From Mariniblastus sp. (GTDB taxonomy: Bacteria; Planctomycetota; Planctomycetia; Pirellulales; Pirellulaceae): a stretch of DNA of 64,000 bases. The stretch is taken from the NCBI GenBank assembly GCA_022447605.1, contig JAKVBG010000001.1:393919-457918 (forward strand), written 5' to 3'. The notes under the pieces are model-generated. The model made no database searches. It saw nothing but the letters and a program-made list of their open reading frames with translations, and was not told where the DNA came from. Positions within the stretch are counted from its first letter, which is position 1; every line of letters starts with the position of its first letter. Below, one piece after another: positions 1 to 64,000 of the stretch. A program made the position numbers and the translations under genes.

Positions 1-677
1 AACACCGGCAGGGCCTGTTTGAAGTCGCAGATTCCGGCACCCTGTTTCTGGACGAGGTCGGTGAATTGCCAAAGGCCACCCAATCCAAGCTACTGCGTGT
101 TCTGGAATGTGGTGAAATCCGCCGGGTGGGTGACAACCAGCCGTTCAAGGTCGACGTTCGTATCGTTTGCGCGACACACCGCGATTTGCCGAAAATGACG
201 GGGGAAGGTACGTTTCGGCAGGACCTGATGTACCGCATCAACACGTTTGAAATCCGGCTTCCTCCACTGCGAGAACGAATCCAAGACATCCCCGCCATCG
301 CCCGCCATTTGCTGGGGAGATTCCGCAGCGATCCCCTGCCGGACAACCCGTTTGACCAGGAAGCATTGAACCGCATGTGCAACTATGGCTGGCCAGGCAA
401 TATCCGGGAATTGGCCAATGTGATCGAACATGCTGCCATCCTGAGCGACAAGCTACCGATTACGGCCAGCGACCTGCCGCACCATTTTGGCAGCCGGTCA
501 GCCGCAAGCTCCGTTTCCATGAACGGCTCCACGCTCAAACAGATTGAAATGCAGGCCATCCACTCCGCTCTGGAACAGACGGGTGGCAACAAGACGGCTG
601 CCGCCAACCAGTTGGGCATCAGCCTCAAAACACTCTACAACAAGTTGAACCAGGACGCGATCAAGCGCGCCGCCTGA
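1..677 (+). CDS. Sigma-54-dependent NtrC-type activator, C-terminal part
   Basis: The gene enters from the left edge; the frame is open from base 3, upstream of the TTG used by the ORF track, so only the C-terminal half is present. It shows the AAA+ core from the Walker B region (GTLFLDEVGELP), the arginine-finger region (FRQDLMYRIN), the LPPLRER motif, and YGWPGNIREL of the small AAA+ subdomain. It ends with a Fis-type helix-turn-helix (GGNKTAAANQLGISLKTLYN). Proteins of this family hydrolyse ATP to remodel sigma-54 polymerase at enhancer-driven promoters. The sensory or receiver domain lies outside the window, so the signal and target genes cannot be inferred. The next gene starts about 150 bases on with no obvious link. 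Confidence 0.93.
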   Translation, partial: HRQGLFEVADSGTLFLDEVGELPKATQSKLLRVLECGEIRRVGDNQPFKVDVRIVCATHRDLPKMTGEGTFRQDLMYRINTFEIRLPPLRERIQDIPAIARHLLGRFRSDPLPDNPFDQEALNRMCNYGWPGNIRELANVIEHAAILSDKLPITASDLPHHFGSRSAASSVSMNGSTLKQIEMQAIHSALEQTGGNKTAAANQLGISLKTLYNKLNQDAIKRAA

Positions 678-830
678 CGACGAAGAGCACTCGAACACCT
701 CCCCATCTTCTCCACGACTCGCGTCTACCGGGTTGTTTTCCCTGCCGAAGCCAAACTTGCTGACTTCAATTTGCAGGATGCAGGGGTACAATGGGACTGG
801 ATGTTCGCACGTCGGTTTCTACTTGTAATC

Positions 831-3278
<2,448 letters not shown>

Positions 3279-3281
3279 ACC

Positions 3282-4724
3282 ATGAGCCAACCCAGCCACT
3301 CTCCATCGGAAATCCTCAGCAAGGTCAACCGGAGGACCTTCTTGACCCGCAGCGGTGTCGGGCTGGGATCCGCCGCACTCTGCTCACTGCTGGCCGCCGA
3401 TCGACCCGGGCCGCGCAGTCCTCTGGCGGGAGATGGGAAGCTGCCCCACTTTCCGCCCCGTATCAAACGCGTGATTTTTCTCTGCATGGCGGGGGGGCCC
3501 TCCCACCTGGAGACATTCGATTACAAGCCCGAGTTGAGCAGGTTACATGGCCAGCCGATGCCGGAATCATTCACGCGGGGCCAGCCGATCGCTCAACTCC
3601 AGGGCCAGTCCCTCAAGATCCAGGAGCCACTCTGTAAATTCTCCCGTCACGGAGAGAGCGGGATCGAGTTTTCCGATTTCCTGCCGTGGCAATCGAAACT
3701 TGCCGATGACGTCTGCGTAATTCGATCGATGGTGACCGAACAGATCAATCATGATCCAGCCCATACCTTCATGAACACGGGGACAGCCATCAGCGGACGG
3801 CCCTCGATGGGGTCCTGGGTGACGTACGGGCTGGGTAGTGAAACAGAGAACCTGCCCGGCTTTGTGGTCATGACCAGCGTGGGAGGCCGCAATCCTCAAC
3901 CGATCGCCTCGCGGCAGTGGGCCTCCGGTTTCCTGCCCAGTCGATTCCAGGGAGTCGAGTTCAATGCCAGCGGGGACCCGGTCCATTTCGTCAAGAACCC
4001 GGCCGGCATTTCACGGCAGGCCCAGCGGCGATTGATTGACTCGGTCAACCAGCTCAACCGGCATCGCAACCGGTTAACAGGCAACCCGGAGACAGACACG
4101 CGTATCGCCGCCTACGAAATGGCTTTCCGCATGCAGACAGCCGTCCCGGAATTGATGGATTTTCGTGACGAGCCCCAGCATGTACTGGAGATGTACGGGG
4201 CCAAACCGGGCGATGGCAGCTTTGCTTCCAACTGCCTGCTGGCCCGCCGGCTGGCCGAACGGGGTGTGAGGTTCATTCAACTCTATCACCGGGGCTGGGA
4301 CCATCATGGCGACCTGAAGAAATACATGGGCATCTGCTGTGGCCTTACCGACCAACCAACATGGGCCCTGATCGAAGACCTCAAGCAGAGGGACATGTTG
4401 AAAGATACGCTCGTCATATGGGGTGGCGAGTTCGGGCGGACTCCCATGTTCCAAGGAAAGGGAGGGGTCGGTCGAGACCATCATATCAAAGGTTTTTCGA
4501 TGTGGATGGCTGGTGGGGGAATCCGGGGTGGCCAGGCGTATGGTGAGACCGACGACCTGGGATACCATGCGGTGAAGGATATCGTTCATGTTCGCGACAT
4601 GCACGCGACCCTGTTACACATGCTCGGCATCGACCACGAACGATTTACGGTTCCTTTCCAGGGACTCGACATGAAATTGACGGGCGTGGAAAAGGCCCGC
4701 GTCATCCAAGAAATTCTGACGTGA
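3282..4724 (+). CDS. DUF1501 family protein with Tat signal
   Basis: A 480-residue DUF1501 protein, the usual partner of PSCyt1/DUF1549/DUF1553 proteins in planctomycetes. The N-terminus carries a twin-arginine signal (NRRTFLTRSGVGLG) followed by a hydrophobic stretch, so export through the Tat system is expected. The conserved core is visible as VIFLCMAGGPSHLETFDYKP, SIGSW-like MGSWVTYGLG, and WGGEFGRTPM. The fold resembles alkaline phosphatase/sulfatase-type proteins in family descriptions, but no activity is established. It starts 3 bases after the previous stop and its own stop overlaps the next gene's GTG (GTGA), which suggests translation of all three from one message. Confidence 0.93.
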   Translation: MSQPSHSPSEILSKVNRRTFLTRSGVGLGSAALCSLLAADRPGPRSPLAGDGKLPHFPPRIKRVIFLCMAGGPSHLETFDYKPELSRLHGQPMPESFTRGQPIAQLQGQSLKIQEPLCKFSRHGESGIEFSDFLPWQSKLADDVCVIRSMVTEQINHDPAHTFMNTGTAISGRPSMGSWVTYGLGSETENLPGFVVMTSVGGRNPQPIASRQWASGFLPSRFQGVEFNASGDPVHFVKNPAGISRQAQRRLIDSVNQLNRHRNRLTGNPETDTRIAAYEMAFRMQTAVPELMDFRDEPQHVLEMYGAKPGDGSFASNCLLARRLAERGVRFIQLYHRGWDHHGDLKKYMGICCGLTDQPTWALIEDLKQRDMLKDTLVIWGGEFGRTPMFQGKGGVGRDHHIKGFSMWMAGGGIRGGQAYGETDDLGYHAVKDIVHVRDMHATLLHMLGIDHERFTVPFQGLDMKLTGVEKARVIQEILT

Positions 4725-5704
4725 TATACGAGCTACTTGCCAATTATGGAATGGACCGCTCGGTCCGGATCACCCAGCTGGGAAACGCGGGGGGCTTCAG
4801 CGGGGCCTGCATCACGTTGGTCGAGGCGGAGGTGGGGAAATGCTGCCTCCGACAATGGCCCCATTCTCACCCAACCCAGCAAAGGCTGGACTGGATTCAC
4901 CGCAACCTGCTACATGCAGGTGTCAACGGATGCCCTGTACCGGTCCCCATCCGAACCTGTCACGGTGACACGTTTGTTCGGTTCCGTGACCGTTTCTGGG
5001 AACTCAGCCCCTGGATGCCCGGTTCGGCCGACTATGAAACGACCCCCAATCTGCCGCGACTGCTCAACGCCATCCAGAAGCTGGCTGAATTTCACCGCTC
5101 GACTGCGCAGGTGCAGCTGGAATTTGGCCCATCGGCCAACGTGAAATCGCGTGTGGAACAGCTGGCCAGCAGCCAGACCCTGATGACATCGATCGAAGAC
5201 GCTGCCCTCAACCATACGTTCCCGCCCATTGTCCGGCTGTACAACGAGTTGCATCGTTGTCGCGAGTGGTTCCCCCACTGCCTGCAGGAGCTTTCCCAAA
5301 CCATCGATCGACCACTGGTCCTGCAACCGGTCATCCGCGATATCTGGCATGATCATATTCTGTTCACGGGCAACGAGGTTTCCGGAATCGTCGATTTCGG
5401 AGCGATGCAACTGGACCACGTGTCCCTCGACCTGGCCCGCCTGCTGGGCAGCCTGGTGGGCGACCCGGACGATCCCGACTGGCTCGCGGCACTGGAACAT
5501 TACTGTTCCTATCGACCGTTACTGAACTACGAAATTGAGGTCATCCGGCTGCTGGACCAGAGTGCGGTTTTACTCAGTTCGCTCAACTGGCTCCGCTGGA
5601 TCGTGCTGGAAAAGCGCGAGTATGAAGACTGGCAGGCGGTCCAGCGGCGCATCGATATCCTGGGTCAGCGGCTGGTACGGCTATCCGGACAGGCAACGGG
5701 ATAA
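4721..5704 (+). CDS. Aminoglycoside-phosphotransferase-like (APH/HSK2) kinase
   Basis: A 327-residue protein of the phosphotransferase (APH/homoserine kinase II-like) family. The start GTG overlaps the stop of the DUF1501 gene in a GTGA arrangement, implying translational coupling. The catalytic region is IRDIWHDHILF, aligned to the usual HGDLHPGN: the catalytic Asp is kept, but the Asn that normally binds metal appears as His. The second metal-binding Asp is present in GIVDFGAM. The substrate could be a small hydroxylated metabolite; resistance to aminoglycosides should not be assumed from the fold. The gene converges on lexA with only about 24 bases between them. Confidence 0.8.
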   Translation: MIYELLANYGMDRSVRITQLGNAGGFSGACITLVEAEVGKCCLRQWPHSHPTQQRLDWIHRNLLHAGVNGCPVPVPIRTCHGDTFVRFRDRFWELSPWMPGSADYETTPNLPRLLNAIQKLAEFHRSTAQVQLEFGPSANVKSRVEQLASSQTLMTSIEDAALNHTFPPIVRLYNELHRCREWFPHCLQELSQTIDRPLVLQPVIRDIWHDHILFTGNEVSGIVDFGAMQLDHVSLDLARLLGSLVGDPDDPDWLAALEHYCSYRPLLNYEIEVIRLLDQSAVLLSSLNWLRWIVLEKREYEDWQAVQRRIDILGQRLVRLSGQATG

Positions 5705-5728
5705 ACCGAAGCGGGTCAACCGTTCCAG

Positions 5729-6331
5729 TCAGACAGTCGGCCGCACGACTCCCACTACCACGCCAATCACTTTGGCGTCCCGCGTATACTTCGGCTTCAT
5801 CGAGGCATTGGCCGGTTGCAGGCGAATCCTGTTCTTTTCGGGGTACCAGTATTTCAGCGTCGCTTCCCCCTCGGAGTTGCGGACCACGGCGATATCCCCC
5901 TTGCTGGCCGTACGGCGTTTTTGCACGACCACGTAATCCCCCTCCTGGATGTGGGCATCGATCATCGAATCACCCGACACCTCCAAAAGGAAGGTCCCTT
6001 TGTCCGACCACAACTCGGTCAGGTCGACACGTTCCTGCTGTTCGATCGCTTCCATCATGCCGCCAGCAGCCACCCGACCGGCCAAGGGTAAGCCGCTGAT
6101 TTCCTCGTGAACCTGCTCGGTCAGGACAATCGAACGCGACTTGTGACTGGAGCGGTGAATCAGTCCTTTCTTCTCGAGCGCCGTCAAATGACAGATCACG
6201 CCGTTGGGTGAACTGAACCCCATCTCGCTGGCGATCTCACGGATGGTCGGACCATAACCATCCTGCTCGATCCGGGATCGAATGAAATCAAAAACCACCT
6301 GTTGTTTTTTGGTCAATTGTTCCTGCAGCAT
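5729..6331 (-). CDS. lexA: LexA repressor (SOS regulator)
   Basis: A 200-residue LexA, the usual family length. LexA represses DNA-damage genes and is inactivated when RecA filaments stimulate self-cleavage. The N-terminal winged helix-turn-helix covers residues 1-65 (YGPTIREIASEMGFSSPNGV). The scissile Ala-Gly lies in GRVAAGG (about 89-90). The catalytic serine is in SGDSMID (about S122) and the lysine in ATLKYW (about K160). All catalytic features are present, so it should self-cleave. It is transcribed alone, facing the phosphotransferase gene. No classical SOS box of E. coli or Bacillus type was recognised upstream, which is expected as LexA boxes vary between phyla. Confidence 0.96.
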   Translation of the reverse strand: MLQEQLTKKQQVVFDFIRSRIEQDGYGPTIREIASEMGFSSPNGVICHLTALEKKGLIHRSSHKSRSIVLTEQVHEEISGLPLAGRVAAGGMMEAIEQQERVDLTELWSDKGTFLLEVSGDSMIDAHIQEGDYVVVQKRRTASKGDIAVVRNSEGEATLKYWYPEKNRIRLQPANASMKPKYTRDAKVIGVVVGVVRPTV

Positions 6332-6401
6332 GATACTGATCTCGAGAGATACGAATCAGACAGGACATTCCGCCTGACCCCTTTAAGGTATACAAATGTC
6401 C

Positions 6402-6407
6402 ATTATA
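6402..6407 (-). promoter_or_regulatory. Candidate -10 element upstream of lexA
   Basis: Read on the minus strand this is a perfect TATAAT, about 70 bases upstream of the lexA start, in the gap between the acyl-CoA synthetase stop and lexA. No good TTGACA-like -35 is seen at 16-18 bases, so the call rests on the hexamer and its position only. Confidence 0.4.
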
Positions 6408-6453
6408 GCACAAGGCGACCCGGCAATGACTTGGAACGCCCCAAAATCCAACC

Positions 6454-8472
6454 TCATTCGATTTCGGCGCGCAATTCCCGCCGCATCACTTTGCCGGAAG
6501 CCGTTCGAGGCAACCGGTCGACAGCGATCAGGCGACTGATTCGGAATAACGGGTTCAGCTGCTGTTTGAGGCGTTGATTCATCGACTTTTTCAGGTCGTC
6601 CATCTCGACCTGCTCGACCGGTCCATCCAGCACCAGGAACACGGCCAGTTCGGCTGGACCATCCTGGGCAAAGGCGACGGCGGCCGTCTCCCGGACCACC
6701 TGCAACTGATTAAGGACCCGTTCAATCTCGGACGAACTCGTCTTGATGCCCCCCAGGTTCATCGTGTCGTCGACCCGACCGCCGGCCATGTAGACGGCGT
6801 GTCCGGCCACGGTGGAAGGGTAAGCCTGAAAATGGTCACCATGTCGGCGGAGCGCGAAGTGCTCAGCCAACGTGGGCGTGGCCCTGAAATAGGTCTCGTA
6901 ATGATCCCGATTCAACAACCGGTCCGATAAACCGATCGAGGGGGGAACCAGGAAGAGCTCCCCTGATTCGGCAGGGCGGTCCGCTTCATCGAGGATGACA
7001 AAATTGAGCCCGACCGCCGCCGTATTGAAAGCGGCCGGGACATTCGGCTCGGTGACGACCGATGTGATGTAACCCCCACCGATTTCCGTTCCTCCACAGT
7101 ACTCGATCACCGGTTTCATTTTCGCCAGGGCCGAGAGGTAAAACATATCGTCCCGCTGGGAACTCTCGCCGGTCGAACTAAACAGGCGAACCCCGGACCA
7201 GTCAAACGCTTCCATCTCGCCCGACGTGCGCCAAGCCTTGACGATCGTCGGCACCACACCCAGCATCTGCACGCCCGCATCCTGGACAAATTTCCCGAAA
7301 GGGCTGCCCAGCGGCGCGTCCTCGTACAGGCCGATCGTCGCCCGGTTGATCAGGCTGGCAAAGATCAGCCAGGGGCCCATCATCCAGCCCAGGTTAGTCG
7401 GCCAAACACAGACCTGTCCCGGCCGAATATCCTGGTGGCAAAACCCGTCCACGGCACACTTGATCGGTGTCAGGTGAGACCAGGGGATCGCCTTCGGTTG
7501 CCCGGTCGTTCCGGAAGAGAACAGGATGTTGATCGCCTCGCTGCCCGAACAGGTCACCGGGACAAAGTCCATTTCCAAACTGAGGAATTCAGACCAGGAC
7601 TGGTCCCCGTCTCGCAGGCTCACCCCCGGTTCTCCTCCCTCAAATCCAATCACAATCGCTGGCCTGTCGGTCGCCTCGACCACCGCTTGATAGAGGGGCA
7701 ATGTTTTACCGACCCGCACCTGGTGATCGTAGGTGATGACGGCCTTCGCCTGGGCCACCTGCAACCGGGTGGCGATCTCGGGGGGTGCAAAGCTATCGGC
7801 GATCGAGACCACGGCACAACCGGCCTGGACGATCCCCAGGTAGATGGCGACCGACAAATGGGTCATCGGCATGAACACGGCAATCGCGTCACCCGGCTGA
7901 AAACCGGCAGCGACAAGACTGTTGGATACCTGGTTGGTCAGGTCGCGAAGTTGCCGATAAGTCAGTTGCTCGATCCTTTGACCGGGCGACTGAAAAACGA
8001 CCGCAACCTCGTCGGGCTCGGCCAGGAAACAGCTGTCGACGATGTTCAGTCGAGCGTCGGGGAACCAGCGGGCATGCTCCACGCCAGCCGACTGATCCAG
8101 TACGGGACCCCTTTGCTCAAACGGAATTCCCAGGCGTTCGACGGCCTCGGTCCAAAACTGCTCCCGGTGGTTCACGGTCCACTGCTGATAATCGTTCACC
8201 TCCACCCCAGATCGTGTCGCCCACTGGCTGAGATTCGCCTGTTCGATCTCCCCCTCATCCGGTGACCACATCGGGGCCGGGCCCTGCTCGTCGACCTGCC
8301 AACCATCGAAACAGGCTTGCCAAACCTGAGCGTACCCGTGCGGACCGAGAGCCGTCTGCCGCAGGAAACGGGTACAGGACCGCCACAATTCGAGGGGCGG
8401 CGTGGTGCCACGGCGGGCTAACAAGTCGCCCAGTTGTTGTTGTTCGTCCGGCGTGAGTTCGGGTGGCAACAT
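6454..8472 (-). CDS. Acetoacetyl-CoA synthetase-like AMP-forming ligase
   Basis: An adenylate-forming enzyme of about 672 residues that would activate an organic acid to its CoA thioester via an acyl-AMP. The phosphate-binding motif is NILFSSGTTGQPKAIPWSH; a YCGGTEIGGGYI motif follows, and the C-terminal catalytic lysine lies in RTASGKVMRREL. An ACAS-type N-terminal region is suggested by WFPDARLNIVDSCF. Length and layout fit acetoacetyl-CoA synthetase better than short acyl-CoA ligases. I use the ATG at 8472 (MLPPELTPDEQQ); the track uses a GTG 69 bases upstream, which adds an unlikely-looking leader. It lies downstream of a flavin reductase and a homogentisate dioxygenase, and acetoacetate is an end product of homogentisate breakdown, so acetoacetate is a plausible substrate. 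Confidence 0.82.
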   Translation of the reverse strand: MLPPELTPDEQQQLGDLLARRGTTPPLELWRSCTRFLRQTALGPHGYAQVWQACFDGWQVDEQGPAPMWSPDEGEIEQANLSQWATRSGVEVNDYQQWTVNHREQFWTEAVERLGIPFEQRGPVLDQSAGVEHARWFPDARLNIVDSCFLAEPDEVAVVFQSPGQRIEQLTYRQLRDLTNQVSNSLVAAGFQPGDAIAVFMPMTHLSVAIYLGIVQAGCAVVSIADSFAPPEIATRLQVAQAKAVITYDHQVRVGKTLPLYQAVVEATDRPAIVIGFEGGEPGVSLRDGDQSWSEFLSLEMDFVPVTCSGSEAINILFSSGTTGQPKAIPWSHLTPIKCAVDGFCHQDIRPGQVCVWPTNLGWMMGPWLIFASLINRATIGLYEDAPLGSPFGKFVQDAGVQMLGVVPTIVKAWRTSGEMEAFDWSGVRLFSSTGESSQRDDMFYLSALAKMKPVIEYCGGTEIGGGYITSVVTEPNVPAAFNTAAVGLNFVILDEADRPAESGELFLVPPSIGLSDRLLNRDHYETYFRATPTLAEHFALRRHGDHFQAYPSTVAGHAVYMAGGRVDDTMNLGGIKTSSSEIERVLNQLQVVRETAAVAFAQDGPAELAVFLVLDGPVEQVEMDDLKKSMNQRLKQQLNPLFRISRLIAVDRLPRTASGKVMRRELRAEIE

Positions 8473-8556
8473 CGCGATCGACGATTGGTTGAATGGGACA
8501 AAAATGCATTCTGGCCGATGATGAGTGAATTTCCCAGTCACCCACCCGATTAAAAA

Positions 8557-9171
8557 TCAACGGCCCGGAGCCCGGGCAAGCTTGAAAAGATCGGTCGTGC
8601 GGCAATAGTTCTCGCCACCCAGACGACCGATGGCATCCAGCCGGCCCGGGTCAATCGCGCCCGTTTCATCGAGCACCCCATCGTCGATCTCCATCATGAC
8701 GATCTCGCCGATCACAACCGTCGCGGCAAACGGCCCCTGGCCGATGGCAACGGTTTGCAACAGTTCACATTCCAGGTGAACGGGCGATTCCTTGACACTG
8801 GGAGCGTTGACCCGCTGGCTGGGCATTTCCGTCATCCCCGTTTGAGCAAACTCCGATTCGCCGAATTCAAAATCGGCCGAGGAGAGCACCATCGGGTTGG
8901 CCAGGCCAAAGGGGACGATGTTCACCACGAACTGACCGTTCTCCAGGATGTTCCTAACCGTATCCTTGGGCGACCCATCCGGCTTGTTGACGGCTGAAAA
9001 CATCAGCGCTGCCGGCTGGGAACCGATCCCGTTGAAATAGCTGTACGGCGCCAGGTTGGAAATCCCGTCCCCGGAAATGGTCGACACCCAGGCGATCGGA
9101 CGGGGCGCGATGACCTGCACCATCCTCGTGTAAATTTCGTTCGGCTTGGTTTGTTTGGGGTCTACCAGCAT
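8557..9171 (-). CDS. Flavin reductase-like FMN-binding protein
   Basis: A protein of about 204 residues of the flavin reductase (FMN-binding split barrel) family. The family signature is visible in RPIAWVSTISGDGISNLAPYSYF and in the later FVVNIVPFGLANPM region. Members reduce flavin for two-component oxygenases or act as flavoprotein oxidoreductases. The ATG at 9171 is chosen over the track's upstream start because GAGG sits 9 bases before it. It is between the homogentisate dioxygenase (59 bases upstream) and the acyl-CoA synthetase. That placement suggests a redox step linked to aromatic-acid use, but no oxygenase partner other than the dioxygenase is seen here. Confidence 0.85.
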   Translation of the reverse strand: MLVDPKQTKPNEIYTRMVQVIAPRPIAWVSTISGDGISNLAPYSYFNGIGSQPAALMFSAVNKPDGSPKDTVRNILENGQFVVNIVPFGLANPMVLSSADFEFGESEFAQTGMTEMPSQRVNAPSVKESPVHLECELLQTVAIGQGPFAATVVIGEIVMMEIDDGVLDETGAIDPGRLDAIGRLGGENYCRTTDLFKLARAPGR

Positions 9172-9230
9172 TCCAACTATCCTCGGGAAACCGTTGACGC
9201 CCCGCACGGAACGGGCGTCGGCAAAACGAC

Positions 9231-10403
9231 TCAGACCAACCAGCTGTACGGGTAGTCCGGGTCGTCCAGTTTCAAGGCATCTTCGGTCAGGTGCAGCGGG
9301 CGATCCGTATCAAACATCACCGCCATCTCCTCGGTCCGTTCCATCTCCATGCTCTTGAGGATCGTTCCCGGGTGGGGACCGTGGGGGATCCCGCCCGGGT
9401 GCAAGGTCATGCTGCCAAGTCCCACACCCCGTCGTGAACCGAATTCACCGTCCACGTAGAACAGAACCTCATCCGCTTCGACATTGCTGTGGACATAGGG
9501 AACCTTAACCGCCTTGGGATGGTGATCGAGGTAACGGGGAGCAAACGTGCAAACGACAAAACCGCGAACCTCGAACGTCTGCTGATAGGGGGGCGGCAGG
9601 TGCAACGTGCCGGTCAACGGCTCGAAGTCCCAGGCATTGAAGGTGTACGGATAGAGAAACCCATCCCAACCGACCACGTCCAGCGGGTCATGCTTCATCG
9701 TCACCCGGGTCAAGCGGCTGTGGTCTTTGACCAGGATGCTCGTCTCGCGTTCCTCGTCACGGGTAGCAATTTCCGTGGGACTATGGAAATCCCGCTCGTA
9801 GTAAGGGGAGCCGAGCAGCATCTGCCCATCTTCATTGAGGTACTGTTTCGGAATCCGGACCGGCGCAAAACATTCGAGCACCAGGTGATCTTCCTGGGTG
9901 ATATCATCACTCTGAAACCGGTAATTGGTGGTCCTCGGGATCACGATGTAATCACCGCGTCGATAAGGGAGTTTGCCATACGTGGTGTCGAGATGGCCGC
10001 TCCCCTGGTTGATGAAGATCAACTCATCGGCGGCGGCGTTGCGGTACAACTCGTCCTGAACCACATCCGGCTTGACGCGGTAACTGACCAGATCTTCGTT
10101 GAACAGCATCGGCACCCGCCCGGTAATCGGCGATCCGGACCGGGACATCTCCTGGGTCTTGATATGATGATGCCTCAGTTCCTGGTTGGCCGCAGCCTGG
10201 ATCTCCAGGTTTCCGACAGTCTCGGTCCGACTCACCACGGTGGGGGGACGCATGTGGTAGAGAATGCTGTAGGTCCGGTCAAACCCCTGGGTCGTCACCA
10301 CATGTTCATAATACAACCCTTCATCGAGATAGCTCGGTTCGGGTTGCTCAAACTGCATGTGCCGCTTGGGAGGAAGTTGGCCAAGTTTTCGGTAGCTGGG
10401 CAT
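9231..10403 (-). CDS. hmgA: Homogentisate 1,2-dioxygenase family protein
   Basis: A 390-residue cupin-fold protein resembling homogentisate 1,2-dioxygenase, which opens the ring of homogentisate to maleylacetoacetate in tyrosine and phenylalanine breakdown. It is shorter than the usual 430-445 residues. The metal-site region is recognisable: VHSNVEADEVLFYVDGEFG followed by LHPGGIPHGPHPG, which matches the His/Glu/His iron site region (the PHGP motif is especially clear), although the spacing of the acidic ligand is one residue off in a by-eye alignment. It is the first gene of a three-gene minus-strand unit ending with an acetoacetyl-CoA-synthetase-like gene. Maleylacetoacetate isomerase and fumarylacetoacetase are not in the window. 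Confidence 0.8.
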   Translation of the reverse strand: MPSYRKLGQLPPKRHMQFEQPEPSYLDEGLYYEHVVTTQGFDRTYSILYHMRPPTVVSRTETVGNLEIQAAANQELRHHHIKTQEMSRSGSPITGRVPMLFNEDLVSYRVKPDVVQDELYRNAAADELIFINQGSGHLDTTYGKLPYRRGDYIVIPRTTNYRFQSDDITQEDHLVLECFAPVRIPKQYLNEDGQMLLGSPYYERDFHSPTEIATRDEERETSILVKDHSRLTRVTMKHDPLDVVGWDGFLYPYTFNAWDFEPLTGTLHLPPPYQQTFEVRGFVVCTFAPRYLDHHPKAVKVPYVHSNVEADEVLFYVDGEFGSRRGVGLGSMTLHPGGIPHGPHPGTILKSMEMERTEEMAVMFDTDRPLHLTEDALKLDDPDYPYSWLV

Positions 10404-10578
10404 TTTTAAACCGTCGATTACGGTGAAAGTGTCAGGTCTCGCTGCAAGACATCAGGCGCCCGGCAACGGTGCCAGGGGCTTTATTCCTTTGTATGGGTTC
10501 CAGGCAGAATTGGCAATTGTCGATTTGAGAGTTATGGTAGGCAAATACGATTTAACAGGTTTTTGATGGCTTGACGGG

Positions 10579-11328
10579 ATGGACCAGAACAGGAACCAGA
10601 GGACAGACGGTGAGCCGGTGGCGCTGATCACCGGCGGAACGAGCGGGATCGGGCTGGCGACCGCCATACGGTTGGCCCGCCACGGTTACCACGTCGCTAT
10701 CTGCGCACGGAATGAACAGCGACTGTCCTCGGCCCGCGAGCAGATCTCCCGCGCTTCCGACGGTCGTGGTGAAGTGGTCGGCTTCTCGAGGGACCTGGCC
10801 CAAACGGACGATGCCATCTCGCTGCACGAAGAAGTGCTGGAACAACTGGGTACCATCGATGTGCTGGTCAACAATGCCTCGTCGGCGCCGCTGGGAAATT
10901 TCGAGACGATGTCGGCCGAGACGTTTGAAACGATGGTCAACACGAATATCCGCAGCGTGTTCTACCTGACCCAGGCCGTGTGGCGAACGATGTTGCAACA
11001 GGGCAGGGGAGTGATCGTGAACATCTCTTCCCTGGCGGCGATCGACCCGTTCCCCGGGTTCAGTCTGTATGGATCGTCCAAGGCTTGGCTCGATATCCTG
11101 ACACACGTGCTGGCTGCCGAGGGCGATGCGGCCGACATCCGTGTCTACTCGATTCGGCCCGGCGCGGTGGAAACGCCGATGCTGAGAGGCCTGTTCCCCG
11201 ACTTTCCAGCCGATCAATGCGTTCAACCGGAGGAGGTCGCCGACATGATTTGGCGCTGCATCAACGAACCGGAACAGTTGGCCACCGGAACGCCACACCA
11301 CGTCACCAACCAGCCCGACCATTCCTGA
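10579..11328 (+). CDS. Short-chain dehydrogenase/reductase (SDR)
   Basis: A classical SDR of 249 residues. The nucleotide-binding motif is ITGGTSGIG (near residue 17), followed by the structural LVNNAS motif. The catalytic serine is in VNISSLAA and the YxxxK pair in YGSSKAW. The post-catalytic SIRPGAVETPM is also typical. The ARN sequence after the second strand (CARNEQRL) favours NADP(H). The substrate cannot be told from sequence. It is divergent from the homogentisate dioxygenase gene across a 175-base gap in which I see no clear operator. It is followed by a 189-base gap before the fluoride-channel pair. Confidence 0.93.
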   Translation: MDQNRNQRTDGEPVALITGGTSGIGLATAIRLARHGYHVAICARNEQRLSSAREQISRASDGRGEVVGFSRDLAQTDDAISLHEEVLEQLGTIDVLVNNASSAPLGNFETMSAETFETMVNTNIRSVFYLTQAVWRTMLQQGRGVIVNISSLAAIDPFPGFSLYGSSKAWLDILTHVLAAEGDAADIRVYSIRPGAVETPMLRGLFPDFPADQCVQPEEVADMIWRCINEPEQLATGTPHHVTNQPDHS

Positions 11329-11517
11329 TTCAAGGTACTCCAAAGCTGATGCTTCTGTCCTGTTTCGCCGAGCGACAAGGCTGGCTGACTTGATAGCCGC
11401 GGAAAGTCTGCGGAAGGGTAGCCATCCTGATCTGCAAAATCCAGAACAACCGTCGCTTTTTACCATCGCTTGTTTTAGACTGGAACGCGCCTCGACCCTT
11501 TCCACAAGACCACGTCG

Positions 11518-12009
11518 ATGACACCCGAAAACCCACCTCTCTCTTCCTCTCTGCCACTCGATGCGGCATTGAAACGAAATTTGCATCTCGATGTGTTGAT
11601 CACCATCATGATCGGCGGGGCGTTGGGTGCACTCCTGCGAGAACTCGTCGCCTTCTGGTTGACGGGCACCGCGACGACCGCCTTTCCGTGGGGAATCCTC
11701 ATCGCCAACCTGAGCGGTGCGTTCCTGCTCGGGTTGTTTGCGACCTGGGTCGACGGCCTGTTCCGGCATCACCTCTTTCGCCTGTTCTGGGAGATCGGTT
11801 TCATACGCAGTTTCACCACGATGTCGACTTTGTCGCTGCAGAGTATTGTTCTCATTGAGGCGGGTGCCTGGGGAGTCTTCGCCCCTTACATCGCGGTTTC
11901 GGTGGTCGGTGGCCTGTTGCTGTTTTGGTCGGGCGAACGTCTGGGTGTCTCGATGGCCAAGGCCAGGGCCGACAGAGCAGAACGGGATCGTGTGGAGAAG
12001 GAACTCTGA
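11518..12009 (+). CDS. crcB: CrcB/Fluc fluoride channel subunit 1 (degenerate pore motif)
   Basis: A 163-residue membrane protein of the CrcB/Fluc family, which exports toxic fluoride passively as an antiparallel dimer. Four hydrophobic segments are evident, with family motifs IGGALGALLRE and FPWGILIANLSGAF, including the pore-lining Asn. The usual GGxTTFSTF motif is replaced by SFTTMSTLS, so both pore-lining phenylalanines are missing (Met and Leu instead). The C-terminus has a charged extension of about 20 residues. The stop overlaps the start of a second CrcB gene by one base (TGATG), as expected for heterodimeric Fluc channels encoded by gene pairs. I looked for a fluoride riboswitch upstream and did not find a convincing one. 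Confidence 0.92.
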   Translation: MTPENPPLSSSLPLDAALKRNLHLDVLITIMIGGALGALLRELVAFWLTGTATTAFPWGILIANLSGAFLLGLFATWVDGLFRHHLFRLFWEIGFIRSFTTMSTLSLQSIVLIEAGAWGVFAPYIAVSVVGGLLLFWSGERLGVSMAKARADRAERDRVEKEL

Positions 12010-12404
12010 TGGACTCACTGACGCCAATGGGCTGGATGGCAATGGTCATGCTCGGCGGAGCAGTGGGATGCCTGCTGCGTCATCTGCTGTATATCTTCAT
12101 CGAGCGCAAAGTTCAGCCGAACTGGCCGCTGGGTACGCTTGCGGTGAACATCACCGGTTCGTTCGTGATCGGCCTGCTGTTCGGCCTGCATCAGGTGCAA
12201 GTGATCGGTGATTATGCCAACGTTCTGTTGGTGGGAGGCGTCTGTGGTGCCTACACCACGTTCTCCAGCTTCTGTGCCGATGAGATACGACTCCTGCGCG
12301 AAGGGAAACGGCTGGCGGCCCTGACCGTTCTGATTCTCACGATCCCCGGGTGCATCGCCATGGCGGGCCTGGGTCTCGCCCTGGTGAGGCATTTCTTCGG
12401 TTGA
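12009..12404 (+). CDS. crcB: CrcB/Fluc fluoride channel subunit 2
   Basis: The second subunit, about 131 residues from the ATG at 12009 that overlaps the previous stop; the track extends it upstream inside the first gene. Motifs are GGAVGCLLRH, WPLGTLAVNITGSF and CGAYTTFSSFCADE. Here both pore phenylalanines of the TTFSxF motif are intact, unlike in subunit 1. The two subunits are therefore likely to form a heterodimer with only one set of normal Phe residues. Typical Fluc length is 120-130 residues, so the gene is complete. Translation is probably coupled to the first gene, keeping subunit amounts equal. Confidence 0.95.
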   Translation: MDSLTPMGWMAMVMLGGAVGCLLRHLLYIFIERKVQPNWPLGTLAVNITGSFVIGLLFGLHQVQVIGDYANVLLVGGVCGAYTTFSSFCADEIRLLREGKRLAALTVLILTIPGCIAMAGLGLALVRHFFG

Positions 12405-12579
12405 CGGCCACTGGCGACCGGCCCGCTTGCATTCAGCCCTCGGGTATTTACAACAAACACCGTTTTACGGGCGGCATCGTTGCCATGTTGGGCCTCCTGG
12501 AATACAACGGTTGAATGACAGGAATCTGGCAAATCGTCATGACCGATCCGGCCTCCCCTTTTAACCCCTTTGTTTTTCT

Positions 12580-13362
12580 GTGATTCGACTCTCTCGTGAA
12601 ATCCGATTTTCGCTTGCAGCCGACCGGAATTTTGATTCACGCAACTCGTGGGCCGGTTGGCCCAGCTCCAATCAGCTTGTCCCCTGGCTCGTCCTCCGCT
12701 CGGTCATCGCCGGGCCAGCGGACCGGGAGACCGGTTTCGTCTGCAACGTCACCCGGATCGATGATCTGCTCCGATCAGTCGTCCGGGATCACCTGTTAAA
12801 ACGCGAGGGGCCGTTGACGGCCGAACTGTGCCTGCGAGAGATGACCGCCCTTATCATGCAACGCTGGGATTTTGACGCCCAGCTGTTATCGGTCGAACTG
12901 GAGCTCACCCCTTACCTGAAATATTCCCAAGAACCCCAAGACCCAGCTATGCTTACCGTGACGCAACAATTCGAGTTTTCTGCCGCGCATCGACTGCACT
13001 GTGAAACGTACAGCGAGGAAGAGAACCGGGAAATTTTCGGCAAGTGCAACAACCCCCACGGTCACGGCCACAATTACGTGGTCGACGTTTCGTTGCGGCG
13101 AAACGTGGAAGACGACGGCGATCCAGGCCAGTTGATCCCGTTGCACAAACTGGAAGCGACCGTCAAACGCGAGGTAATCGACCGACTGGACCACAAGCAC
13201 CTGAACCTGGACATCGATTATTTTCGTCAGATCAACCCGACCGTCGAGAACATCGCCGTGGCGATCTGGCAATGGCTCGAGGGCCAGTTCGGCCAGGCGG
13301 AACTGGTCTCCGTACGGGTCTACGAGACGCCCAAGACATGGGCCGAATATTGCGGAGCCTGA
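12580..13362 (+). CDS. 6-pyruvoyl tetrahydropterin synthase family protein, two-domain
   Basis: A 260-residue protein that starts at GTG and appears to contain two PTPS-type domains. The C-terminal one (from about residue 125) is intact: FSAAHRLH and NPHGHGHNY give the zinc histidines, KCNNP the catalytic cysteine, LDHKHLN the catalytic Asp-His pair, and VYETPKTW the pterin-binding Glu. The N-terminal 110 residues look like a degenerate copy: FSLAADRNF replaces FSAAHRL, and a GPADRETGFVCNVTRIDDLL-like stretch matches the usual conserved strand-helix. Enzymes of this family act on dihydroneopterin triphosphate in tetrahydropterin or queuosine (QueD) synthesis. The CNNPHGHGHNY form is closer to eukaryote-type PTPS than to E. 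coli QueD. A MazG-like gene follows directly. Confidence 0.85.
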   Translation: MIRLSREIRFSLAADRNFDSRNSWAGWPSSNQLVPWLVLRSVIAGPADRETGFVCNVTRIDDLLRSVVRDHLLKREGPLTAELCLREMTALIMQRWDFDAQLLSVELELTPYLKYSQEPQDPAMLTVTQQFEFSAAHRLHCETYSEEENREIFGKCNNPHGHGHNYVVDVSLRRNVEDDGDPGQLIPLHKLEATVKREVIDRLDHKHLNLDIDYFRQINPTVENIAVAIWQWLEGQFGQAELVSVRVYETPKTWAEYCGA

Positions 13363-13367
13363 ACCTA

Positions 13368-13721
13368 ATGAACGAAACAGGAAAAACGATGAACGAGACA
13401 ATCACTTTTCAATCGCTGCGTCATGCCAACCTGCAGAGACACAAAGAATGGGCCAAGGGGAACGATCTGCCCCTCTCCTTTCGGGGCGTGGAGTTGGCGG
13501 GTGAAGTGGGCGAGGCGTGTAACGAACTGAAGAAGATTGAACGGAAACGACTCGGCCTGGTCGGCGGCAAAGAAGATCTGACCGGCCTGCAACAGGAATT
13601 GGCCGATGTGCTGATCTGTGTCGACCTGATTGCAATGGACCTGGACATCGACCTCGCCTCGGCCGTACGGGAGAAGTTCAACGCGACTTCGGAGAAATAC
13701 GAACTGGCCACCCGATTGTAA
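13368..13721 (+). CDS. MazG-like nucleotide pyrophosphohydrolase
   Basis: A protein of about 117 residues of the all-alpha MazG-like NTP pyrophosphohydrolase superfamily, which hydrolyses (d)NTPs to the monophosphate. The metal-binding ELAGEVGEACNELKK and QELADVLICVDL helices carry the expected acidic residues. Two starts are possible: ATG at 13368, six bases after the PTPS stop, or ATG at 13389, which has an AGGA six bases upstream. The track merges it with an upstream open frame. Being next to a pterin-synthesis gene may be only a matter of chance, although both enzymes act on purine-triphosphate-derived compounds. Confidence 0.85.
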   Translation: MNETGKTMNETITFQSLRHANLQRHKEWAKGNDLPLSFRGVELAGEVGEACNELKKIERKRLGLVGGKEDLTGLQQELADVLICVDLIAMDLDIDLASAVREKFNATSEKYELATRL

Positions 13722-13779
13722 TAAGCGTCCATCAAACCTGGCCGAGTGAAGTCTTCCATTCCTGCTTGGCGGACGTCAC

Positions 13780-15219
13780 TCAGGCAAACAGGTCCGTCAC
13801 GACCCTTCCCGAAACATCGGTCAAGCGGAAATTGCGACCCGCGTACTGGTATGTCAACTTTTCATGGTCCATGCCGAGTAAATGCAGGATCGTGGCGTGC
13901 AGGTCATGCATGTGCACCTTGTTGGCCACCGCCTCGTGGCCGATCTCGTCGGTTTGCCCGTAAGCAAACCCACGTTTCACACCGCCACCGGCCAACCAGA
14001 TGGTGAAGCCGCGGGGGTTATGGTCCCGTCCATCTTTGCCCTGGGCAAACGGGGTCCGGCCGAATTCACCTCCCCACCAGACCAGCGTGTCCTCCAGCAA
14101 TCCCCGTTGTTCGAGATCCTCCAGCAGGGCAGCCACCGGTTGATCGACGGCCCGCGCGTGCTCCTCGTGCTTCGGCATATTGGAGTGCTGATCCCACTTC
14201 GGGTTCTCCGACTCGTCCGAATAGTTGATCTGGATATAGCGGACATCGGCCTCGGCCAGGCGGCGAGCCAACAGGCATTGTCGGCCAAAGTCCTCGGTCT
14301 CTTTCTGGTGGATCCCGTAGCTCTCCAGTGTGGCCGCCGTTTCCCCGGAAAGATCCATCAGGTCCGGTGCCCGCATCTGCATCCGGTAAGCGAGCTCGTA
14401 CGTCTTGATCGTCGCTTCCAGGCGATCGTCATCCAGGTGCCGTTTCGACTTTTCCAGCTGCAGTCGGTTCAGTCGCTGCATCAGCTCTATCTGCTGCCGT
14501 TGGGTCCCCTCGGAAAGGAGGTGGTTGGAGATGTGCCGGATCTTTGCGTCGCGGGCCGGCAAACCGGCGCGGCCGACGGCCGTTCCTTGAAAAATTGTGG
14601 GCAGGAACGAGTTCGAGTGGTTTCTCGGTCCCCCCTTGCTGGCCGACGGATTGATCGTGATGAATCCGGGAATGTTCTGATTTTCGGTCCCCAGCCCGTA
14701 AGTGATCCAACTGCCAATGGAGGGTCGCACCAGATTGGTCGCCCCCGTATGCAGGAACAGGGTACTCGGCCCGTGCGCCACTCCCTCGGTTTGCATCGAG
14801 TGAATCATGCACAACTTGTCGACATGCTGGGCCATGTGTGGGAACAATTCGGAAACATACTGGCCGCACTGGCCGTGTTGCTTGAATTTCCAGAGGGGTT
14901 TTAACAGTTTTCGCTTGCTGCGGGTGCCAAAGGTGCCGAAGCGTACGCCGGTGAAGTCGATATCCTGGCCATCCTTGTCGATCAACTCAGGCTTGTAATC
15001 AAACGTATCGACATGACTGGGGCCACCCTGCATGAAAATGAAAATGACCCGCTTGGCCCGGGCCGGGAACATCGGTTCGCGCGGTTTCAGATCGTGGGAG
15101 ACCTGCGTTTCTGCCCGCGACTGTTGCTGGCACAAGCCGGCCAGGGCCAGCCCACCAAACCCACAGGCAGACCATTGCAACATGCGCCGCCGTGACAGGT
15201 TTTCCAGGTTCATGTTCAT
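13780..15219 (-). CDS. DUF1501 family protein with Tat signal (second copy)
   Basis: A 479-residue DUF1501 protein, similar in layout to the one at 3282-4724. The ATG at 15219 is selected because GAGG lies six bases upstream on the minus strand and because it leaves an 8-base gap to the preceding gene. The Tat signal is LSRRRMLQWSACGFGGLALAG. Core motifs are VIFIFMQGGPSHVDTFDYKP, IGSWITYGLG and WWGGEFGRTPFAQ. It follows the DUF1549/DUF1553 gene, so the order partner-then-DUF1501 is the same as in the first pair but on the other strand. Function is unknown; secretion by Tat is the main prediction. Confidence 0.93.
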   Translation of the reverse strand: MNMNLENLSRRRMLQWSACGFGGLALAGLCQQQSRAETQVSHDLKPREPMFPARAKRVIFIFMQGGPSHVDTFDYKPELIDKDGQDIDFTGVRFGTFGTRSKRKLLKPLWKFKQHGQCGQYVSELFPHMAQHVDKLCMIHSMQTEGVAHGPSTLFLHTGATNLVRPSIGSWITYGLGTENQNIPGFITINPSASKGGPRNHSNSFLPTIFQGTAVGRAGLPARDAKIRHISNHLLSEGTQRQQIELMQRLNRLQLEKSKRHLDDDRLEATIKTYELAYRMQMRAPDLMDLSGETAATLESYGIHQKETEDFGRQCLLARRLAEADVRYIQINYSDESENPKWDQHSNMPKHEEHARAVDQPVAALLEDLEQRGLLEDTLVWWGGEFGRTPFAQGKDGRDHNPRGFTIWLAGGGVKRGFAYGQTDEIGHEAVANKVHMHDLHATILHLLGMDHEKLTYQYAGRNFRLTDVSGRVVTDLFA

Positions 15220-15227
15220 CAAAAACC

Positions 15228-18200
15228 TCAATCCATATATCGAAATTCCAGGCTGCAAAACAGGGCGTGGATCAGGTTCTGCCAGGCATCCTGCCGAGCT
15301 GTCGATGATCCTTCGTCCGCTTGGAACTCGGCCAGGAAGTGTGTTGCCTCAGCCAGCTCATCGCCACTCGGGCGCCGTCCCAATAAGGTTCGATACACCC
15401 ATTCTACCCGTTCGGTTTCCACCGGTTCTCCCGGATCCGAGAGTTCTTTCTTCAGAATCTTGGCCGCCATCACCCGCGCACTCTCGATGACCATCGGGCT
15501 GTTCATCAGGAACAGGCTCTGCGTCGGCAGAGTGCTGGTCACGCGATGACCGGTGACGAGATTCGGGTTGGCCACATCGAACACCTCGAACAGGTCGAGC
15601 ATCGAATTCCGGAATGCGGGGACGTAAACGCTTCGCCGGCGCGTATCAAACTCGTAGCCGAGGTCGTACTGGGCCATTTTGCGGATCGTCCGTCCACCGG
15701 CCGTCAGATCGAGTTGTCCCGAAACAGCCAGAATGGAATCTCGCAAGACCTCGGCATCCAGGCGCTGACGATTGAATCGCCACAGCAGCCTGTTTTCCTG
15801 GTCTTCCCGCATGATTTTCCCCAGACCGGAATCCGTGCCATCGACCAGGCCACGGCCGATATGCTGCTGGTAGGTTCGGCTGGCCATAATCTGTCGAATC
15901 AGCGATTTGGTCGACCAGCCATTCTCAATCAGCTGGTCCGCCAGGTAATCCAATAACTCCTGGTTCAGCGGGGCCGTTCCCATCAAGCCAAAGTTGTCAG
16001 TTGATTCAACCAGCCCCACCCCGAACAGGTGACGCCAGACGCGATTCACATAGACCCGCGCGGTCAACGGATGGTCCGGATGGACCAGCCATTCGGCCAA
16101 CTGCAGCCGACCACTCTGACCGGCCGGTATCTCGCTGGCCGACTGCGAAACAGCATCGTGATCCAGGTCGCTCGGATTGGAGCTACCCAGTCGGTCGTTT
16201 TCTGTGGAGACCTGGTGGTAGACTTCCAGGAACCCACGTGGCACGACCGGCCCCAGATTACGGACGGCGCCGCGAATATGGATCGGACTGTCCAACGGCT
16301 TCTCGACATCCCGCACGGACATAGCCACCGGTCCGGGTTGGGGCGGTTTCTCTTTCAGCTCTTTCAGACGTTGGTCGACTTGACCGTAATTTTTCAGGGC
16401 AGCCTGCAAGGCTTGATCGGCTTCTGGAACCGCACCTTGCCCCGCTTCGGCCACGTCTCCCGGACCCGTCTCGGGAGACGCACCGGCCACCTGGTCCAGC
16501 GGGAGAAACTGGATCGCATCGACGATCACATGGCCATCGGTTCCTCCGGTTTCAATCGTGACCCGGGCCACGTTGTCAGCCTCGAATCGATAACGACCGA
16601 GGGAAACAAACAGCCCATCAATCGGGGGCGTTTTCGATTGGTTAACCAGCTGCCGCGCTTGACCATCTTGATGATCGACCAGGACCGGCACATTCGACGC
16701 GCGATTCCCGCCCGCCGTGTAGGCCATGCGGACTTCGTATTCGCCGCCCACTTTGAAACGCGGTGTAAAAACGACCTTCTTCTGCCCTTTTCCCTTGTCT
16801 TGATCGTGAATGTAGCTCGCATCGACAAACGTGCCGGAAAACTCGGACTCCTGCCATTTCCCCACTCGCTCGGCGGCCACGTTATCGATCACCAGGCCGG
16901 GCAGGCTGGAGGAGGGAAGGCTCTTTTTCACGTTGGCCGTGCCCGGCAGCTGGCCACCCAGTGCCTCGACCGACTTCTTCGCCTGGGCCAGCTCAGCGGT
17001 CAGCCGTTTCACGGCCAGACGATGCTGTTTCTGTTGCTCCTGCTGCTCCGGGCTGGCGATCGACGTTTCGACATACTTGGAAACATTCGAGTGCACCACC
17101 GTGGCCGTACTTTTGAAAATACCGGCCAGCGCATAGTACTCTCGGGTCGTGACCGGATCGAACTTGTGATCATGACACCGCGCGCAACCGAGGGTTAACC
17201 CCAGGAAGGCTCGACCCACCGTATCGATCTGCTCGTCGACCACGTCGATGACCAGACCTTCCTTGTCCTGCTGTTCATAATTCGTCGGCCCCAGGGCCAG
17301 AAAACCGGTGGCGACCACCTGTTCATTGCGCTGTTCCACCGATTTCGATGGCAACAGGTCACCCGCGATCTGTTCTTTGACAAACTGGTCAAATGGCTTG
17401 TCACGGTTGAATGCATCAACGACATAGTCGCGATAACGCCAAGCGTCCGGGAACATGAGGCTTCGTCCACCGCCACTCGACTCGGCAAACCGGGCCACGT
17501 CCAACCAGTGCCGGCCCCAACGCTCCCCAAACCGGGGAGAGGCCAACAGGTCGTCGACCCGCTCCTGGACCGTCGTAAATGAGTCGATCTCTTCGATCGT
17601 CGGCGGCAGGCCGACCAGGGTCAGGTGTAGCCTGCGCACCAAGGTTTCCCGTGGCGCGGCAGGACTCAGGCGGATTGGCTGGTTGCCCTCGTTACCCCGA
17701 TTCAGCCGGTCAACCACATACTGGTCAATCATTGATTCCTGCCGGTGATGATCTGCCAAACCGGGTGGTCCAGGTTCTCTCGGCTGAAAGGCCCAATGTT
17801 GGCGAGCAGCTGCCAGGTCGAAACCGGTCTGCATCCCGGCGCGGTCCGGCTGCCGTGGATCGGGCAGACCGATCCGAATCCACTCGGCCAGGATCTCGAT
17901 ATCCTGCTCGGCCAACTGGCCGGACGGAGGCATCTCGAAATCCTCGTAGTGGACGGCCGACATCAGCAAGCTGTCATCCGGGTCTCCCGGACTGGCCGCC
18001 GGTCCCGAATCTCCCCCCTCGATGATCTCGCGGCGGGATGTCAATCTCAGGCCACCGCGCAATTTTTCCGGTTGGGCACCGTGACACTCCAGGCAGTGAT
18101 TGACCAGAATCGGCCGCACCTTGTTCTCAAAGAAATCGATCTCGGCAGCGCTGAACTTCTTTTCCGGTTCCTGGGCCAGCAAGGTACCGATAGGGCAGAG

Positions 18201-18242
18201 CGAAAGAATTCCTGTCCATACGACCAGACCCACCAATGGCAT
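15228..18242 (-). CDS. PSCyt1-DUF1549-golvesin-like-DUF1553 protein (second copy)
   Basis: A secreted protein of about 1004 residues. The ATG at 18242 gives a signal peptide (MPLVGLVVWTGILSLCPIG); the track start would overlap coaD by 50 bases. PSCyt1 carries CLECHG near the N-terminus, and DUF1549 carries LGCARCHDHKFDPV. Between DUF1549 and DUF1553 lies an extra domain of about 130 residues, containing VGKWQESEFSGTFVDASYIHD and GGEYEVRMAYTAGGNRASNV, that resembles golvesin C-terminal/xanthan-lyase accessory domains. DUF1553 occupies the C-terminal third. The first copy at 831 lacks this insert. It is upstream of, and probably co-transcribed with, the DUF1501 gene. The reaction is unknown. 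Confidence 0.92.
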   Translation of the reverse strand: MPLVGLVVWTGILSLCPIGTLLAQEPEKKFSAAEIDFFENKVRPILVNHCLECHGAQPEKLRGGLRLTSRREIIEGGDSGPAASPGDPDDSLLMSAVHYEDFEMPPSGQLAEQDIEILAEWIRIGLPDPRQPDRAGMQTGFDLAAARQHWAFQPREPGPPGLADHHRQESMIDQYVVDRLNRGNEGNQPIRLSPAAPRETLVRRLHLTLVGLPPTIEEIDSFTTVQERVDDLLASPRFGERWGRHWLDVARFAESSGGGRSLMFPDAWRYRDYVVDAFNRDKPFDQFVKEQIAGDLLPSKSVEQRNEQVVATGFLALGPTNYEQQDKEGLVIDVVDEQIDTVGRAFLGLTLGCARCHDHKFDPVTTREYYALAGIFKSTATVVHSNVSKYVETSIASPEQQEQQKQHRLAVKRLTAELAQAKKSVEALGGQLPGTANVKKSLPSSSLPGLVIDNVAAERVGKWQESEFSGTFVDASYIHDQDKGKGQKKVVFTPRFKVGGEYEVRMAYTAGGNRASNVPVLVDHQDGQARQLVNQSKTPPIDGLFVSLGRYRFEADNVARVTIETGGTDGHVIVDAIQFLPLDQVAGASPETGPGDVAEAGQGAVPEADQALQAALKNYGQVDQRLKELKEKPPQPGPVAMSVRDVEKPLDSPIHIRGAVRNLGPVVPRGFLEVYHQVSTENDRLGSSNPSDLDHDAVSQSASEIPAGQSGRLQLAEWLVHPDHPLTARVYVNRVWRHLFGVGLVESTDNFGLMGTAPLNQELLDYLADQLIENGWSTKSLIRQIMASRTYQQHIGRGLVDGTDSGLGKIMREDQENRLLWRFNRQRLDAEVLRDSILAVSGQLDLTAGGRTIRKMAQYDLGYEFDTRRRSVYVPAFRNSMLDLFEVFDVANPNLVTGHRVTSTLPTQSLFLMNSPMVIESARVMAAKILKKELSDPGEPVETERVEWVYRTLLGRRPSGDELAEATHFLAEFQADEGSSTARQDAWQNLIHALFCSLEFRYMD

Positions 18243-18273
18243 TCTGGTTGGGAACACGGAATTCTCCTCGAAA

Positions 18274-18768
18274 TCAATCGTTGGAATCGCGGATTTTATC
18301 TCGCAAATCGGGAATGATTTCACGTGGAATAAAACGGGCCAGTTGTTGGTCGTCGGCCAAGGGAGCGATCTGCTTGATCAGCGAACTGGAGACGTGGGCA
18401 TACTTGCTGTCGGCCATCAGGAACACCGTCTCCAGGTGATCATTCAGTTGGCGGTTGGCCATGGTCATTGTGATTTCAGCCGCCACATCTGTCAAAGGTC
18501 GCACCCCGCGAATCATTACATTCGCACCACAATCGGTCACAAAATTGACCGCCAGGCCCTCAAATGACCTGACCTCGACGTTATCCAAATCACGCGTACA
18601 TCGCTTTACCAAATCGATCCGCTCTCTGGTCGAGAACAGACCCTGCTTCTCGATATTCACACCGATTCCCACAACCAACTTCTCAACCAGTCGGCTACTC
18701 CGTTGGATCACGTCCAAGTGCCCCAGGGTAATGGGGTCAAAGGAACCGGTGTAGACGGCTGTTTTCAT
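18274..18768 (-). CDS. coaD: Phosphopantetheine adenylyltransferase
   Basis: A 164-residue CoaD, normal length. It transfers AMP from ATP to 4'-phosphopantetheine, the fourth and penultimate step of coenzyme A synthesis. The nucleotidyl-transferase motif TGSFDPITLGH is at residues 8-18, and the C-terminal HVSSSLIKQIA corresponds to the usual ISSSxVKE motif. MIRGVRPLTD matches the substrate-binding RGLR region. It is upstream of the second DUF1501 module with a 31-base gap and 12 bases downstream of an aminotransferase gene on the same strand. The last CoA enzyme, CoaE, is encoded separately at 37599. Confidence 0.97.
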   Translation of the reverse strand: MKTAVYTGSFDPITLGHLDVIQRSSRLVEKLVVGIGVNIEKQGLFSTRERIDLVKRCTRDLDNVEVRSFEGLAVNFVTDCGANVMIRGVRPLTDVAAEITMTMANRQLNDHLETVFLMADSKYAHVSSSLIKQIAPLADDQQLARFIPREIIPDLRDKIRDSND

Positions 18769-18780
18769 GGGGGAGCAAAC

Positions 18781-19962
18781 TCAGTCGAGTGATGAAAGGG
18801 CCTGGACCAAACGGTCAATATCATTCCCGTTGTTGTAACAATGTACCGACGCCCGCAGCTTGCCGCCCCGACAACTGACGACGACCCCTTGCTCCAGCAA
18901 TTTCAGACGATCCTCGGTGGTCGTTTTCTGGTGGTAATCAAACGAGACGATGCCCGTTTTCGATGCCGCATCCCGATCGCTCAACACAACGGCCCCACAT
19001 TCCTCAAGTGCCCGGCAAAGTTCATCGGAAACCGAGATCACCTGTTCCGCGATCGGTGAATGATCAGAGGCGAGCCCAAATTCGGTCAACAACTCGAGGC
19101 TCGCCCCGAGGGCAATGAAACCCGCCATGTTCTGGGTCCCCCCTTCGTAGCGCGAGGCAGATTCCCGGTACTTCAGATCGATTTTGTCGAAGTCATTTCC
19201 CTGCTTGACGCTGTTCCAGCCAATGTTCATCGGCTTGAGCGTCTCTAACAAATCGTGGCGGACATAAAAAACACCAGCCCCTTCCGGGCCCAGCAACCAC
19301 TTGTGACCGTCGGCGGCGAGGAAATCAATACCGGCTGCCTGGACATCCAATGGGAAAACACCCAGTCCTTGAATCGCATCCAGGAAGAACAGCGCCCCGC
19401 AGTCGTGCGCGACTTTCCCGATTTCCATGGGATCCAGGCGGTAACCGGACGCGTAGCCAACCCAGCTGGCACTCACCACACGGGTTCGTCGATCGCAGGC
19501 ATCCGCCATGCGGGCCGGGCATACCCGATTACCATCGAGAGGAACCAGGCGAAGCTCCACCCCTTGCGATTCAAGATGCATCCAGGGGTAGAGATTGGAA
19601 GGAAATTCATGTTCTGGCAGGACGACATTGTCGCCCGCCTCCCAGGGCAAACCACTGGCCACCAGGTTGATCCCGAAGGTCGTGTTGGGAATCAGTGCGA
19701 TTTCCTGCGGCTTGGCATTGATCACCTGGGCGGTCAAATCGCGCAAGTCTTCATGTTGCCGGAACCAGCTTGGCCAACACGTAGCTCCTTCAAAAGCCGC
19801 CTGCTCAGCCCAGACCGACAGACGGTCGCGGGCCAGACGGGGAATGGGAGCCACCGCAGCGTGGTCAAAATAGGCCCATTTCTCAGCAACAGGCATCTCC
19901 TGGCGAAAAACTGTCCAGTCGATCTGGTCGCCAGTCCGTTTCGTTTTTGAATCTAAAACCAT
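18781..19962 (-). CDS. Class V aminotransferase (cysteine-desulfurase-like fold)
   Basis: A PLP enzyme of about 393 residues with the class V aminotransferase fold. The Schiff-base lysine is in AADGHKWLLGPEG, preceded by FLDAIQGLGVFPLD, the Asp/Gln region that contacts the cofactor. The start at 19962 (MVLDSKTKRTG) is preferred over the track's TTG-type start 93 bases upstream. Members include cysteine desulfurases, isopenicillin N epimerases and kynureninase-like enzymes. I see no cysteine-rich active loop typical of IscS, so substrate and reaction remain open. An 8-base-pair hairpin lies about 45 bases upstream. coaD follows 12 bases downstream. Confidence 0.88.
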   Translation of the reverse strand: MVLDSKTKRTGDQIDWTVFRQEMPVAEKWAYFDHAAVAPIPRLARDRLSVWAEQAAFEGATCWPSWFRQHEDLRDLTAQVINAKPQEIALIPNTTFGINLVASGLPWEAGDNVVLPEHEFPSNLYPWMHLESQGVELRLVPLDGNRVCPARMADACDRRTRVVSASWVGYASGYRLDPMEIGKVAHDCGALFFLDAIQGLGVFPLDVQAAGIDFLAADGHKWLLGPEGAGVFYVRHDLLETLKPMNIGWNSVKQGNDFDKIDLKYRESASRYEGGTQNMAGFIALGASLELLTEFGLASDHSPIAEQVISVSDELCRALEECGAVVLSDRDAASKTGIVSFDYHQKTTTEDRLKLLEQGVVVSCRGGKLRASVHCYNNGNDIDRLVQALSSLD

Positions 19963-20005
19963 GGGAATTAACCGGAAATTAGAATTTATTCGAGACAAGT
20001 CGAGT

Positions 20006-20025
20006 ATAAAACGGGGGCGTTTTAT
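20006..20025. promoter_or_regulatory. Perfect 8-bp inverted repeat with GGGG loop
   Basis: ATAAAACG and CGTTTTAT flank a four-base GGGG centre, making a perfect inverted repeat 44 bases upstream of the aminotransferase start. It could be an operator or a 5' leader hairpin. The 343-base gap 19963-20305 holds nothing else that I can support as a gene; the 69-residue track ORF at 20068 has no recognisable features. Confidence 0.35.
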
Positions 20026-20305
20026 GCTAATTTTTGTACCGGATAACCGGAACAATTAATCATAACGATGCTTTCCAAGCAGCATAATGAGCTTTTCAGA
20101 AGGTTGGCCAATATTCCTTGGCGTGACAGGCTGAAACTGCCAATTATACTAGCTGAACGGTTATCCAACCCATCCAGCCCAATTGCTCTAGATTATATTT
20201 GGCCGATCGTGGGTAGGTTGTTTCATTTACAAAAACTGTTGGCTCAGAATCGTTTAAATCATTCCTGGCCCAGTTAGCGCGGATCAAAGTTGAGGAAATC
20301 TGTAA

Positions 20306-20509
20306 GTGCAGAAGGCTCTTTGTATCGCAGCATTGGCAATCGCTGTAATTGTATTTGCTCTGTTCCTTGCTGACCTCGTATTGGGTATGGCCGGCTCGAT
20401 TGAAATTGCGCCGTTCAAATACGCCAATTCGACGATTGATATTGTGTTTGTCATCTGTTCGTTGATGCTGGCTGTTCTTAGCTGGTTCACCTTTCGGGAA
20501 CAGGTTTAG
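20306..20509 (+). CDS. Small membrane protein with two transmembrane segments
   Basis: A 67-residue protein starting at GTG, with GAGG about 10 bases upstream. It has two clear hydrophobic helices, ALCIAALAIAVIVFALFLADLVLGM and TIDIVFVICSLMLAVLSWF, joined by a short loop (GSIEIAPFKYANS), and an N-terminal lysine. The pattern of hydrophobic segments and the good ribosome binding site argue for a real gene. It resembles small conserved planctomycete membrane proteins of unknown function; I cannot name it. It converges on hemD with about 100 bases between stops. Confidence 0.6.
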   Translation: MQKALCIAALAIAVIVFALFLADLVLGMAGSIEIAPFKYANSTIDIVFVICSLMLAVLSWFTFREQV

Positions 20510-20610
20510 CGACGCCCCGGCCCGCTTCACTTGACTTCCGGATGCCTGTGCGGGAATCGTTCAATCTCGCCGTATCGCTCGGCCCACCTCGCCGCCAACC
20601 TGCGCGCCGT

Positions 20611-21390
20611 TCAGTCGCGGCCCGACGGAACCATCGCTGCGACCAGACCGTTGAAATCGTAATGTTCCGCTTCCACATCGGGCGGATAACCGAGCGCATC
20701 CAGCACCCCGCTGGTGGTGGGGCTGATGCTGGCCAGGCGCGTCCTTCTCAAGGAATCGCCGTATAACCTGACCAGAGATCGGGCAATCGCCGAGCTGGTC
20801 ACGGTCACCCAGTCAATGAGTCCCTGGCCCATCCGGTCAACGGTCTTCCTGTCAACCACTTCGACGTCGGCCGAACGGTAGGCAACCACCTGTTGAAACG
20901 GGATATCCCCGGATGAGAGTTGCTGGGGGAGTACGCGGCTGCCGCGATCACCACGAAAGATCAGGAACGGGGCATGTTGACGCTGCTCGATCAGCAGATC
21001 TGCCATCGCCTGGCTGTTGGATTGACCTGGCACGTGGCTCGACTTCCCGGTCAGACGTTCCAGCTCGGCGGCCGTCCCTTGCCCGATGGTAAAGCAGCCA
21101 AGGCTTCCCAGTGAGTCAATGAGACCATCCCTTTCCCCCAGGGATTCCGCTCGGTCAACGACCGCCTGGACGCCGTGTCGGCTGAGGAAAACAGCACCCT
21201 GGTACTGTTGGATTGACCGCAGCGCACGATCGAGGTCATCCCAGGCCACCGGCGGCAGGATCTGGATCACCGGGCTGTAGACAACCGAGGCTCCCATGTC
21301 TGCCAGACGGGTGCCCAACGGGTCCTGGCCCGCCTGCACTGGTCGCGGAATCAGTACCGTTTGACTAGCAAGTGGAGATTCCACGTTCAA
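20611..21390 (-). CDS. hemD: Uroporphyrinogen-III synthase
   Basis: A 259-residue HemD-type protein. It closes and inverts ring D of hydroxymethylbilane to give uroporphyrinogen III in haem and sirohaem synthesis. The family has little sequence identity, but the two-lobe pattern is seen: VLIPRPVQAGQDPLGTRLADMGASVVYSPVI in the first strand-helix unit, AVFLSRHGVQAVV, and the late VTVTSSAIARSLVRLYG and ASISPTTSGVLDALGYPPDV motifs. The start is a TTG in the track; a GTG two codons later is equally possible. No other haem gene is adjacent. It is divergent from rpsT. Confidence 0.88.
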   Translation of the reverse strand: MNVESPLASQTVLIPRPVQAGQDPLGTRLADMGASVVYSPVIQILPPVAWDDLDRALRSIQQYQGAVFLSRHGVQAVVDRAESLGERDGLIDSLGSLGCFTIGQGTAAELERLTGKSSHVPGQSNSQAMADLLIEQRQHAPFLIFRGDRGSRVLPQQLSSGDIPFQQVVAYRSADVEVVDRKTVDRMGQGLIDWVTVTSSAIARSLVRLYGDSLRRTRLASISPTTSGVLDALGYPPDVEAEHYDFNGLVAAMVPSGRD

Positions 21391-21540
21391 AACGACTCTT
21401 CCCTGGCTGAATTACGGTAAAATTAACGCTGGACAAACTCGAACCCAATCGCCATATTAGGGGATTGCCTGGGTCGGCCGTGCGCCCGCTACGGCCTTCG
21501 TTTGTAACCCGAACCATTGATATACCCGATCGATTAAACC

Positions 21541-21813
21541 ATGCCAAACTCCAAAGGTGCCGAAAAACGACTTCGGCAGAATAAAGTACGCCAAGCCCGC
21601 AATAAATCTGCCAAGTCGCAGGTTAAGACCCAGGTCAAGAAGGTGTTGGCAGCCGTAGAATCGGGTGATGTCGCGCAAGCCGAGACAGAATATATTGAGG
21701 CAGCACGAAAACTGGACAAGGCGGGAGCCAAGAAGATTATGCACCCTAACTCCGCCTCGCGAAAAAAGTCCCGCCTGCAACACGCGATCAAGAAGGCCAA
21801 GTCGGCCAGCTAG
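21541..21813 (+). CDS. rpsT: 30S ribosomal protein S20
   Basis: A 90-residue bS20 protein that binds the 5' domain of 16S rRNA. It has the typical lysine- and arginine-rich helical sequence (MPNSKGAEKRLRQNKVRQARN) and the conserved C-terminal MHPNSASRKKSRLQHAIKKA. There is no strong Shine-Dalgarno sequence in front of the ATG. A GGCCGT/ACGGCC hairpin with a nine-base loop occurs 45-65 bases upstream, in the probable 5' leader, where S20 genes in other bacteria are often autoregulated; that link is only a possibility here. It is transcribed alone. Confidence 0.97.
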   Translation: MPNSKGAEKRLRQNKVRQARNKSAKSQVKTQVKKVLAAVESGDVAQAETEYIEAARKLDKAGAKKIMHPNSASRKKSRLQHAIKKAKSAS

Positions 21814-21989
21814 GCAAGTACTTCCGATCCGTGCCTTCTAATTCAGCTTCTCCGCTTGCGCCTCGATCAAGGCCGGCTTGCGGACGAGCCTCATCACCAT
21901 TCCGCAAACTCCCAGTGCCCTGCGAACGTGACCGGGACAAGGGTTAACAAGGGCGGAATCTTCGCCGCACGCGATTCCGGTCCCTACAG

Positions 21990-23069
21990 CTACCGGCGCC
22001 TGGCACGGGTCTTCCTGGTAGACTTCTTTCCCTGGACTGGCTTGGCCCGGCTGCCAGAGCGTCCCATCGCCTGCTTGCCGCCACTGCGCACAGCAGCTTT
22101 TTTCCTGGCACTCCTGGGCGAACCTGGTTTCGAGCCTGCCTTCGACTTCCGCTTGGTCACTTTCTTGCGACCCGCACCCGCCGACGCACCCGCCGATGCA
22201 CCCGCTCCGCGCCCCCGGCTGCCCGTGACGCGCTTGCCCTGTTTCTTTTTACCCTTCACCCGCTCCGACCCGGCAGCACTTTTCTTTTTCGGCCGGCTTC
22301 GACCACGACTCGGTTTCCCAGCCACCCCCCGCAACAGGTCGACCTCACCTAACGTCAACCGCCGGTGCGCACCCACAGGCAGTTCACCCAGCGGCAAGGG
22401 ACCGATGGCAACCCGGCAAAGCCTGACGACCTTATGTCCCAGGCGGGCAAGCAGCCGCCGAATTTCACGGTTTCGCCCTTCGTCCAGGACAATCTCCAGC
22501 CAGCATCCGTCCTGGGTCTTTTTGAGACTGCGAACCTTGGCCACTTGCACCTTGGCCTCAGCCAGGTAGACACCTTTCTTCATCTGGCTGAGTGTCTCTC
22601 GACTGGGCACCCCTTTCACCAACACATGGTACGTTTTGGAAACGCCGTACCGTGGATGGGTCAGCAAGTTGGCCAGGTCGCCATCGTTGGTGACCAGGAT
22701 CATCCCTTCACTCGACTTGTCGAGCCGGCCAACGTTGTAGACCCGCATATCCGTGTTGATCAGGTCGACTACCCGCAAACGCCCCGAGGGATCCTGCACG
22801 GTCGACAGCACGCCCGGTGGCTTGTTCAGCATGAAATACTGCAGTCTCGACTCTTGAAGTCGCTCGCCATCGACGTGAATCACTTGTTGGCTGGCATCCA
22901 CTTTGACGCCCAGCTCCTGGACCACGGCGCCATCGACCTCGACGCGCCCCGCTTCGATCAGCTTTTCACATTCACGCCGGCTGCCAAAGCCAGCCGCCGC
23001 CATGACGCGCTGCAAGCGCTGCGGTTCACCGAACCGGGACGTCAACCGTTTTTTCTTCTGTTTTGCCAT
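21990..23069 (-). CDS. RsuA/RluB-type pseudouridine synthase with basic C-terminal tail
   Basis: A protein of about 359 residues; the start at 23069 (MAKQKKKRLTSRFGEPQ) gives an S4 RNA-binding domain (LQRVMAAAGFGSRRECEKLIEAGRVEVDG) near residues 15-60. The catalytic domain follows, with the nucleophilic Asp in YNVGRLDKSSEGMILVTNDGD. RluB/RsuA enzymes convert a specific uridine of 23S or 16S rRNA to pseudouridine. After about residue 245 comes a tail of roughly 115 residues made almost wholly of Lys, Arg, Gly, Ala and Ser, including GASAGASAGAG, probably disordered and nucleic-acid binding. Which rRNA is modified cannot be decided by eye. Confidence 0.92.
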   Translation of the reverse strand: MAKQKKKRLTSRFGEPQRLQRVMAAAGFGSRRECEKLIEAGRVEVDGAVVQELGVKVDASQQVIHVDGERLQESRLQYFMLNKPPGVLSTVQDPSGRLRVVDLINTDMRVYNVGRLDKSSEGMILVTNDGDLANLLTHPRYGVSKTYHVLVKGVPSRETLSQMKKGVYLAEAKVQVAKVRSLKKTQDGCWLEIVLDEGRNREIRRLLARLGHKVVRLCRVAIGPLPLGELPVGAHRRLTLGEVDLLRGVAGKPSRGRSRPKKKSAAGSERVKGKKKQGKRVTGSRGRGAGASAGASAGAGRKKVTKRKSKAGSKPGSPRSARKKAAVRSGGKQAMGRSGSRAKPVQGKKSTRKTRARRR

Positions 23070-23172
23070 CGTGACCGTCTTCGTGGAGATGCATGAGCTG
23101 AACAGTCTAGCTGATCTGGCCGACCATTGTAAGAAACGGTGATCACCCCGGAGCTGCCTCGAGGCCAGGGTG

Positions 23173-23805
23173 TTATTGCGGTCGACAATTCTCGCTGATG
23201 CGGGCCTGGATATTGCGCAGAATCCTCTGTTCCAGTGAAAAATCGCGGCCCAGCGGGATCCAACCTTCCGATTGAGTGAGATCGTTGTCGTTGCGGTCGA
23301 TATCCAGGCTGTTGTCGTGCCGCAGCGGTTGCCCGTTAAAGGTCGAGTATTGGGGAAACTGCTTGTCTTCCAACTCTTTGTAAACCTTGACGTCAATCAG
23401 GTAGCTGTTGCCGGTCGGGATGACACGCACCTTGGCAAATCGACGGACGGTCTGCAACGTGGCATGCAGACGTTCAAAACCACGGGTGGAATCATTGCGC
23501 CACGGCTCAAAAATCGTGCCCCCAATTTGCGGATGGGTTTCAATCCAGCCTTCGGTCATGATATTGTCAACGATCCTGATCCGCTCTTCTTTGTAGACCC
23601 GAAAGTAGTCATCCAGTTCATCGGAAACCTCATCCATAACCAGGGTTCGGTCATAGAGCGGGACGGTCAGGGGATTCGGTACCTCGGCCTGGGGTGCAAC
23701 AGGTTCGTTGGCCGTCGAAAAAACCCGACAGCCACAGACGAGCCCGAGCAATAGAGCGAACAGGCTGAGATTCAATATCGGATTGAGGGTATTCGGCAAA
23801 GACAT
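23173..23805 (-). CDS. Lipoprotein of unknown function
   Basis: A 210-residue predicted lipoprotein. The signal peptide FALLLGLVCGC ends in a lipobox with Cys at about residue 26, so the mature protein should be lipid-anchored. The mature part is hydrophilic and has the segment ETHPQIGGTIFEPWRNDSTRGFERLHATLQTVRR, which looks like a conserved planctomycete domain found in envelope proteins, and a strand-rich VRVIPTGNSYLIDVKVYKELED. I do not recognise a named family. It lies between the pseudouridine synthase and gpmI on the same strand, with gaps of roughly 100 bases on either side. Confidence 0.8.
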   Translation of the reverse strand: MSLPNTLNPILNLSLFALLLGLVCGCRVFSTANEPVAPQAEVPNPLTVPLYDRTLVMDEVSDELDDYFRVYKEERIRIVDNIMTEGWIETHPQIGGTIFEPWRNDSTRGFERLHATLQTVRRFAKVRVIPTGNSYLIDVKVYKELEDKQFPQYSTFNGQPLRHDNSLDIDRNDNDLTQSEGWIPLGRDFSLEQRILRNIQARISENCRPQ

Positions 23806-23889
23806 ACTCGATCCCGGAATTTGGGGGGAGTAGTGTCGAAGAATTGCCGGCTTGCAGCAAGGGCAAGTCGACCCGATTCGATCGCCGTG

Positions 23890-25551
23890 CTAGCTTTCCG
23901 TGATCGTGACGATCGATGGCTCAAAGGAATCGGGCGGCTCGAATCCGAGGCACTCGAGAATCGTCGCGGCCAGCGAGCTGATCCCGAGTTGTGACGACTC
24001 GGACAAACGGAACTGGCCCTCCTGTCCCACTGCGTAAATGTAACACGGAACAGGGTTTAGCGTATGACTGGTCTTGATGCAAAAATCGCCCTGCTCATCC
24101 CGCTTCGGGTTTCCCGATTCGTCGAGCGAATACATCTCATCGGCATTGCCATGATCGGCCGTCACGATCAGGACCCCGCCCACGTCGCGGACCGCTTCGA
24201 TCATGCGACCCACACACAAATCGACCGCCTCGACGGAGATTTCGACCGCCAGGAGATCCCCCGTATGGCCCACCATGTCACCATTGGGAAGATTGGTCCG
24301 GATAAAATCGTGGCGGTGGTTCTTCAGGGAGTCGATGACGACGTCGGTAATCTCCGCCGCTTTCATCCAGGGGCGCTGGTTAAACGGCACATGATCCGAC
24401 TTGATCTCCACGTAATCTTCCAATTCCTCCGAAAACTTGCCAGATCGGTTCCCATTAAAGAAATAGGTAACGTGCCCGTATTTTTGTGTTTCGCTGACCG
24501 CCAACTGGCGAATCCCGGACTCCACGAGGTATTCCGTCAACGTCTCCTCAATCGCCGGCGGCGAAACCAGGAAGTGCTTCGGTATCTTCTGGTCGGAATC
24601 GTACTCCATCATTCCGGCAAAAAGAACATCGGGAATCGGTCCTCGATCGAAGGTATCCAGATCGGGTTCGTCAAATGCGCGGGCCAGTTCGATCGCGCGA
24701 TCACCACGGTAGTTGAACAGGACCACGCTATCCCCATCAACGATCGGACCCACCGGCTTGCCATCCTCGACGATGACAAATTCCTTTAAATCCTGGTCGA
24801 CCACACCCGGGTCATCAGCGCGTAACGCCTCGACTGCCTGTTGGGCCGATGCAAAGGGTCGACCCACTCCCTTGACATGCACGTCCCAACCCCGCTTGAC
24901 CATCGGCCAGTCGGCACCGTAGCGATCCATGGTGATGTACAACCGACCTCCCCCGGACGCGATCCGGTAATCAAATCCGGGTGTCTTGTTGATGCTCGCC
25001 AGGTGTTCTTCCAGTTGGGCAATATAGACCTGGGCAGACTGGGGAGGCACATCCCGACCGTCCAACAGAATATGAACACGGACTTTTTTGACCTGTTCTG
25101 CCTGGCAGCGATTGAGCATCGCCAGAAGGATATCGATGTGGGAGTGTACATTACCGTCTGACAGCAGGCCAATGAAATGAAACGTTCCCCCCGTTTGAAG
25201 CACACGCTCTACCATTTGCTTCCAGGTATCACCCTCAAAAACCTCGCCCGAACGGACCGCATTTTGAACCAGCAAGGCACCCTGGTCATAAACCCGTCCC
25301 GACCCAATCGCGTTGTGACCCACTTCGCTGTTGCCCATATCCGCATTGGAAGGCATTCCCACAGCCCGACCATGGGCCTTCAATTTGGCAAACAGGGAGT
25401 TTTCGGCCAACCAATCCAGATTCGGCGTGGCCGCCCGGGACACCATATCGCCGACGTCTCCCCCGCCAATTCCAACGCCATCCATGATCGCCAGGATCAC
25501 GGGGCCGCGGGAACCACCAAAATCTGCATGTCGCTTAAGCTGATTCATCAC
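23890..25551 (-). CDS. gpmI: 2,3-bisphosphoglycerate-independent phosphoglycerate mutase
   Basis: A 553-residue iPGM that interconverts 3- and 2-phosphoglycerate in glycolysis with two manganese ions. The N-terminal metal motif is VILAIMDGVGIGGGD, the phosphorylated serine is in GNSEVGHNAIGSGR, and the metal-binding histidines occur in FIRTNLPNGDMVGHTGD and TADHGNADEM. Length is slightly above the usual 510-530. Two adjacent ATG codons make the exact start ambiguous by one codon. It is divergent from pgi, another glycolytic gene, across a 160-base shared upstream region, which invites common control. Confidence 0.97.
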   Translation of the reverse strand: MMNQLKRHADFGGSRGPVILAIMDGVGIGGGDVGDMVSRAATPNLDWLAENSLFAKLKAHGRAVGMPSNADMGNSEVGHNAIGSGRVYDQGALLVQNAVRSGEVFEGDTWKQMVERVLQTGGTFHFIGLLSDGNVHSHIDILLAMLNRCQAEQVKKVRVHILLDGRDVPPQSAQVYIAQLEEHLASINKTPGFDYRIASGGGRLYITMDRYGADWPMVKRGWDVHVKGVGRPFASAQQAVEALRADDPGVVDQDLKEFVIVEDGKPVGPIVDGDSVVLFNYRGDRAIELARAFDEPDLDTFDRGPIPDVLFAGMMEYDSDQKIPKHFLVSPPAIEETLTEYLVESGIRQLAVSETQKYGHVTYFFNGNRSGKFSEELEDYVEIKSDHVPFNQRPWMKAAEITDVVIDSLKNHRHDFIRTNLPNGDMVGHTGDLLAVEISVEAVDLCVGRMIEAVRDVGGVLIVTADHGNADEMYSLDESGNPKRDEQGDFCIKTSHTLNPVPCYIYAVGQEGQFRLSESSQLGISSLAATILECLGFEPPDSFEPSIVTITES

Positions 25552-25711
25552 GATCCAGAGAAATTAATTGAAGTTTCGTTGATTCCAGAACAAGCTACCA
25601 ACTCCGCTCCCATTGCGAAACCGCTGTGCCACGTTGTAAGGAACCGTTTATTGACAACAATGGTAATCTCCGGCAGAGCCAAGTTAAGGTCCAGGTCCCC
25701 TGGAAATTCAG

Positions 25712-27127
25712 ATGTCCCAGTCAAAATTAATCTCGTTTGACCCGCAGGGAGTTTTCTTCGAGCCACATGGTATCGATACCGCTCAGTTTGATGCCATGGC
25801 GGGTGAAATGAACCGTGTCCGCGCAGGAATATTGAACGAAGACCTGCACCAATACGAAACAGGCCAGGTCCCGGCGGATCGGCAACCGCTCGATGCGGGG
25901 TTCATGGAACTGCCGGAACGGATGCTGGACGCTTACCGTACCGATCGCAAGTCGAGCGAACTGGGCAGGATCCTGGAAACGGCGCAGCGATTGCAGCAAG
26001 CCGTTGACCGTGTCGTGGTTCTGGGAATCGGTGGTTCGTACATGGGCGCGCGGGCCCTGATGGAATCCTGTTGCCAACCTTATTACAACGAGTACAGTCG
26101 GGCCGAGCGGGGCGGTCGACCCAGAATCTACTACGAGGGCAACAACGTTGACAACGACTGGTCACAAGGGTTGTTGAACCTGTTGCGCTGCCAGGACGAC
26201 GAGCTTCCCTGGTCGATCGTAGTGATCAGCAAGAGCGGGGGAACCTTGGAAACAGCGACCGCTTTCCGCCAGTTCCTGCGCGCCCTGGAAGCCGAGGTGG
26301 GCAGAGAGCGCCTGCCGGAACTGGTGATCCCCGTAACAGGGAAGACGGGCAAGCTCGCCAACCTGGCCGATGCCATCGGCTGCTCGAGCCGGTTTCTCGT
26401 TCCCGACGGGGTAGGCGGCCGTTTTTCCGTGTTCTCTCCGGTTGGGCTATTACCCGCCGCACTCATGGGAATTGACGTGGTCACCCTGCTGGAGGGAGCC
26501 GCCGCCCTCAACGATCATTTTCGACAGGCAGAATTTGGCTCCAACGTTGTTCTCGACTTTGTAGCCATCAACCATCTGCTGGAACGGGAGCAGGGTTGTC
26601 ATACCCGGATCCTGTCCGCTTGGACCAAATCACTTGAATCGCTCGGTTTCTGGTATGATCAGTTACTGGCCGAGAGCCTGGGGAAGCAGGAACAGGGTGC
26701 GTTGCCTCTGACCACGGTCAATACCCGCGACCTCCACTCTCGTGCCCAGCAGCACCAGGAGGGTCGCCGGGACAAGTTGGTCAACAACGTCGTCCTCGAC
26801 AGCTGGCGGTATGACCCACTTCCGGTGGGCATGAGTGACTGGAACGAGGATGGCCTGAACGACCTGGCCGACCGAACACTTCCCGAGATCATGAACGCCG
26901 CTTGGAGGGGGACCAACCTGGCCTACCGCGAGGACTCGAGACCAACGACCAATTTGCGGTTACCGGGATGCAATGAATCGAGCCTGGGACAACTGATGCA
27001 GATGCTAATGCTCGCCACCGTGGTCGAGGGTCGCTTGATCGGGGTGAACCCTTATGGCCAACCGGGCGTAGAGAAATACAAGTTGAACATGAATCGCCTG
27101 TTACGAGAGTCGCCTCGTTCAGAATGA
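25712..27127 (+). CDS. pgi: Glucose-6-phosphate isomerase
   Basis: A 471-residue PGI that interconverts glucose 6-phosphate and fructose 6-phosphate. Sugar-isomerase motifs are VVLGIGGSYMGARALMESC near residue 95, VISKSGGTLETATAFRQFL in the middle (phosphate-binding SKSGGT), and the C-terminal GVNPYGQPGVEKYK with the catalytic lysine. It has the length of the shorter bacterial PGIs. It is divergent from gpmI and 19 bases upstream of an MBL-fold hydrolase gene that probably shares its transcript. Confidence 0.96.
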   Translation: MSQSKLISFDPQGVFFEPHGIDTAQFDAMAGEMNRVRAGILNEDLHQYETGQVPADRQPLDAGFMELPERMLDAYRTDRKSSELGRILETAQRLQQAVDRVVVLGIGGSYMGARALMESCCQPYYNEYSRAERGGRPRIYYEGNNVDNDWSQGLLNLLRCQDDELPWSIVVISKSGGTLETATAFRQFLRALEAEVGRERLPELVIPVTGKTGKLANLADAIGCSSRFLVPDGVGGRFSVFSPVGLLPAALMGIDVVTLLEGAAALNDHFRQAEFGSNVVLDFVAINHLLEREQGCHTRILSAWTKSLESLGFWYDQLLAESLGKQEQGALPLTTVNTRDLHSRAQQHQEGRRDKLVNNVVLDSWRYDPLPVGMSDWNEDGLNDLADRTLPEIMNAAWRGTNLAYREDSRPTTNLRLPGCNESSLGQLMQMLMLATVVEGRLIGVNPYGQPGVEKYKLNMNRLLRESPRSE

Positions 27128-27146
27128 TCCTCGGCAAGGAGAAAAA

Positions 27147-27833
27147 ATGACTATCAACATGAAATGGCTGGGACATGCGACCTGGCTGTTGGAAACGGAA
27201 GGGCGCCGGTTGTTGATCGACCCGTTCCTGAACGACTCTCCGACTTCGCCAGTCAAAGCCGATGACGTCGACGCCGAAGTCATCCTCGTTTCCCACGGTC
27301 ATTTTGATCACGTGGCAGACGTGGCATCGATTGCCAGCCGGAACGGGTCCCAGGTGATTGCCAACTACGAGATCGCCGAATGGTTTGGCAAGGTCCACAG
27401 TCTGGAAAACACAGTGGGCATGAACATTGGTGGAAATTTCAAATCGGATTTCTTCCACGTCAAGATGACACATGCGATCCACAGCTCCCAGTTGCCCGAC
27501 GGGTCCTATGGAGGCAACCCGGGAGGGTTCCTGCTCAGCCTGGCTGACAAGAACATCTACTTTGCCTGCGACACCAGTCTGTTCTCGGACATGCAGTTAA
27601 TCGGCAAGAGCGGGGTGGATGTGGCCGTTCTGCCTATCGGTGACCTGTTTACGATGGGTCCGGAGGACAGCATTGAAGCGATCAAGCTGATCCAGCCGAA
27701 ACAGGTCTTGCCAAGTCATTACGGAACCTGGCCACCGATCGAACAGGATGCCGAAGCTTGGGCCAAGCTTGTTCGAGAACAAACGGAAGCCGAGCCAATT
27801 GTACTGTCGCCCGGTGCCAGCCATACATTTTGA
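27147..27833 (+). CDS. UPF0173-type metal-dependent hydrolase (MBL fold)
   Basis: A 228-residue metallo-beta-lactamase-fold protein of the UPF0173 type. The first metal motif is SHGHFDHVADV (HxHxDH); FACDTSLFSDM holds the bridging Asp, and LPSHYGTWP the last histidine. Such proteins cleave ester, thioester or phosphodiester bonds, but for this subgroup the substrate is not known. A purine-rich AAGGAGAAAA lies just before the ATG, a strong ribosome binding site. It is 19 bases after pgi, so co-transcription is likely. Confidence 0.92.
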   Translation: MTINMKWLGHATWLLETEGRRLLIDPFLNDSPTSPVKADDVDAEVILVSHGHFDHVADVASIASRNGSQVIANYEIAEWFGKVHSLENTVGMNIGGNFKSDFFHVKMTHAIHSSQLPDGSYGGNPGGFLLSLADKNIYFACDTSLFSDMQLIGKSGVDVAVLPIGDLFTMGPEDSIEAIKLIQPKQVLPSHYGTWPPIEQDAEAWAKLVREQTEAEPIVLSPGASHTF

Positions 27834-27874
27834 ATGGAAAATCCAAGGACGTCATTCAACAGGATAGAGAGAAA

Positions 27875-28786
27875 ATGAACGTTTATTTTTCAAGGCCGGC
27901 CCTGACCGGCTTCCTGGTTTTTGCACTACTGCCGCTGTCGACGATTTGCGCGCAGGAAACAGCGCTCAAGTGGAACCTGGCAAGCAATGAAAAATTCTCG
28001 CTGGAAATGCAGCAGCAGGTGGAGATTGTCAGCCAGGTTGACCGGCGAACCCGGACCAGTTCCAACGATATGCAGATGTGGATCGACTGGGAGGTTATGG
28101 GCGTAGAGGCCAACGGCAATTACACCATCAAACAGACGATCCAGCGGATCAAGCTGGTCACCAAGACGCCCAATGACAGTGGGGAACAAGTGATCAATGT
28201 AGATACGGATGCCCAGGAGAGCGGCGGCGGTCTGGCTGGGCAACTGACCCAGATGATTACACCCCTGGTCGGCAATACCATCACGTTTCAAATGACCAAT
28301 CGAGGCATGATTGAATCGGTGGATATCCCGGAAGCCAGCATGGAATCGCTGCGACAGGCACCGGAGTCGATGCGGCTGAGGGAGCTATTTTCCAAGGAGG
28401 GACTGAGCGAGATGTTTGGACAAGCCGCCCTGCAGACACCTGACAAGCCGGTAAGCCAGGGAGAGCAGTGGGAGTCCCGGCGTGAAATCACCAGTGAGAT
28501 GGGCACCTTTGAGCGAGTTCAGGCGTTTACCTTCCAAGGGCAATCGGCCAACTCCGAATTGCAGGTGATCAAGCTAAAAACCGAGATGCAGGAAAAAGCA
28601 CCTTCCGAAACGGGTGCGAAGCTGGAAGAATTCAAGGGGACCGGCACATTCGAATACAATCCGGAAGAGGGCATCTTCACGGACAGCCAGGTCGACAACC
28701 AAATGGTCACCAGCAAGCCCTACAGTGACATGATGATCGAAACCAGCGTGACCAGCCGAATCAGGCTTCGCATCAAGCGACAATAA
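27875..28786 (+). CDS. Secreted protein of unknown function (DUF6263-like)
   Basis: A protein of about 303 residues starting at the ATG at 27875, preceded by AGAGAG; the track start is too far upstream, inside the hydrolase gene. A signal peptide is clear (ALTGFLVFALLPLSTICAQ). The mature protein is predicted to be mostly beta structure with repeated charged strands such as TRTSSNDMQMWIDWEVMGVEANGNYTIKQTI. The layout resembles DUF6263-type secreted proteins common in planctomycetes, but I hold this loosely. It is downstream of the MBL hydrolase and 28 bases before the Rieske gene. Confidence 0.8.
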   Translation: MNVYFSRPALTGFLVFALLPLSTICAQETALKWNLASNEKFSLEMQQQVEIVSQVDRRTRTSSNDMQMWIDWEVMGVEANGNYTIKQTIQRIKLVTKTPNDSGEQVINVDTDAQESGGGLAGQLTQMITPLVGNTITFQMTNRGMIESVDIPEASMESLRQAPESMRLRELFSKEGLSEMFGQAALQTPDKPVSQGEQWESRREITSEMGTFERVQAFTFQGQSANSELQVIKLKTEMQEKAPSETGAKLEEFKGTGTFEYNPEEGIFTDSQVDNQMVTSKPYSDMMIETSVTSRIRLRIKRQ

Positions 28787-28814
28787 ACCTTTCCAACTTT
28801 ATATCATCAACACC

Positions 28815-29198
28815 GTGAAACCTAGTTCATCTCCCGATTTTGTAACGGTCGCCCGAGTGGGTGAAATTGAGGAAGGGCAAGCCAAGGCTTTCGAGGTTGG
28901 CGATCATGTCGTTGCCGTTTTCCTGCACGATGGAAAATATTACGCGATCGATGATATGTGCCCGCATATGGGGGCCTCGCTGGCAACCGGTCATTTTGAT
29001 GTCCAACAGATGAATGTCGCCTGTCCCTGGCATGGCTGGCGATTCGACGTAAGGGACGGCACATGGTGTGACAATCGCCGTATCAAGACCGATGTCTTCG
29101 CCGTCAGAATTGTCGATGGCGACATCCAGTTATCCAGAAACCGAATTGAAAGTTCTGAAAACGAAACGGCCGATCCCGGGGAAGAAAAGGAAACATGA
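28815..29198 (+). CDS. Rieske [2Fe-2S] ferredoxin (NirD-like)
   Basis: A 127-residue single-domain Rieske protein that would carry electrons through a [2Fe-2S] cluster. The cluster ligands are CPHMGASL and CPWHGWRFD, the CxH and CxxH pairs at about residues 47 and 67. It begins with GTG. The C-terminal 20 residues are acidic and probably unstructured. Its stop overlaps the ATG of the following MazG gene (ATGA), so the two are translationally coupled. The partner oxygenase or reductase is not visible in the neighbourhood. Confidence 0.93.
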   Translation: MKPSSSPDFVTVARVGEIEEGQAKAFEVGDHVVAVFLHDGKYYAIDDMCPHMGASLATGHFDVQQMNVACPWHGWRFDVRDGTWCDNRRIKTDVFAVRIVDGDIQLSRNRIESSENETADPGEEKET

Positions 29199-29524
29199 TG
29201 GAATCCAATCCACAAGATACATCTGTTACGTTTGCCGACTTCCAGGAATTAATCCGTCAGATGTACTTCGAAAAAGACGTGGCACGCGGAATCCCGGGAA
29301 CCTTCATGTGGCTGATGGAAGAGGTGGGTGAATTGTCGGCCGCACTTCGCGAAGACGATCCGAAAAACAGGGCAGAAGAATTTGCCGATGTCCTGGCCTG
29401 GCTCACGACCATTGCCAACCTGGCAGGGGTCGACCTGACGCATGCGGTCCAGGCGAAGTACGGGGCCGGATGCCCTGGTTGCAACCAACTGGTGTGCCAC
29501 TGCCCCGATGCCGAGAAACCGTGA
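29195..29524 (+). CDS. MazG nucleotide pyrophosphohydrolase
   Basis: A 109-residue MazG-domain protein. Metal-binding helices are WLMEEVGELSAALRED and EEFADVLAWLTTIANLAG, with the EExxE and ExxD pattern of the family. The C-terminus carries CPGCNQLVCHC, a short cysteine cluster that may bind metal. The enzyme would hydrolyse non-canonical or damaged nucleoside triphosphates. Its start overlaps the stop of the Rieske gene. A hairpin TCGGGG/CCCCGA follows the stop (about 29527-29543) without a T-run. It is distinct from the MazG-like gene at 13368. Confidence 0.9.
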   Translation: MMESNPQDTSVTFADFQELIRQMYFEKDVARGIPGTFMWLMEEVGELSAALREDDPKNRAEEFADVLAWLTTIANLAGVDLTHAVQAKYGAGCPGCNQLVCHCPDAEKP

Positions 29525-29902
29525 ATTCGGGGAAAGGCCCCGAAACCAGAAAGAACACCCCAAGAACATCCCCTGACCCTCGCCTACCGGCCCTCGGTAA
29601 CGGCTCACGACCATGGCCGGAAAACACGGGTCGTTTTCCCAACGTGACCCCGCAAAGAAAGAACCAGCCTTGCCGCTCGTCCGTAATGAAACAACCGGGC
29701 GGTCATGGTCTCTATTCCACGGCGATCCAACGAAAAGCCGGGTGGTCGTGTATGGCTGTTTTTGCCCGAATGGTTTATGCTTGAACTTGGCGGCTCCGCG
29801 AAGGGTCAGCTGCCAATTCCCAGGCCGCAGATCGACCGGGTAGTCAACCTGTTTTGATTCGGCTGCACGTTTTCATCGAACCCCAAGCCATTCGTAATAT
29901 TG
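29525..29902. other. Gene-poor gap with small inverted repeats
   Basis: No ORF here has features of a real gene. Two stem-loops are visible: TCGGGG/CCCCGA directly after the MazG stop, and a 9-bp stem TTGGCGGCT/AGCTGCCAA (one G-U pair) at about 29787-29816. The second lies about 90 bases upstream of the large membrane-protein gene and may belong to its leader. Confidence 0.4.
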
Positions 29903-32125
29903 ATGTTCTGCTTTCACAAACTTCTTCCCTGCCTTCTGATCATGGCGATGGGTGTCCACTCCCTCGAGGGGCAGGAAGGTAACGATGCCAACCGGCTGCA
30001 GCCATCGCCCGAAAACACAGGCGAACTCGATTTCCAGATCGGCTTCCAGGGAATTGCGAAACTGGGCACTTGGTTGCCCGTATTCATCGAAAGCAAAAAT
30101 CAACCGGCAGCCACCCGCTACGAAATTTCCGTGCTGGATGGCGATGACCAACTGGTTACCTACTCGGGTCAACTGATCCGCCGAGCACCCGGCAGATTCG
30201 AGGCGCGGACCCGGCTGGGCCGACAATACGGCGCTATCACGGTCCGTTTACTGGACGACCAAAATAAGGTGTTGGCAGAAAAAACGGCCAGCCTCGGCAG
30301 TCTGCCTTCGCTCAATATTGTGCCCAGCACCCACAAGTTGATCCTCGCCATCGAACCAGGAGAAGCCGTGTTCCAGTCGCTGGAATCGGTAATCTCGAGT
30401 AGTTCCAAGGGAGATAGTCAAGTCGTGCTGGGAACCAACGATACCAGCTCGCTGCCATCCTCCTGGCTCAACTGGGAATCGATTTCAACGGTCGTGATCA
30501 CCACCTCCGACGTCCAACTGATCCAGTCCCTGACGCAGCCGCAATGGCAAGCCCTTGAACAGTGGGTTCGCAATGGAGGCAAACTTGTCTTTTGTGGTGG
30601 AGAAAACGGCCAAGACGTCTTCCACAGCGATGGCCTGGGACGGTTCCTGCCCGGCACCCTGGTCAATAACACCGCACTACAAAACAGCTGGCAATTGGAA
30701 GCCTTCGCCAGTAGTCGTGAACAGTTGCTGCAAGGAGACAACCAATCTCTGGTGGCTACCGTGCTCAACCCGGTCGAGGGTGTCGTTGACAAGACCCAGG
30801 ACGATATCCCGCTGATTGTTCGAACGGCCCTGGGCTTCGGCCTGGTGGTTTACTCGGCGGTTGACCTCGACCAGGGACCCGTTGCCGACTGGCCGGGACG
30901 CAACGCGTTTATTTCAGGTTTGCTCGACCCGGCATCCAACGCCGACCCCTCGACCATCGAAGAGACTCAGAACAATCGTTTCTCACATTATGGCTACGAC
31001 GACCTGACCGGACAGTTGAAAGTTCCACTCGAGCAGTTTTCTGGCGCCCGTTTCGTGACCTTTACCTGGGTTGCCGTGCTGATCGGACTCTACATTATCT
31101 GCATCGGTCCAGGTGACTATTTCCTGTTGAGAAATGTCTTTGGCAAAATGGAACTGACCTGGCTGACCTTTCCTTTGATCACGCTTCTGTTTTGCGGTAT
31201 CGCCGTCATCATGGCCCGGGCAACCCGACCGACCAGCATCCAGGTTAACCAACTGGAGATCATCGACATTGATGCTATCGACAGCACCACCCGGGGCAAC
31301 CTGTGGGCCAATGTTTTCAGCCCGGCAACGTCCAATTGCCAGGTCCAAACGGCTGCCAGAAACCAGCTCGGGTTTGACACCCGCACCAACAGCACGGTCA
31401 TCTGGCAAGGCCTTCCCGGAAGCGGCTTGGGGGGAATGCAAACGCGCACAGGAGCTCGGCTGTTTCGCCGGGAATATCGCTGTGAATTCGAATCGAGCGG
31501 TGAGGGAGATTCTCCCGCCCACTGCACCCTCAGCGAACTGCCATTGCAGGTATCTTCCACCAAGCCACTGTTCGTACAGTGGTACAGCCCCAACCCATTC
31601 AAGGTGCAAAGCAGGCTGCGAGTCGATTCCCAGTTTCAACGTCTGGAGGGGACCATCACCAATCCTCTGCAAGTCAGCCTGCATAACTGCCGGCTGATGT
31701 TCGAAAACTGGACTTATGAGCTCAATGACATCCTGGAGCCGGGAGAAACGATTGATATTGAAACGGAGACCAAGGAAAAAACTGCCAAGAACTTCCTGAC
31801 GCGGCGCAAACGGGAGAGCAACAAGGGGAAGAACAGTCCCTGGAATCCTGCGGACGCCCGAATGTGGAGAATCGCCGACATGTTGATGTTCTATGAATTG
31901 GCCGGCGGGCGCGGCTACACCAAGCTCTCCCATGACTACCAATCACAAGTCGACATGTCTCGTCAACTCAACCTGGGACGAGCCATGCTGGTGGGCGAGA
32001 TCCGACATATCCATCACGGTACGGACCTTGAGATTTCCGACCGTGACACAGAAACCCGTTACGATAATGTAACAACCATCGTTCGAATCACCCTCCCGGT
32101 AGAATTTGAAAATCCGAACCCGTAA
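29903..32125 (+). CDS. Large membrane-anchored protein with GATase-like domain
   Basis: A protein of about 740 residues. The first ATG at 29903 follows the track's TTG directly. It has a signal peptide (LLPCLLIMAMGVHSLEG), a beta-rich N-terminal part, and a domain that resembles the glutamine-amidotransferase-like fold in membrane proteins of this kind (LTQPQWQALEQWVRNGGKLVFCGG, near residue 215). Two transmembrane helices sit near 390-440 (FVTFTWVAVLIGLYIICIGPGDYF and LTWLTFPLITLLFCGIAVIMA), followed by a C-terminal domain. I do not recognise a named function. Its downstream neighbour, 15 bases away, is an ABC ATPase, which suggests a membrane complex similar in design to ABC-2 systems with large accessory proteins. 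Confidence 0.82.
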   Translation: MFCFHKLLPCLLIMAMGVHSLEGQEGNDANRLQPSPENTGELDFQIGFQGIAKLGTWLPVFIESKNQPAATRYEISVLDGDDQLVTYSGQLIRRAPGRFEARTRLGRQYGAITVRLLDDQNKVLAEKTASLGSLPSLNIVPSTHKLILAIEPGEAVFQSLESVISSSSKGDSQVVLGTNDTSSLPSSWLNWESISTVVITTSDVQLIQSLTQPQWQALEQWVRNGGKLVFCGGENGQDVFHSDGLGRFLPGTLVNNTALQNSWQLEAFASSREQLLQGDNQSLVATVLNPVEGVVDKTQDDIPLIVRTALGFGLVVYSAVDLDQGPVADWPGRNAFISGLLDPASNADPSTIEETQNNRFSHYGYDDLTGQLKVPLEQFSGARFVTFTWVAVLIGLYIICIGPGDYFLLRNVFGKMELTWLTFPLITLLFCGIAVIMARATRPTSIQVNQLEIIDIDAIDSTTRGNLWANVFSPATSNCQVQTAARNQLGFDTRTNSTVIWQGLPGSGLGGMQTRTGARLFRREYRCEFESSGEGDSPAHCTLSELPLQVSSTKPLFVQWYSPNPFKVQSRLRVDSQFQRLEGTITNPLQVSLHNCRLMFENWTYELNDILEPGETIDIETETKEKTAKNFLTRRKRESNKGKNSPWNPADARMWRIADMLMFYELAGGRGYTKLSHDYQSQVDMSRQLNLGRAMLVGEIRHIHHGTDLEISDRDTETRYDNVTTIVRITLPVEFENPNP

Positions 32126-32140
32126 AACGGAATTCCCGTC

Positions 32141-33073
32141 GTGATCAAAACCGAAAACCTCACCAAGAAATATGGCGAGATGTTCGCTATCAAGTCGATC
32201 AACCTGGATCTTCAACAGGGTGACCTGTTCGGGTTTATCGGGCCCAACGGGGCCGGCAAAACAACCACCATGCGAATCATCGCCACGCTGCTGGAACCCA
32301 GCTGGGGAGAAGCGTACGTGTGCGGTCACTCGATCTACAATGCTCCCAAGGAAATCCGTCGGCTGGTCGGCTATATGCCGGACTTTTTTGGCGTCTACGA
32401 CGACATGAAGGTGATTGAATATTTGGAGTTTTTTGCAGCGTCCTACCGCATCAAGGGAACGGAACGTCGAAAAAAATGTGATGAGATGCTGGAGACGGTT
32501 GACCTCGATTTCAAACGAGACGCGTTTGCCAATACACTTTCCCGCGGACAGACACAACGACTGGGGCTGGCCCGGGTCCTGCTGCACGACCCCCAGGTGC
32601 TGTTGCTGGACGAACCGCTCAGCGGCCTCGATCCGCGGGCCAGGATCGAGATGCGAAACCTGATGCGACGCTTGGGAACAATGGGAAAAACCGTGATCGT
32701 TTCGAGCCACATCCTGCCGGAACTGGCGGACATCTGCAACAAGATCGGAATCATTGATAAGGGAGAGCTTAAGGTCTCAGCCGAAGTGACCGACGTCATG
32801 AACCAGGTTCGGGATCAGACCGTGCTGCACGTCGGTGTTGACACCAACAGCGAGACGGCGGCCAAAGTGCTTGAGCAGAACGAACTGGTATCCCGTGTCG
32901 AACAGGGGGACGGTCACCTGGTCGTCACCCTCAAAAGCCAGACTAAGGATTATTCGCAACTGGCGGCCGATTTGATCAACCAGGGAATTGGCCTGACGTT
33001 GTTCCAGGAAGAAGAAGTCAGCCTGGAATCCGCCTTCATGGCGCTGACCAAGGGTGCAGGCGCCAAGATTTGA
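32141..33073 (+). CDS. ABC transporter ATP-binding protein
   Basis: A 310-residue ABC ATPase of the ABC-2/CcmA type, starting at GTG. Walker A is GPNGAGKTTTMRII, the signature is LSRGQTQRLGLARVLL, Walker B VLLLDEPLSGLDPRAR, and the switch His is in VIVSSHILPEL. The C-terminal 90 residues form the extension typical of drug or polysaccharide exporters. No permease gene follows: the next gene is P-II on the other strand. The preceding large membrane protein is the only candidate partner in the window, so the permease may lie elsewhere or be absent. Confidence 0.95.
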   Translation: MIKTENLTKKYGEMFAIKSINLDLQQGDLFGFIGPNGAGKTTTMRIIATLLEPSWGEAYVCGHSIYNAPKEIRRLVGYMPDFFGVYDDMKVIEYLEFFAASYRIKGTERRKKCDEMLETVDLDFKRDAFANTLSRGQTQRLGLARVLLHDPQVLLLDEPLSGLDPRARIEMRNLMRRLGTMGKTVIVSSHILPELADICNKIGIIDKGELKVSAEVTDVMNQVRDQTVLHVGVDTNSETAAKVLEQNELVSRVEQGDGHLVVTLKSQTKDYSQLAADLINQGIGLTLFQEEEVSLESAFMALTKGAGAKI

Positions 33074-33171
33074 CAGCGAGCGGGTAAGTGTCGAGGGGCG
33101 ATCAACGGCCCTCACGTTGCGCCTTGCCGGCCACATCGCACCGGAGACCGACGCGACAGTACGGAGCGATT

Positions 33172-33519
33172 TCAGATCGCATCACTGCCCCGCTCACCGG
33201 TTCGAATGCGAACACAGTCATCCAGCGGCAATACGAAAATCTTCCCGTCCCCCATCTCTCCCGTTTCACCACTGCGGCCGCCCTCAACGATCGCCTGGAT
33301 GGTGGGTTCTACGAATTCTTCATTGACCGCGATCTGCAACTGGACCTTGCGTCGAAGATTCGCAATCCCCTCTTCGGTTCCCTGAATTTCCGACTTACCG
33401 TGCTGACGACCGAATCCCTGGCAATCCATGATCGTCAGACGAAAGACCTGGACATCGGTCAGCGCCGCTTTGACGGACTCCAGTTGATGGGGCTGGATAA
33501 TGGCAACAATGAGTTTCAT
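33172..33519 (-). CDS. P-II family nitrogen regulator lacking T-loop tyrosine
   Basis: A 115-residue GlnB/GlnK-like protein that normally senses 2-oxoglutarate and ATP/ADP and controls nitrogen enzymes. The core GFGRQHG and the C-terminal GDGKIFVLPLDDCVRIRTGE are conserved. In the T-loop, where E. coli GlnB has ELYRGAEYMV, this protein has EIQGTEEGIA, so the tyrosine used for uridylylation is absent (Gln and Gly at the two Tyr positions). Control by uridylylation is therefore unlikely. There is no amtB or glnD gene next to it. The gene is followed by ftsY upstream on the same strand but with about 100 bases between. Confidence 0.9.
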   Translation of the reverse strand: MKLIVAIIQPHQLESVKAALTDVQVFRLTIMDCQGFGRQHGKSEIQGTEEGIANLRRKVQLQIAVNEEFVEPTIQAIVEGGRSGETGEMGDGKIFVLPLDDCVRIRTGERGSDAI

Positions 33520-33624
33520 GGACGAAACTGTACCATGTGTGGTTCCGCGCGAAAAGTATTGGCCGCTTCTTTCATGACGCCAGGCCCCTTGAAACGAATC
33601 GGCCCAGGCAGGGAGCAGGCGGGG

Positions 33625-34671
33625 TCAGGCATCGGCTCCGTCTTCAGCCACCTGATCAAACAGGGCATCCACGTAGGCCTGGACTTCAAACCTGGCAAAC
33701 GCATCCGGGGTTTCCCCCAGACCGACAAATTTCACCGGCAAACCAAACTCCTGTCGAATGGGAATGGCCACCCCACCCTTGGCAGAACCGTCCAACTTGG
33801 CCAGGACGATCCCTGAAACACCGGCTGCCTCGGTAAAACCCCGCGCCTGGCTGATCGCATTTTGTCCGGCGGTGGCGTCCAGCACCAGCAACACCTCGTG
33901 CGGTGCATCCTCGATTACCTTGGACATGACCCGCCGAATGCGACCCAATTCATCCATCAAGTTGGCTTGCGTCTGCAACCGACCAGCCGTGTCAATAATA
34001 CAAATATCAGCATTCGATTTTTTCGCCGTATCGACCGCCTTGTAGGCAACGCTGGCTGGATCACCACCCGATTTACCCGTCACAATCTCCGCTCCCAGTC
34101 GGTCTGCCCAGACGGTCAACTGCTGCACAGCAGCCGCTCGAAACGTGTCGCCTGCACCGAGTACAACCCGCTTGCCCTGGGACGTAAACAACTGGCACAG
34201 CTTGGCAATCGAGGTGGTCTTGCCCGATCCGTTGACACCGACAACCATGATCACCGTGGGACCGGCGTCTGCCTGGGCAAGTTCCGCTGGCTCCTGTTGC
34301 ATCATCTCGAGGATCGTCTCCTTGGCCGAATCCACGAGATCGATCATCATCACTTTCCGGCCTCTGAACTTGTCCTGGATGTCATCCCGGATCCGTTCCG
34401 CCGGGCCATTCCCCATATCGGTTTTGATCAGGTAGGCAAACAACTCGTCCAGAAACTCATCATCAACCAACCGCCCCTCTTTACCCACCAAGTCCCGGAT
34501 ATCGGTATTGAGAACCGTGACCGTTTTCTTCAGAGCACTTTTGGCCCATCCAAACATGCCAACCCGTGCATCGGTCGACGGCGAATCCTCTGTCTGATCC
34601 AGGGGATTCTCGGCCGAATCTCCGTCTATCGGTTTTTCTTCTTTTCGTCCAAATGGATTCCAGCCAGCCAT
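33625..34671 (-). CDS. ftsY: Signal recognition particle receptor FtsY
   Basis: A 348-residue FtsY, the membrane-associated SRP receptor GTPase that delivers ribosomes to the Sec translocon. The N-terminal acidic A region is short (about 40 residues). Then come the N-domain helices and the G domain with GVNGSGKTTSIAKL (G1), DTFRAAAVQQL (I-box region), DTAGRLQTQ and LAKLDGSAKGG. Its stop is downstream of nusB. It lies in a housekeeping run with nusB, ribH and rho, all on the minus strand. Confidence 0.97.
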   Translation of the reverse strand: MAGWNPFGRKEEKPIDGDSAENPLDQTEDSPSTDARVGMFGWAKSALKKTVTVLNTDIRDLVGKEGRLVDDEFLDELFAYLIKTDMGNGPAERIRDDIQDKFRGRKVMMIDLVDSAKETILEMMQQEPAELAQADAGPTVIMVVGVNGSGKTTSIAKLCQLFTSQGKRVVLGAGDTFRAAAVQQLTVWADRLGAEIVTGKSGGDPASVAYKAVDTAKKSNADICIIDTAGRLQTQANLMDELGRIRRVMSKVIEDAPHEVLLVLDATAGQNAISQARGFTEAAGVSGIVLAKLDGSAKGGVAIPIRQEFGLPVKFVGLGETPDAFARFEVQAYVDALFDQVAEDGADA

Positions 34672-34792
34672 GGTTTAATTATCTACCCGTACGTTCAGAA
34701 TGCGTCCAAAAAAGTCTCACAAGCCGCCCATTGTATCGACGGGCGCCCCAGTTGGGCACCCGAACCGGACCGACCTCCAGAGACAGCCATTC

Positions 34793-35305
34793 TCAGCCGG
34801 GATTTCCGTCAGACGACCCCGACTTTGCCGAACCAGGTCCATCCGACGCGCGACCATCACCCTGGGGCGGAGTCTCTCCGTGCTCGGTTTCCACCGCGGC
34901 TTCCTGCTCCAGGTGAATGAACCGGTCCAGAACACCATTGACAAACTGGGCCGACTGATTGGTACCAAATCGTTTGGCCAACTCAATCGCTTCATTGATG
35001 GCCACCCGGTCAGGCGTCTCGGTCCACAGAATCTCATACGCCCCCAACCGCAAAATGGCCCGGTCGGTGGCTGCCATCCGGTTCAATCGCCAGTTATCCG
35101 AGGTTGTCGCGAGTCGCTGATCAATCAATTGGCGATGCGCGCTGACCCCCCGTATCAGTTCCAAAGCAAATTCACAGGTCGGGGAATCTGCCTGCAAGCG
35201 GCCCCGAACAAAGGTCTCGCTCTGCTCGATTGGGAAGTCCGGATTCAAATCCAGCTGATAGAGCACCTGGAGGACGACTTCTCGGGCACGACGGCGTTGG
35301 GACAT
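34793..35305 (-). CDS. nusB: Transcription antitermination factor NusB
   Basis: A protein of about 170 residues; the ATG at 35305 (MSQRRRAREVVLQ) is the family start, 17 codons inside the track ORF. NusB joins NusE in antitermination of rRNA transcription. Conserved motifs are AREVVLQVLYQLD, WRLNRMAATDRAILRLGAYEIL and VAINEAIELAKRFGTNQSAQFVNGVLD. The last 30 residues form an acidic, Gly- and Ser-rich tail not found in E. coli NusB. In many bacteria ribH and nusB are adjacent, as here. Confidence 0.95.
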   Translation of the reverse strand: MSQRRRAREVVLQVLYQLDLNPDFPIEQSETFVRGRLQADSPTCEFALELIRGVSAHRQLIDQRLATTSDNWRLNRMAATDRAILRLGAYEILWTETPDRVAINEAIELAKRFGTNQSAQFVNGVLDRFIHLEQEAAVETEHGETPPQGDGRASDGPGSAKSGSSDGNPG

Positions 35306-35380
35306 GGCAATTTTCAAAGAACGTAGGTCAAACCAGGAGTCGCAATTGTAAATCAAACCAGGAAAAGAACAACTCGAAAC

Positions 35381-35860
35381 TCAATCACGAGCGTTCTCCC
35401 TCAGGCGCAACATTTCCACGACTGCATCGACTGCCTCGTGTCCCTTGTTGCCAACGCTCCCACCACTCCGCTGGATCGCCTGTTCAAGGTTGTTACATGT
35501 CAGAACACCAAACGCCACGGGTTTGCCGGAATCAACCATCAACTGGCCCAACTGGGAACTGACTGTCGAGTTGATATGGGCATCGTGGCTCGTTTCGCCA
35601 CGGATAACGGCCCCCAGGCAAATCACGGCGTCAGCCGATGGCAAGGCCCACTTGGCTGCCAAGCTGATTTCCCAGGCACCGGGAACACGGAATACCTCGA
35701 CCTGTTGGTCCTGGACCCCATGGGCTCTCAGTTTCTCGATCGCACCGTTCAACAACTTCTCGGTGATTGTTTCATTGTAGCGCGAAACGACAACAGCAAA
35801 ACGCATTCCCTCCAGGGAACCCGTTCGCCCTTCATGCATTCGACCTGAAAAACCATCCAT
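35381..35860 (-). CDS. ribH: 6,7-dimethyl-8-ribityllumazine synthase
   Basis: A protein of about 159 residues from the ATG at 35860; the track begins at a TTG three codons earlier. RibH condenses a ribitylaminouracil with dihydroxybutanone phosphate, the penultimate step of riboflavin synthesis. Motifs are FAVVVSRYNETITEKLL, FRVPGAWEISLAAKWA and GAVIRGETSHDAHINS. In the C-terminal region GVLTCNNLEQAIQRSGGSVGNKG matches the family GVLTxxxxEQAxxRxG motif. Adjacent to nusB, in keeping with the common ribH-nusB arrangement. The other riboflavin genes are not in the window. Confidence 0.95.
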   Translation of the reverse strand: MDGFSGRMHEGRTGSLEGMRFAVVVSRYNETITEKLLNGAIEKLRAHGVQDQQVEVFRVPGAWEISLAAKWALPSADAVICLGAVIRGETSHDAHINSTVSSQLGQLMVDSGKPVAFGVLTCNNLEQAIQRSGGSVGNKGHEAVDAVVEMLRLRENARD

Positions 35861-35977
35861 CTCAGTCAATTCTCAAATTTCTACCAACCCGAAAATGAAA
35901 CAGGCAGCCCGCATCTCTCATCACCGTCGCGACCCAGGCTGCTATCAGCAGTGCGGGAGGTACCCCCCCCTCGAAAG

Positions 35978-35998
35978 TGACCCTGCGTCACAGGGTCA
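35978..35998 (-). terminator. Stem-loop downstream of rho, no T-run
   Basis: TGACCCTG and CAGGGTCA form a perfect 8-bp stem with a 5-base loop, 16 bases after the rho stop on the minus strand. No T-run follows, so it is not a standard intrinsic terminator; it may only protect the transcript end or help Rho-dependent termination. Confidence 0.4.
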
Positions 35999-36013
35999 GG
36001 CGCCTCAAACGGG

Positions 36014-37519
36014 TTAGATTCCCCCTGCCTTGACGCTCATCAAAAACTCCGCATTGGACTTGGTTTTTTTCAATCGGGTAATCAACATCTCCATCGCATC
36101 GGGTGAATTCAACTCACTCAACACGCGCCGAATCATGCAAATCCGCTCATATTCTTCCGCATCAAGCAATTTTTCTTCGCGACGTGTTCCCGACTGGTTA
36201 ATGTCAATGGCTGGCCAGATCCGTCGATCGACGAGCCGTCGATCCAGCACGATTTCCATGTTCCCCGTCCCTTTGAATTCTTCGAAAATCACATCGTCCA
36301 TCTTGCTGCCCGTGTCGATCAGGGCAGTCGCAAGAATGGTCAACGAACCACCCTCTTCCAACTTCCTGGCGGAACCAAAAAAGGCTTTCGGTTTCTGCAG
36401 TGCGTTGGCGTCCAGCCCACCAGAGAGTGTCTTGCCCGATTGGGGACATTCCGAGTTCCAAGCCCTTCCAAGGCGGGTGATCGAATCGAGGAAAATCACC
36501 ACATCGACACCACTCTCGACCAATCGCTTGGCCTTCTCCAGGACCATTTCGGCAACCTGGATATGTCGCGATGCGGGTTCATCAAAGGTCGAACTGATCA
36601 CTTCACAGTTTTTTCCCTTGACTTCGCGCTCCATATCGGTGACTTCTTCGGGCCGCTCGTCAATCAGCAACATGATGACGTACGCATCGGGGTAATTGCT
36701 CAAAACGGCCCGGGCCATGTTTTGCAGGAGCATCGTCTTACCGGCCCTGGGCGGGCTCACGATCAGCCCGCGCTGGCCAAACCCGATGGGGGCAATCATA
36801 TCCACCACACGGGTCGAGTAATCCGTAGCGTTGTGCTCCATCATGATTCGCGAATCAGGATGCAGGGGCGTCAACTCATCGAACTGGATTTTTCGCGCGT
36901 TATCGTTCGGATCGACTCCGTTCACCTTTTCGACTCGCAACAGCGCAAAATATCTTTCATTTTCTTTGGGTGGTCGAATTTGACCGGTAACAATGGCCCC
37001 ATTGCGAAGATTGAATTTCCGGATCTGGCTGGGGGAAACGTAGATATCGTCCGGGCAACTCAGGTAGTGATACTCCGGACTGCGGAGGAAACCAAATCCA
37101 TCGGGAAGAATCTGTAGTGTCCCTTCACCAAACATCAGGCCCTTGGCCTTGACTCGCAACTTGAGGATCTCCGAGATCAATTCCCGTTTACTCAAATCAG
37201 ACGCATGGGCCACGCCCTCTGAATCCGCACAGGCCCGCACCTCGTCCAGTTTCATCTTCTGCAACTCGGTGACGTTGATTTTGCCAATCGCATCCGGCTC
37301 GACCGATGTCTCATCCGATGTCACGGGCCTTTTTTCACGCGAGATCTGCTCGGCCAGCGACATCGGCTCGCCGTCCGCTTCAATTTCTCTCAATTTGTCA
37401 GAAATTTCCGGGTCACCGTACGAAGGACGTTGCCCGCCCGGTCGACGATGACCACCGCGCCGAGGATGCCCCGACTGGCCCGAATAGTCTCCTCGCTTGG
37501 AGTCTCGGTTATCTCCCAT
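36014..37519 (-). CDS. rho: Transcription termination factor Rho
   Basis: A Rho hexameric RNA helicase of about 501 residues; start at 37519 ([12 protein letters not shown]), with GGGAG upstream. The N-terminus (about 1-70) is an Arg/Gly-rich low-complexity extension ([16 protein letters not shown]), longer than in E. coli. A Rho N-terminal domain ([17 protein letters not shown]) follows, and the cold-shock-like RNA-binding domain [21 protein letters not shown]. The ATPase domain has Walker [12 protein letters not shown] and Walker [14 protein letters not shown]. The gene is upstream of ribH-nusB-ftsY, all on the same strand, and downstream of coaE. Confidence 0.97.
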
Positions 37520-37598
37520 GTTTTTCTCCCGAATTCGCCAAGCACATGATAAGACTACCTGGCGGATTGCATTTAAAAGTTGTATCAGCAGGATTTGT

Positions 37599-38201
37599 TT
37601 ACGGCATCGGAAGTCGCCACCGGCGCCATAATGTTTCCACCTGTAAAAACAGATTTTCCTTTGACAGCGAATTGTCAATTTGGTCGGTTGCCCGCAAACG
37701 CTTCGTTTCGAGGTCCACTTGGAGCGATTCTCGCCGCGCAAGTTCACTGACTGACCAACCCCGATCAGCAGCCCGCTGTTGACGCGATGCCAAATCGGTG
37801 TGCACGTACACAATTTTGTCGCAAAATCGATCCCACCCCGATTTGAACATCACCGGAGCATCAAGGACCACGGCGGGTACCTCGACCGATTCCAATTCTG
37901 CCAAACGCTCAACAATTCGTTGACCGATGATGGGATGCGTGATCCGCTCCAACCTGGCAAGCTGCCGTTCAGCATCTGCCGGGCCAAAAACGGCCTGGGC
38001 CAAGGCGGCACGATCAACTTGCCCGTCTTTCAATACGTCTTGCCCCCAGTTTTCGACAATCTCCTGTTTCACTTCCGGTTCACGAAGGATCTGATGACCA
38101 ATCTGGTCGGCACTCAATACCGCCGCGCCCAAACGCTCGAAACAGTCAGCTACACTGCTTTTACCGCTGGCAATTCCACCCGCGACACCGATAACGAGCA
38201 T
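37599..38201 (-). CDS. coaE: Dephospho-CoA kinase
   Basis: A 200-residue CoaE that phosphorylates the 3'-OH of dephospho-CoA in the last step of coenzyme A synthesis. The P-loop is [17 protein letters not shown] at residues 5-21, [10 protein letters not shown] holds the conserved Asp, and LERITHPII the family motif after the CoA-binding region. [14 protein letters not shown] matches the DxPLLFE-type motif with some substitutions. It is first in the minus-strand run that continues with rho. The region upstream is the 1.24 kb gene-free stretch. Confidence 0.95.
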
Positions 38202-38929
38202 CGAATCGAACCATCATGTGGGATGAGTTGAATGGGTAAATCTATGATCCAGTCTTCATGGTCCAAAATTCCGGCTCCGTTCCTTGAACCTCCAGATCAC
38301 ATTCTGCAGGACACGAAGACGGTCGCCGAACGCAAAAACGCCTGAACCCGGGTTGAAAGACGAAAGGACCGCTACCAACGGCACGCTGAATACAAATTCT
38401 TGGCCTAAGATCGTGGCGGGAAGGTCCGAATCTTGACACAACTCACAGCGTTGCGACACGGGCCCAACTTACCACGTAAAGGGAACAATGAATCTGATTG
38501 CAGGTGGGATTGCTAAAAAGGGTAAATCCATCAACGTCGGCCAACCTGTCAAGCGGTTCACGCGTTCTGGATTCATCGGTTTGCAGCAATTCGTTCTACC
38601 GAATTTCTTGATCGGCGGAGACGGGGGATGACCCTTGTCTCCTAACAACCTCAGGTGAATGTTGTTTTTACGATGTCCCTTTACCATAACTGTTTTCACC
38701 ATCATTTTCCAGAATTGTACGGTTAATTTACCGAACCTTATTGGCTCTCCTCCGCCGCCCGCTGCGGGACGCACTTCGGAACCCGGCTGGTGCCAACGAA
38801 CCGTTACGGTGCCTGACGGGACACCATGACAGAACATGGGCCGGCCGGACCGTCGGAACCGCAGAGGACAGGCCGAGTTCAGTGAGCCAACAATCGAACC
38901 GGCCAAATTTCACTCGTTTCCCCAAAAAC

Positions 38930-38959
38930 CGATGGTTTTCAGTAAGACTCAAACCATCG
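38930..38959. repeat. 9-bp perfect inverted repeat
   Basis: CGATGGTTT and AAACCATCG are exact reverse complements separated by 12 bases, within the gene-free region. No T-run follows on either strand. Confidence 0.5.
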
Positions 38960-38978
38960 CCAAGAGGGGATAAACGGT

Positions 38979-39038
38979 AAAAACGGATGGAAAAACAGAC
39001 TCGGGACACCCGCTTGGCCCAGCGTTTGGTCCGTTTTT
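38979..39038. repeat. 9-bp inverted repeat with structured loop
   Basis: AAAAACGGA and TCCGTTTTT are exact reverse complements with about 42 bases between. The loop contains a further short stem (CGGG/CCCG). It directly follows the previous inverted repeat, so the two may form one folded unit. Confidence 0.45.
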
Positions 39039-39444
39039 CAGTTGATACGAGCGGAATATGCGGCAGGGCATGTCCCCCGAAAGGCAAATTAATGCCCATC
39101 CGGGAGTTTTTTGTGCTGAAACGGGGGCCCGGAAGTAGAATAAATAGCATAGCGGGGTTACTGCGCCCGACGGCCCAGCCGACCCAACCCTAAAAACTGG
39201 AATAGGTTAAGTTCCTAACGGTTGGGTACCCCGTCCAGAATTTGACACTGTTTTTACCCAATTTAAAATTGAGGCAACGGCAGGTCAAATTGCTGCTGGA
39301 AGAACTTAGCCGACGTCCATCTCGGTCGATGCCGTGATTCGTGTCCGAGTCACCCTTCGATCGACTGACGGCCTCGCCCAAGTGTTGTATTGATTCAATT
39401 CGTTTATTTGCCATCTCGCCGTTAAGGCTTTTGAGGAGATCTGA

Positions 39445-40932
39445 ATGGCTGCCAGGGAAAACCAAGGTTACTTGATTGCCGTTATTATTCTGGTTCTGCT
39501 GACACTCGTGTTGGCACTGACGACATTCTTGAGTGCATCCAGGATGAACGAGAATGCCGGAAAATTACAAGAAGCAGAACAGAAGTTGCTCGTTCAAACG
39601 AACATGAGCCAAGCCTACCAGATCGAAGCCCAGGTATTGCGCGCCTATGTTGGTGAATTGGGACCGAGCCTGGCGGAAGTTGATTCGATGTTTGACCGCC
39701 TGGACAGCCTGCAGTTGAACAACCAGCTGACCGACGCTCAAAAGAATTCTCTCGGTGACGTACTGAACAACTTGAGAGAAGTCCGCACTGAGTACGACAA
39801 GGACATGAAACTGTTTATCGCCTCCGATGGTGGTGACCAGGCACAGGAGCAAACCTACCGAAACCTGGTTCGCAACCTGAACGCGGTCCTTTCCAAGGCC
39901 CACAACAAGGAGACGGTTTTACGGGGTGAAATGGACCGAATCCAGACCCAGGCCGATACGGATGTGGCAAAAATGACCGAGAAGGTCACGGAGCTACAAA
40001 CGAACTTGAAGACGACTCAGGACACGATGGAGAAGGACAAGGCGGACTACAAGTCGAAGGAACAGTCTCTGCAAACATCGCTTGACACAGCCAAATCACA
40101 GAATGAATCCGTCAACCGACAGTTCCAGGACTATGCCCAGACGTCCACGGCTGAGCAGAAAAAACTGAAGAACGACATCAAGGGCCTGGAATCGGAAAAG
40201 AGCGCGATGAAAGTCAAGCTTGACCGATACGAACAGGAGAACTTTGATCTCCACGACGGTCGTGTCGTTCGAGTTGCCCACAAGATTGACCGCGTTTATC
40301 TCGATCTGGGCCGGGCTGATGGCTTACGGCCCAACCTGTCGTTTGCGGTTTATCCACAGACCTCCACTGATTTCCAACGCGATGAGTACAAGGCGATGAT
40401 CGAAGTGATCCGCATTACCGGCGAACATCAAGCAGAAGCCCGCATCACGATGGAAGACCCCACCAACCCGATCCTGGCCAAGGACTATGTTTTGACGGCC
40501 ACCTGGGATCCTGGTTACTCGGTTCCGATCGCCCTGATTGGCCTGTTCGACCTGGATGGTGACGGCAGCTCTGACCTCCCCAGGTTGAAGCAGATGATCG
40601 AAAACAATGGTGGCCGCGTCGTTGCCTGGAATGATGAACAGGGCAAGGTAACCGGCAAGATTGACCCGACAACGCGGTACGCTGTGCTGGGAGAGTCTCC
40701 GGAACCATCGGCTGAATTTTCTGGCGCCCTCTACTCGGCGATTAATGAGTTGACGGACCAGGCAAAGAAAAACACGGTGCAACAGATCGATCAGAAGAAG
40801 CTGTTGAACTGGATGGGACGACACAACAATGCCACGGTAGAACAACTGGACTCCCGCATTGGCAGTCAATTCAACCGGCGACAGATCGAAAACCAGCTGG
40901 AAACTGAAGATCTGAGGTCGAGCGATCGATAA
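39445..40932 (+). CDS. Membrane-anchored coiled-coil protein
   Basis: A 495-residue protein with an N-terminal membrane anchor (YLIAVIILVLLTLVLALTTFL, about residues 9-29). A long coiled coil follows (about 35-275), in which segments such as EKVTELQTNLKTTQDTMEKDKADYKSKEQ give heptad patterns. The C-terminal part (about 280-495) is globular, with a segment RVVRVAHKIDRVYLDLGRADGLRPNLSFAVY that looks like a beta-barrel domain. I recognise it as a planctomycete-type protein without a known function. A strong intrinsic terminator follows, and AGGAG lies upstream of the ATG. It may act as a spacer or tether in the periplasm. Confidence 0.85.
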   Translation: MAARENQGYLIAVIILVLLTLVLALTTFLSASRMNENAGKLQEAEQKLLVQTNMSQAYQIEAQVLRAYVGELGPSLAEVDSMFDRLDSLQLNNQLTDAQKNSLGDVLNNLREVRTEYDKDMKLFIASDGGDQAQEQTYRNLVRNLNAVLSKAHNKETVLRGEMDRIQTQADTDVAKMTEKVTELQTNLKTTQDTMEKDKADYKSKEQSLQTSLDTAKSQNESVNRQFQDYAQTSTAEQKKLKNDIKGLESEKSAMKVKLDRYEQENFDLHDGRVVRVAHKIDRVYLDLGRADGLRPNLSFAVYPQTSTDFQRDEYKAMIEVIRITGEHQAEARITMEDPTNPILAKDYVLTATWDPGYSVPIALIGLFDLDGDGSSDLPRLKQMIENNGGRVVAWNDEQGKVTGKIDPTTRYAVLGESPEPSAEFSGALYSAINELTDQAKKNTVQQIDQKKLLNWMGRHNNATVEQLDSRIGSQFNRRQIENQLETEDLRSSDR

Positions 40933-40948
40933 ACAGCCGGAACAGACC

Positions 40949-40981
40949 AAGGCCAGCCTATCCAGGCTGGCCTTTTTTTTT
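40949..40981 (+). terminator. Strong Rho-independent terminator
   Basis: AAGGCCAGCCT and AGGCTGGCCTT form an 11-bp perfect stem with the loop ATCC, followed by a run of nine T residues. It is 17 bases after the stop of the coiled-coil protein gene and works on the plus strand. On the minus strand no T-run follows, so it does not serve tatC. Confidence 0.95.
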
Positions 40982-41021
40982 GCCCTTACCGAGACATCTA
41001 CCGGTCAGTCAACCAACAAGT

Positions 41022-42452
41022 TCAAGCCGCCGCCGGTTCTTCGCCAAACGGGTTGCGTCTGCCCGGCAACCAGTAGCACAGTCCGATACCCAGAAAGTAG
41101 AGAAAGGTCAGGGGGATCCCCAACATGATCATACTGATCGGATCGGCGGGAGTCAGCAGCATCGACAAGGCGAAAATAACCATCACGGCGATGCGCCACT
41201 TGTTGAGGTAAGTTTCGATCGTGAACAGATTGATTCGATTTAGAAACAACATCACCAAAGGCAATTGAAATGCCACACCAAAACCAATTGGCAAGAACAT
41301 CACGAAACCGAGCCATTCGTTGATCCTGATTTGCGGGGAAATTCCCATGCTTGCATTGAAACTGAACAGGAATCCGAGAACCGGTTCAAAAACAAAAAAG
41401 AACGCCAGCCCCGCCCCGGAAAAGAAAAGTGCCAAGCTGATGGGCAAAAAGACATAAACGCTACTCTTTTCATGCGGGTAAAGACCGGCAGCGATAAACA
41501 GCCACATTTGCAAAAGCACCCAGGGACTGGCCAGTAGCAACCCACTGAAGATGCCGGCTTTGACCCAGATCATGAAGGTCTCGGTCGCTGCCAGGGATTG
41601 TGGCTCGGCATCGATTTTTCGCCAGACTTGCATCGGAACCATATCCAGCTTGACTGGCGGCATCCAACTGGAAAAAACCTGGGTCACCAACACCCGGTTG
41701 ATCCGCCGGCGCAAATCGGAATCGCCTTCATTTTCCAGCCCAGTCTTCATCTCGACCAAGGGGTTGGCCGAACCGGATCCGAAGAGATCCCAATCGCCCG
41801 CTGCGCCGCTGGACAGGGAGTCCTGGAAAGCGGGCGAACCAACCAGGTCATCTCGCTCAATCACCCGGTTGAAAATCTCGGCCATGAAATCCAGGTCGCT
41901 GTCGTTGGCCGTCGCCTGGCCGGCAATTCGTTTTACTTCGGCCCGCTGAGCAGCGGTGAACCCATCCCGGATCACTTCGACTTTCTTGATCTCGTCAGAC
42001 TGACCCTGGGGATCCAGCAGCTGACGGCACAGTTCGGGTAATCGCCCGCGATCAAAACTGTCTGGTTGAAACGTATAGGGGATGAGATTGACGCCAGCCA
42101 GGAAATTGGGACTGACGTGCCGCAGCACGCGAATCATGTCACCCGGGTCAACCATCAAGGTCTCCGGTATCATCGGTTCGCGTTCGAACCAAGGTTGATA
42201 TTCTGGCGGAAGGTAGCCGAGTCGATCCCGGATCTGTTTCTTGCTCTTTTCCTTTTGATAGCTGGAAACGGCTTCCACCAGCGGTTTCTTCAGCAAATCA
42301 ACGACCTGGTTGGCAAACATGAAGCCGAACACACAACCAATGGCGACCCCCAGAAGGGCGCGGACCAGAGCGCGGCGCAATTCCTCCAGATGTTGACCAA
42401 ACGACATCCGCGAATCTTTGAAAAGATCTTCATTCGGTGGTCGCACTGGCAT
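41022..42452 (-). CDS. tatC: Twin-arginine translocase subunit TatC with large periplasmic insert
   Basis: A TatC of about 476 residues, nearly twice the usual 250. The start at 42452 (MPVRPPNEDLFKDSRM) is an ATG inside the longer track ORF. The N-terminal motif FGQHLEELRRALVRALL, the first helix at about 27-49, and the C-terminal LTPADPISMIMLGIPLTFLYFLG are clear TatC signatures. Between helices 1 and 2 an insert of about 210 residues (about 65-275), hydrophilic and charged, occupies the position of the first periplasmic loop. TatC binds twin-arginine signal peptides, such as those of the DUF1501 proteins encoded here. No tatA/B gene is in the window. Confidence 0.93.
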   Translation of the reverse strand: MPVRPPNEDLFKDSRMSFGQHLEELRRALVRALLGVAIGCVFGFMFANQVVDLLKKPLVEAVSSYQKEKSKKQIRDRLGYLPPEYQPWFEREPMIPETLMVDPGDMIRVLRHVSPNFLAGVNLIPYTFQPDSFDRGRLPELCRQLLDPQGQSDEIKKVEVIRDGFTAAQRAEVKRIAGQATANDSDLDFMAEIFNRVIERDDLVGSPAFQDSLSSGAAGDWDLFGSGSANPLVEMKTGLENEGDSDLRRRINRVLVTQVFSSWMPPVKLDMVPMQVWRKIDAEPQSLAATETFMIWVKAGIFSGLLLASPWVLLQMWLFIAAGLYPHEKSSVYVFLPISLALFFSGAGLAFFFVFEPVLGFLFSFNASMGISPQIRINEWLGFVMFLPIGFGVAFQLPLVMLFLNRINLFTIETYLNKWRIAVMVIFALSMLLTPADPISMIMLGIPLTFLYFLGIGLCYWLPGRRNPFGEEPAAA

Positions 42453-42658
42453 GGAGAAACGCCTTTCCCGGCAATCGTTAGCACTCGAAATATCCAACGG
42501 ATCGCCCAACTTCGAACTCGCTGGGCAAAAGCCGTTAGTTGGATGTTATCATGGGCGGCTTTTTGCAACAATATTTGCTGATCGTGATACGTCATTTGGT
42601 CTCAAAGATTTTTTTCCTTCCATTGTCACCCCACAGTTGTTCCGGTTTTTCGTCTTTC

Positions 42659-43678
42659 ATGCACCCACTCCGCTTCCAGCCACTTTTCCAGCGATACCTA
42701 TGGGGCGGCTCCCGCCTGTCGACCGTCCTGGGTAAACCGAGCGGACCCGATTCCTGTGCGGAGAGCTGGGAAATTGCCGACCATCATCAGTTTCAGAGCA
42801 TCGTACAAGGCGGACCTCATGACGGGAAATCGTTGGCCGAACTGATGCACTCGTCAGGGAACGACATCGTGGGCCCGGAAACTTTCAAAGCAATCCATGA
42901 CAGCCATGTCCCAGAGAGCCTGCGCGGCCGGTTTCCCCTGCTCCTGAAATTCCTGGACGCCAATCAAAACCTGTCCGTTCAAGTCCACCCGGACGACAAG
43001 GGCGCCGCGCATTTGCCGACACCTGATCTGGGAAAAACGGAATTCTGGTATGTGATCCACGCGGACCCGGGCGCAAAGATCTACGCTGGCCTGAAAGCAG
43101 GAGTGTCGGCCGTTGATTTTCGGGCCGCGGTCGAGCAGGGGCATGTCCGGGAAACCCTGCACAGTTTCGAACCTCAGGCAGGGGATGGTATCTTCATCCC
43201 GGCAGGTACCGTTCACGCCATTGGTGCAGGCCTGTTGATCGCTGAAATCCAGCAGGCAAGCAATACGACGTTTCGTGTTTACGACTGGGATCGCGTTGAC
43301 AGCGACGGGAAGCCCCGTCCATTGCACATCGAACAAGCAGTCCGGGCCATCGATTTCTCCATGTGTCCAGTAACCCCCGTGCGCCGGAACAACCACCGGC
43401 AGGCGAATTCGGAAAACCTCGTAGAATGTGACAAGTTCCGGATTTGTCGCTGGACGTCAGAAGAACAACCCGTCGACGTGGAAATTGGCAACGACGAGTC
43501 GTTTCACGTACTGATGGTGACCCGCGGGTCGATTCGAGTGGCTGGGGAACCGGCCTTATTAGGGCAAACCGTCCTGCTACCCGCCTGCCTGAAATCGACC
43601 CAGGTTGAACTGCTACCCGGGTCGGAGTTTCTGCAAATATTCCTTCCCGCACCGACGACCAGTCGTACAATCAGCTAG
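42659..43678 (+). CDS. manA: Mannose-6-phosphate isomerase, class I
   Basis: A protein of about 339 residues from the ATG at 42659 (MHPLRFQPLFQRYLWGG); the track begins farther upstream. It interconverts mannose 6-phosphate and fructose 6-phosphate using one zinc ion. Zinc-site motifs are LSVQVHPDD, KTEFWYVIHADPG and IFIPAGTVHAIGAG. The family's conserved ESWE-like sequence is seen as AESWEIADH. It is the short bacterial class-I type. It is divergent from tatC and followed after 38 bases by a hypothetical gene. Confidence 0.94.
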   Translation: MHPLRFQPLFQRYLWGGSRLSTVLGKPSGPDSCAESWEIADHHQFQSIVQGGPHDGKSLAELMHSSGNDIVGPETFKAIHDSHVPESLRGRFPLLLKFLDANQNLSVQVHPDDKGAAHLPTPDLGKTEFWYVIHADPGAKIYAGLKAGVSAVDFRAAVEQGHVRETLHSFEPQAGDGIFIPAGTVHAIGAGLLIAEIQQASNTTFRVYDWDRVDSDGKPRPLHIEQAVRAIDFSMCPVTPVRRNNHRQANSENLVECDKFRICRWTSEEQPVDVEIGNDESFHVLMVTRGSIRVAGEPALLGQTVLLPACLKSTQVELLPGSEFLQIFLPAPTTSRTIS

Positions 43679-43716
43679 TCCTGTTTTCCATTACCCCGAT
43701 CGATCACGCCCCCACG

Positions 43717-44271
43717 ATGATTTCACGCATGAACTACCGGTTGGTGCCTTATGCGTTAAAGCTGACCAAATTGAGATCCCTGATCGGTTGTCAGCAAGAA
43801 AATCTTCCCATCCAGGTTTGCCAACAGTTTTTACTCGCCGAACACGCAAAACACCCGATCGGGGTGGATGCCCACGCCGACCTGTTCGACGCCCTGGACG
43901 ACCTGGTCGGAGGCGGCAACCTCGACCCAGAGCGAGGCTGTCATTACGGCTACGCGCTCCAGGCGATCTGCCAGTACATCGGCAACCGGCTGGATTCGAA
44001 GCATTGGAATCACGTCAAATGGGCCGTTCTCGAAGATACAGGACTGAATGCCGTCATGGGAAAAGGGTCTCCCATCGACCTGCCTCTGATTCCCGATTTC
44101 CCCACGATCGGCCACCTCTCCAACCGGAAGATACGAAGACGGATTGAAGAACCAAGAGGGAACAGCCTCAAGATTGAATCAGAAAATGTCCATGGACTGT
44201 TACGGGATTTCGACGGCTGGGTGGAACAGGCTTACGAGGCGAGGCAAGACCTCGTTTTTTTCTACTATTAA
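43717..44271 (+). CDS. Conserved hypothetical protein (DUF7691-like)
   Basis: A 184-residue soluble protein of unknown function starting MISRMNYRLVPYALKLTKLRSLIG. A second ATG at 43729 is an alternative start. The N-terminal YRLVPYALKLTKL segment and the ALQAICQYIG and IPDFPTIGHLS motifs resemble DUF7691-type proteins, but this assignment is from memory of the family pattern and not secure. It has no signal peptide or membrane segment. It follows manA with a 38-base gap. Confidence 0.7.
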   Translation: MISRMNYRLVPYALKLTKLRSLIGCQQENLPIQVCQQFLLAEHAKHPIGVDAHADLFDALDDLVGGGNLDPERGCHYGYALQAICQYIGNRLDSKHWNHVKWAVLEDTGLNAVMGKGSPIDLPLIPDFPTIGHLSNRKIRRRIEEPRGNSLKIESENVHGLLRDFDGWVEQAYEARQDLVFFYY

Positions 44272-44425
44272 TCCAGTCCCTGCACGATTGGGCAACCGTC
44301 GCCGACGTCGATATTCCACCACACAGGCCGATCAACAACATCGACCAGCTAGCAATTACCTTCGGCCCGGGGACCAAGGTGAAACGAACGTCTTGCCACC
44401 GAGGGACAGGGCGACGTTACTATTG

Positions 44426-44458
44426 CGGGCAGACAATAAATTAACTAACGTCTGCCTG
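44426..44458. repeat. 9-bp inverted repeat with AT-rich loop
   Basis: CGGGCAGAC and GTCTGCCTG form a 9-bp stem (one G-U pair) with the loop AATAAATTAACTAAC, 32 bases upstream of a lipoprotein gene. It may be a leader hairpin or an operator; the direction is unclear. Confidence 0.4.
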
Positions 44459-44490
44459 CGACTCATTGGCCCTCTTTGACCGAGTGATAC

Positions 44491-44763
44491 ATGGTGAGAC
44501 GAAATCCTGGAACGATTTGGATCGGACTGCTGATCTTGGGCACCGCCGGTGGTTGTATGGGCTACCCTACCAATTTTGGATCACAGGGTACGATCGGACA
44601 ACAACGAAACGAATTCGTCATTCACGATCCGTATCCCAGTAGCGACCTGGGCCCCCCCATCGTGGGCGGGCGGCCGCGCGGATTTGACCGGCCGTTTGCC
44701 GAGGCCACCGACGTGCAAGGCTCTCCCTACGCTCGACGAAATCGCCGGATGCCCAACTATTAA
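44491..44763 (+). CDS. Small lipoprotein
   Basis: A 90-residue predicted lipoprotein. The signal peptide TIWIGLLILGTAGGC ends with a lipobox cysteine near residue 22. The mature part is short and rich in Gly, Pro and Arg (PPIVGGRPRGFDRPF), with no recognised domain, and is probably disordered. Small lipoproteins of this style are common in planctomycetes. It is followed by the convergent aminotransferase gene with a 78-base gap. Confidence 0.75.
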   Translation: MVRRNPGTIWIGLLILGTAGGCMGYPTNFGSQGTIGQQRNEFVIHDPYPSSDLGPPIVGGRPRGFDRPFAEATDVQGSPYARRNRRMPNY

Positions 44764-44841
44764 GGGATTCGCGTTGAGAAAACTGGCCAACTCGCCCGTT
44801 GGCAGTTGAAACTTATGAAAGCCCCTGCCGAACCTGATCCA

Positions 44842-45957
44842 TCAGGGGGTGGCAATTCGCTTGAGAACATCGATACCGCGTTCCAGCATCTCGTCGGAGA
44901 CGGCGTAGGAAATCCGGAAATGGGTATCCCGGTCACTGAATATGGTGCCGGGAATAATCATCAGGTTATTCTCTATCGCCCGTTCTACAAACTGCTGACC
45001 GTTTCCCCAGGGCAACTTGGGAAACAGGTAGAATGCACCACCAGGTTTTACGATCTCGTAGTGATTCTTGAGTTCTTCCACCATGAAATCTCGGCGTTCA
45101 CGATACGTATCGATGTAGGGAGTGATATCAAAATCCATGGCATGAACACTCGCCACCTGGGCCGGGTGGGGAGCACAAACGAATGTGTATTGCTGAATCT
45201 TGATCATCGCATCGATGATTTGGGACGGTCCATGAACGTAGGCCACACGCCAACCCGTCATCGCATATGTCTTTGAAAATCCGTCAATGACCACGGTCTG
45301 TTTGTTGTAACAGGCTGGCGAAAGATGTTCGTGGTCCATTGAAAAACGGCTGTAGATTTCATCCGAGACCAGGCAGACTCCTTTCCGATGGGCCAATTCG
45401 GCTACTTGCCGTACCACGTCCTCGCAGTAACAGACTCCCGTCGGATTGGAGGGGCTGTTGACGATGATCATCTTGGTCTTTTCGGTAATGGCCTGTTCCA
45501 GAGCGGCCACGTCAATCTGGAAATCCGGGTAACTGCTCAGTTTGACAGGGACGCCACCGACCAGCTCGACCAGGGCAGGGTACATCACAAAATAGGGATC
45601 AAAGAAGATGACCTCATCTCCCGGATTGATCATGGCCAAGGCTGCCAGGAACAAGCCTCCGCTAGTCCCCGAACAGACAAACACCTTCCGGTCCGGATCA
45701 CCATATTCCAGGTCCACTGCTTCCTGCAGTTTCCCTCGCAACGTGGGAATTCCCTGGGTCAAGGCATACCCGTTAAAACCATCCTCCACCGCCTGGATCA
45801 TCTTTTCCTTGATCGGGTCGGGCACATCAAAATCGGGCTGGCCAATCGACAGGTTGATCGGATCTTCCAATTTGGCGGCCAAATCGAACATCTTCCGAAT
45901 GCCACTACTATCGAAATTGCAAGTTCGATCGGCAATCCAATTGTCCAGGGGTGACAT
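44842..45957 (-). CDS. Class I/II aminotransferase (aspartate-type)
   Basis: A 371-residue PLP-dependent aminotransferase of fold type I. The cofactor lysine lies in DGFSKTYAMTGWRVAY, the substrate-carboxylate arginine in FRISYAVSDE, and the PLP-contact Asn and Asp in NSPSNPTGVCY and VSDEIYSRF. The start (MSPLDNWIADRTCNF) is an ATG. Such enzymes act on aspartate, aromatic amino acids or alanine; substrate is not decided here. It is divergent from purF across a 319-base gap (45958-46276), in which I see only a short TTTCCT/AGGAAA repeat. Confidence 0.92.
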   Translation of the reverse strand: MSPLDNWIADRTCNFDSSGIRKMFDLAAKLEDPINLSIGQPDFDVPDPIKEKMIQAVEDGFNGYALTQGIPTLRGKLQEAVDLEYGDPDRKVFVCSGTSGGLFLAALAMINPGDEVIFFDPYFVMYPALVELVGGVPVKLSSYPDFQIDVAALEQAITEKTKMIIVNSPSNPTGVCYCEDVVRQVAELAHRKGVCLVSDEIYSRFSMDHEHLSPACYNKQTVVIDGFSKTYAMTGWRVAYVHGPSQIIDAMIKIQQYTFVCAPHPAQVASVHAMDFDITPYIDTYRERRDFMVEELKNHYEIVKPGGAFYLFPKLPWGNGQQFVERAIENNLMIIPGTIFSDRDTHFRISYAVSDEMLERGIDVLKRIATP

Positions 45958-46276
45958 GATTCAAGGGCTCCCGTCGTCGAATTTCAGGCTGACTTACTCG
46001 ATAACTGCAGTCTTTCATCAAGTCCTGATTTTTACAAGGCACCCTCCGCTTTCCCGACAGGTTTCCTGAAGGAAAGCCAATCCCACTCCCCGGGTCGGTT
46101 TGGTCATTGTCGTTTTCGGTTCCCGGACCTAAAATTCGTTAAGTGGCTTTCGGTGAAATGACACGCGAAATCAGGGATCACCGAGAATTCAAGAAAATTC
46201 CATCGGAGCTGATGAAACGTACCCGTTATCCCGATCCATTGCCCGCTTCGTCCAACTTTAGAAATCAGTTATAGCC

Positions 46277-47743
46277 ATGTGTGCCATCGTCGGTGTTGTC
46301 GGTACGGAGTCTATCAACCTCAAGATTTACGATGCCCTGACCGTGCTGCAACATCGAGGTCAGGATGCTGCGGGAATCGCGACTACCGACGGGCAACGCA
46401 TTTACCTGTACAAGAACAATGGCCTGGTTGGGGACGTTTTCGGTTCAGAGAACATGCAGGAACTGGTAGGAAACATGGGGATCGGCCATGTCCGCTACCC
46501 AACCGCCGGTACGAGCAGCTCCCACGAGGCCCAACCCCTTTACGTCAATTCTCCCTACGGGATTGCTCTCAGTCACAACGGCAATTTGACCAATGCGGCC
46601 GACCTGAAAAATGAGCTGTTTTCTCGGGACCGACGCCACCTGAACACGCGCTCCGACTCCGAGATCCTGCTCAACGTCTTTGCCCATGCACTGACCCAAC
46701 AGGATTTTGAACACCTTCAACCGGAACACATTTTCGAGAGTGTCTCCACCGTCCATCAACGTTGTCGGGGTGCCTATGCCGTCGTGGGCATGATTCCGGG
46801 TGTCGGCCTGTTCGCCTTCCGGGACCCCAACGGGATCCGGCCACTGGTGTATGGAACTCGACAGACCGATTCTGGAACCGAGATCATGGTTGCCTCGGAA
46901 TCGGTCGCTCTGAACACGGCAGGGTTCAGCAATATCACCGACGTCCAGCCGGGCGAGGGAATCATCTTTGATCAAGCAACACGTGTCTTGAGCAAACAAC
47001 AATGTGCCGACGAGATCAACCACACGCCCTGTATTTTTGAGTACGTCTACCTGGCCCGTCCTGACTCGATCATCGATGGAATCTCCGTTTACAAGAGCCG
47101 CTTGAGGATGGGAGATTCTCTGGCCAGAAAAATTCTGCGGGACCGTCCAGATCACGGGATTGATGTCATCATTCCGGTCCCGGACACCAGCCGAACCGCG
47201 GCAATTCAGGTTGCCTACCATCTGGGAGCCAAGTTCCGGGAGGGATTTATCAAGAATCGGTACATCGGCCGGACCTTCATCATGCCCGGCCAGGCGATCC
47301 GGAAAAAGTCGGTTCGTCAAAAGCTGAACCCGATCAACCTGGAATTCCAGGATAAAGTTGTACTGCTGGTAGACGACTCCATCGTCCGGGGGACGACCTG
47401 CGGGGAAATCATCCGGATGGCCCGTGAAGCGGGAGCCAAGAAAGTGTACTTCGCCTCGGCCGCACCCCCGATTCGCTATCCCAACGTCTACGGCATCGAC
47501 ATGCCGGCAGCGCAGGAGCTGGTAGCCCACGGTCGCAGTATTGAGGAAATTCAAACCGAAATCGGTGCCGACTGGTTAATCTACCAAGACCTGGAAGACC
47601 TGCTGGAGGCGGGCAGGGCCGGCAACCCTGAAATCCATCATTACGAAGACTCGGTCTTCTCGGGGGAATATGTTACGGGCGATGTGGATGCGTCCTACCT
47701 GGACAACCTCGAAGCCGAACGTAATGACGGCGCCAAGGCCTGA
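46277..47743 (+). CDS. purF: Amidophosphoribosyltransferase
   Basis: A 488-residue PurF that catalyses the first committed step of de novo purine synthesis from PRPP and glutamine. The mature N-terminus is CAIVGVVG, giving the catalytic cysteine at once after Met removal. The PRPP motif is [15 protein letters not shown], and the family's C-terminal [18 protein letters not shown] is as in the E. coli-type enzyme that lacks an Fe-S cluster. There is no good Shine-Dalgarno in front of the ATG. It is transcribed alone, toward trmB. Confidence 0.97.
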
Positions 47744-47838
47744 ACGCCCGCCCATTCGGCAGGGCAGGGGACTTGGCCTCGGTAACGCCATGCAGCACCC
47801 CTGGCAGACACGAGAATTCGAGAGGACCGGAAATCGGT

Positions 47839-48480
47839 TTATCGCCGGGTGAACTGGGCCCGGAAAACATCGTGACCATTTTTGCGCATCCGTCGCTCAA
47901 AGTGGGTGCGATAGTCCATGTCGTGCAGCGACTCTGGCTCGGAAACCAGGACCGGCTTACTCCAGCCAACTTCCTGTTCAAAGACCTGGCAGGTCTCTTC
48001 GAAATACTGTTCCACGTCCGTCCAGAAGTGAAAGATCCCACCCGCTTTGAGAACCCTCTGCAAATCGGACACAAAACCGGGCTGGATCACGCGCCGGCGA
48101 CGATGGCGTTCTTTCCACCAGGGGTCCGGAAAATAGACGTGCACACCCACGGCACATTCACTGGGCAGGAACTCTCGAAACAGTCGGAGACCGTCACCGG
48201 AAATGATCCTGGCGTTCTCGCGGTCCTGCTTGGCCAGTCGATAGGCGGCAAACCGGGCATATTTCCTGGCAATTTCGTTGCCCAGAAAATTCCGTTCCGG
48301 GTGTTTCTCCGAATGGGTCAGAACGAAATGTCCTTTGCCACTGCCGACTTCCAATTCAAGATCGCGTGGTTGATCAAACAGGGACTGGGGGTCAAAAGGC
48401 TGAGATAATTCTTCGACGAAACCGAGGTGACGGGAAAAATCAACGGTCGGGTCGATCTTGGGAAGTGCTCGCCGACCCAT
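47839..48480 (-). CDS. trmB: tRNA (guanine-N7-)-methyltransferase
   Basis: A TrmB of about 213 residues that methylates G46 of tRNA. The start at 48480 (MGRRALPKIDPTVDF) has GGGAGGG 8 bases upstream; the track start is 14 codons earlier. SAM-binding motif LELEVGSGKGHFVLTH and the FPDPWWKERHRRRRVI motif of TrmB are both clear. The late YFEETCQVF and THFERRMRKNGHDV are also family-typical. It converges on purF, with its 3' end 95 bases from that stop. Confidence 0.95.
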   Translation of the reverse strand: MGRRALPKIDPTVDFSRHLGFVEELSQPFDPQSLFDQPRDLELEVGSGKGHFVLTHSEKHPERNFLGNEIARKYARFAAYRLAKQDRENARIISGDGLRLFREFLPSECAVGVHVYFPDPWWKERHRRRRVIQPGFVSDLQRVLKAGGIFHFWTDVEQYFEETCQVFEQEVGWSKPVLVSEPESLHDMDYRTHFERRMRKNGHDVFRAQFTRR

Positions 48481-48505
48481 CTGTTTACCCTCCCTATCAT
48501 GCAAC

Positions 48506-48530
48506 AAAAAAACGGCAGACAAACTGCCGT
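48506..48530 (-). terminator. Intrinsic terminator downstream of the 33-aa basic protein
   Basis: On the minus strand ACGGCAG, a 5-base loop and CTGCCGT are followed by seven T residues. It lies about 50 bases after the stop of the small basic protein gene and about 26 bases before the trmB start, so it separates the two. Confidence 0.85.
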
Positions 48531-48582
48531 CGTTTTTCCAACTCGGTGCGATGCTTATGGACCTGAACTCCGTGAGCGACCA

Positions 48583-48684
48583 CTACGGAGTCTTGATCTT
48601 CTTGGTCTTCGCTTTGCGGGCTTTGTTGTTCGCCGGCCGCTTGCCGTGATTCGCTTTTTTGACTTTGTGATTAGGCTTGGTCAT
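48583..48684 (-). CDS. Small Lys/Arg-rich protein, 33 residues
   Basis: This gene is too short for the track. It translates MTKPNHKVKKANHGKRPANN then KARKAKTKKIKTP, more than 40 percent Lys plus Arg. A GGAG five bases before the ATG and an intrinsic terminator 50 bases after the stop support expression. Size, charge and the short-linker style resemble bTHX-type or other ribosome-associated small proteins; I recall similar small basic proteins in planctomycetes but cannot confirm it here. It could bind rRNA or DNA. Confidence 0.7.
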   Translation of the reverse strand: MTKPNHKVKKANHGKRPANNKARKAKTKKIKTP

Positions 48685-48823
48685 AACGACTCCAAAACGG
48701 GATTCTGAGGTACTTTGCTCGAGTGAATCAGGCTACCAATCGAAGCGTCTTCGATAAAGGTCTAACTTTTCGAATGCTAGAAAAACGGGGCAAAAGCACA
48801 AAAAATCAATATCCGCACCCGGC

Positions 48824-49837
48824 TTAGTCCCGTTGAGTCAAGTCTGCCAACTCCGACAGAAGTTCTTTCGCATGTCCCTTGTCAATGGCGATGGCACAAC
48901 GTTCGGCGCCCGTCCTCAGGTCGTCGGTGATCCCGGAAATCCACACGGCAGCCGCCGCATTGGCCAAAACGATATCACGCGCCGGGCCGGACTGACCGGC
49001 CAGAACCCTCTCGATGATCTCCGCACTCTGTTCCGGGCTTTGCACTCGCAACAAGCTGGTCGAGCCCTGCTGCAGCTTAAAATCGTCGGGGGTCAACTCG
49101 GTATTGGTCACTTGCTTTCCCCGCACTTCCGAGACATCGGTAACGCCCCCCACCGTGATCTCACCCAGTCCGTCCCTGCCATGAACCACGATCGAGCGTT
49201 CGGTCCCGAGCAAGGCCAGGGCCTTGGCCAGCTTTTCACGCGTCTCGCCTCGGCCCGCACCAAGTACCTGGTAGGGCGCCTTAGCCGGGTTACAGAGCGG
49301 ACCTAGCAGGTTGAAGATGGTCGGAAAACCGAGCTTCTTGCGAACTTTCATGACATGCCCTACCGAGGGGTGAAACAACGGGGCAAAGCAGAAGCAAATC
49401 CCCAGTTGATTCAGGCATTTACTGACCGTCTGAATGTTGCAATGAATGTTGACCCCCAGTTGCGTAAGCACATCAGCCGAACCCGACTTGCTGGTCGATT
49501 TACTGTTTCCATGCTTGGCAACAGAAGCCCCAGCGGCCGCGGCAACGATGGCCGCACAGGTTGAGACATTGAAGGTATGCATCCCTCCGCCGCCCGTGCC
49601 GCAGGTATCTACCACGTTTTTCCGGTTGGTCTCTACGGTATCCATATGCCAACGCATTGCCTTGGCAGCGCCCGCCAGTTCTTCAACCGACTCTCCTTTT
49701 TCGTGCAATGCCTTCAACAGGCCAGACATCTGCCGGTCCGTTGCTTCACCTTTCATGATGATGTCAAAAACGTTTGCCATTTGACCTTCATCAAGCGATT
49801 GGCCTCGCTCCAGTTGTTCGATTGCTTCGGGGATCAA
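48824..49837 (-). CDS. trpD: Anthranilate phosphoribosyltransferase (TrpD) with altered motifs
   Basis: A 337-residue TrpD-type enzyme that transfers phosphoribose from PRPP to anthranilate in tryptophan synthesis. The family fold is clear from DTCGTGGGGMHTFNVST, VAKHGNSKSTSKSGSADVL and FNLLGPLCNPAKAPYQVLG. Two usually invariant positions differ: the PRPP-loop GTGGDG is GTGGGG, and KHGNR is KHGNS. The reading was checked on the nucleotide sequence around 49600. It is not next to other trp genes. It may be a diverged TrpD or have another phosphoribosyl acceptor. Confidence 0.88.
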   Translation of the reverse strand: MIPEAIEQLERGQSLDEGQMANVFDIIMKGEATDRQMSGLLKALHEKGESVEELAGAAKAMRWHMDTVETNRKNVVDTCGTGGGGMHTFNVSTCAAIVAAAAGASVAKHGNSKSTSKSGSADVLTQLGVNIHCNIQTVSKCLNQLGICFCFAPLFHPSVGHVMKVRKKLGFPTIFNLLGPLCNPAKAPYQVLGAGRGETREKLAKALALLGTERSIVVHGRDGLGEITVGGVTDVSEVRGKQVTNTELTPDDFKLQQGSTSLLRVQSPEQSAEIIERVLAGQSGPARDIVLANAAAAVWISGITDDLRTGAERCAIAIDKGHAKELLSELADLTQRD

Positions 49838-50034
49838 CAGGTCATCTCCATCTATGACGATTGGGTATTCCGGCAGTTTGCCTGCATGAGGTTAGCTTCC
49901 ATTGTAGAACTTTCGGCCGCATTGGTTAACCATTGACTCAGGTTTTGAGTTTTTCTCTTGTTCCCATCGCCGGCTGTCTCTAGAATCTGCTCCCAACTGC
50001 CCATTTCACTTGTTACCCTGAATTTTCCAGAAAC

Positions 50035-50982
50035 ATGCCTCGAAAAGTCATTGTCGACTGTGACATGGGAACCGATGATGCGGTGGCCCTGACCATGATG
50101 CTGTTTGACAGCCGCCTTGAGATCATTGCCGTCACCGCAACCGAGGGATGTGTCACGGCAGAACAGGCCAACAACAATCTGCAGGCCATCGTCAACGAAC
50201 TGGATCCAGGCCGCTACCCCCGTCTCGGGATGGCACGTGTGACGGATTGTGCCCCCCCGGTCAATACCAGTTTCCTGTATGGTGATGATGGCCTGGGCAA
50301 TGCGGGTTTTGAAGTCTCCCAGTTACAACATCTTCACGCGTCCGACAAACTGATCGTTGACTGTGTCCGCGCTTTTCCCGATGAGATCACGGTCGTCTGC
50401 CTCGGCCCGCTGACTAATTTGGCAAGGGCATTTCAGCGCGATCCGGCACTGCCCACCATGATTGACCGTGTCGTCATGACTGGCGGAACCCTGTCCGGCA
50501 TCGGCAACGTCACGCCTGCTGCCGAATTCAACTTCTATTTTGACCCTTTCAGCGCCCAGCAGGTCATCAACAGTCGAACTACCAAGACCCTGCTCCCATT
50601 GGATGTCACCCACGCGGTCGAATTCGGTATCGAGATGATGGAATCACTTCCCGACGAAAAGACAAGGGCCGGTTACTTCCTGCGGCAAATCTTGCCATTC
50701 GCATTCCGATCGTATCGCCAGCAGCTGGGTGTTGAGGGAATTTTCCTCAACGATGCAATCGGTGCACTGGCCTTGATCGAACCCCAGCTTTTTGTGTTCG
50801 AAGAAATGGGCGGGGATGTTGAAACCGAAGGTGAACTAACCCGCGGTGCTTCTATTTTTGACCGACGTCAACCTCCCGAATGGCGACCCAATATGGAAGT
50901 CGCCACATCGATCAACATCGATTCTGCCCGGCAATACCTGGTTGACCAATTAATGGTGTCGGGAAACCTGTCGGGGAGTTGA
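50035..50982 (+). CDS. Inosine-uridine preferring nucleoside hydrolase
   Basis: A 315-residue calcium-dependent nucleoside hydrolase that splits nucleosides to base and ribose. The N-terminal metal motif is VIVDCDMGTDDAVAL (DxDxxxDD). Further motifs are VVCLGPLTNLARAF, the AEFNFYFDPFSAQQV calcium/ribose site, and LNDAIGAL at the C-terminal metal Asp. Substrate specificity (purine or pyrimidine) is not clear. It lies alone between trpD (divergent) and the HtrA-like gene (convergent). Confidence 0.93.
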   Translation: MPRKVIVDCDMGTDDAVALTMMLFDSRLEIIAVTATEGCVTAEQANNNLQAIVNELDPGRYPRLGMARVTDCAPPVNTSFLYGDDGLGNAGFEVSQLQHLHASDKLIVDCVRAFPDEITVVCLGPLTNLARAFQRDPALPTMIDRVVMTGGTLSGIGNVTPAAEFNFYFDPFSAQQVINSRTTKTLLPLDVTHAVEFGIEMMESLPDEKTRAGYFLRQILPFAFRSYRQQLGVEGIFLNDAIGALALIEPQLFVFEEMGGDVETEGELTRGASIFDRRQPPEWRPNMEVATSINIDSARQYLVDQLMVSGNLSGS

Positions 50983-51037
50983 CCCAGGCCGATGCCGCAT
51001 GGCGGGTAGGACCTGCTGCCGAGACATGGGCATTCGC

Positions 51038-52168
51038 TCAGCCGGCAATATTCAGACGGTTCCGATCACCAACCTTGACCTGCACCTTCCTGATGCCGCC
51101 TTTCCGGAAAACCGAAAGTTCAACCGTCGTGCCGATCGGCGTCAAACTGACTTCCGTCACCAGATGGGAATCATTGGCCACCTTGCGGCCTTCAAATTCC
51201 AGGATGATATCACCCACCTGCAAATCGACCTGGCCAGCCGGTGAATTGGGTGTGATGGCCGAAACCCGCGCGCCATGGGTTCTCTCCAGGCCCATGGAAA
51301 TTGCCTTGCGAGGAGTGAAACGGGCATCCAGTGAAACACCGAGAAACCCACGCTGCACTTCGCCGTGATCAATCAGATCGGAAACGATTCTTGTTACCAT
51401 GTTGATCGGTATGGAGAATCCGATCCCATCGCTGCCACCTGAGTTACTGGCAATCGCCGTATTGATTCCAATGACCTCGCCCTGCAAGTTGATGAGCGGA
51501 CCGCCACTGTTGCCCGGGTTGATGGCCGCGTCGGTCTGAATAAAGTTCTGGAAACGAACACCCTGGGGGCCCAGCTCCAGGTCGCGCCGACCCATGGCAC
51601 TTACGATTCCGTAACTCACTGAGTGGCTCAAACCGAAAGGACTGCCAATCGCCACGACAAAGTCACCGATATCCACAGTGGTACTGTCACCGAGCAGGGC
51701 GGGGACCAGGTCGTCACGGTCGACAAACATCACGGAGAGGTCGGTTTCGCGATCGTGAACAACGCGGGTTGGCAAAAACCACTTCCCATCTGCTTCGATG
51801 CGAATATCCGAAACGGAAGAATTTTCGATCACGTGGTAGTTGGTCACAACGTAATGTCGCTGGCCATGCTTGAGGACAATCCCCGAGCCTGCCTCTTCAA
51901 TGTAGGATGACTGGCGGTTTTCACCCGTCGACAGCGACTGCTTCTGTGGCTTCTTCGCCTCGATATGGACGACCATCGGGCGAACCGACTTGACCACGTT
52001 CTTCACGACAGAAAATGGTTCATTGAACGGAGTCGAAACCGAGTTGATTTTCCGGAAAGGTGTTTCCGCTGTTTGCATCGGTTGAGCGGCAACCGCTGCC
52101 TGCAGGCAGGTAATCAGCGCCAAAGAAAGCCAAAGGGTTTGCGATTTGCTAGGTAGGTTATTCGTCAT
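51038..52168 (-). CDS. HtrA/DegP-like serine protease with PDZ domain
   Basis: A secreted protease of about 376 residues; the ATG at 52168 (MTNNLPSKSQTLWL) gives a signal peptide ending near AVAAQ. The trypsin-like domain has the triad His in VVTNYHVIEN, Asp in RETDLSVMF and Ser in INPGNSGGPLINL. A single PDZ domain follows (about 285-370), with RGFLGVSLDA and VGDIILEFEG. HtrA proteins degrade or refold damaged periplasmic proteins. The long linker before the protease domain (about 30-85) is Ser/Thr-rich. It converges on the nucleoside hydrolase. Confidence 0.93.
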   Translation of the reverse strand: MTNNLPSKSQTLWLSLALITCLQAAVAAQPMQTAETPFRKINSVSTPFNEPFSVVKNVVKSVRPMVVHIEAKKPQKQSLSTGENRQSSYIEEAGSGIVLKHGQRHYVVTNYHVIENSSVSDIRIEADGKWFLPTRVVHDRETDLSVMFVDRDDLVPALLGDSTTVDIGDFVVAIGSPFGLSHSVSYGIVSAMGRRDLELGPQGVRFQNFIQTDAAINPGNSGGPLINLQGEVIGINTAIASNSGGSDGIGFSIPINMVTRIVSDLIDHGEVQRGFLGVSLDARFTPRKAISMGLERTHGARVSAITPNSPAGQVDLQVGDIILEFEGRKVANDSHLVTEVSLTPIGTTVELSVFRKGGIRKVQVKVGDRNRLNIAG

Positions 52169-52283
52169 GGGAGGTATCAATCGGGGATTGGAATGTCAGT
52201 AGTCTATCGAAGCGACCGGCCAGGTGTGGCTGAATCGGCAAACGGGAGACCGGTTGAAATCATTTCGGGGCAGGTTTTAACGG

Positions 52284-52721
52284 TTAGGAAATATTGACGT
52301 CGGGATTGATCTGAAAATCATCGTTGGTTCCGAGAATGATGGACCAATCGGCAACGGCCGATGGCTCCACTCCATGCTCTTCGGCCTTGATTTTGCACTT
52401 GATGCAACAACTCGCGTAAGGCAATGCCCGGAGTCGCTCCAGCGGAATGCGACAGCCACACGCTTCACAATCTCCATACGTGCTTTCGTGAATGCGCTTG
52501 ATAGCGTTTTCGATGTAATGCAGTTCTCGACTCTCGACTTCGGCCAGTTGCGAGCTGATTTCACCACGGGCACAGTCCGTCGCAAAATCCACCTCGTCAC
52601 CACCTTGCCTTGTACTCAGTTCTCGCAACAGGCTGTCGTCACCATTGAGTGCCTGGCGAAGGGCGTCGCGCCGCTCAATCAGGCTTTCACGTATTTCTTT
52701 AATGGATTCTTTTCGGTTCAT
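52284..52721 (-). CDS. DksA/TraR-type C4 zinc-finger protein
   Basis: A protein of about 145 residues starting at MNRKESIKEIRESL (52721). The N-terminal coiled coil is followed by the zinc finger CEACGCRIPLERLRALPYASCCIKC, in which CxxC pairs are spaced as in the TraR/DksA family. DksA binds the secondary channel of RNA polymerase and works with ppGpp; the acidic tip residues of the coiled coil (DEVDFATD) may play that part. The function is inferred only from the family. A 14-bp palindrome lies 70 bases upstream. Confidence 0.9.
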   Translation of the reverse strand: MNRKESIKEIRESLIERRDALRQALNGDDSLLRELSTRQGGDEVDFATDCARGEISSQLAEVESRELHYIENAIKRIHESTYGDCEACGCRIPLERLRALPYASCCIKCKIKAEEHGVEPSAVADWSIILGTNDDFQINPDVNIS

Positions 52722-52790
52722 GGCTGAGTTCTCAAACCAGTTGAGTTCAAGGAGCGGCCGGCAAGGCCCGGCTCGGTCGTTCATGCCCGG

Positions 52791-52804
52791 CACCCACGTG
52801 GGTG
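52791..52804. promoter_or_regulatory. 14-bp perfect palindrome CACCCACGTGGGTG
   Basis: A perfect 14-base palindrome, 70 bases upstream of the DksA-like gene start. Perfect symmetry of this length suits a dimeric regulator. CCGG sequences flank it on both sides at slightly different distances. Confidence 0.5.
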
Positions 52805-53083
52805 ACCCGGCGGTTCTGTCGAACTATAGTTCCGTATTGGCGCGGCAGTCTGGAAAATGTCAATTTTGAATAAATTTCGAAATTCCCCGGAAAACGTTGG
52901 GGAAACGGCCTGCTGCGGCACCGCGTGTGTTCTTTGTTTCAGCATCGCCCACGCACCGCTTACCCGGCTCCGGTCTGGCGCATCAAGTCACCCCCAAGGC
53001 CCCTTGGAAGAACACCTGCTCCCCCCAATTTGAGTCGTGCCGGTTGTAACGATCATAGGAAACGGCTCTCGCTCGACCTTTCA

Positions 53084-53118
53084 AATCGGTTGGGAGTCGG
53101 TTTGGGAATCGGTTTGGC
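53084..53118. repeat. Three imperfect 11-12 base tandem repeats
   Basis: AATCGGTTGGG, AGTCGGTTTGGG and AATCGGTTTGGC follow one another, differing at one or two positions. The array is short, so chance or slippage is also possible. Confidence 0.45.
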
Positions 53119-53382
53119 TGACTGGCTTTGCCCTACCCGTCGTTCATCAAAATCCCATCCCGAAAACAAGAATGGACCAGCCGACAAGTGGGTCACGATC
53201 TAGAGAAACGGCATGCCAACGGGTGTCCAAGCGACGGAATCGACCACTCCCTCTATCCGCCAGGACCACCTGGCCCATGAATGTATCCAGGAAAGTGAAG
53301 AGAGCCGGCAGAATGCTGGCCCAGAGAGGAAGGGGACCGCGAACCAAGGTCCGAGAAGCTGGTTGGTGGAAACCAGAACTGG

Positions 53383-54408
53383 CTAGTAGCCTCGAATCGC
53401 CTCGATATCACTGAAATCGGTCAGGTGATAGCCGACATGAGCCTGGTCACAAAGCTTGCAAAAAGAGCGGAGTGCTACACCAAAGCCGTCCGGTCCGCTG
53501 AACCCACCAAATTGACCTCCCCCTTTTACATGCGGCTCGAGATCGGCAAACATCCCGTCCACGCCCCGCCTTGCCAGACGCTGGTTCAATTCCGGCAGAT
53601 AACTTTTCAAGTCCCTCAGGATTTCCAGGTAACCCGAGTTGCCGTGTTCGACAGGGACAAAGTGCTTCAAGGCATCTTCATCCACATGAGTAACCCGCTT
53701 CATCGGGTCCGGGTTTCGGAAATCCTTGACATGAATCCAGCCAAGCCCGGGCTTCATCGCCTGGTACTGGGAGAAGATCTCCGCCTGGGAATAACCTTGA
53801 GAAACAAGATTGCCGCCGTCGAATATCAATAGCAGCGCCTCGCTATCCACCCGGCGATGAATCTCTGCCAACAGTTGGCCATTCTGACCAACCAGGTTCG
53901 CCTCCACTTCCAGGCCGAAGGTCAAATCGTGCGAATCACAAAGGGCGGCGATTTCCACGAGCTGTTCAATCACTGCATCCAGGTGTTCCTCAGGTGGCTG
54001 GCCCTTGGGGTGGTAAAACGAAAAACCGCGTATCAACTTTGAACCAAAACGGACAGCCAGGTCACAAGCTTTCTGGACCTCGGTTTGAAGATACTCCTGA
54101 AACGGAACAAAACGATTCATCGTCCCGTCATCGACGTTCAGCAACTTGACCTTGCCAATCGGCGAACCGATCGAAGAAACACGCAGGTGATATTCCTCCA
54201 GTTTCGTGGCAACCCGGTCAATTTCAAATTCATCCAACTCCATCAGGTTTTTGGTGCCGGAGCCGGCATCGACAAACCTCAACGAAACATATTGCAGCCC
54301 CATGGCAGTCATGGCGGAAAACTGCTGGTCCATTGTTTTCTGGTTGGCTGACTCGTCAGAAAAACCGGACAGGATCAATTGTTCATTTTTCATTGCGTTA
54401 TGCACCAT
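53383..54408 (-). CDS. Sugar phosphate isomerase/epimerase-like TIM barrel
   Basis: A 341-residue protein of the xylose-isomerase-like TIM barrel superfamily (AP endonuclease family 2-like). The alternating barrel pattern shows in YVSLRFVDAG, LTFGLEVEANLVGQN, LLLIFDGGNLVSQGYS and LGWIHVKDFRNP, with potential metal-binding Glu, Asp, His and Asp/Glu in the usual places. Its ATG overlaps the stop of queF by one base (TAATG), so translation is probably coupled. The substrate is unknown. An in-frame ATG at 54393 is an alternative start. Confidence 0.85.
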   Translation of the reverse strand: MVHNAMKNEQLILSGFSDESANQKTMDQQFSAMTAMGLQYVSLRFVDAGSGTKNLMELDEFEIDRVATKLEEYHLRVSSIGSPIGKVKLLNVDDGTMNRFVPFQEYLQTEVQKACDLAVRFGSKLIRGFSFYHPKGQPPEEHLDAVIEQLVEIAALCDSHDLTFGLEVEANLVGQNGQLLAEIHRRVDSEALLLIFDGGNLVSQGYSQAEIFSQYQAMKPGLGWIHVKDFRNPDPMKRVTHVDEDALKHFVPVEHGNSGYLEILRDLKSYLPELNQRLARRGVDGMFADLEPHVKGGGQFGGFSGPDGFGVALRSFCKLCDQAHVGYHLTDFSDIEAIRGY

Positions 54409-54764
54409 TACGATTTGACATGCTCGACAACGATGACGGACGACAATCCACCCCGCGGGGTAAATTCAGCCGTCAGGGTAACGTGACGAGGTTGGACTTT
54501 GGCCACGAAATCGTCCAGAATACTGTTGGTCACATCTTCATAGAAAATACCTTCATTGCGGAACTTCTGGAGATACAATTTAAGGCTCTTCAGTTCGATG
54601 CATTTTTCGTCGGGCACGTAGCGGAATGTCATGATACCAAAATCGGGCTGACCCGTTTTTGGACAGACGGAAGTAAATTCCGGGCATTCGATTTCGATGG
54701 TGTAATCTCGGCTGGAAAACTGGTTATCAAACGTTTCGAGATCTTCACAGAACTTGGTTGGCAT
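54408..54764 (-). CDS. queF: NADPH-dependent 7-cyano-7-deazaguanine reductase
   Basis: A 118-residue type I QueF that reduces preQ0 to preQ1 in queuosine synthesis. The nucleophilic cysteine is in [15 protein letters not shown]. The family motif [22 protein letters not shown] is intact, and the length fits the short type. AAGG lies 7 bases upstream of the ATG. It is divergent from queE, which makes 7-carboxy-7-deazaguanine two steps earlier, and its stop overlaps the start of a sugar-isomerase-like gene. No preQ1 riboswitch was recognised in the leader. Confidence 0.97.
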
Positions 54765-54814
54765 GTTCTACCTTTGGCCTAAATAGTTGAAACGGAGACG
54801 GCTCAACCGGGCAC

Positions 54815-54840
54815 CGTGCTTTCGAGAAATCAACAGCACG
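54815..54840. promoter_or_regulatory. 6-bp inverted repeat in the queF-queE divergent region
   Basis: CGTGCT and AGCACG are exact reverse complements with a 14-base spacer, located between the two divergent queuosine genes. It might be a shared operator, but the short arms mean chance is possible. Confidence 0.3.
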
Positions 54841-54859
54841 CCTTTCGGAATCCGACATC

Positions 54860-55546
54860 ATGTTAGTATCTGAAATCTACAGTTCTCGACAAGGTGAAGG
54901 ACGCCTCACAGGTCAACCGAGTATTTTTGTCAGAACGAGCGGCTGTAACTTGCGGTGCGACTTTTGCGACACACCCTATACTTCCTGGACACCGGAAGGA
55001 CGCGATACCCCGATCGGGGACGTGCTGCAGGAAGTTGGCCAATTCAGCCCACAGCACGTGGTTTTGACGGGAGGTGAGCCGATGTTGCCTCGATCCGTTG
55101 TCGAACTGACCCATCTCCTGCAGGAGCAAAACTACCACATCACGATCGAAACCTCGGGCACCATATTCCGTGAAGTCCACTGTGACCTGATGTCGATCAG
55201 TCCAAAATTGGCCAACTCGACTCCCAGCTTCAGCCGGGCAGGGGACTGGTCCCTGCGGCATGAGAATGCGCGCCATCGTCCCGAGATTGTCGACCAGTTG
55301 ATCCAGCGACATGACTACCAGTTGAAATTTGTGGTCAGCAGCCCCTCGGACGTTGATGAAATCGAACGGTACCTGGAAGAACTGAGTACCGTCAATCGCC
55401 AACAGGTACTGCTGATGCCCGAGGGAGTCGAATCATCCAAGCTTGAGGATCGGGCGAAATGGCTGGTGCCGATATGTGAGGAACGTCAGTTCACCTACTG
55501 CCCCCGCATGCATATCCAATGGTATGGGAACCGAAGGGGCACCTGA
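54860..55546 (+). CDS. queE: 7-carboxy-7-deazaguanine synthase (radical SAM)
   Basis: A 228-residue QueE that converts 6-carboxytetrahydropterin to 7-carboxy-7-deazaguanine. The N-terminal MLVSEIYSSRQGEGRLTGQPSIFVR is family-typical. The radical-SAM cluster motif is CNLRCDFCD (CxxxCxxC) near residue 29, and TGGEPML is the SAM-binding GGEP. The product feeds QueC then QueF; queF is the divergent neighbour. The PTPS-type gene at 12580 might provide the earlier step, though its motif is not clearly QueD-like. Confidence 0.97.
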   Translation: MLVSEIYSSRQGEGRLTGQPSIFVRTSGCNLRCDFCDTPYTSWTPEGRDTPIGDVLQEVGQFSPQHVVLTGGEPMLPRSVVELTHLLQEQNYHITIETSGTIFREVHCDLMSISPKLANSTPSFSRAGDWSLRHENARHRPEIVDQLIQRHDYQLKFVVSSPSDVDEIERYLEELSTVNRQQVLLMPEGVESSKLEDRAKWLVPICEERQFTYCPRMHIQWYGNRRGT

Positions 55547-55692
55547 TGGCGAAATTGGGCGTCGGGAGAACCGCCGAAATGTGAGGGACAGGGCAGGGGA
55601 GGCATATCGAATACGGTTCAATTGGACTAATATAAGGGGCTGAGAGTGTCGATTGCCCGGCGGGGCACCATCCAGCGAGGCCATCCCTGAAT

Positions 55693-56964
55693 ATGCGTAG
55701 CCCTGTTTTTCTTCTGTTTGTGGTGATTACATTTTGCTGCTGGGGAATCTACGGCCCCCTGCTTCACATCGGTCAGGCAGGCATGGGAGCCGAAGGCCAA
55801 CTGAGTTCTTTGCGGCCATTCATCTGTGTCGGAATTGCCTACTTCCTGATCGCCGTTATTTTTCCCATCTTCGTGTTGACCACCCGGGAAGAGCAGGGGC
55901 ACTGGAGTTTCACCGGCTTTGTCTGGTCGTTTATTGCGGGTGCCGTCGGTGCCATCGGGGCCCTGGGGATTGTCCTCGCCTTTAAATTCCACGGAAAGCC
56001 GGTTTACGTGATGCCAATCGTTTTTGGCTGTGCGCCGGTCGTCAACACCCTGGTGACGATGTGGATGTCGCGAACGGTCAAGAATGCATCCCTCCTTTTT
56101 TATGTCGCCGTGGCCACCGTAGCGATCGGGGCCGCCGGGGTCTTGACGTTCAAGCCGACCCCCCCCAAGCCGGTGGAACAAGCAGCCGTCACCCCGGTCG
56201 ATTCGAAAGAAAAGACGGGTGAAAAAGGCCAAATCAGCATTCAGGAGTCGGACAATGACTCCCCAACCGACCAGGCTGACGACACGGAGAAGACCGACGA
56301 CACGGAGAAAGCTGACGGAACGATCGGGAAAACGACTAGCGAACAGGCCGATCCAGCGGTCGATGATGAACCAACGGATCAGGACAAAGCGGCGACCGAC
56401 GACCCATCCGATAGTGACCCTCAGACAGGAGAGGAATCGGCAGGACTGGTGAACCAGGTAACCGATTTCTTCATGGTCTTCCTCTCCCTCTGTGTGACGG
56501 CGCTCTGCTGGGGCAGCTATGGCCCGGTCCTGCATAAAGGCCAAGCCAAAATGGGGGGAAGCCGTCTGCGGCCATTTCTCTGCGTCGGGATCGCCTACTT
56601 CACCATTGCCGTGGTGGGGCCCTATTTCCTGTTAGACGCGTTCCCGGAACCGGGAGGCTGGTCACTGGGTGGCACGTTCTGGTCGTTACTGGCTGGCGGC
56701 GTGGGTGCCGTGGGAGCACTCGGCATCATCTACGCGTTCAATTTTGGTGGCAAACCGATTTTCGTGATGCCCCTGGTGTTCGGTTTTGCCCCGGTTGTGA
56801 ACACGTTGACCGAAACCATCAGCAAGGGGCTGCTCAATCAACTTTCCCAGTGGTTTTTCCTCAGCCTGTTACTGGTCATCCTTGGCGCGGTTACGGTCCT
56901 GCTCTGTGCGCCGCGCGGGAAAGCCGGACCGGCCAAACAGGAACCGTCAGCGACCACTGACTAA
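55693..56964 (+). CDS. Duplicated EamA-like membrane protein with acidic linker
   Basis: A 423-residue membrane protein built of two similar halves (about 8-153 and 257-405) joined by an acidic linker of about 100 residues (DDTEKTDDTEKADG and similar). Both halves share CWGxYGPxLHxGQAxMG, LRPFxCVGIAYFxIAV and a GKPxxVMPxVFGxAPVVNTL motif, so the gene arose by an internal duplication. The halves have about four to five hydrophobic helices each and look like a drug/metabolite-transporter (EamA) type fold. The substrate is unknown. It is followed 50 bases later by a small acidic-helical protein. Confidence 0.8.
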   Translation: MRSPVFLLFVVITFCCWGIYGPLLHIGQAGMGAEGQLSSLRPFICVGIAYFLIAVIFPIFVLTTREEQGHWSFTGFVWSFIAGAVGAIGALGIVLAFKFHGKPVYVMPIVFGCAPVVNTLVTMWMSRTVKNASLLFYVAVATVAIGAAGVLTFKPTPPKPVEQAAVTPVDSKEKTGEKGQISIQESDNDSPTDQADDTEKTDDTEKADGTIGKTTSEQADPAVDDEPTDQDKAATDDPSDSDPQTGEESAGLVNQVTDFFMVFLSLCVTALCWGSYGPVLHKGQAKMGGSRLRPFLCVGIAYFTIAVVGPYFLLDAFPEPGGWSLGGTFWSLLAGGVGAVGALGIIYAFNFGGKPIFVMPLVFGFAPVVNTLTETISKGLLNQLSQWFFLSLLLVILGAVTVLLCAPRGKAGPAKQEPSATTD

Positions 56965-57015
56965 CCCGCACAGTTGGAGTCCGGGAAGCATTCTTTATGG
57001 CACGGGCCAGGTACG

Positions 57016-57381
57016 ATGATGGAAGCAGAAGAGAAAGTCAGGAAAATCGATGGGCTGCTCAGCCATGTCTGGATGGTCCGTACCTTCCTGAAACACTCCG
57101 AAGAAGCCGAGGAAGATGAGGAACTCAACGAGGTCTTCCGTTCACTCTACGATTACATGCTCGCCCTGGGAGGACCATTGAACTCAGGGGACAACGAGAA
57201 GTACCTGAAAATGGCCCGGAAAAAACTGGGGAAACTGAAAAAGGCCACGGATTTTTTCCTGGAAATCCAACCGGAAATTTCCTCCCACACCAATTTTCAG
57301 ATGGCGGCTCAATCGCTGAAATTAGCGGTCGATCAAGTGGATGCGGTCCTGACAGGGGATGGCAACGGCTCATCTGGCTGA
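57016..57381 (+). CDS. Small helical hypothetical protein
   Basis: A protein of about 121 residues from the ATG at 57016 (MMEAEEKVRKIDG). It is rich in Lys and Glu with no cysteine-rich or membrane segments; SHVWMVRTFLKHSEEAEEDEELNEVFRSLYDYMLAL looks like two long helices. It has no recognised domain. Prediction of a real gene rests on its open frame and codon pattern, and its position 50 bases after the duplicated membrane protein on the same strand. The overlap with no other gene and the clean start support it. Confidence 0.65.
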   Translation: MMEAEEKVRKIDGLLSHVWMVRTFLKHSEEAEEDEELNEVFRSLYDYMLALGGPLNSGDNEKYLKMARKKLGKLKKATDFFLEIQPEISSHTNFQMAAQSLKLAVDQVDAVLTGDGNGSSG

Positions 57382-57398
57382 GCCAAATCGGGTGCCGT

Positions 57399-59495
57399 TC
57401 ACTCCGGCGAGTTCGAGGCCGGGATTTGATCGAGTATCTCTCCGGTGACAAGCAGCGAAAACGGTTGGCTGCGGACTTCCGATCCATCGATGGTGGCAAC
57501 CGCCTGGAGTTGGACCGGGCCCCGTCCCAGTTTCTTCGTGTCGATTTTGAATACGGCCCTTCCCCCCTCGCGATTGCCGAGCCTGCGGGTGTTGCAGTAG
57601 ATGGCGATTGACTCGGCAGCACCTGCTTCCACCGACACCTCGAGCAGTTGCCCCTCGCCAATTTCACGGCGTTCACATTGGAGCAAAGCGGAGTGCCCGT
57701 GATTATCAACTTCCAACTCAAAAACCTGGCTCGCGCGGCTGCGGATCGGCCCACGGCCGATCGCGACCAGCCGCAACTCGTGGTAGCCATCGCCAATCTC
57801 GGTCGTGTCCAGGACCATCCTTTCGAAATCAGTTGTCTGGCTCAACAACCGGCCATCCAGATAGGTCTGAACCGCTTCAACGGGGACAGGAGATTGTTCC
57901 GTTTCCACCTGGTAGTCCACCTCGCCGGCCAGCCGACCAGAAAAATCTGTGGACACGGTCATGCGCGGCGCCTTGGCAAAAGGCCGGCAAAGCGCGTCTC
58001 CCAGTATCAACAGCTGGAACGGCCCCTGCACCGATTGATAAAAAGCCTCTGCCAGGGAGCAGCCCCTGGCATAGTGAACATGGATTCTCGGATGGGGAAA
58101 CTTGGCTTGCAGCGCGTACGGCTCCACCACCGTTCCACTCGATCCGGCCGCTCCATATTTCAGGAAATGCGACGCATTGGTCTGCGCGTTTTTTCGACCA
58201 AACTTACCACCGAAACTGGTCAGATTTTCAACGATTGCCCCCGGGATGATCTGGCTCTGCGACGATTTCCAGTCTAATTTCCCCACGCCCAATGTCGCGC
58301 CAATGACGTTGTCTTTCTTCATCGGCATCACGGTTTCAATCACCTCGCCCTGGAACCCCAGCTTTGCCAGTTCATCGATCGCCCCTGCAAACGAGGCCAT
58401 CCGCGTGGTCGTCCTCACATTGGATGTTCGGGAAAAATAGAAGACACCCTGTGGATGGGTATGATCGGAGCGGGCGCTCCTTTCCAGGAACTCCACAGCC
58501 TGGCGTTCCGACATCCCCAGTCCCCGCGTAACGGACAACATGGTCGACAAGACATAGCGGTGGCCCTGTCCGGCCGAATTGGGAAACCCGTTTCGACCCC
58601 AGTAGAGACGGGAGTCGAAGCTGCGTGTAGGAAGGTACTCGAATTCCTGGTTCGGCATCCGTTTCAACAGGCCGGTAAACAGTCGATTATCGAGGAGGGA
58701 CTCAAACGCCGGGTCCGCGCGTGTATATCCCGCATAACACCAGCCATTACGGATGCATTTTGCAATCCACTCGGTCGTTTGAACCGGGTCTTTCTTCATG
58801 CCGTAACATCGGGCCAACCAGTATTGCACAGCCACCTGCCCCGGATTTTTTTTCTGCAGGGGCAACAACGTCTGGATCGCCTGGTCGTACTGGCCGGCAT
58901 TGTAATCTCGAATCGATCGATCAAATTCGATCTGATCATCTCCTACAAAAGGTGAGCGCAACAGGACATTCGTTGCACCACTCATATAGCCGTTGGCAGT
59001 TAATGAAATATAGGCCGGATCGTTCTTCATGACCTGAGAGAAAAAATAGGTGGTCGCCGTGATGGACGCCATCGGCTTGAAGAGATTGGCAGGCAACGGT
59101 GCCTGGCCGTTGGCCACCAACCATTCATTCATCTTCTTGACATGGGGACCAATCTTCACCACCGTTGGAAAGCCAGACGAGTAAACGATATAGTCAATCT
59201 GGCGGTTGACCCGGGACTGATTGATCCTCTGCAGGATGGGCGTCATGATCTTGACCTGGAATGTCTCGAGTGCCATGTCGACCGACTGCGGGACACCTGT
59301 CAGGTAGACCACGTTGCAGGGGGGAATTTTCCGCAAGCGGACATAATGGTTAGCCAACAACATCGAACTAGGATCATCGGCATTCACCACGAGCATCAGG
59401 TTTTCAGGCCCGCCACCGGCCCGCGCTTCCTGTCCTGGGGAAAACCAGCAGCAGGCGACGGTGATGGAAAACAGCAATGAAAGATGACGGCGCAT
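57399..59495 (-). CDS. TIGR03790 family protein with TPR-like segment
   Basis: A secreted protein of 698 residues of the TIGR03790 type known from planctomycetes and relatives. The signal peptide is LLFSITVACCWFSPGQEARA. The family core is seen in LMLVVNADDPSSMLLANHYVRLRKIP and in YGAAGSSGTVVEPYALQAKFPHPRIHVHYARGCSLAEAFYQS, which looks like the catalytic or ligand region. A TPR-like stretch (YDQAIQTLLPLQKKNPGQVAVQYWLARCYG) is inserted near 205-250. The C-terminal 150 residues are beta-rich. No function is known. It is transcribed toward the small protein at 57016 and is separated from the next envelope genes by a 251-base gap. Confidence 0.88.
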   Translation of the reverse strand: MRRHLSLLFSITVACCWFSPGQEARAGGGPENLMLVVNADDPSSMLLANHYVRLRKIPPCNVVYLTGVPQSVDMALETFQVKIMTPILQRINQSRVNRQIDYIVYSSGFPTVVKIGPHVKKMNEWLVANGQAPLPANLFKPMASITATTYFFSQVMKNDPAYISLTANGYMSGATNVLLRSPFVGDDQIEFDRSIRDYNAGQYDQAIQTLLPLQKKNPGQVAVQYWLARCYGMKKDPVQTTEWIAKCIRNGWCYAGYTRADPAFESLLDNRLFTGLLKRMPNQEFEYLPTRSFDSRLYWGRNGFPNSAGQGHRYVLSTMLSVTRGLGMSERQAVEFLERSARSDHTHPQGVFYFSRTSNVRTTTRMASFAGAIDELAKLGFQGEVIETVMPMKKDNVIGATLGVGKLDWKSSQSQIIPGAIVENLTSFGGKFGRKNAQTNASHFLKYGAAGSSGTVVEPYALQAKFPHPRIHVHYARGCSLAEAFYQSVQGPFQLLILGDALCRPFAKAPRMTVSTDFSGRLAGEVDYQVETEQSPVPVEAVQTYLDGRLLSQTTDFERMVLDTTEIGDGYHELRLVAIGRGPIRSRASQVFELEVDNHGHSALLQCERREIGEGQLLEVSVEAGAAESIAIYCNTRRLGNREGGRAVFKIDTKKLGRGPVQLQAVATIDGSEVRSQPFSLLVTGEILDQIPASNSPE

Positions 59496-59746
59496 AGGAA
59501 CCTGAGGTTAAGGAGTTTACACGGAAACATTATAGGCTGTTCCTGGCATATCCCAAATGCGCACGTCCTTCAGCTTCCCGCTTGCCCCGTCAGATTACGC
59601 GACGGTGAATCACCAGAAAACATGACTTTGACACGGGGCACCAAGGTCCGCCAGGGCCGTTCCAAAAACTGGCCAACCAGCGGGTTCAAGAAAAGCGGTT
59701 CCGCAGAACTCCCGGCAATACTTGATGGTTAGCGGCCTCTAGCCGT

Positions 59747-61582
59747 TTACCGAACGCGGCATTTGAACTGGATCACACCACCCGATGTTTTCTCAATCGG
59801 CTTGATGATCTCCCAGGCCAAGCGGAGGGAACCGGCTTCGTTGACTTCGGTTACCAACTTGGCATCGAGTGTGCACGAGGCAGATTCTGGAATGAATTCC
59901 AACCGGGGAGAAAGGTTGTCGATGATCGTGACATTGCCCATCCTCTGACTACCTACATTGTCAAAGCGGATCGTGAAATCAACTTCGTCTCCCGGTTTGG
60001 CACTGATGCGGGAGGCGAGCTTGCACAACCGCAAGACCGGTTGCTGCGTTTCGGATTCACTCCCGACGACTTCTTGCATGGTGGCAACATCATTGACAAT
60101 GACCGCCTGGGCATTCTTGACTGTCATCTGGGCTGCCACATCGATATCCCAGGCGAGTGCCGATTGCATGCCCAGGGTAAGACGTGCCGACTCTGTATTT
60201 TCGAATCGCCCAAACTTGACCAACTGCAGATTGCCGAAGGCCTTCATGGTTGCGTACGAACCGACCAGGTGAATCGTATTGTCCAAAACAACGCTACGGT
60301 TGTGATCCTTGAACGAATTGGCTCGGTAAGATGCCTTGTTACTTTGCAGCCGCAGTTGCTGCAGCGTACTGGAGGACATATCCTGCCCCCGGGTTTGATC
60401 GGTATGGTCTTTTCGTTGCACGGAAGCCAGCGAAACGGCAGTGTTAGCGTGGCCGAGGTTGTAGACCTTGCGCACCGCCGCAAAACGAGGCGAGTAAATA
60501 CAAACCCGGTTACTCGGCACCAGGATCGTTTCTCCCTGCAACGTATCAAAATGGCCGACCGTGTCTTCGATCCCCAGGCCCGTAACCTTCCAATTCTCAT
60601 CGACCTGGGCTTGTGGCAACCGATCGCAACCATCACAGATAAACTCGTCCGGGCGGTGCAGCCGTGTCTGAGGCATGCCGTTGGCACCGCCGGGCAGGGC
60701 AGGGGAGTTATCCTGAATCAGGTGACCCGGCTGACCACCAACCGGCCTGGTCCGCCACTCGTATACCGCTTTGGCCGATGTCGGCTGGCGATAGGAAACC
60801 AGGCTGGCAACAGCACCTTTCCCACCGGTGTCGGTGGTTTCGTTAACCTCCGCATCGTTCTCGCGGGCAGGTGTGGGGAGTTGTTCCTGATAAAACTGAA
60901 CAGGGGGACTGAAGAACTCGAAATTCCCATCATTGCTCGAGGGAATCGGGGCCCGCGTCCCCATTCTGACGATCGCCATGGGACGCCCCAAACGGGCCGC
61001 CACACCAAAGGGATCCTCCCGGAATCCAACGTCAAACGTCGACTGATGACTCTCCTGCTGGCGATAGGGCAGGGCGGTCATGGGATCCTCCAGGTAAATG
61101 ACCTTGGTGACCATCTTGCCCCGAGCCACTTGCAACAGATCGTTGTAGTGGATCGCGATCTCGACCGGGTGTTCGATGGCCAGGCCCTCGGGCGGGTAAA
61201 GCCTGTCCAACATTTCAATCGACGGGTAAACTTCCAGCCCCGGATGGCCCTTGATGTTGTTGATCTTGATCCGATAAACGGGACCTACCGTCAACCCACC
61301 CATCACGGAATCCGGCTGGGCCGGGGTGAAGGAACCTTCATTCCAGAACGCAACCGTCGCATTTTCAGGGACTTCGATCCGAACCGGTTGCACATATTGA
61401 CTCAATTCCGGGTCACGAAGCAACTGTAACCTGGCCATCGTTCCGGGTGAGACAGCGCCGTTAATCAACTCCTGGCGTGACGGGGCAAATTGGCCCTGCG
61501 CCAACGCGGGCTCGAGCAGGGAAGCCAACACCAGAACGAGTGTGGACAGCGACAGGATACGGAAATCATGCAACAGGTTCAT
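59747..61582 (-). CDS. Secreted DUF11-domain protein
   Basis: A protein of about 611 residues; start at 61582 (MNLLHDFRILSLSTL) with a signal peptide ending at ALAQG. A domain at about 75-190 (VYRIKINNIKGHPGLEVYPS and VTKVIYLEDPMT) is shared with the lipoprotein encoded just upstream. The C-terminal region has a DUF11-type repeat (KPGDEVDFTIRFDNVGSQRMGNVTIIDNLSP), which is frequent in large outer-envelope proteins. The gene is 136 bases after the lipoprotein gene on the same strand. It may be a cell-envelope structural protein. Confidence 0.85.
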   Translation of the reverse strand: MNLLHDFRILSLSTLVLVLASLLEPALAQGQFAPSRQELINGAVSPGTMARLQLLRDPELSQYVQPVRIEVPENATVAFWNEGSFTPAQPDSVMGGLTVGPVYRIKINNIKGHPGLEVYPSIEMLDRLYPPEGLAIEHPVEIAIHYNDLLQVARGKMVTKVIYLEDPMTALPYRQQESHQSTFDVGFREDPFGVAARLGRPMAIVRMGTRAPIPSSNDGNFEFFSPPVQFYQEQLPTPARENDAEVNETTDTGGKGAVASLVSYRQPTSAKAVYEWRTRPVGGQPGHLIQDNSPALPGGANGMPQTRLHRPDEFICDGCDRLPQAQVDENWKVTGLGIEDTVGHFDTLQGETILVPSNRVCIYSPRFAAVRKVYNLGHANTAVSLASVQRKDHTDQTRGQDMSSSTLQQLRLQSNKASYRANSFKDHNRSVVLDNTIHLVGSYATMKAFGNLQLVKFGRFENTESARLTLGMQSALAWDIDVAAQMTVKNAQAVIVNDVATMQEVVGSESETQQPVLRLCKLASRISAKPGDEVDFTIRFDNVGSQRMGNVTIIDNLSPRLEFIPESASCTLDAKLVTEVNEAGSLRLAWEIIKPIEKTSGGVIQFKCRVR

Positions 61583-61718
61583 GTCAACAGTTCCGAACAT
61601 GAGCAACGGATTTGAAATAACAGGACAGCCCAAGCTGCCAGGCCCAAGTAACCGACTTATAACGCAAGCCGTCCCGGACGGGTGTCCGAGACGGGCTCAC
61701 GATAAAGTCAGTGGAACA

Positions 61719-62828
61719 CTATCGTCGGCGATGCAACAAACCTTGCGGCGGACAGTAGGGAATCTGTCCGTGCACCATGTCCGCCGGTGGCTGACCATTG
61801 GCAAAGCCCGGACGAATGGTTTGCTCTCTGATCATCACCCGGTTAACCGGCTGAGGATAGGACAAACCTGGATTCTGCTTGACATGCACGTCGACCGAAG
61901 GCGTCGGATTGGGAATCTGCATAGCCGTGTGGTTGTACAGGTCATAACGCTGAAGCCCAGCTGGTCCTCCCATCGGAATATGCGGGGGACCGGGCAATCC
62001 AATTTGCGTTGCTGTCCAGGGCATTCCATAGGAAGGGCCACTGACACCGGAAATGTAACCATCGGTCTGAACGCCAGGCGCTCCGTTCATGGTACCTGCC
62101 ACGGCGGCAGCATCGGTACCGGGAACTTCGAGGTCCTTGTTGCCGATTCGCAAGATAGCCAGGATGGCTCCCCGCCGATCAGCTTCCGTGATCGGGTCAA
62201 CGCCTGGATCCAAGCGAGTGCTTACCAGCGTATCAACACCAGCCAGTGCCAATTCCTGGTACTCGGGATCTGGGACGTAGATGACCTTGGTGACAAAGTT
62301 ACCAGCATTGACCTGGTCAAAATCTTCCTGGGTCATCTGGATGGGTACCGCGGAATGGGCCAGGTACGCTGCCGTCCGGGTCGATACGGTCCCGATTTCC
62401 AGAGTCGGGTACAACTCCAGGCCTTCCTGGCCTTCGATGTTGGTCAACTTCAGACGGTAAATGCATCCTTGTCCGAAATTCTGACGACCCGGAACTACTA
62501 AGGGAGTTGAATCATACTGTCCAACTCCGTTGACATCCCAGTGGATGTTCATCATGGCCGGCTTGTCGAACAAAATCTGTACTTTTTGCTGGGCAACAGA
62601 TCCCATGGGACCATGGGCCACATTGGCATTACCATTAGCAGCATAGGATGAAGCGGACAGAACCCCAGGTCCAGGTCCACCGACTCCCGGGCCGGGTTCC
62701 ATCAGCATTTGTGCTGGTGGCAAATTATGACTCACTGGTATGCCCGTTCTTACAACCGGAACTTGACATCCGGTTACCATGACGGCCAATGCCAGCATCA
62801 TCAATCCTGTCGAGATACGCGAGTGCAT
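61719..62828 (-). CDS. Lipoprotein sharing a domain with the DUF11 protein
   Basis: A lipoprotein of about 369 residues; start at 62828 (MHSRISTGLMMLALAVMVTGC), with GGGGGG at about 7 bases upstream. The lipobox cysteine is at residue 21. The middle part (IYRLKLTNIEGQEGLELYPTLEI and VTKVIYVPDPEYQEL) matches the domain in the neighbouring DUF11 protein. The C-terminus is rich in Pro and Gly (GLPGPPHIPMGGPAG). A function in cell-surface assembly is inferred from anchoring and pairing only. The upstream gap to the TIR-like gene is about 260 bases. Confidence 0.82.
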   Translation of the reverse strand: MHSRISTGLMMLALAVMVTGCQVPVVRTGIPVSHNLPPAQMLMEPGPGVGGPGPGVLSASSYAANGNANVAHGPMGSVAQQKVQILFDKPAMMNIHWDVNGVGQYDSTPLVVPGRQNFGQGCIYRLKLTNIEGQEGLELYPTLEIGTVSTRTAAYLAHSAVPIQMTQEDFDQVNAGNFVTKVIYVPDPEYQELALAGVDTLVSTRLDPGVDPITEADRRGAILAILRIGNKDLEVPGTDAAAVAGTMNGAPGVQTDGYISGVSGPSYGMPWTATQIGLPGPPHIPMGGPAGLQRYDLYNHTAMQIPNPTPSVDVHVKQNPGLSYPQPVNRVMIREQTIRPGFANGQPPADMVHGQIPYCPPQGLLHRRR

Positions 62829-63091
62829 CAGATTCCCCCCTAAGTTTGTACGCCGGACGATGCTGATGTTCACATCCGACCCTCTCTCGTGGCGAGAGAA
62901 GAATTTTGTGTTTCCAAATGTCTGACGATGGGACTCTTCGATTCAGCTTCGTAAAAAACTGACATAGACCCGTTCTAGCGTCACTCCTAAAATAAGCCAT
63001 GTTGAAGACTTACAAGGTTCCTGGCATCCGGGTTGCAACGGCCTGGCTGCTGCATTTACAACAAAACCGGCATTTGCGGGATCACCTGGAA

Positions 63092-64000
63092 TCAGCAATT
63101 TTCTCCCTGGGTCAACACAGTTTGCCGCCTGTTGGTAACCGACGGTCGATCTGCTGTTGGCATAGGTAGTAACGCTGCTCTTTGTTTTCGGCGCGTCATA
63201 ATGAATATCTTTGGAAAAATCCGCACATCCGTTTCAATGAAGTTGGAATTGCCATTTGCCATCTTCTTGCTAGCGGCCGGCTGCCTGCTCTGGTTCCATT
63301 TATAGATCGCAAAACCTGCCAGCAGGGTAACCAAAATAGCAACAGCCATCAATAGTCCAGTCCGGTTTTGGACAATTTTGTCCCCCATGATTTTATCCCC
63401 TTCGACCTTGTCTCCAGCGACTACATCGCCTTGGACATGCCCTTCTACATGCGAGCCTTTTATTGTTGTTGTGGTTGTTACAACATCTCCTACATGTACA
63501 TTTCCGCCAGCAGAAATGGTACTGCCTATGACTGTATTCTTGTTCGTATATGTGGTAGAAGGAGATGTCTGAGGCTCGGAAATGGGTTCGGTCTTCGGCT
63601 CCCGAATCTCAACACCTGCCTGTTCAAGATCCCGAAGTAATAATTTCAGGCTGGATTCAAAATATTGAGGGTCGGAAAAATCCCGATAGTTGAGGCCGGG
63701 CAAAAAGCTGAGTTCGGGACATCGGGTTTCCAAAAAGTCACACACCTCCTCCCAGTTGGCCCCAACCAGAACCGGTATCATCTTTGGCCGTTTCTGACTT
63801 TTATGAGCTGTAAGTAATTCCTGCCGCACCCAATCTTCTGGGTCCAACAACCTACGTTTCTCTTCTACATCAGTAACCGTATGCCAGGTCGACCCAATGA
63901 CCACAAGAACAACCTTTACTTCAACAATACTTTTCAAGAGAACATTGGCAAATTCTGCTCCACCCGAAATGGAGTCCAGATCATAAAACAGGCTTCCTTC
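63092..64000 (-). CDS. TIR-like protein with Gly-Asp repeat stalk and C-terminal membrane helix (partial)
   Basis: The 5' end of this gene lies beyond the right edge; the frame remains open to base 64000, with 302 residues visible. The first part fits the C-terminal half of a TIR-type domain: SISGGAEF, VVLVVIGSTWHTV and LDPEDWVRQELLTA, where the Glu of WVRQEL is at the position of the catalytic glutamate in NAD-cleaving TIRs. MIPVLVGANWEEV follows. About residues 145-210 hold repeats of the xxGDx type (VQGDVVAGDKVEGDKIMGDK), then a single transmembrane helix LLMAVAILVTLLAGFAIYKW and a basic tail. TIR-type proteins often act in bacterial immunity or signalling. Base composition is lower in GC than in the rest of the window. 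Confidence 0.75.
   Translation of the reverse strand, partial: EGSLFYDLDSISGGAEFANVLLKSIVEVKVVLVVIGSTWHTVTDVEEKRRLLDPEDWVRQELLTAHKSQKRPKMIPVLVGANWEEVCDFLETRCPELSFLPGLNYRDFSDPQYFESSLKLLLRDLEQAGVEIREPKTEPISEPQTSPSTTYTNKNTVIGSTISAGGNVHVGDVVTTTTTIKGSHVEGHVQGDVVAGDKVEGDKIMGDKIVQNRTGLLMAVAILVTLLAGFAIYKWNQSRQPAASKKMANGNSNFIETDVRIFPKIFIMTRRKQRAALLPMPTADRPSVTNRRQTVLTQGENC

What the first reader, a model, noticed from the sequence alone, without database searches (positions are those of the whole stretch)
63092..64000. TIR-like effector with a GD-repeat stalk and C-terminal membrane anchor
The visible part has a TIR C-terminal half with a preserved candidate catalytic Glu (WVRQEL), then five-residue xxGDx repeats and one membrane helix. 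TIR domains in bacteria often cleave NAD or make signalling nucleotides in anti-phage or cell-death systems. Gly-Asp-rich five-residue repeats of this kind are found in some conflict-system proteins. A tail-anchored TIR with such a stalk could form a membrane-tethered sensor or effector array. The gene continues past the edge, and its neighbours there could be a defence locus.
Basis: partly seen in the sequence, partly recalled or inferred. Interest (0 to 1): 0.75.

Follow-up and report, generated by a model that had tools for sequence, protein, structure and literature searches.

The report
Truncated membrane TIR gene at contig tip
The window ends in a 704-base piece of a gene for a membrane-tethered TIR protein, probably an NAD-cutting immune enzyme of a known kind, but the piece lacks both ends, its apparent C-terminal tail is the backward reading of an unrelated conserved gene, and its join to this chromosome may be a recent insertion or an assembly error.

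Summary
The TIR call holds. Residues 1-129 of the open frame match other TIR domains. A profile of the fragment plus 14 same-class relatives hits the SARM1 TIR at E=5e-11, and the predicted fold matches SARM1. The Glu in WVRQEL aligns with SARM1's catalytic Glu and is invariant in 33 sequences. The four in-step GD repeats are real (0 of 200,000 shuffles), and a hydrophobic helix follows.

The "C-terminal anchor" does not hold. The gene is cut at its 5' end by the end of the contig, not only of the window. At 63296/63297 (codon 235) the sequence switches to the native locus. The last 68 residues are antisense of a gene conserved in 16 of 16 congeners checked; the rest of that gene sits about 45 bp on, at the tip of contig C140. 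So this is an internal fragment: about 33 N-terminal residues and everything after the membrane helix are missing. Its GC (46% vs 56%) is foreign, and TIR_2 is rare in the genus (3 of 28). Insertion and contig-tip chimera cannot be told apart here.

Known neighbours are housekeeping, not a defence island. GD linkers recur in NACHT, CHAT, caspase and EAD proteins. Likely a membrane-tethered TIR NADase; modest interest.

The parts
63297..64000 (-). 704-bp low-GC segment: internal fragment of a TIR gene (residues 1-234 of the open frame), open at the contig end and at the junction
63614..64000 (-). TIR domain, C-terminal about three quarters (from the FxDxDSI strand onward; about 33 N-terminal residues with the FISYRR motif missing)
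   Evidence: Pfam TIR_2 E=0.0015 below cut-off; 29 of 398 same-class genomes hold relatives, best E 7e-14; profile to SARM1 E=5e-11; fold match to SARM1 TIR
63818..63820 (-). codon of the candidate catalytic Glu (residue 61, WVRQEL), aligned with SARM1 DWVHKE; invariant in 33 aligned TIRs
63371..63478 (-). GD-type five-residue repeat linker (residues 175-210, ..GSHVEGHVQGDVVAGDKVEGDKIMGDKI..), predicted disordered (pLDDT about 30-46)
63299..63361 (-). single hydrophobic helix (residues 214-234, TGLLMAVAILVTLLAGFAIYK), ends at the junction
63296..63298 (-). junction codon 235: homology to congeners ends at or shortly before 63296
63092..63295 (-). last 67 codons and stop of the open frame: spurious tail, antisense of a conserved gene's upstream region and first codons
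63237..63296 (+). first 20 codons (MKLELPFAIFLLAAGCLLWF) of a conserved ~355-residue gene of unknown family, cut by the junction; the remainder is on G000:C140 (34627-35583), about 45 bp further on by comparison with G026
61719..62873 (-). conserved lipoprotein-like gene, the anchor of the synteny comparison (25 of 28 same-genus genomes)

Best explanation
The segment 63297-64000 is an internal piece of a probably horizontally acquired gene for a single-pass membrane protein: cytoplasmic TIR domain, then a flexible Gly-Asp repeat linker, then one membrane helix, and most likely a further domain on the other side of the membrane that is not seen here. It most likely works as a TIR NADase (or maker of an NAD-derived signal) held at the membrane and switched on when the TIR domains are brought together, leading to NAD loss or signalling during phage attack or other stress. 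Shown here: TIR relation, conserved Glu, repeats, helix, foreign composition, junction. Inferred: NADase activity, activation by clustering, defence role, the missing C-terminal domain. In this genome the piece abuts the start of a broken conserved gene, so as assembled it is either the edge of an insertion or a contig-tip chimera, and the encoded frame as it stands is not a whole functional protein.
For: TIR: relatives in 29 of 398 same-class genomes, alignment, profile to SARM1 E=5e-11, Foldseek top hits SARM1 TIR, then plant TIRs, prob 1.00. Glu conserved in all 33; all prokaryotic TIR NADases examined need it (PMC7282519). Architecture: six same-class TIR proteins have a single helix just after the TIR and a C-terminal region, five with more Lys/Arg on the TIR side as for TIR-inside topology (for the sixth, L128, one search scored the wrong segment). 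GD linkers in conflict proteins, in a TIR protein (L169) and before a helix (L088, L114). Foreign: GC, GC3 43.6% against 57-69% in four window genes, tetranucleotides; TIR_2 in 3 of 28 congeners. Junction.
Against: The whole gene is not seen; the N-terminal strand and motif are absent, so an intact active site cannot be shown. No three-part TIR-GD-helix protein was found elsewhere. Some TIR domains with the Glu act as scaffolds. No defence genes are linked. PADLOC gives only a weak bSEFIR match (E=0.008).
Confidence: 0.6

Rival explanations
1. Contig-tip chimera: the TIR piece belongs to another place or another organism and was joined to the tip of C1 by the assembler; the genome itself has an intact conserved gene running from C1 into C140.
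For: The segment runs to the very end of the contig; the two halves of the conserved gene lie on two contig tips about 45 bp apart; GC is foreign; all 16 congeners have the gene intact; no other TIR_2 gene in this assembly; assembly of 203 contigs with 4% estimated contamination.
Against: No shared long word explains a wrong turn at the junction: the TIR side and the native side show no homology. 704 bp is longer than a typical single chimeric short read (technology unknown). Foreign GC fits an insertion equally well.
Confidence: 0.42
2. Real insertion or rearrangement in this strain or part of the population: a foreign piece carrying the TIR gene's 3' part interrupts the conserved gene after codon 20, breaking both genes.
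For: Sharp junction, foreign composition, patchy TIR_2 in the genus, about 45 bp missing between the two tips as in an insertion with a small deletion.
Against: The C140 tip carries none of the insert; no transposase or repeat was seen; the TIR frame would be left truncated.
Confidence: 0.48
3. One reading: an intact tail-anchored TIR effector with a natural 68-residue C-terminal tail.
For: The frame is open through the junction to a stop at 63092.
Against: The tail is antisense of a conserved gene's start, collinear with G026 at 86.5% identity; it begins exactly where homology ends.
Confidence: 0.04
4. The TIR is a non-enzymatic scaffold or receptor tail that passes a signal by self-association only.
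For: TIR domains self-associate (literature); receptor-like layout in relatives.
Against: Catalytic-type Glu invariant in the group.
Confidence: 0.2

Closest known systems
TIR_2 domain (Pfam PF13676), same-class TIR-helix-C-domain proteins such as L004, L127, L130, L134, L145
   Same: About 30-45% identical TIR, same motifs and Glu, single hydrophobic helix soon after the TIR
   Different: They lack GD repeats and keep an intact N-terminus and a further C-terminal region; the window piece has neither end
SARM1 TIR NADase
   Same: Profile E=5e-11, fold match, Glu in DWVHKE aligned with DWVRQE
   Different: SARM1 has ARM and SAM domains; no GD linker or membrane helix of this kind
Thoeris ThsB / other TIR anti-phage proteins
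   Same: TIR family; full-length relative L004 weakly matches ThsB (E=7e-6) and type III Thoeris ThcB4 (E=7e-9)
   Different: ThcB4 match far below the curated cut-off; no ThsA partner known; window piece matches neither
GD-repeat linker proteins of STAND/EAD/CHAT/caspase systems (Chloroflexi, cyanobacteria and others)
   Same: Same GDKVxGDKIx units; one is a TIR protein (L169); two place the repeats just before a helix (L088, L114)
   Different: In L169 the repeats precede the TIR; the other domains differ

Membership tests
TIR domain (TIR_2) | Sequence or profile relation to known TIR domains | tested here: met
   Pfam alone E=0.0015, below the curated cut-off, as expected of a truncated domain
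TIR domain (TIR_2) | Flavodoxin-like TIR fold | tested here: met
   model pLDDT about 90 over most of residues 20-140; Foldseek SARM1 prob 1.00; first strand and helix missing
TIR NADase | Catalytic Glu in the alpha-C helix | tested here: met
TIR NADase | N-terminal strand and loop that complete the active site | tested here: inconclusive
   lies beyond the contig end
TIR NADase | NAD cleavage | not testable with these tools
   needs protein
Thoeris system | ThsA-type partner next to the TIR gene | tested here: inconclusive
   one flank is housekeeping and the other is not assembled
   the tail is antisense of a conserved gene
GD-repeat linkers of conflict proteins | At least three in-step xGDxx units | tested here: met

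The most novel reading that the evidence does not exclude
A receptor-like bacterial TIR NADase in which a Gly-Asp repeat linker joins a cytoplasmic TIR to a membrane helix and an outer sensor domain, so that membrane events pull or cluster the TIR domains; a layout in which the three parts were not found together elsewhere here.
Probability: 0.12. Interest if true: 0.5.

Novelty: new member of a known kind. Interest (0 to 1): 0.25.

Why it matters
It adds one fragment to membrane-tethered bacterial TIR proteins and ties the GD-repeat linker, recurrent in STAND, EAD and caspase systems, to a TIR-helix layout. It also shows how a frame that runs across a junction at a contig tip can fake a domain architecture.

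Tried and rejected
Looked for the missing N-terminus: no overlapping contig; two sub-threshold TIR_2 hits in the same assembly are other proteins (a carbamoyl-phosphate synthase-like and a YqgE-like frame, by sequence). Searched plasmids, phages and viral contigs: none. First genome-contig scan with the protein: none. GD-linker query in 294 genomes of the phylum: only chance-looking matches. PHROGs: nothing for this protein. Papers: no description of GD repeats with TIR found in the held library. In one search the C140 query coordinates carry a label offset of 62799; true positions are 30-2328 of L071. The first extraction of relatives read the wrong strand for many loci and was replaced. Considered that the native side was the error; rejected because it is collinear with congeners.

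Full report
What is in the window. The minus-strand frame 63092-64000 is open for 302 codons and runs off the right end. The window is contig C1 of the assembly, positions 393919-457918, and C1 is exactly 457918 bases long, so the gene is cut by the contig, not merely by the window. Against full-length relatives about 33 N-terminal residues are missing, including the FISYRR strand.

TIR identity. Pfam TIR_2 matches at E=0.0015, under its cut-off, as expected of a truncated domain. Direct searches find relatives in 3 other genomes of the 148-genome relatives set and in 29 of 398 of the same class, own genome counted, and most of these have complete TIR domains. A profile from 15 sequences, window piece included, finds SARM1 TIR structures at E=5e-11. 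The predicted structure (pLDDT about 90 over most of the domain) has SARM1 TIR as best Foldseek hits and plant TIRs next. The Glu of WVRQEL is invariant in 33 aligned sequences and aligns with SARM1 DWVHKE, whose Glu642 is needed for NAD hydrolysis; all prokaryotic TIRs examined need it (PMC7282519; that DWVHKE holds Glu642 is own knowledge).

Repeats and helix. Four GD pairs stand at exact five-residue spacing; no shuffle of 200,000 reached that. The region is predicted disordered and a helix covers residues 205-233. A scan of 85,462 species for three GDK[IVM]x units gave 52 loci. Of 25 of the encoded proteins scanned in Pfam, chosen mainly for length, about 15 carry NACHT, NB-ARC, CHAT, caspase, EAD1, EAD7, TCAD2, TCAD9, DUF4062 or a phosphorylase domain of the kind used as an effector. 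This selection is not random; the rest of the 52 include many short lipoprotein-like GDKM proteins and small cyanobacterial proteins. One Ardenticatenia genome has the repeats in front of a TIR (L169), and two proteins have them just before a helix (L088, L114).

The junction. The lipoprotein-like gene at 61719-62873 is present in 25 of 28 same-genus genomes. In all 16 inspected, a conserved plus-strand gene follows, in most of them then a D-Tyr-tRNA-deacylase-like gene and further ordinary genes. In the window, collinearity with G026 runs at 86.5% identity from 62800 to 63296 and stops there (alignment); it includes the start codon and first 20 codons of that conserved gene (63237-63296). From 63297 to 64000 nothing matches any congener. 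The remainder of the conserved gene and its usual neighbours lie at the tip of contig C140, starting about 45 bp after the break point by comparison with G026. Codon 235 of the 'TIR protein' straddles the break, so residues 235-302 are antisense of a conserved locus. The hydrophobic helix ends just before it, which is why the frame looked like a protein with a C-terminal anchor.

Origin of the segment. Its GC is 46.3% against 56.0% (sd 2.9%) in 704-bp windows of the rest; third-position GC is 43.6% against 57-69% in four window genes; tetranucleotide distance is in the top 0.6%. TIR_2 is found in 3 of 28 congeners, none in this assembly over threshold. This fits acquired DNA or DNA of another organism. 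A true insertion with small loss of sequence and a contig-tip chimera both explain two broken halves on two tips; reads are needed.

How it probably works. Six same-class relatives have TIR, one helix, then 70-360 more residues; in five of them Lys/Arg cluster on the TIR side of the helix (for L128 the script scored a segment inside the TIR, so it is not counted), the pattern of a cytoplasmic TIR with the C-terminal part outside. By analogy the window gene probably continued past the helix. The most likely mechanism is a membrane-held TIR NADase triggered by crowding. Activity, trigger and role are inferred, not shown. No defence genes are linked in what can be seen, and PADLOC and NCBIfam place even the intact relative only weakly near Thoeris proteins.

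Judgement. Real TIR, real repeats, real helix; misread protein end; unknown neighbours. A fragment of a known kind of protein with a mildly unusual linker.

Noticed in passing
63237-63296 and G000:C140:34627-35583: A conserved ~355-residue gene with no Pfam family, present next to the lipoprotein gene in 16 of 16 congeners, is split between two contig tips in this assembly.
   Followed up: partly
59747-61633 and 61719-62873: The two neighbouring minus-strand genes are distant paralogues (37% over about 110 residues); the larger has a DUF11 domain. The pair is conserved across the genus.
   Followed up: no
L169 (G764:C60): Ardenticatenia protein with GD repeats at the N-terminus directly followed by a TIR domain.
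   Followed up: partly
L114:6333-8000: Anaerolineae protein with six GD units, then a helix, then a long C-terminal region; the N-terminal domain is cut off by the locus end.
   Followed up: partly
L091:3358-3702, L097, L119, L079: Short, mostly lipoprotein-like proteins with many GDKMx repeats (about ten units in L091), a different use of the same five-residue unit.
   Followed up: no
L099:2231-4039, L104, L115, L100, L094, L093: GD-repeat linkers accompany EAD7, TCAD9, TCAD2 and caspase domains; no mention of this linker type turned up in term searches of the two main papers on these systems.
   Followed up: partly
19651-20654 and 53951-55054: Two other low-GC stretches (46-49%) in the window; the frames there look like ordinary chromosomal genes.
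   Followed up: partly
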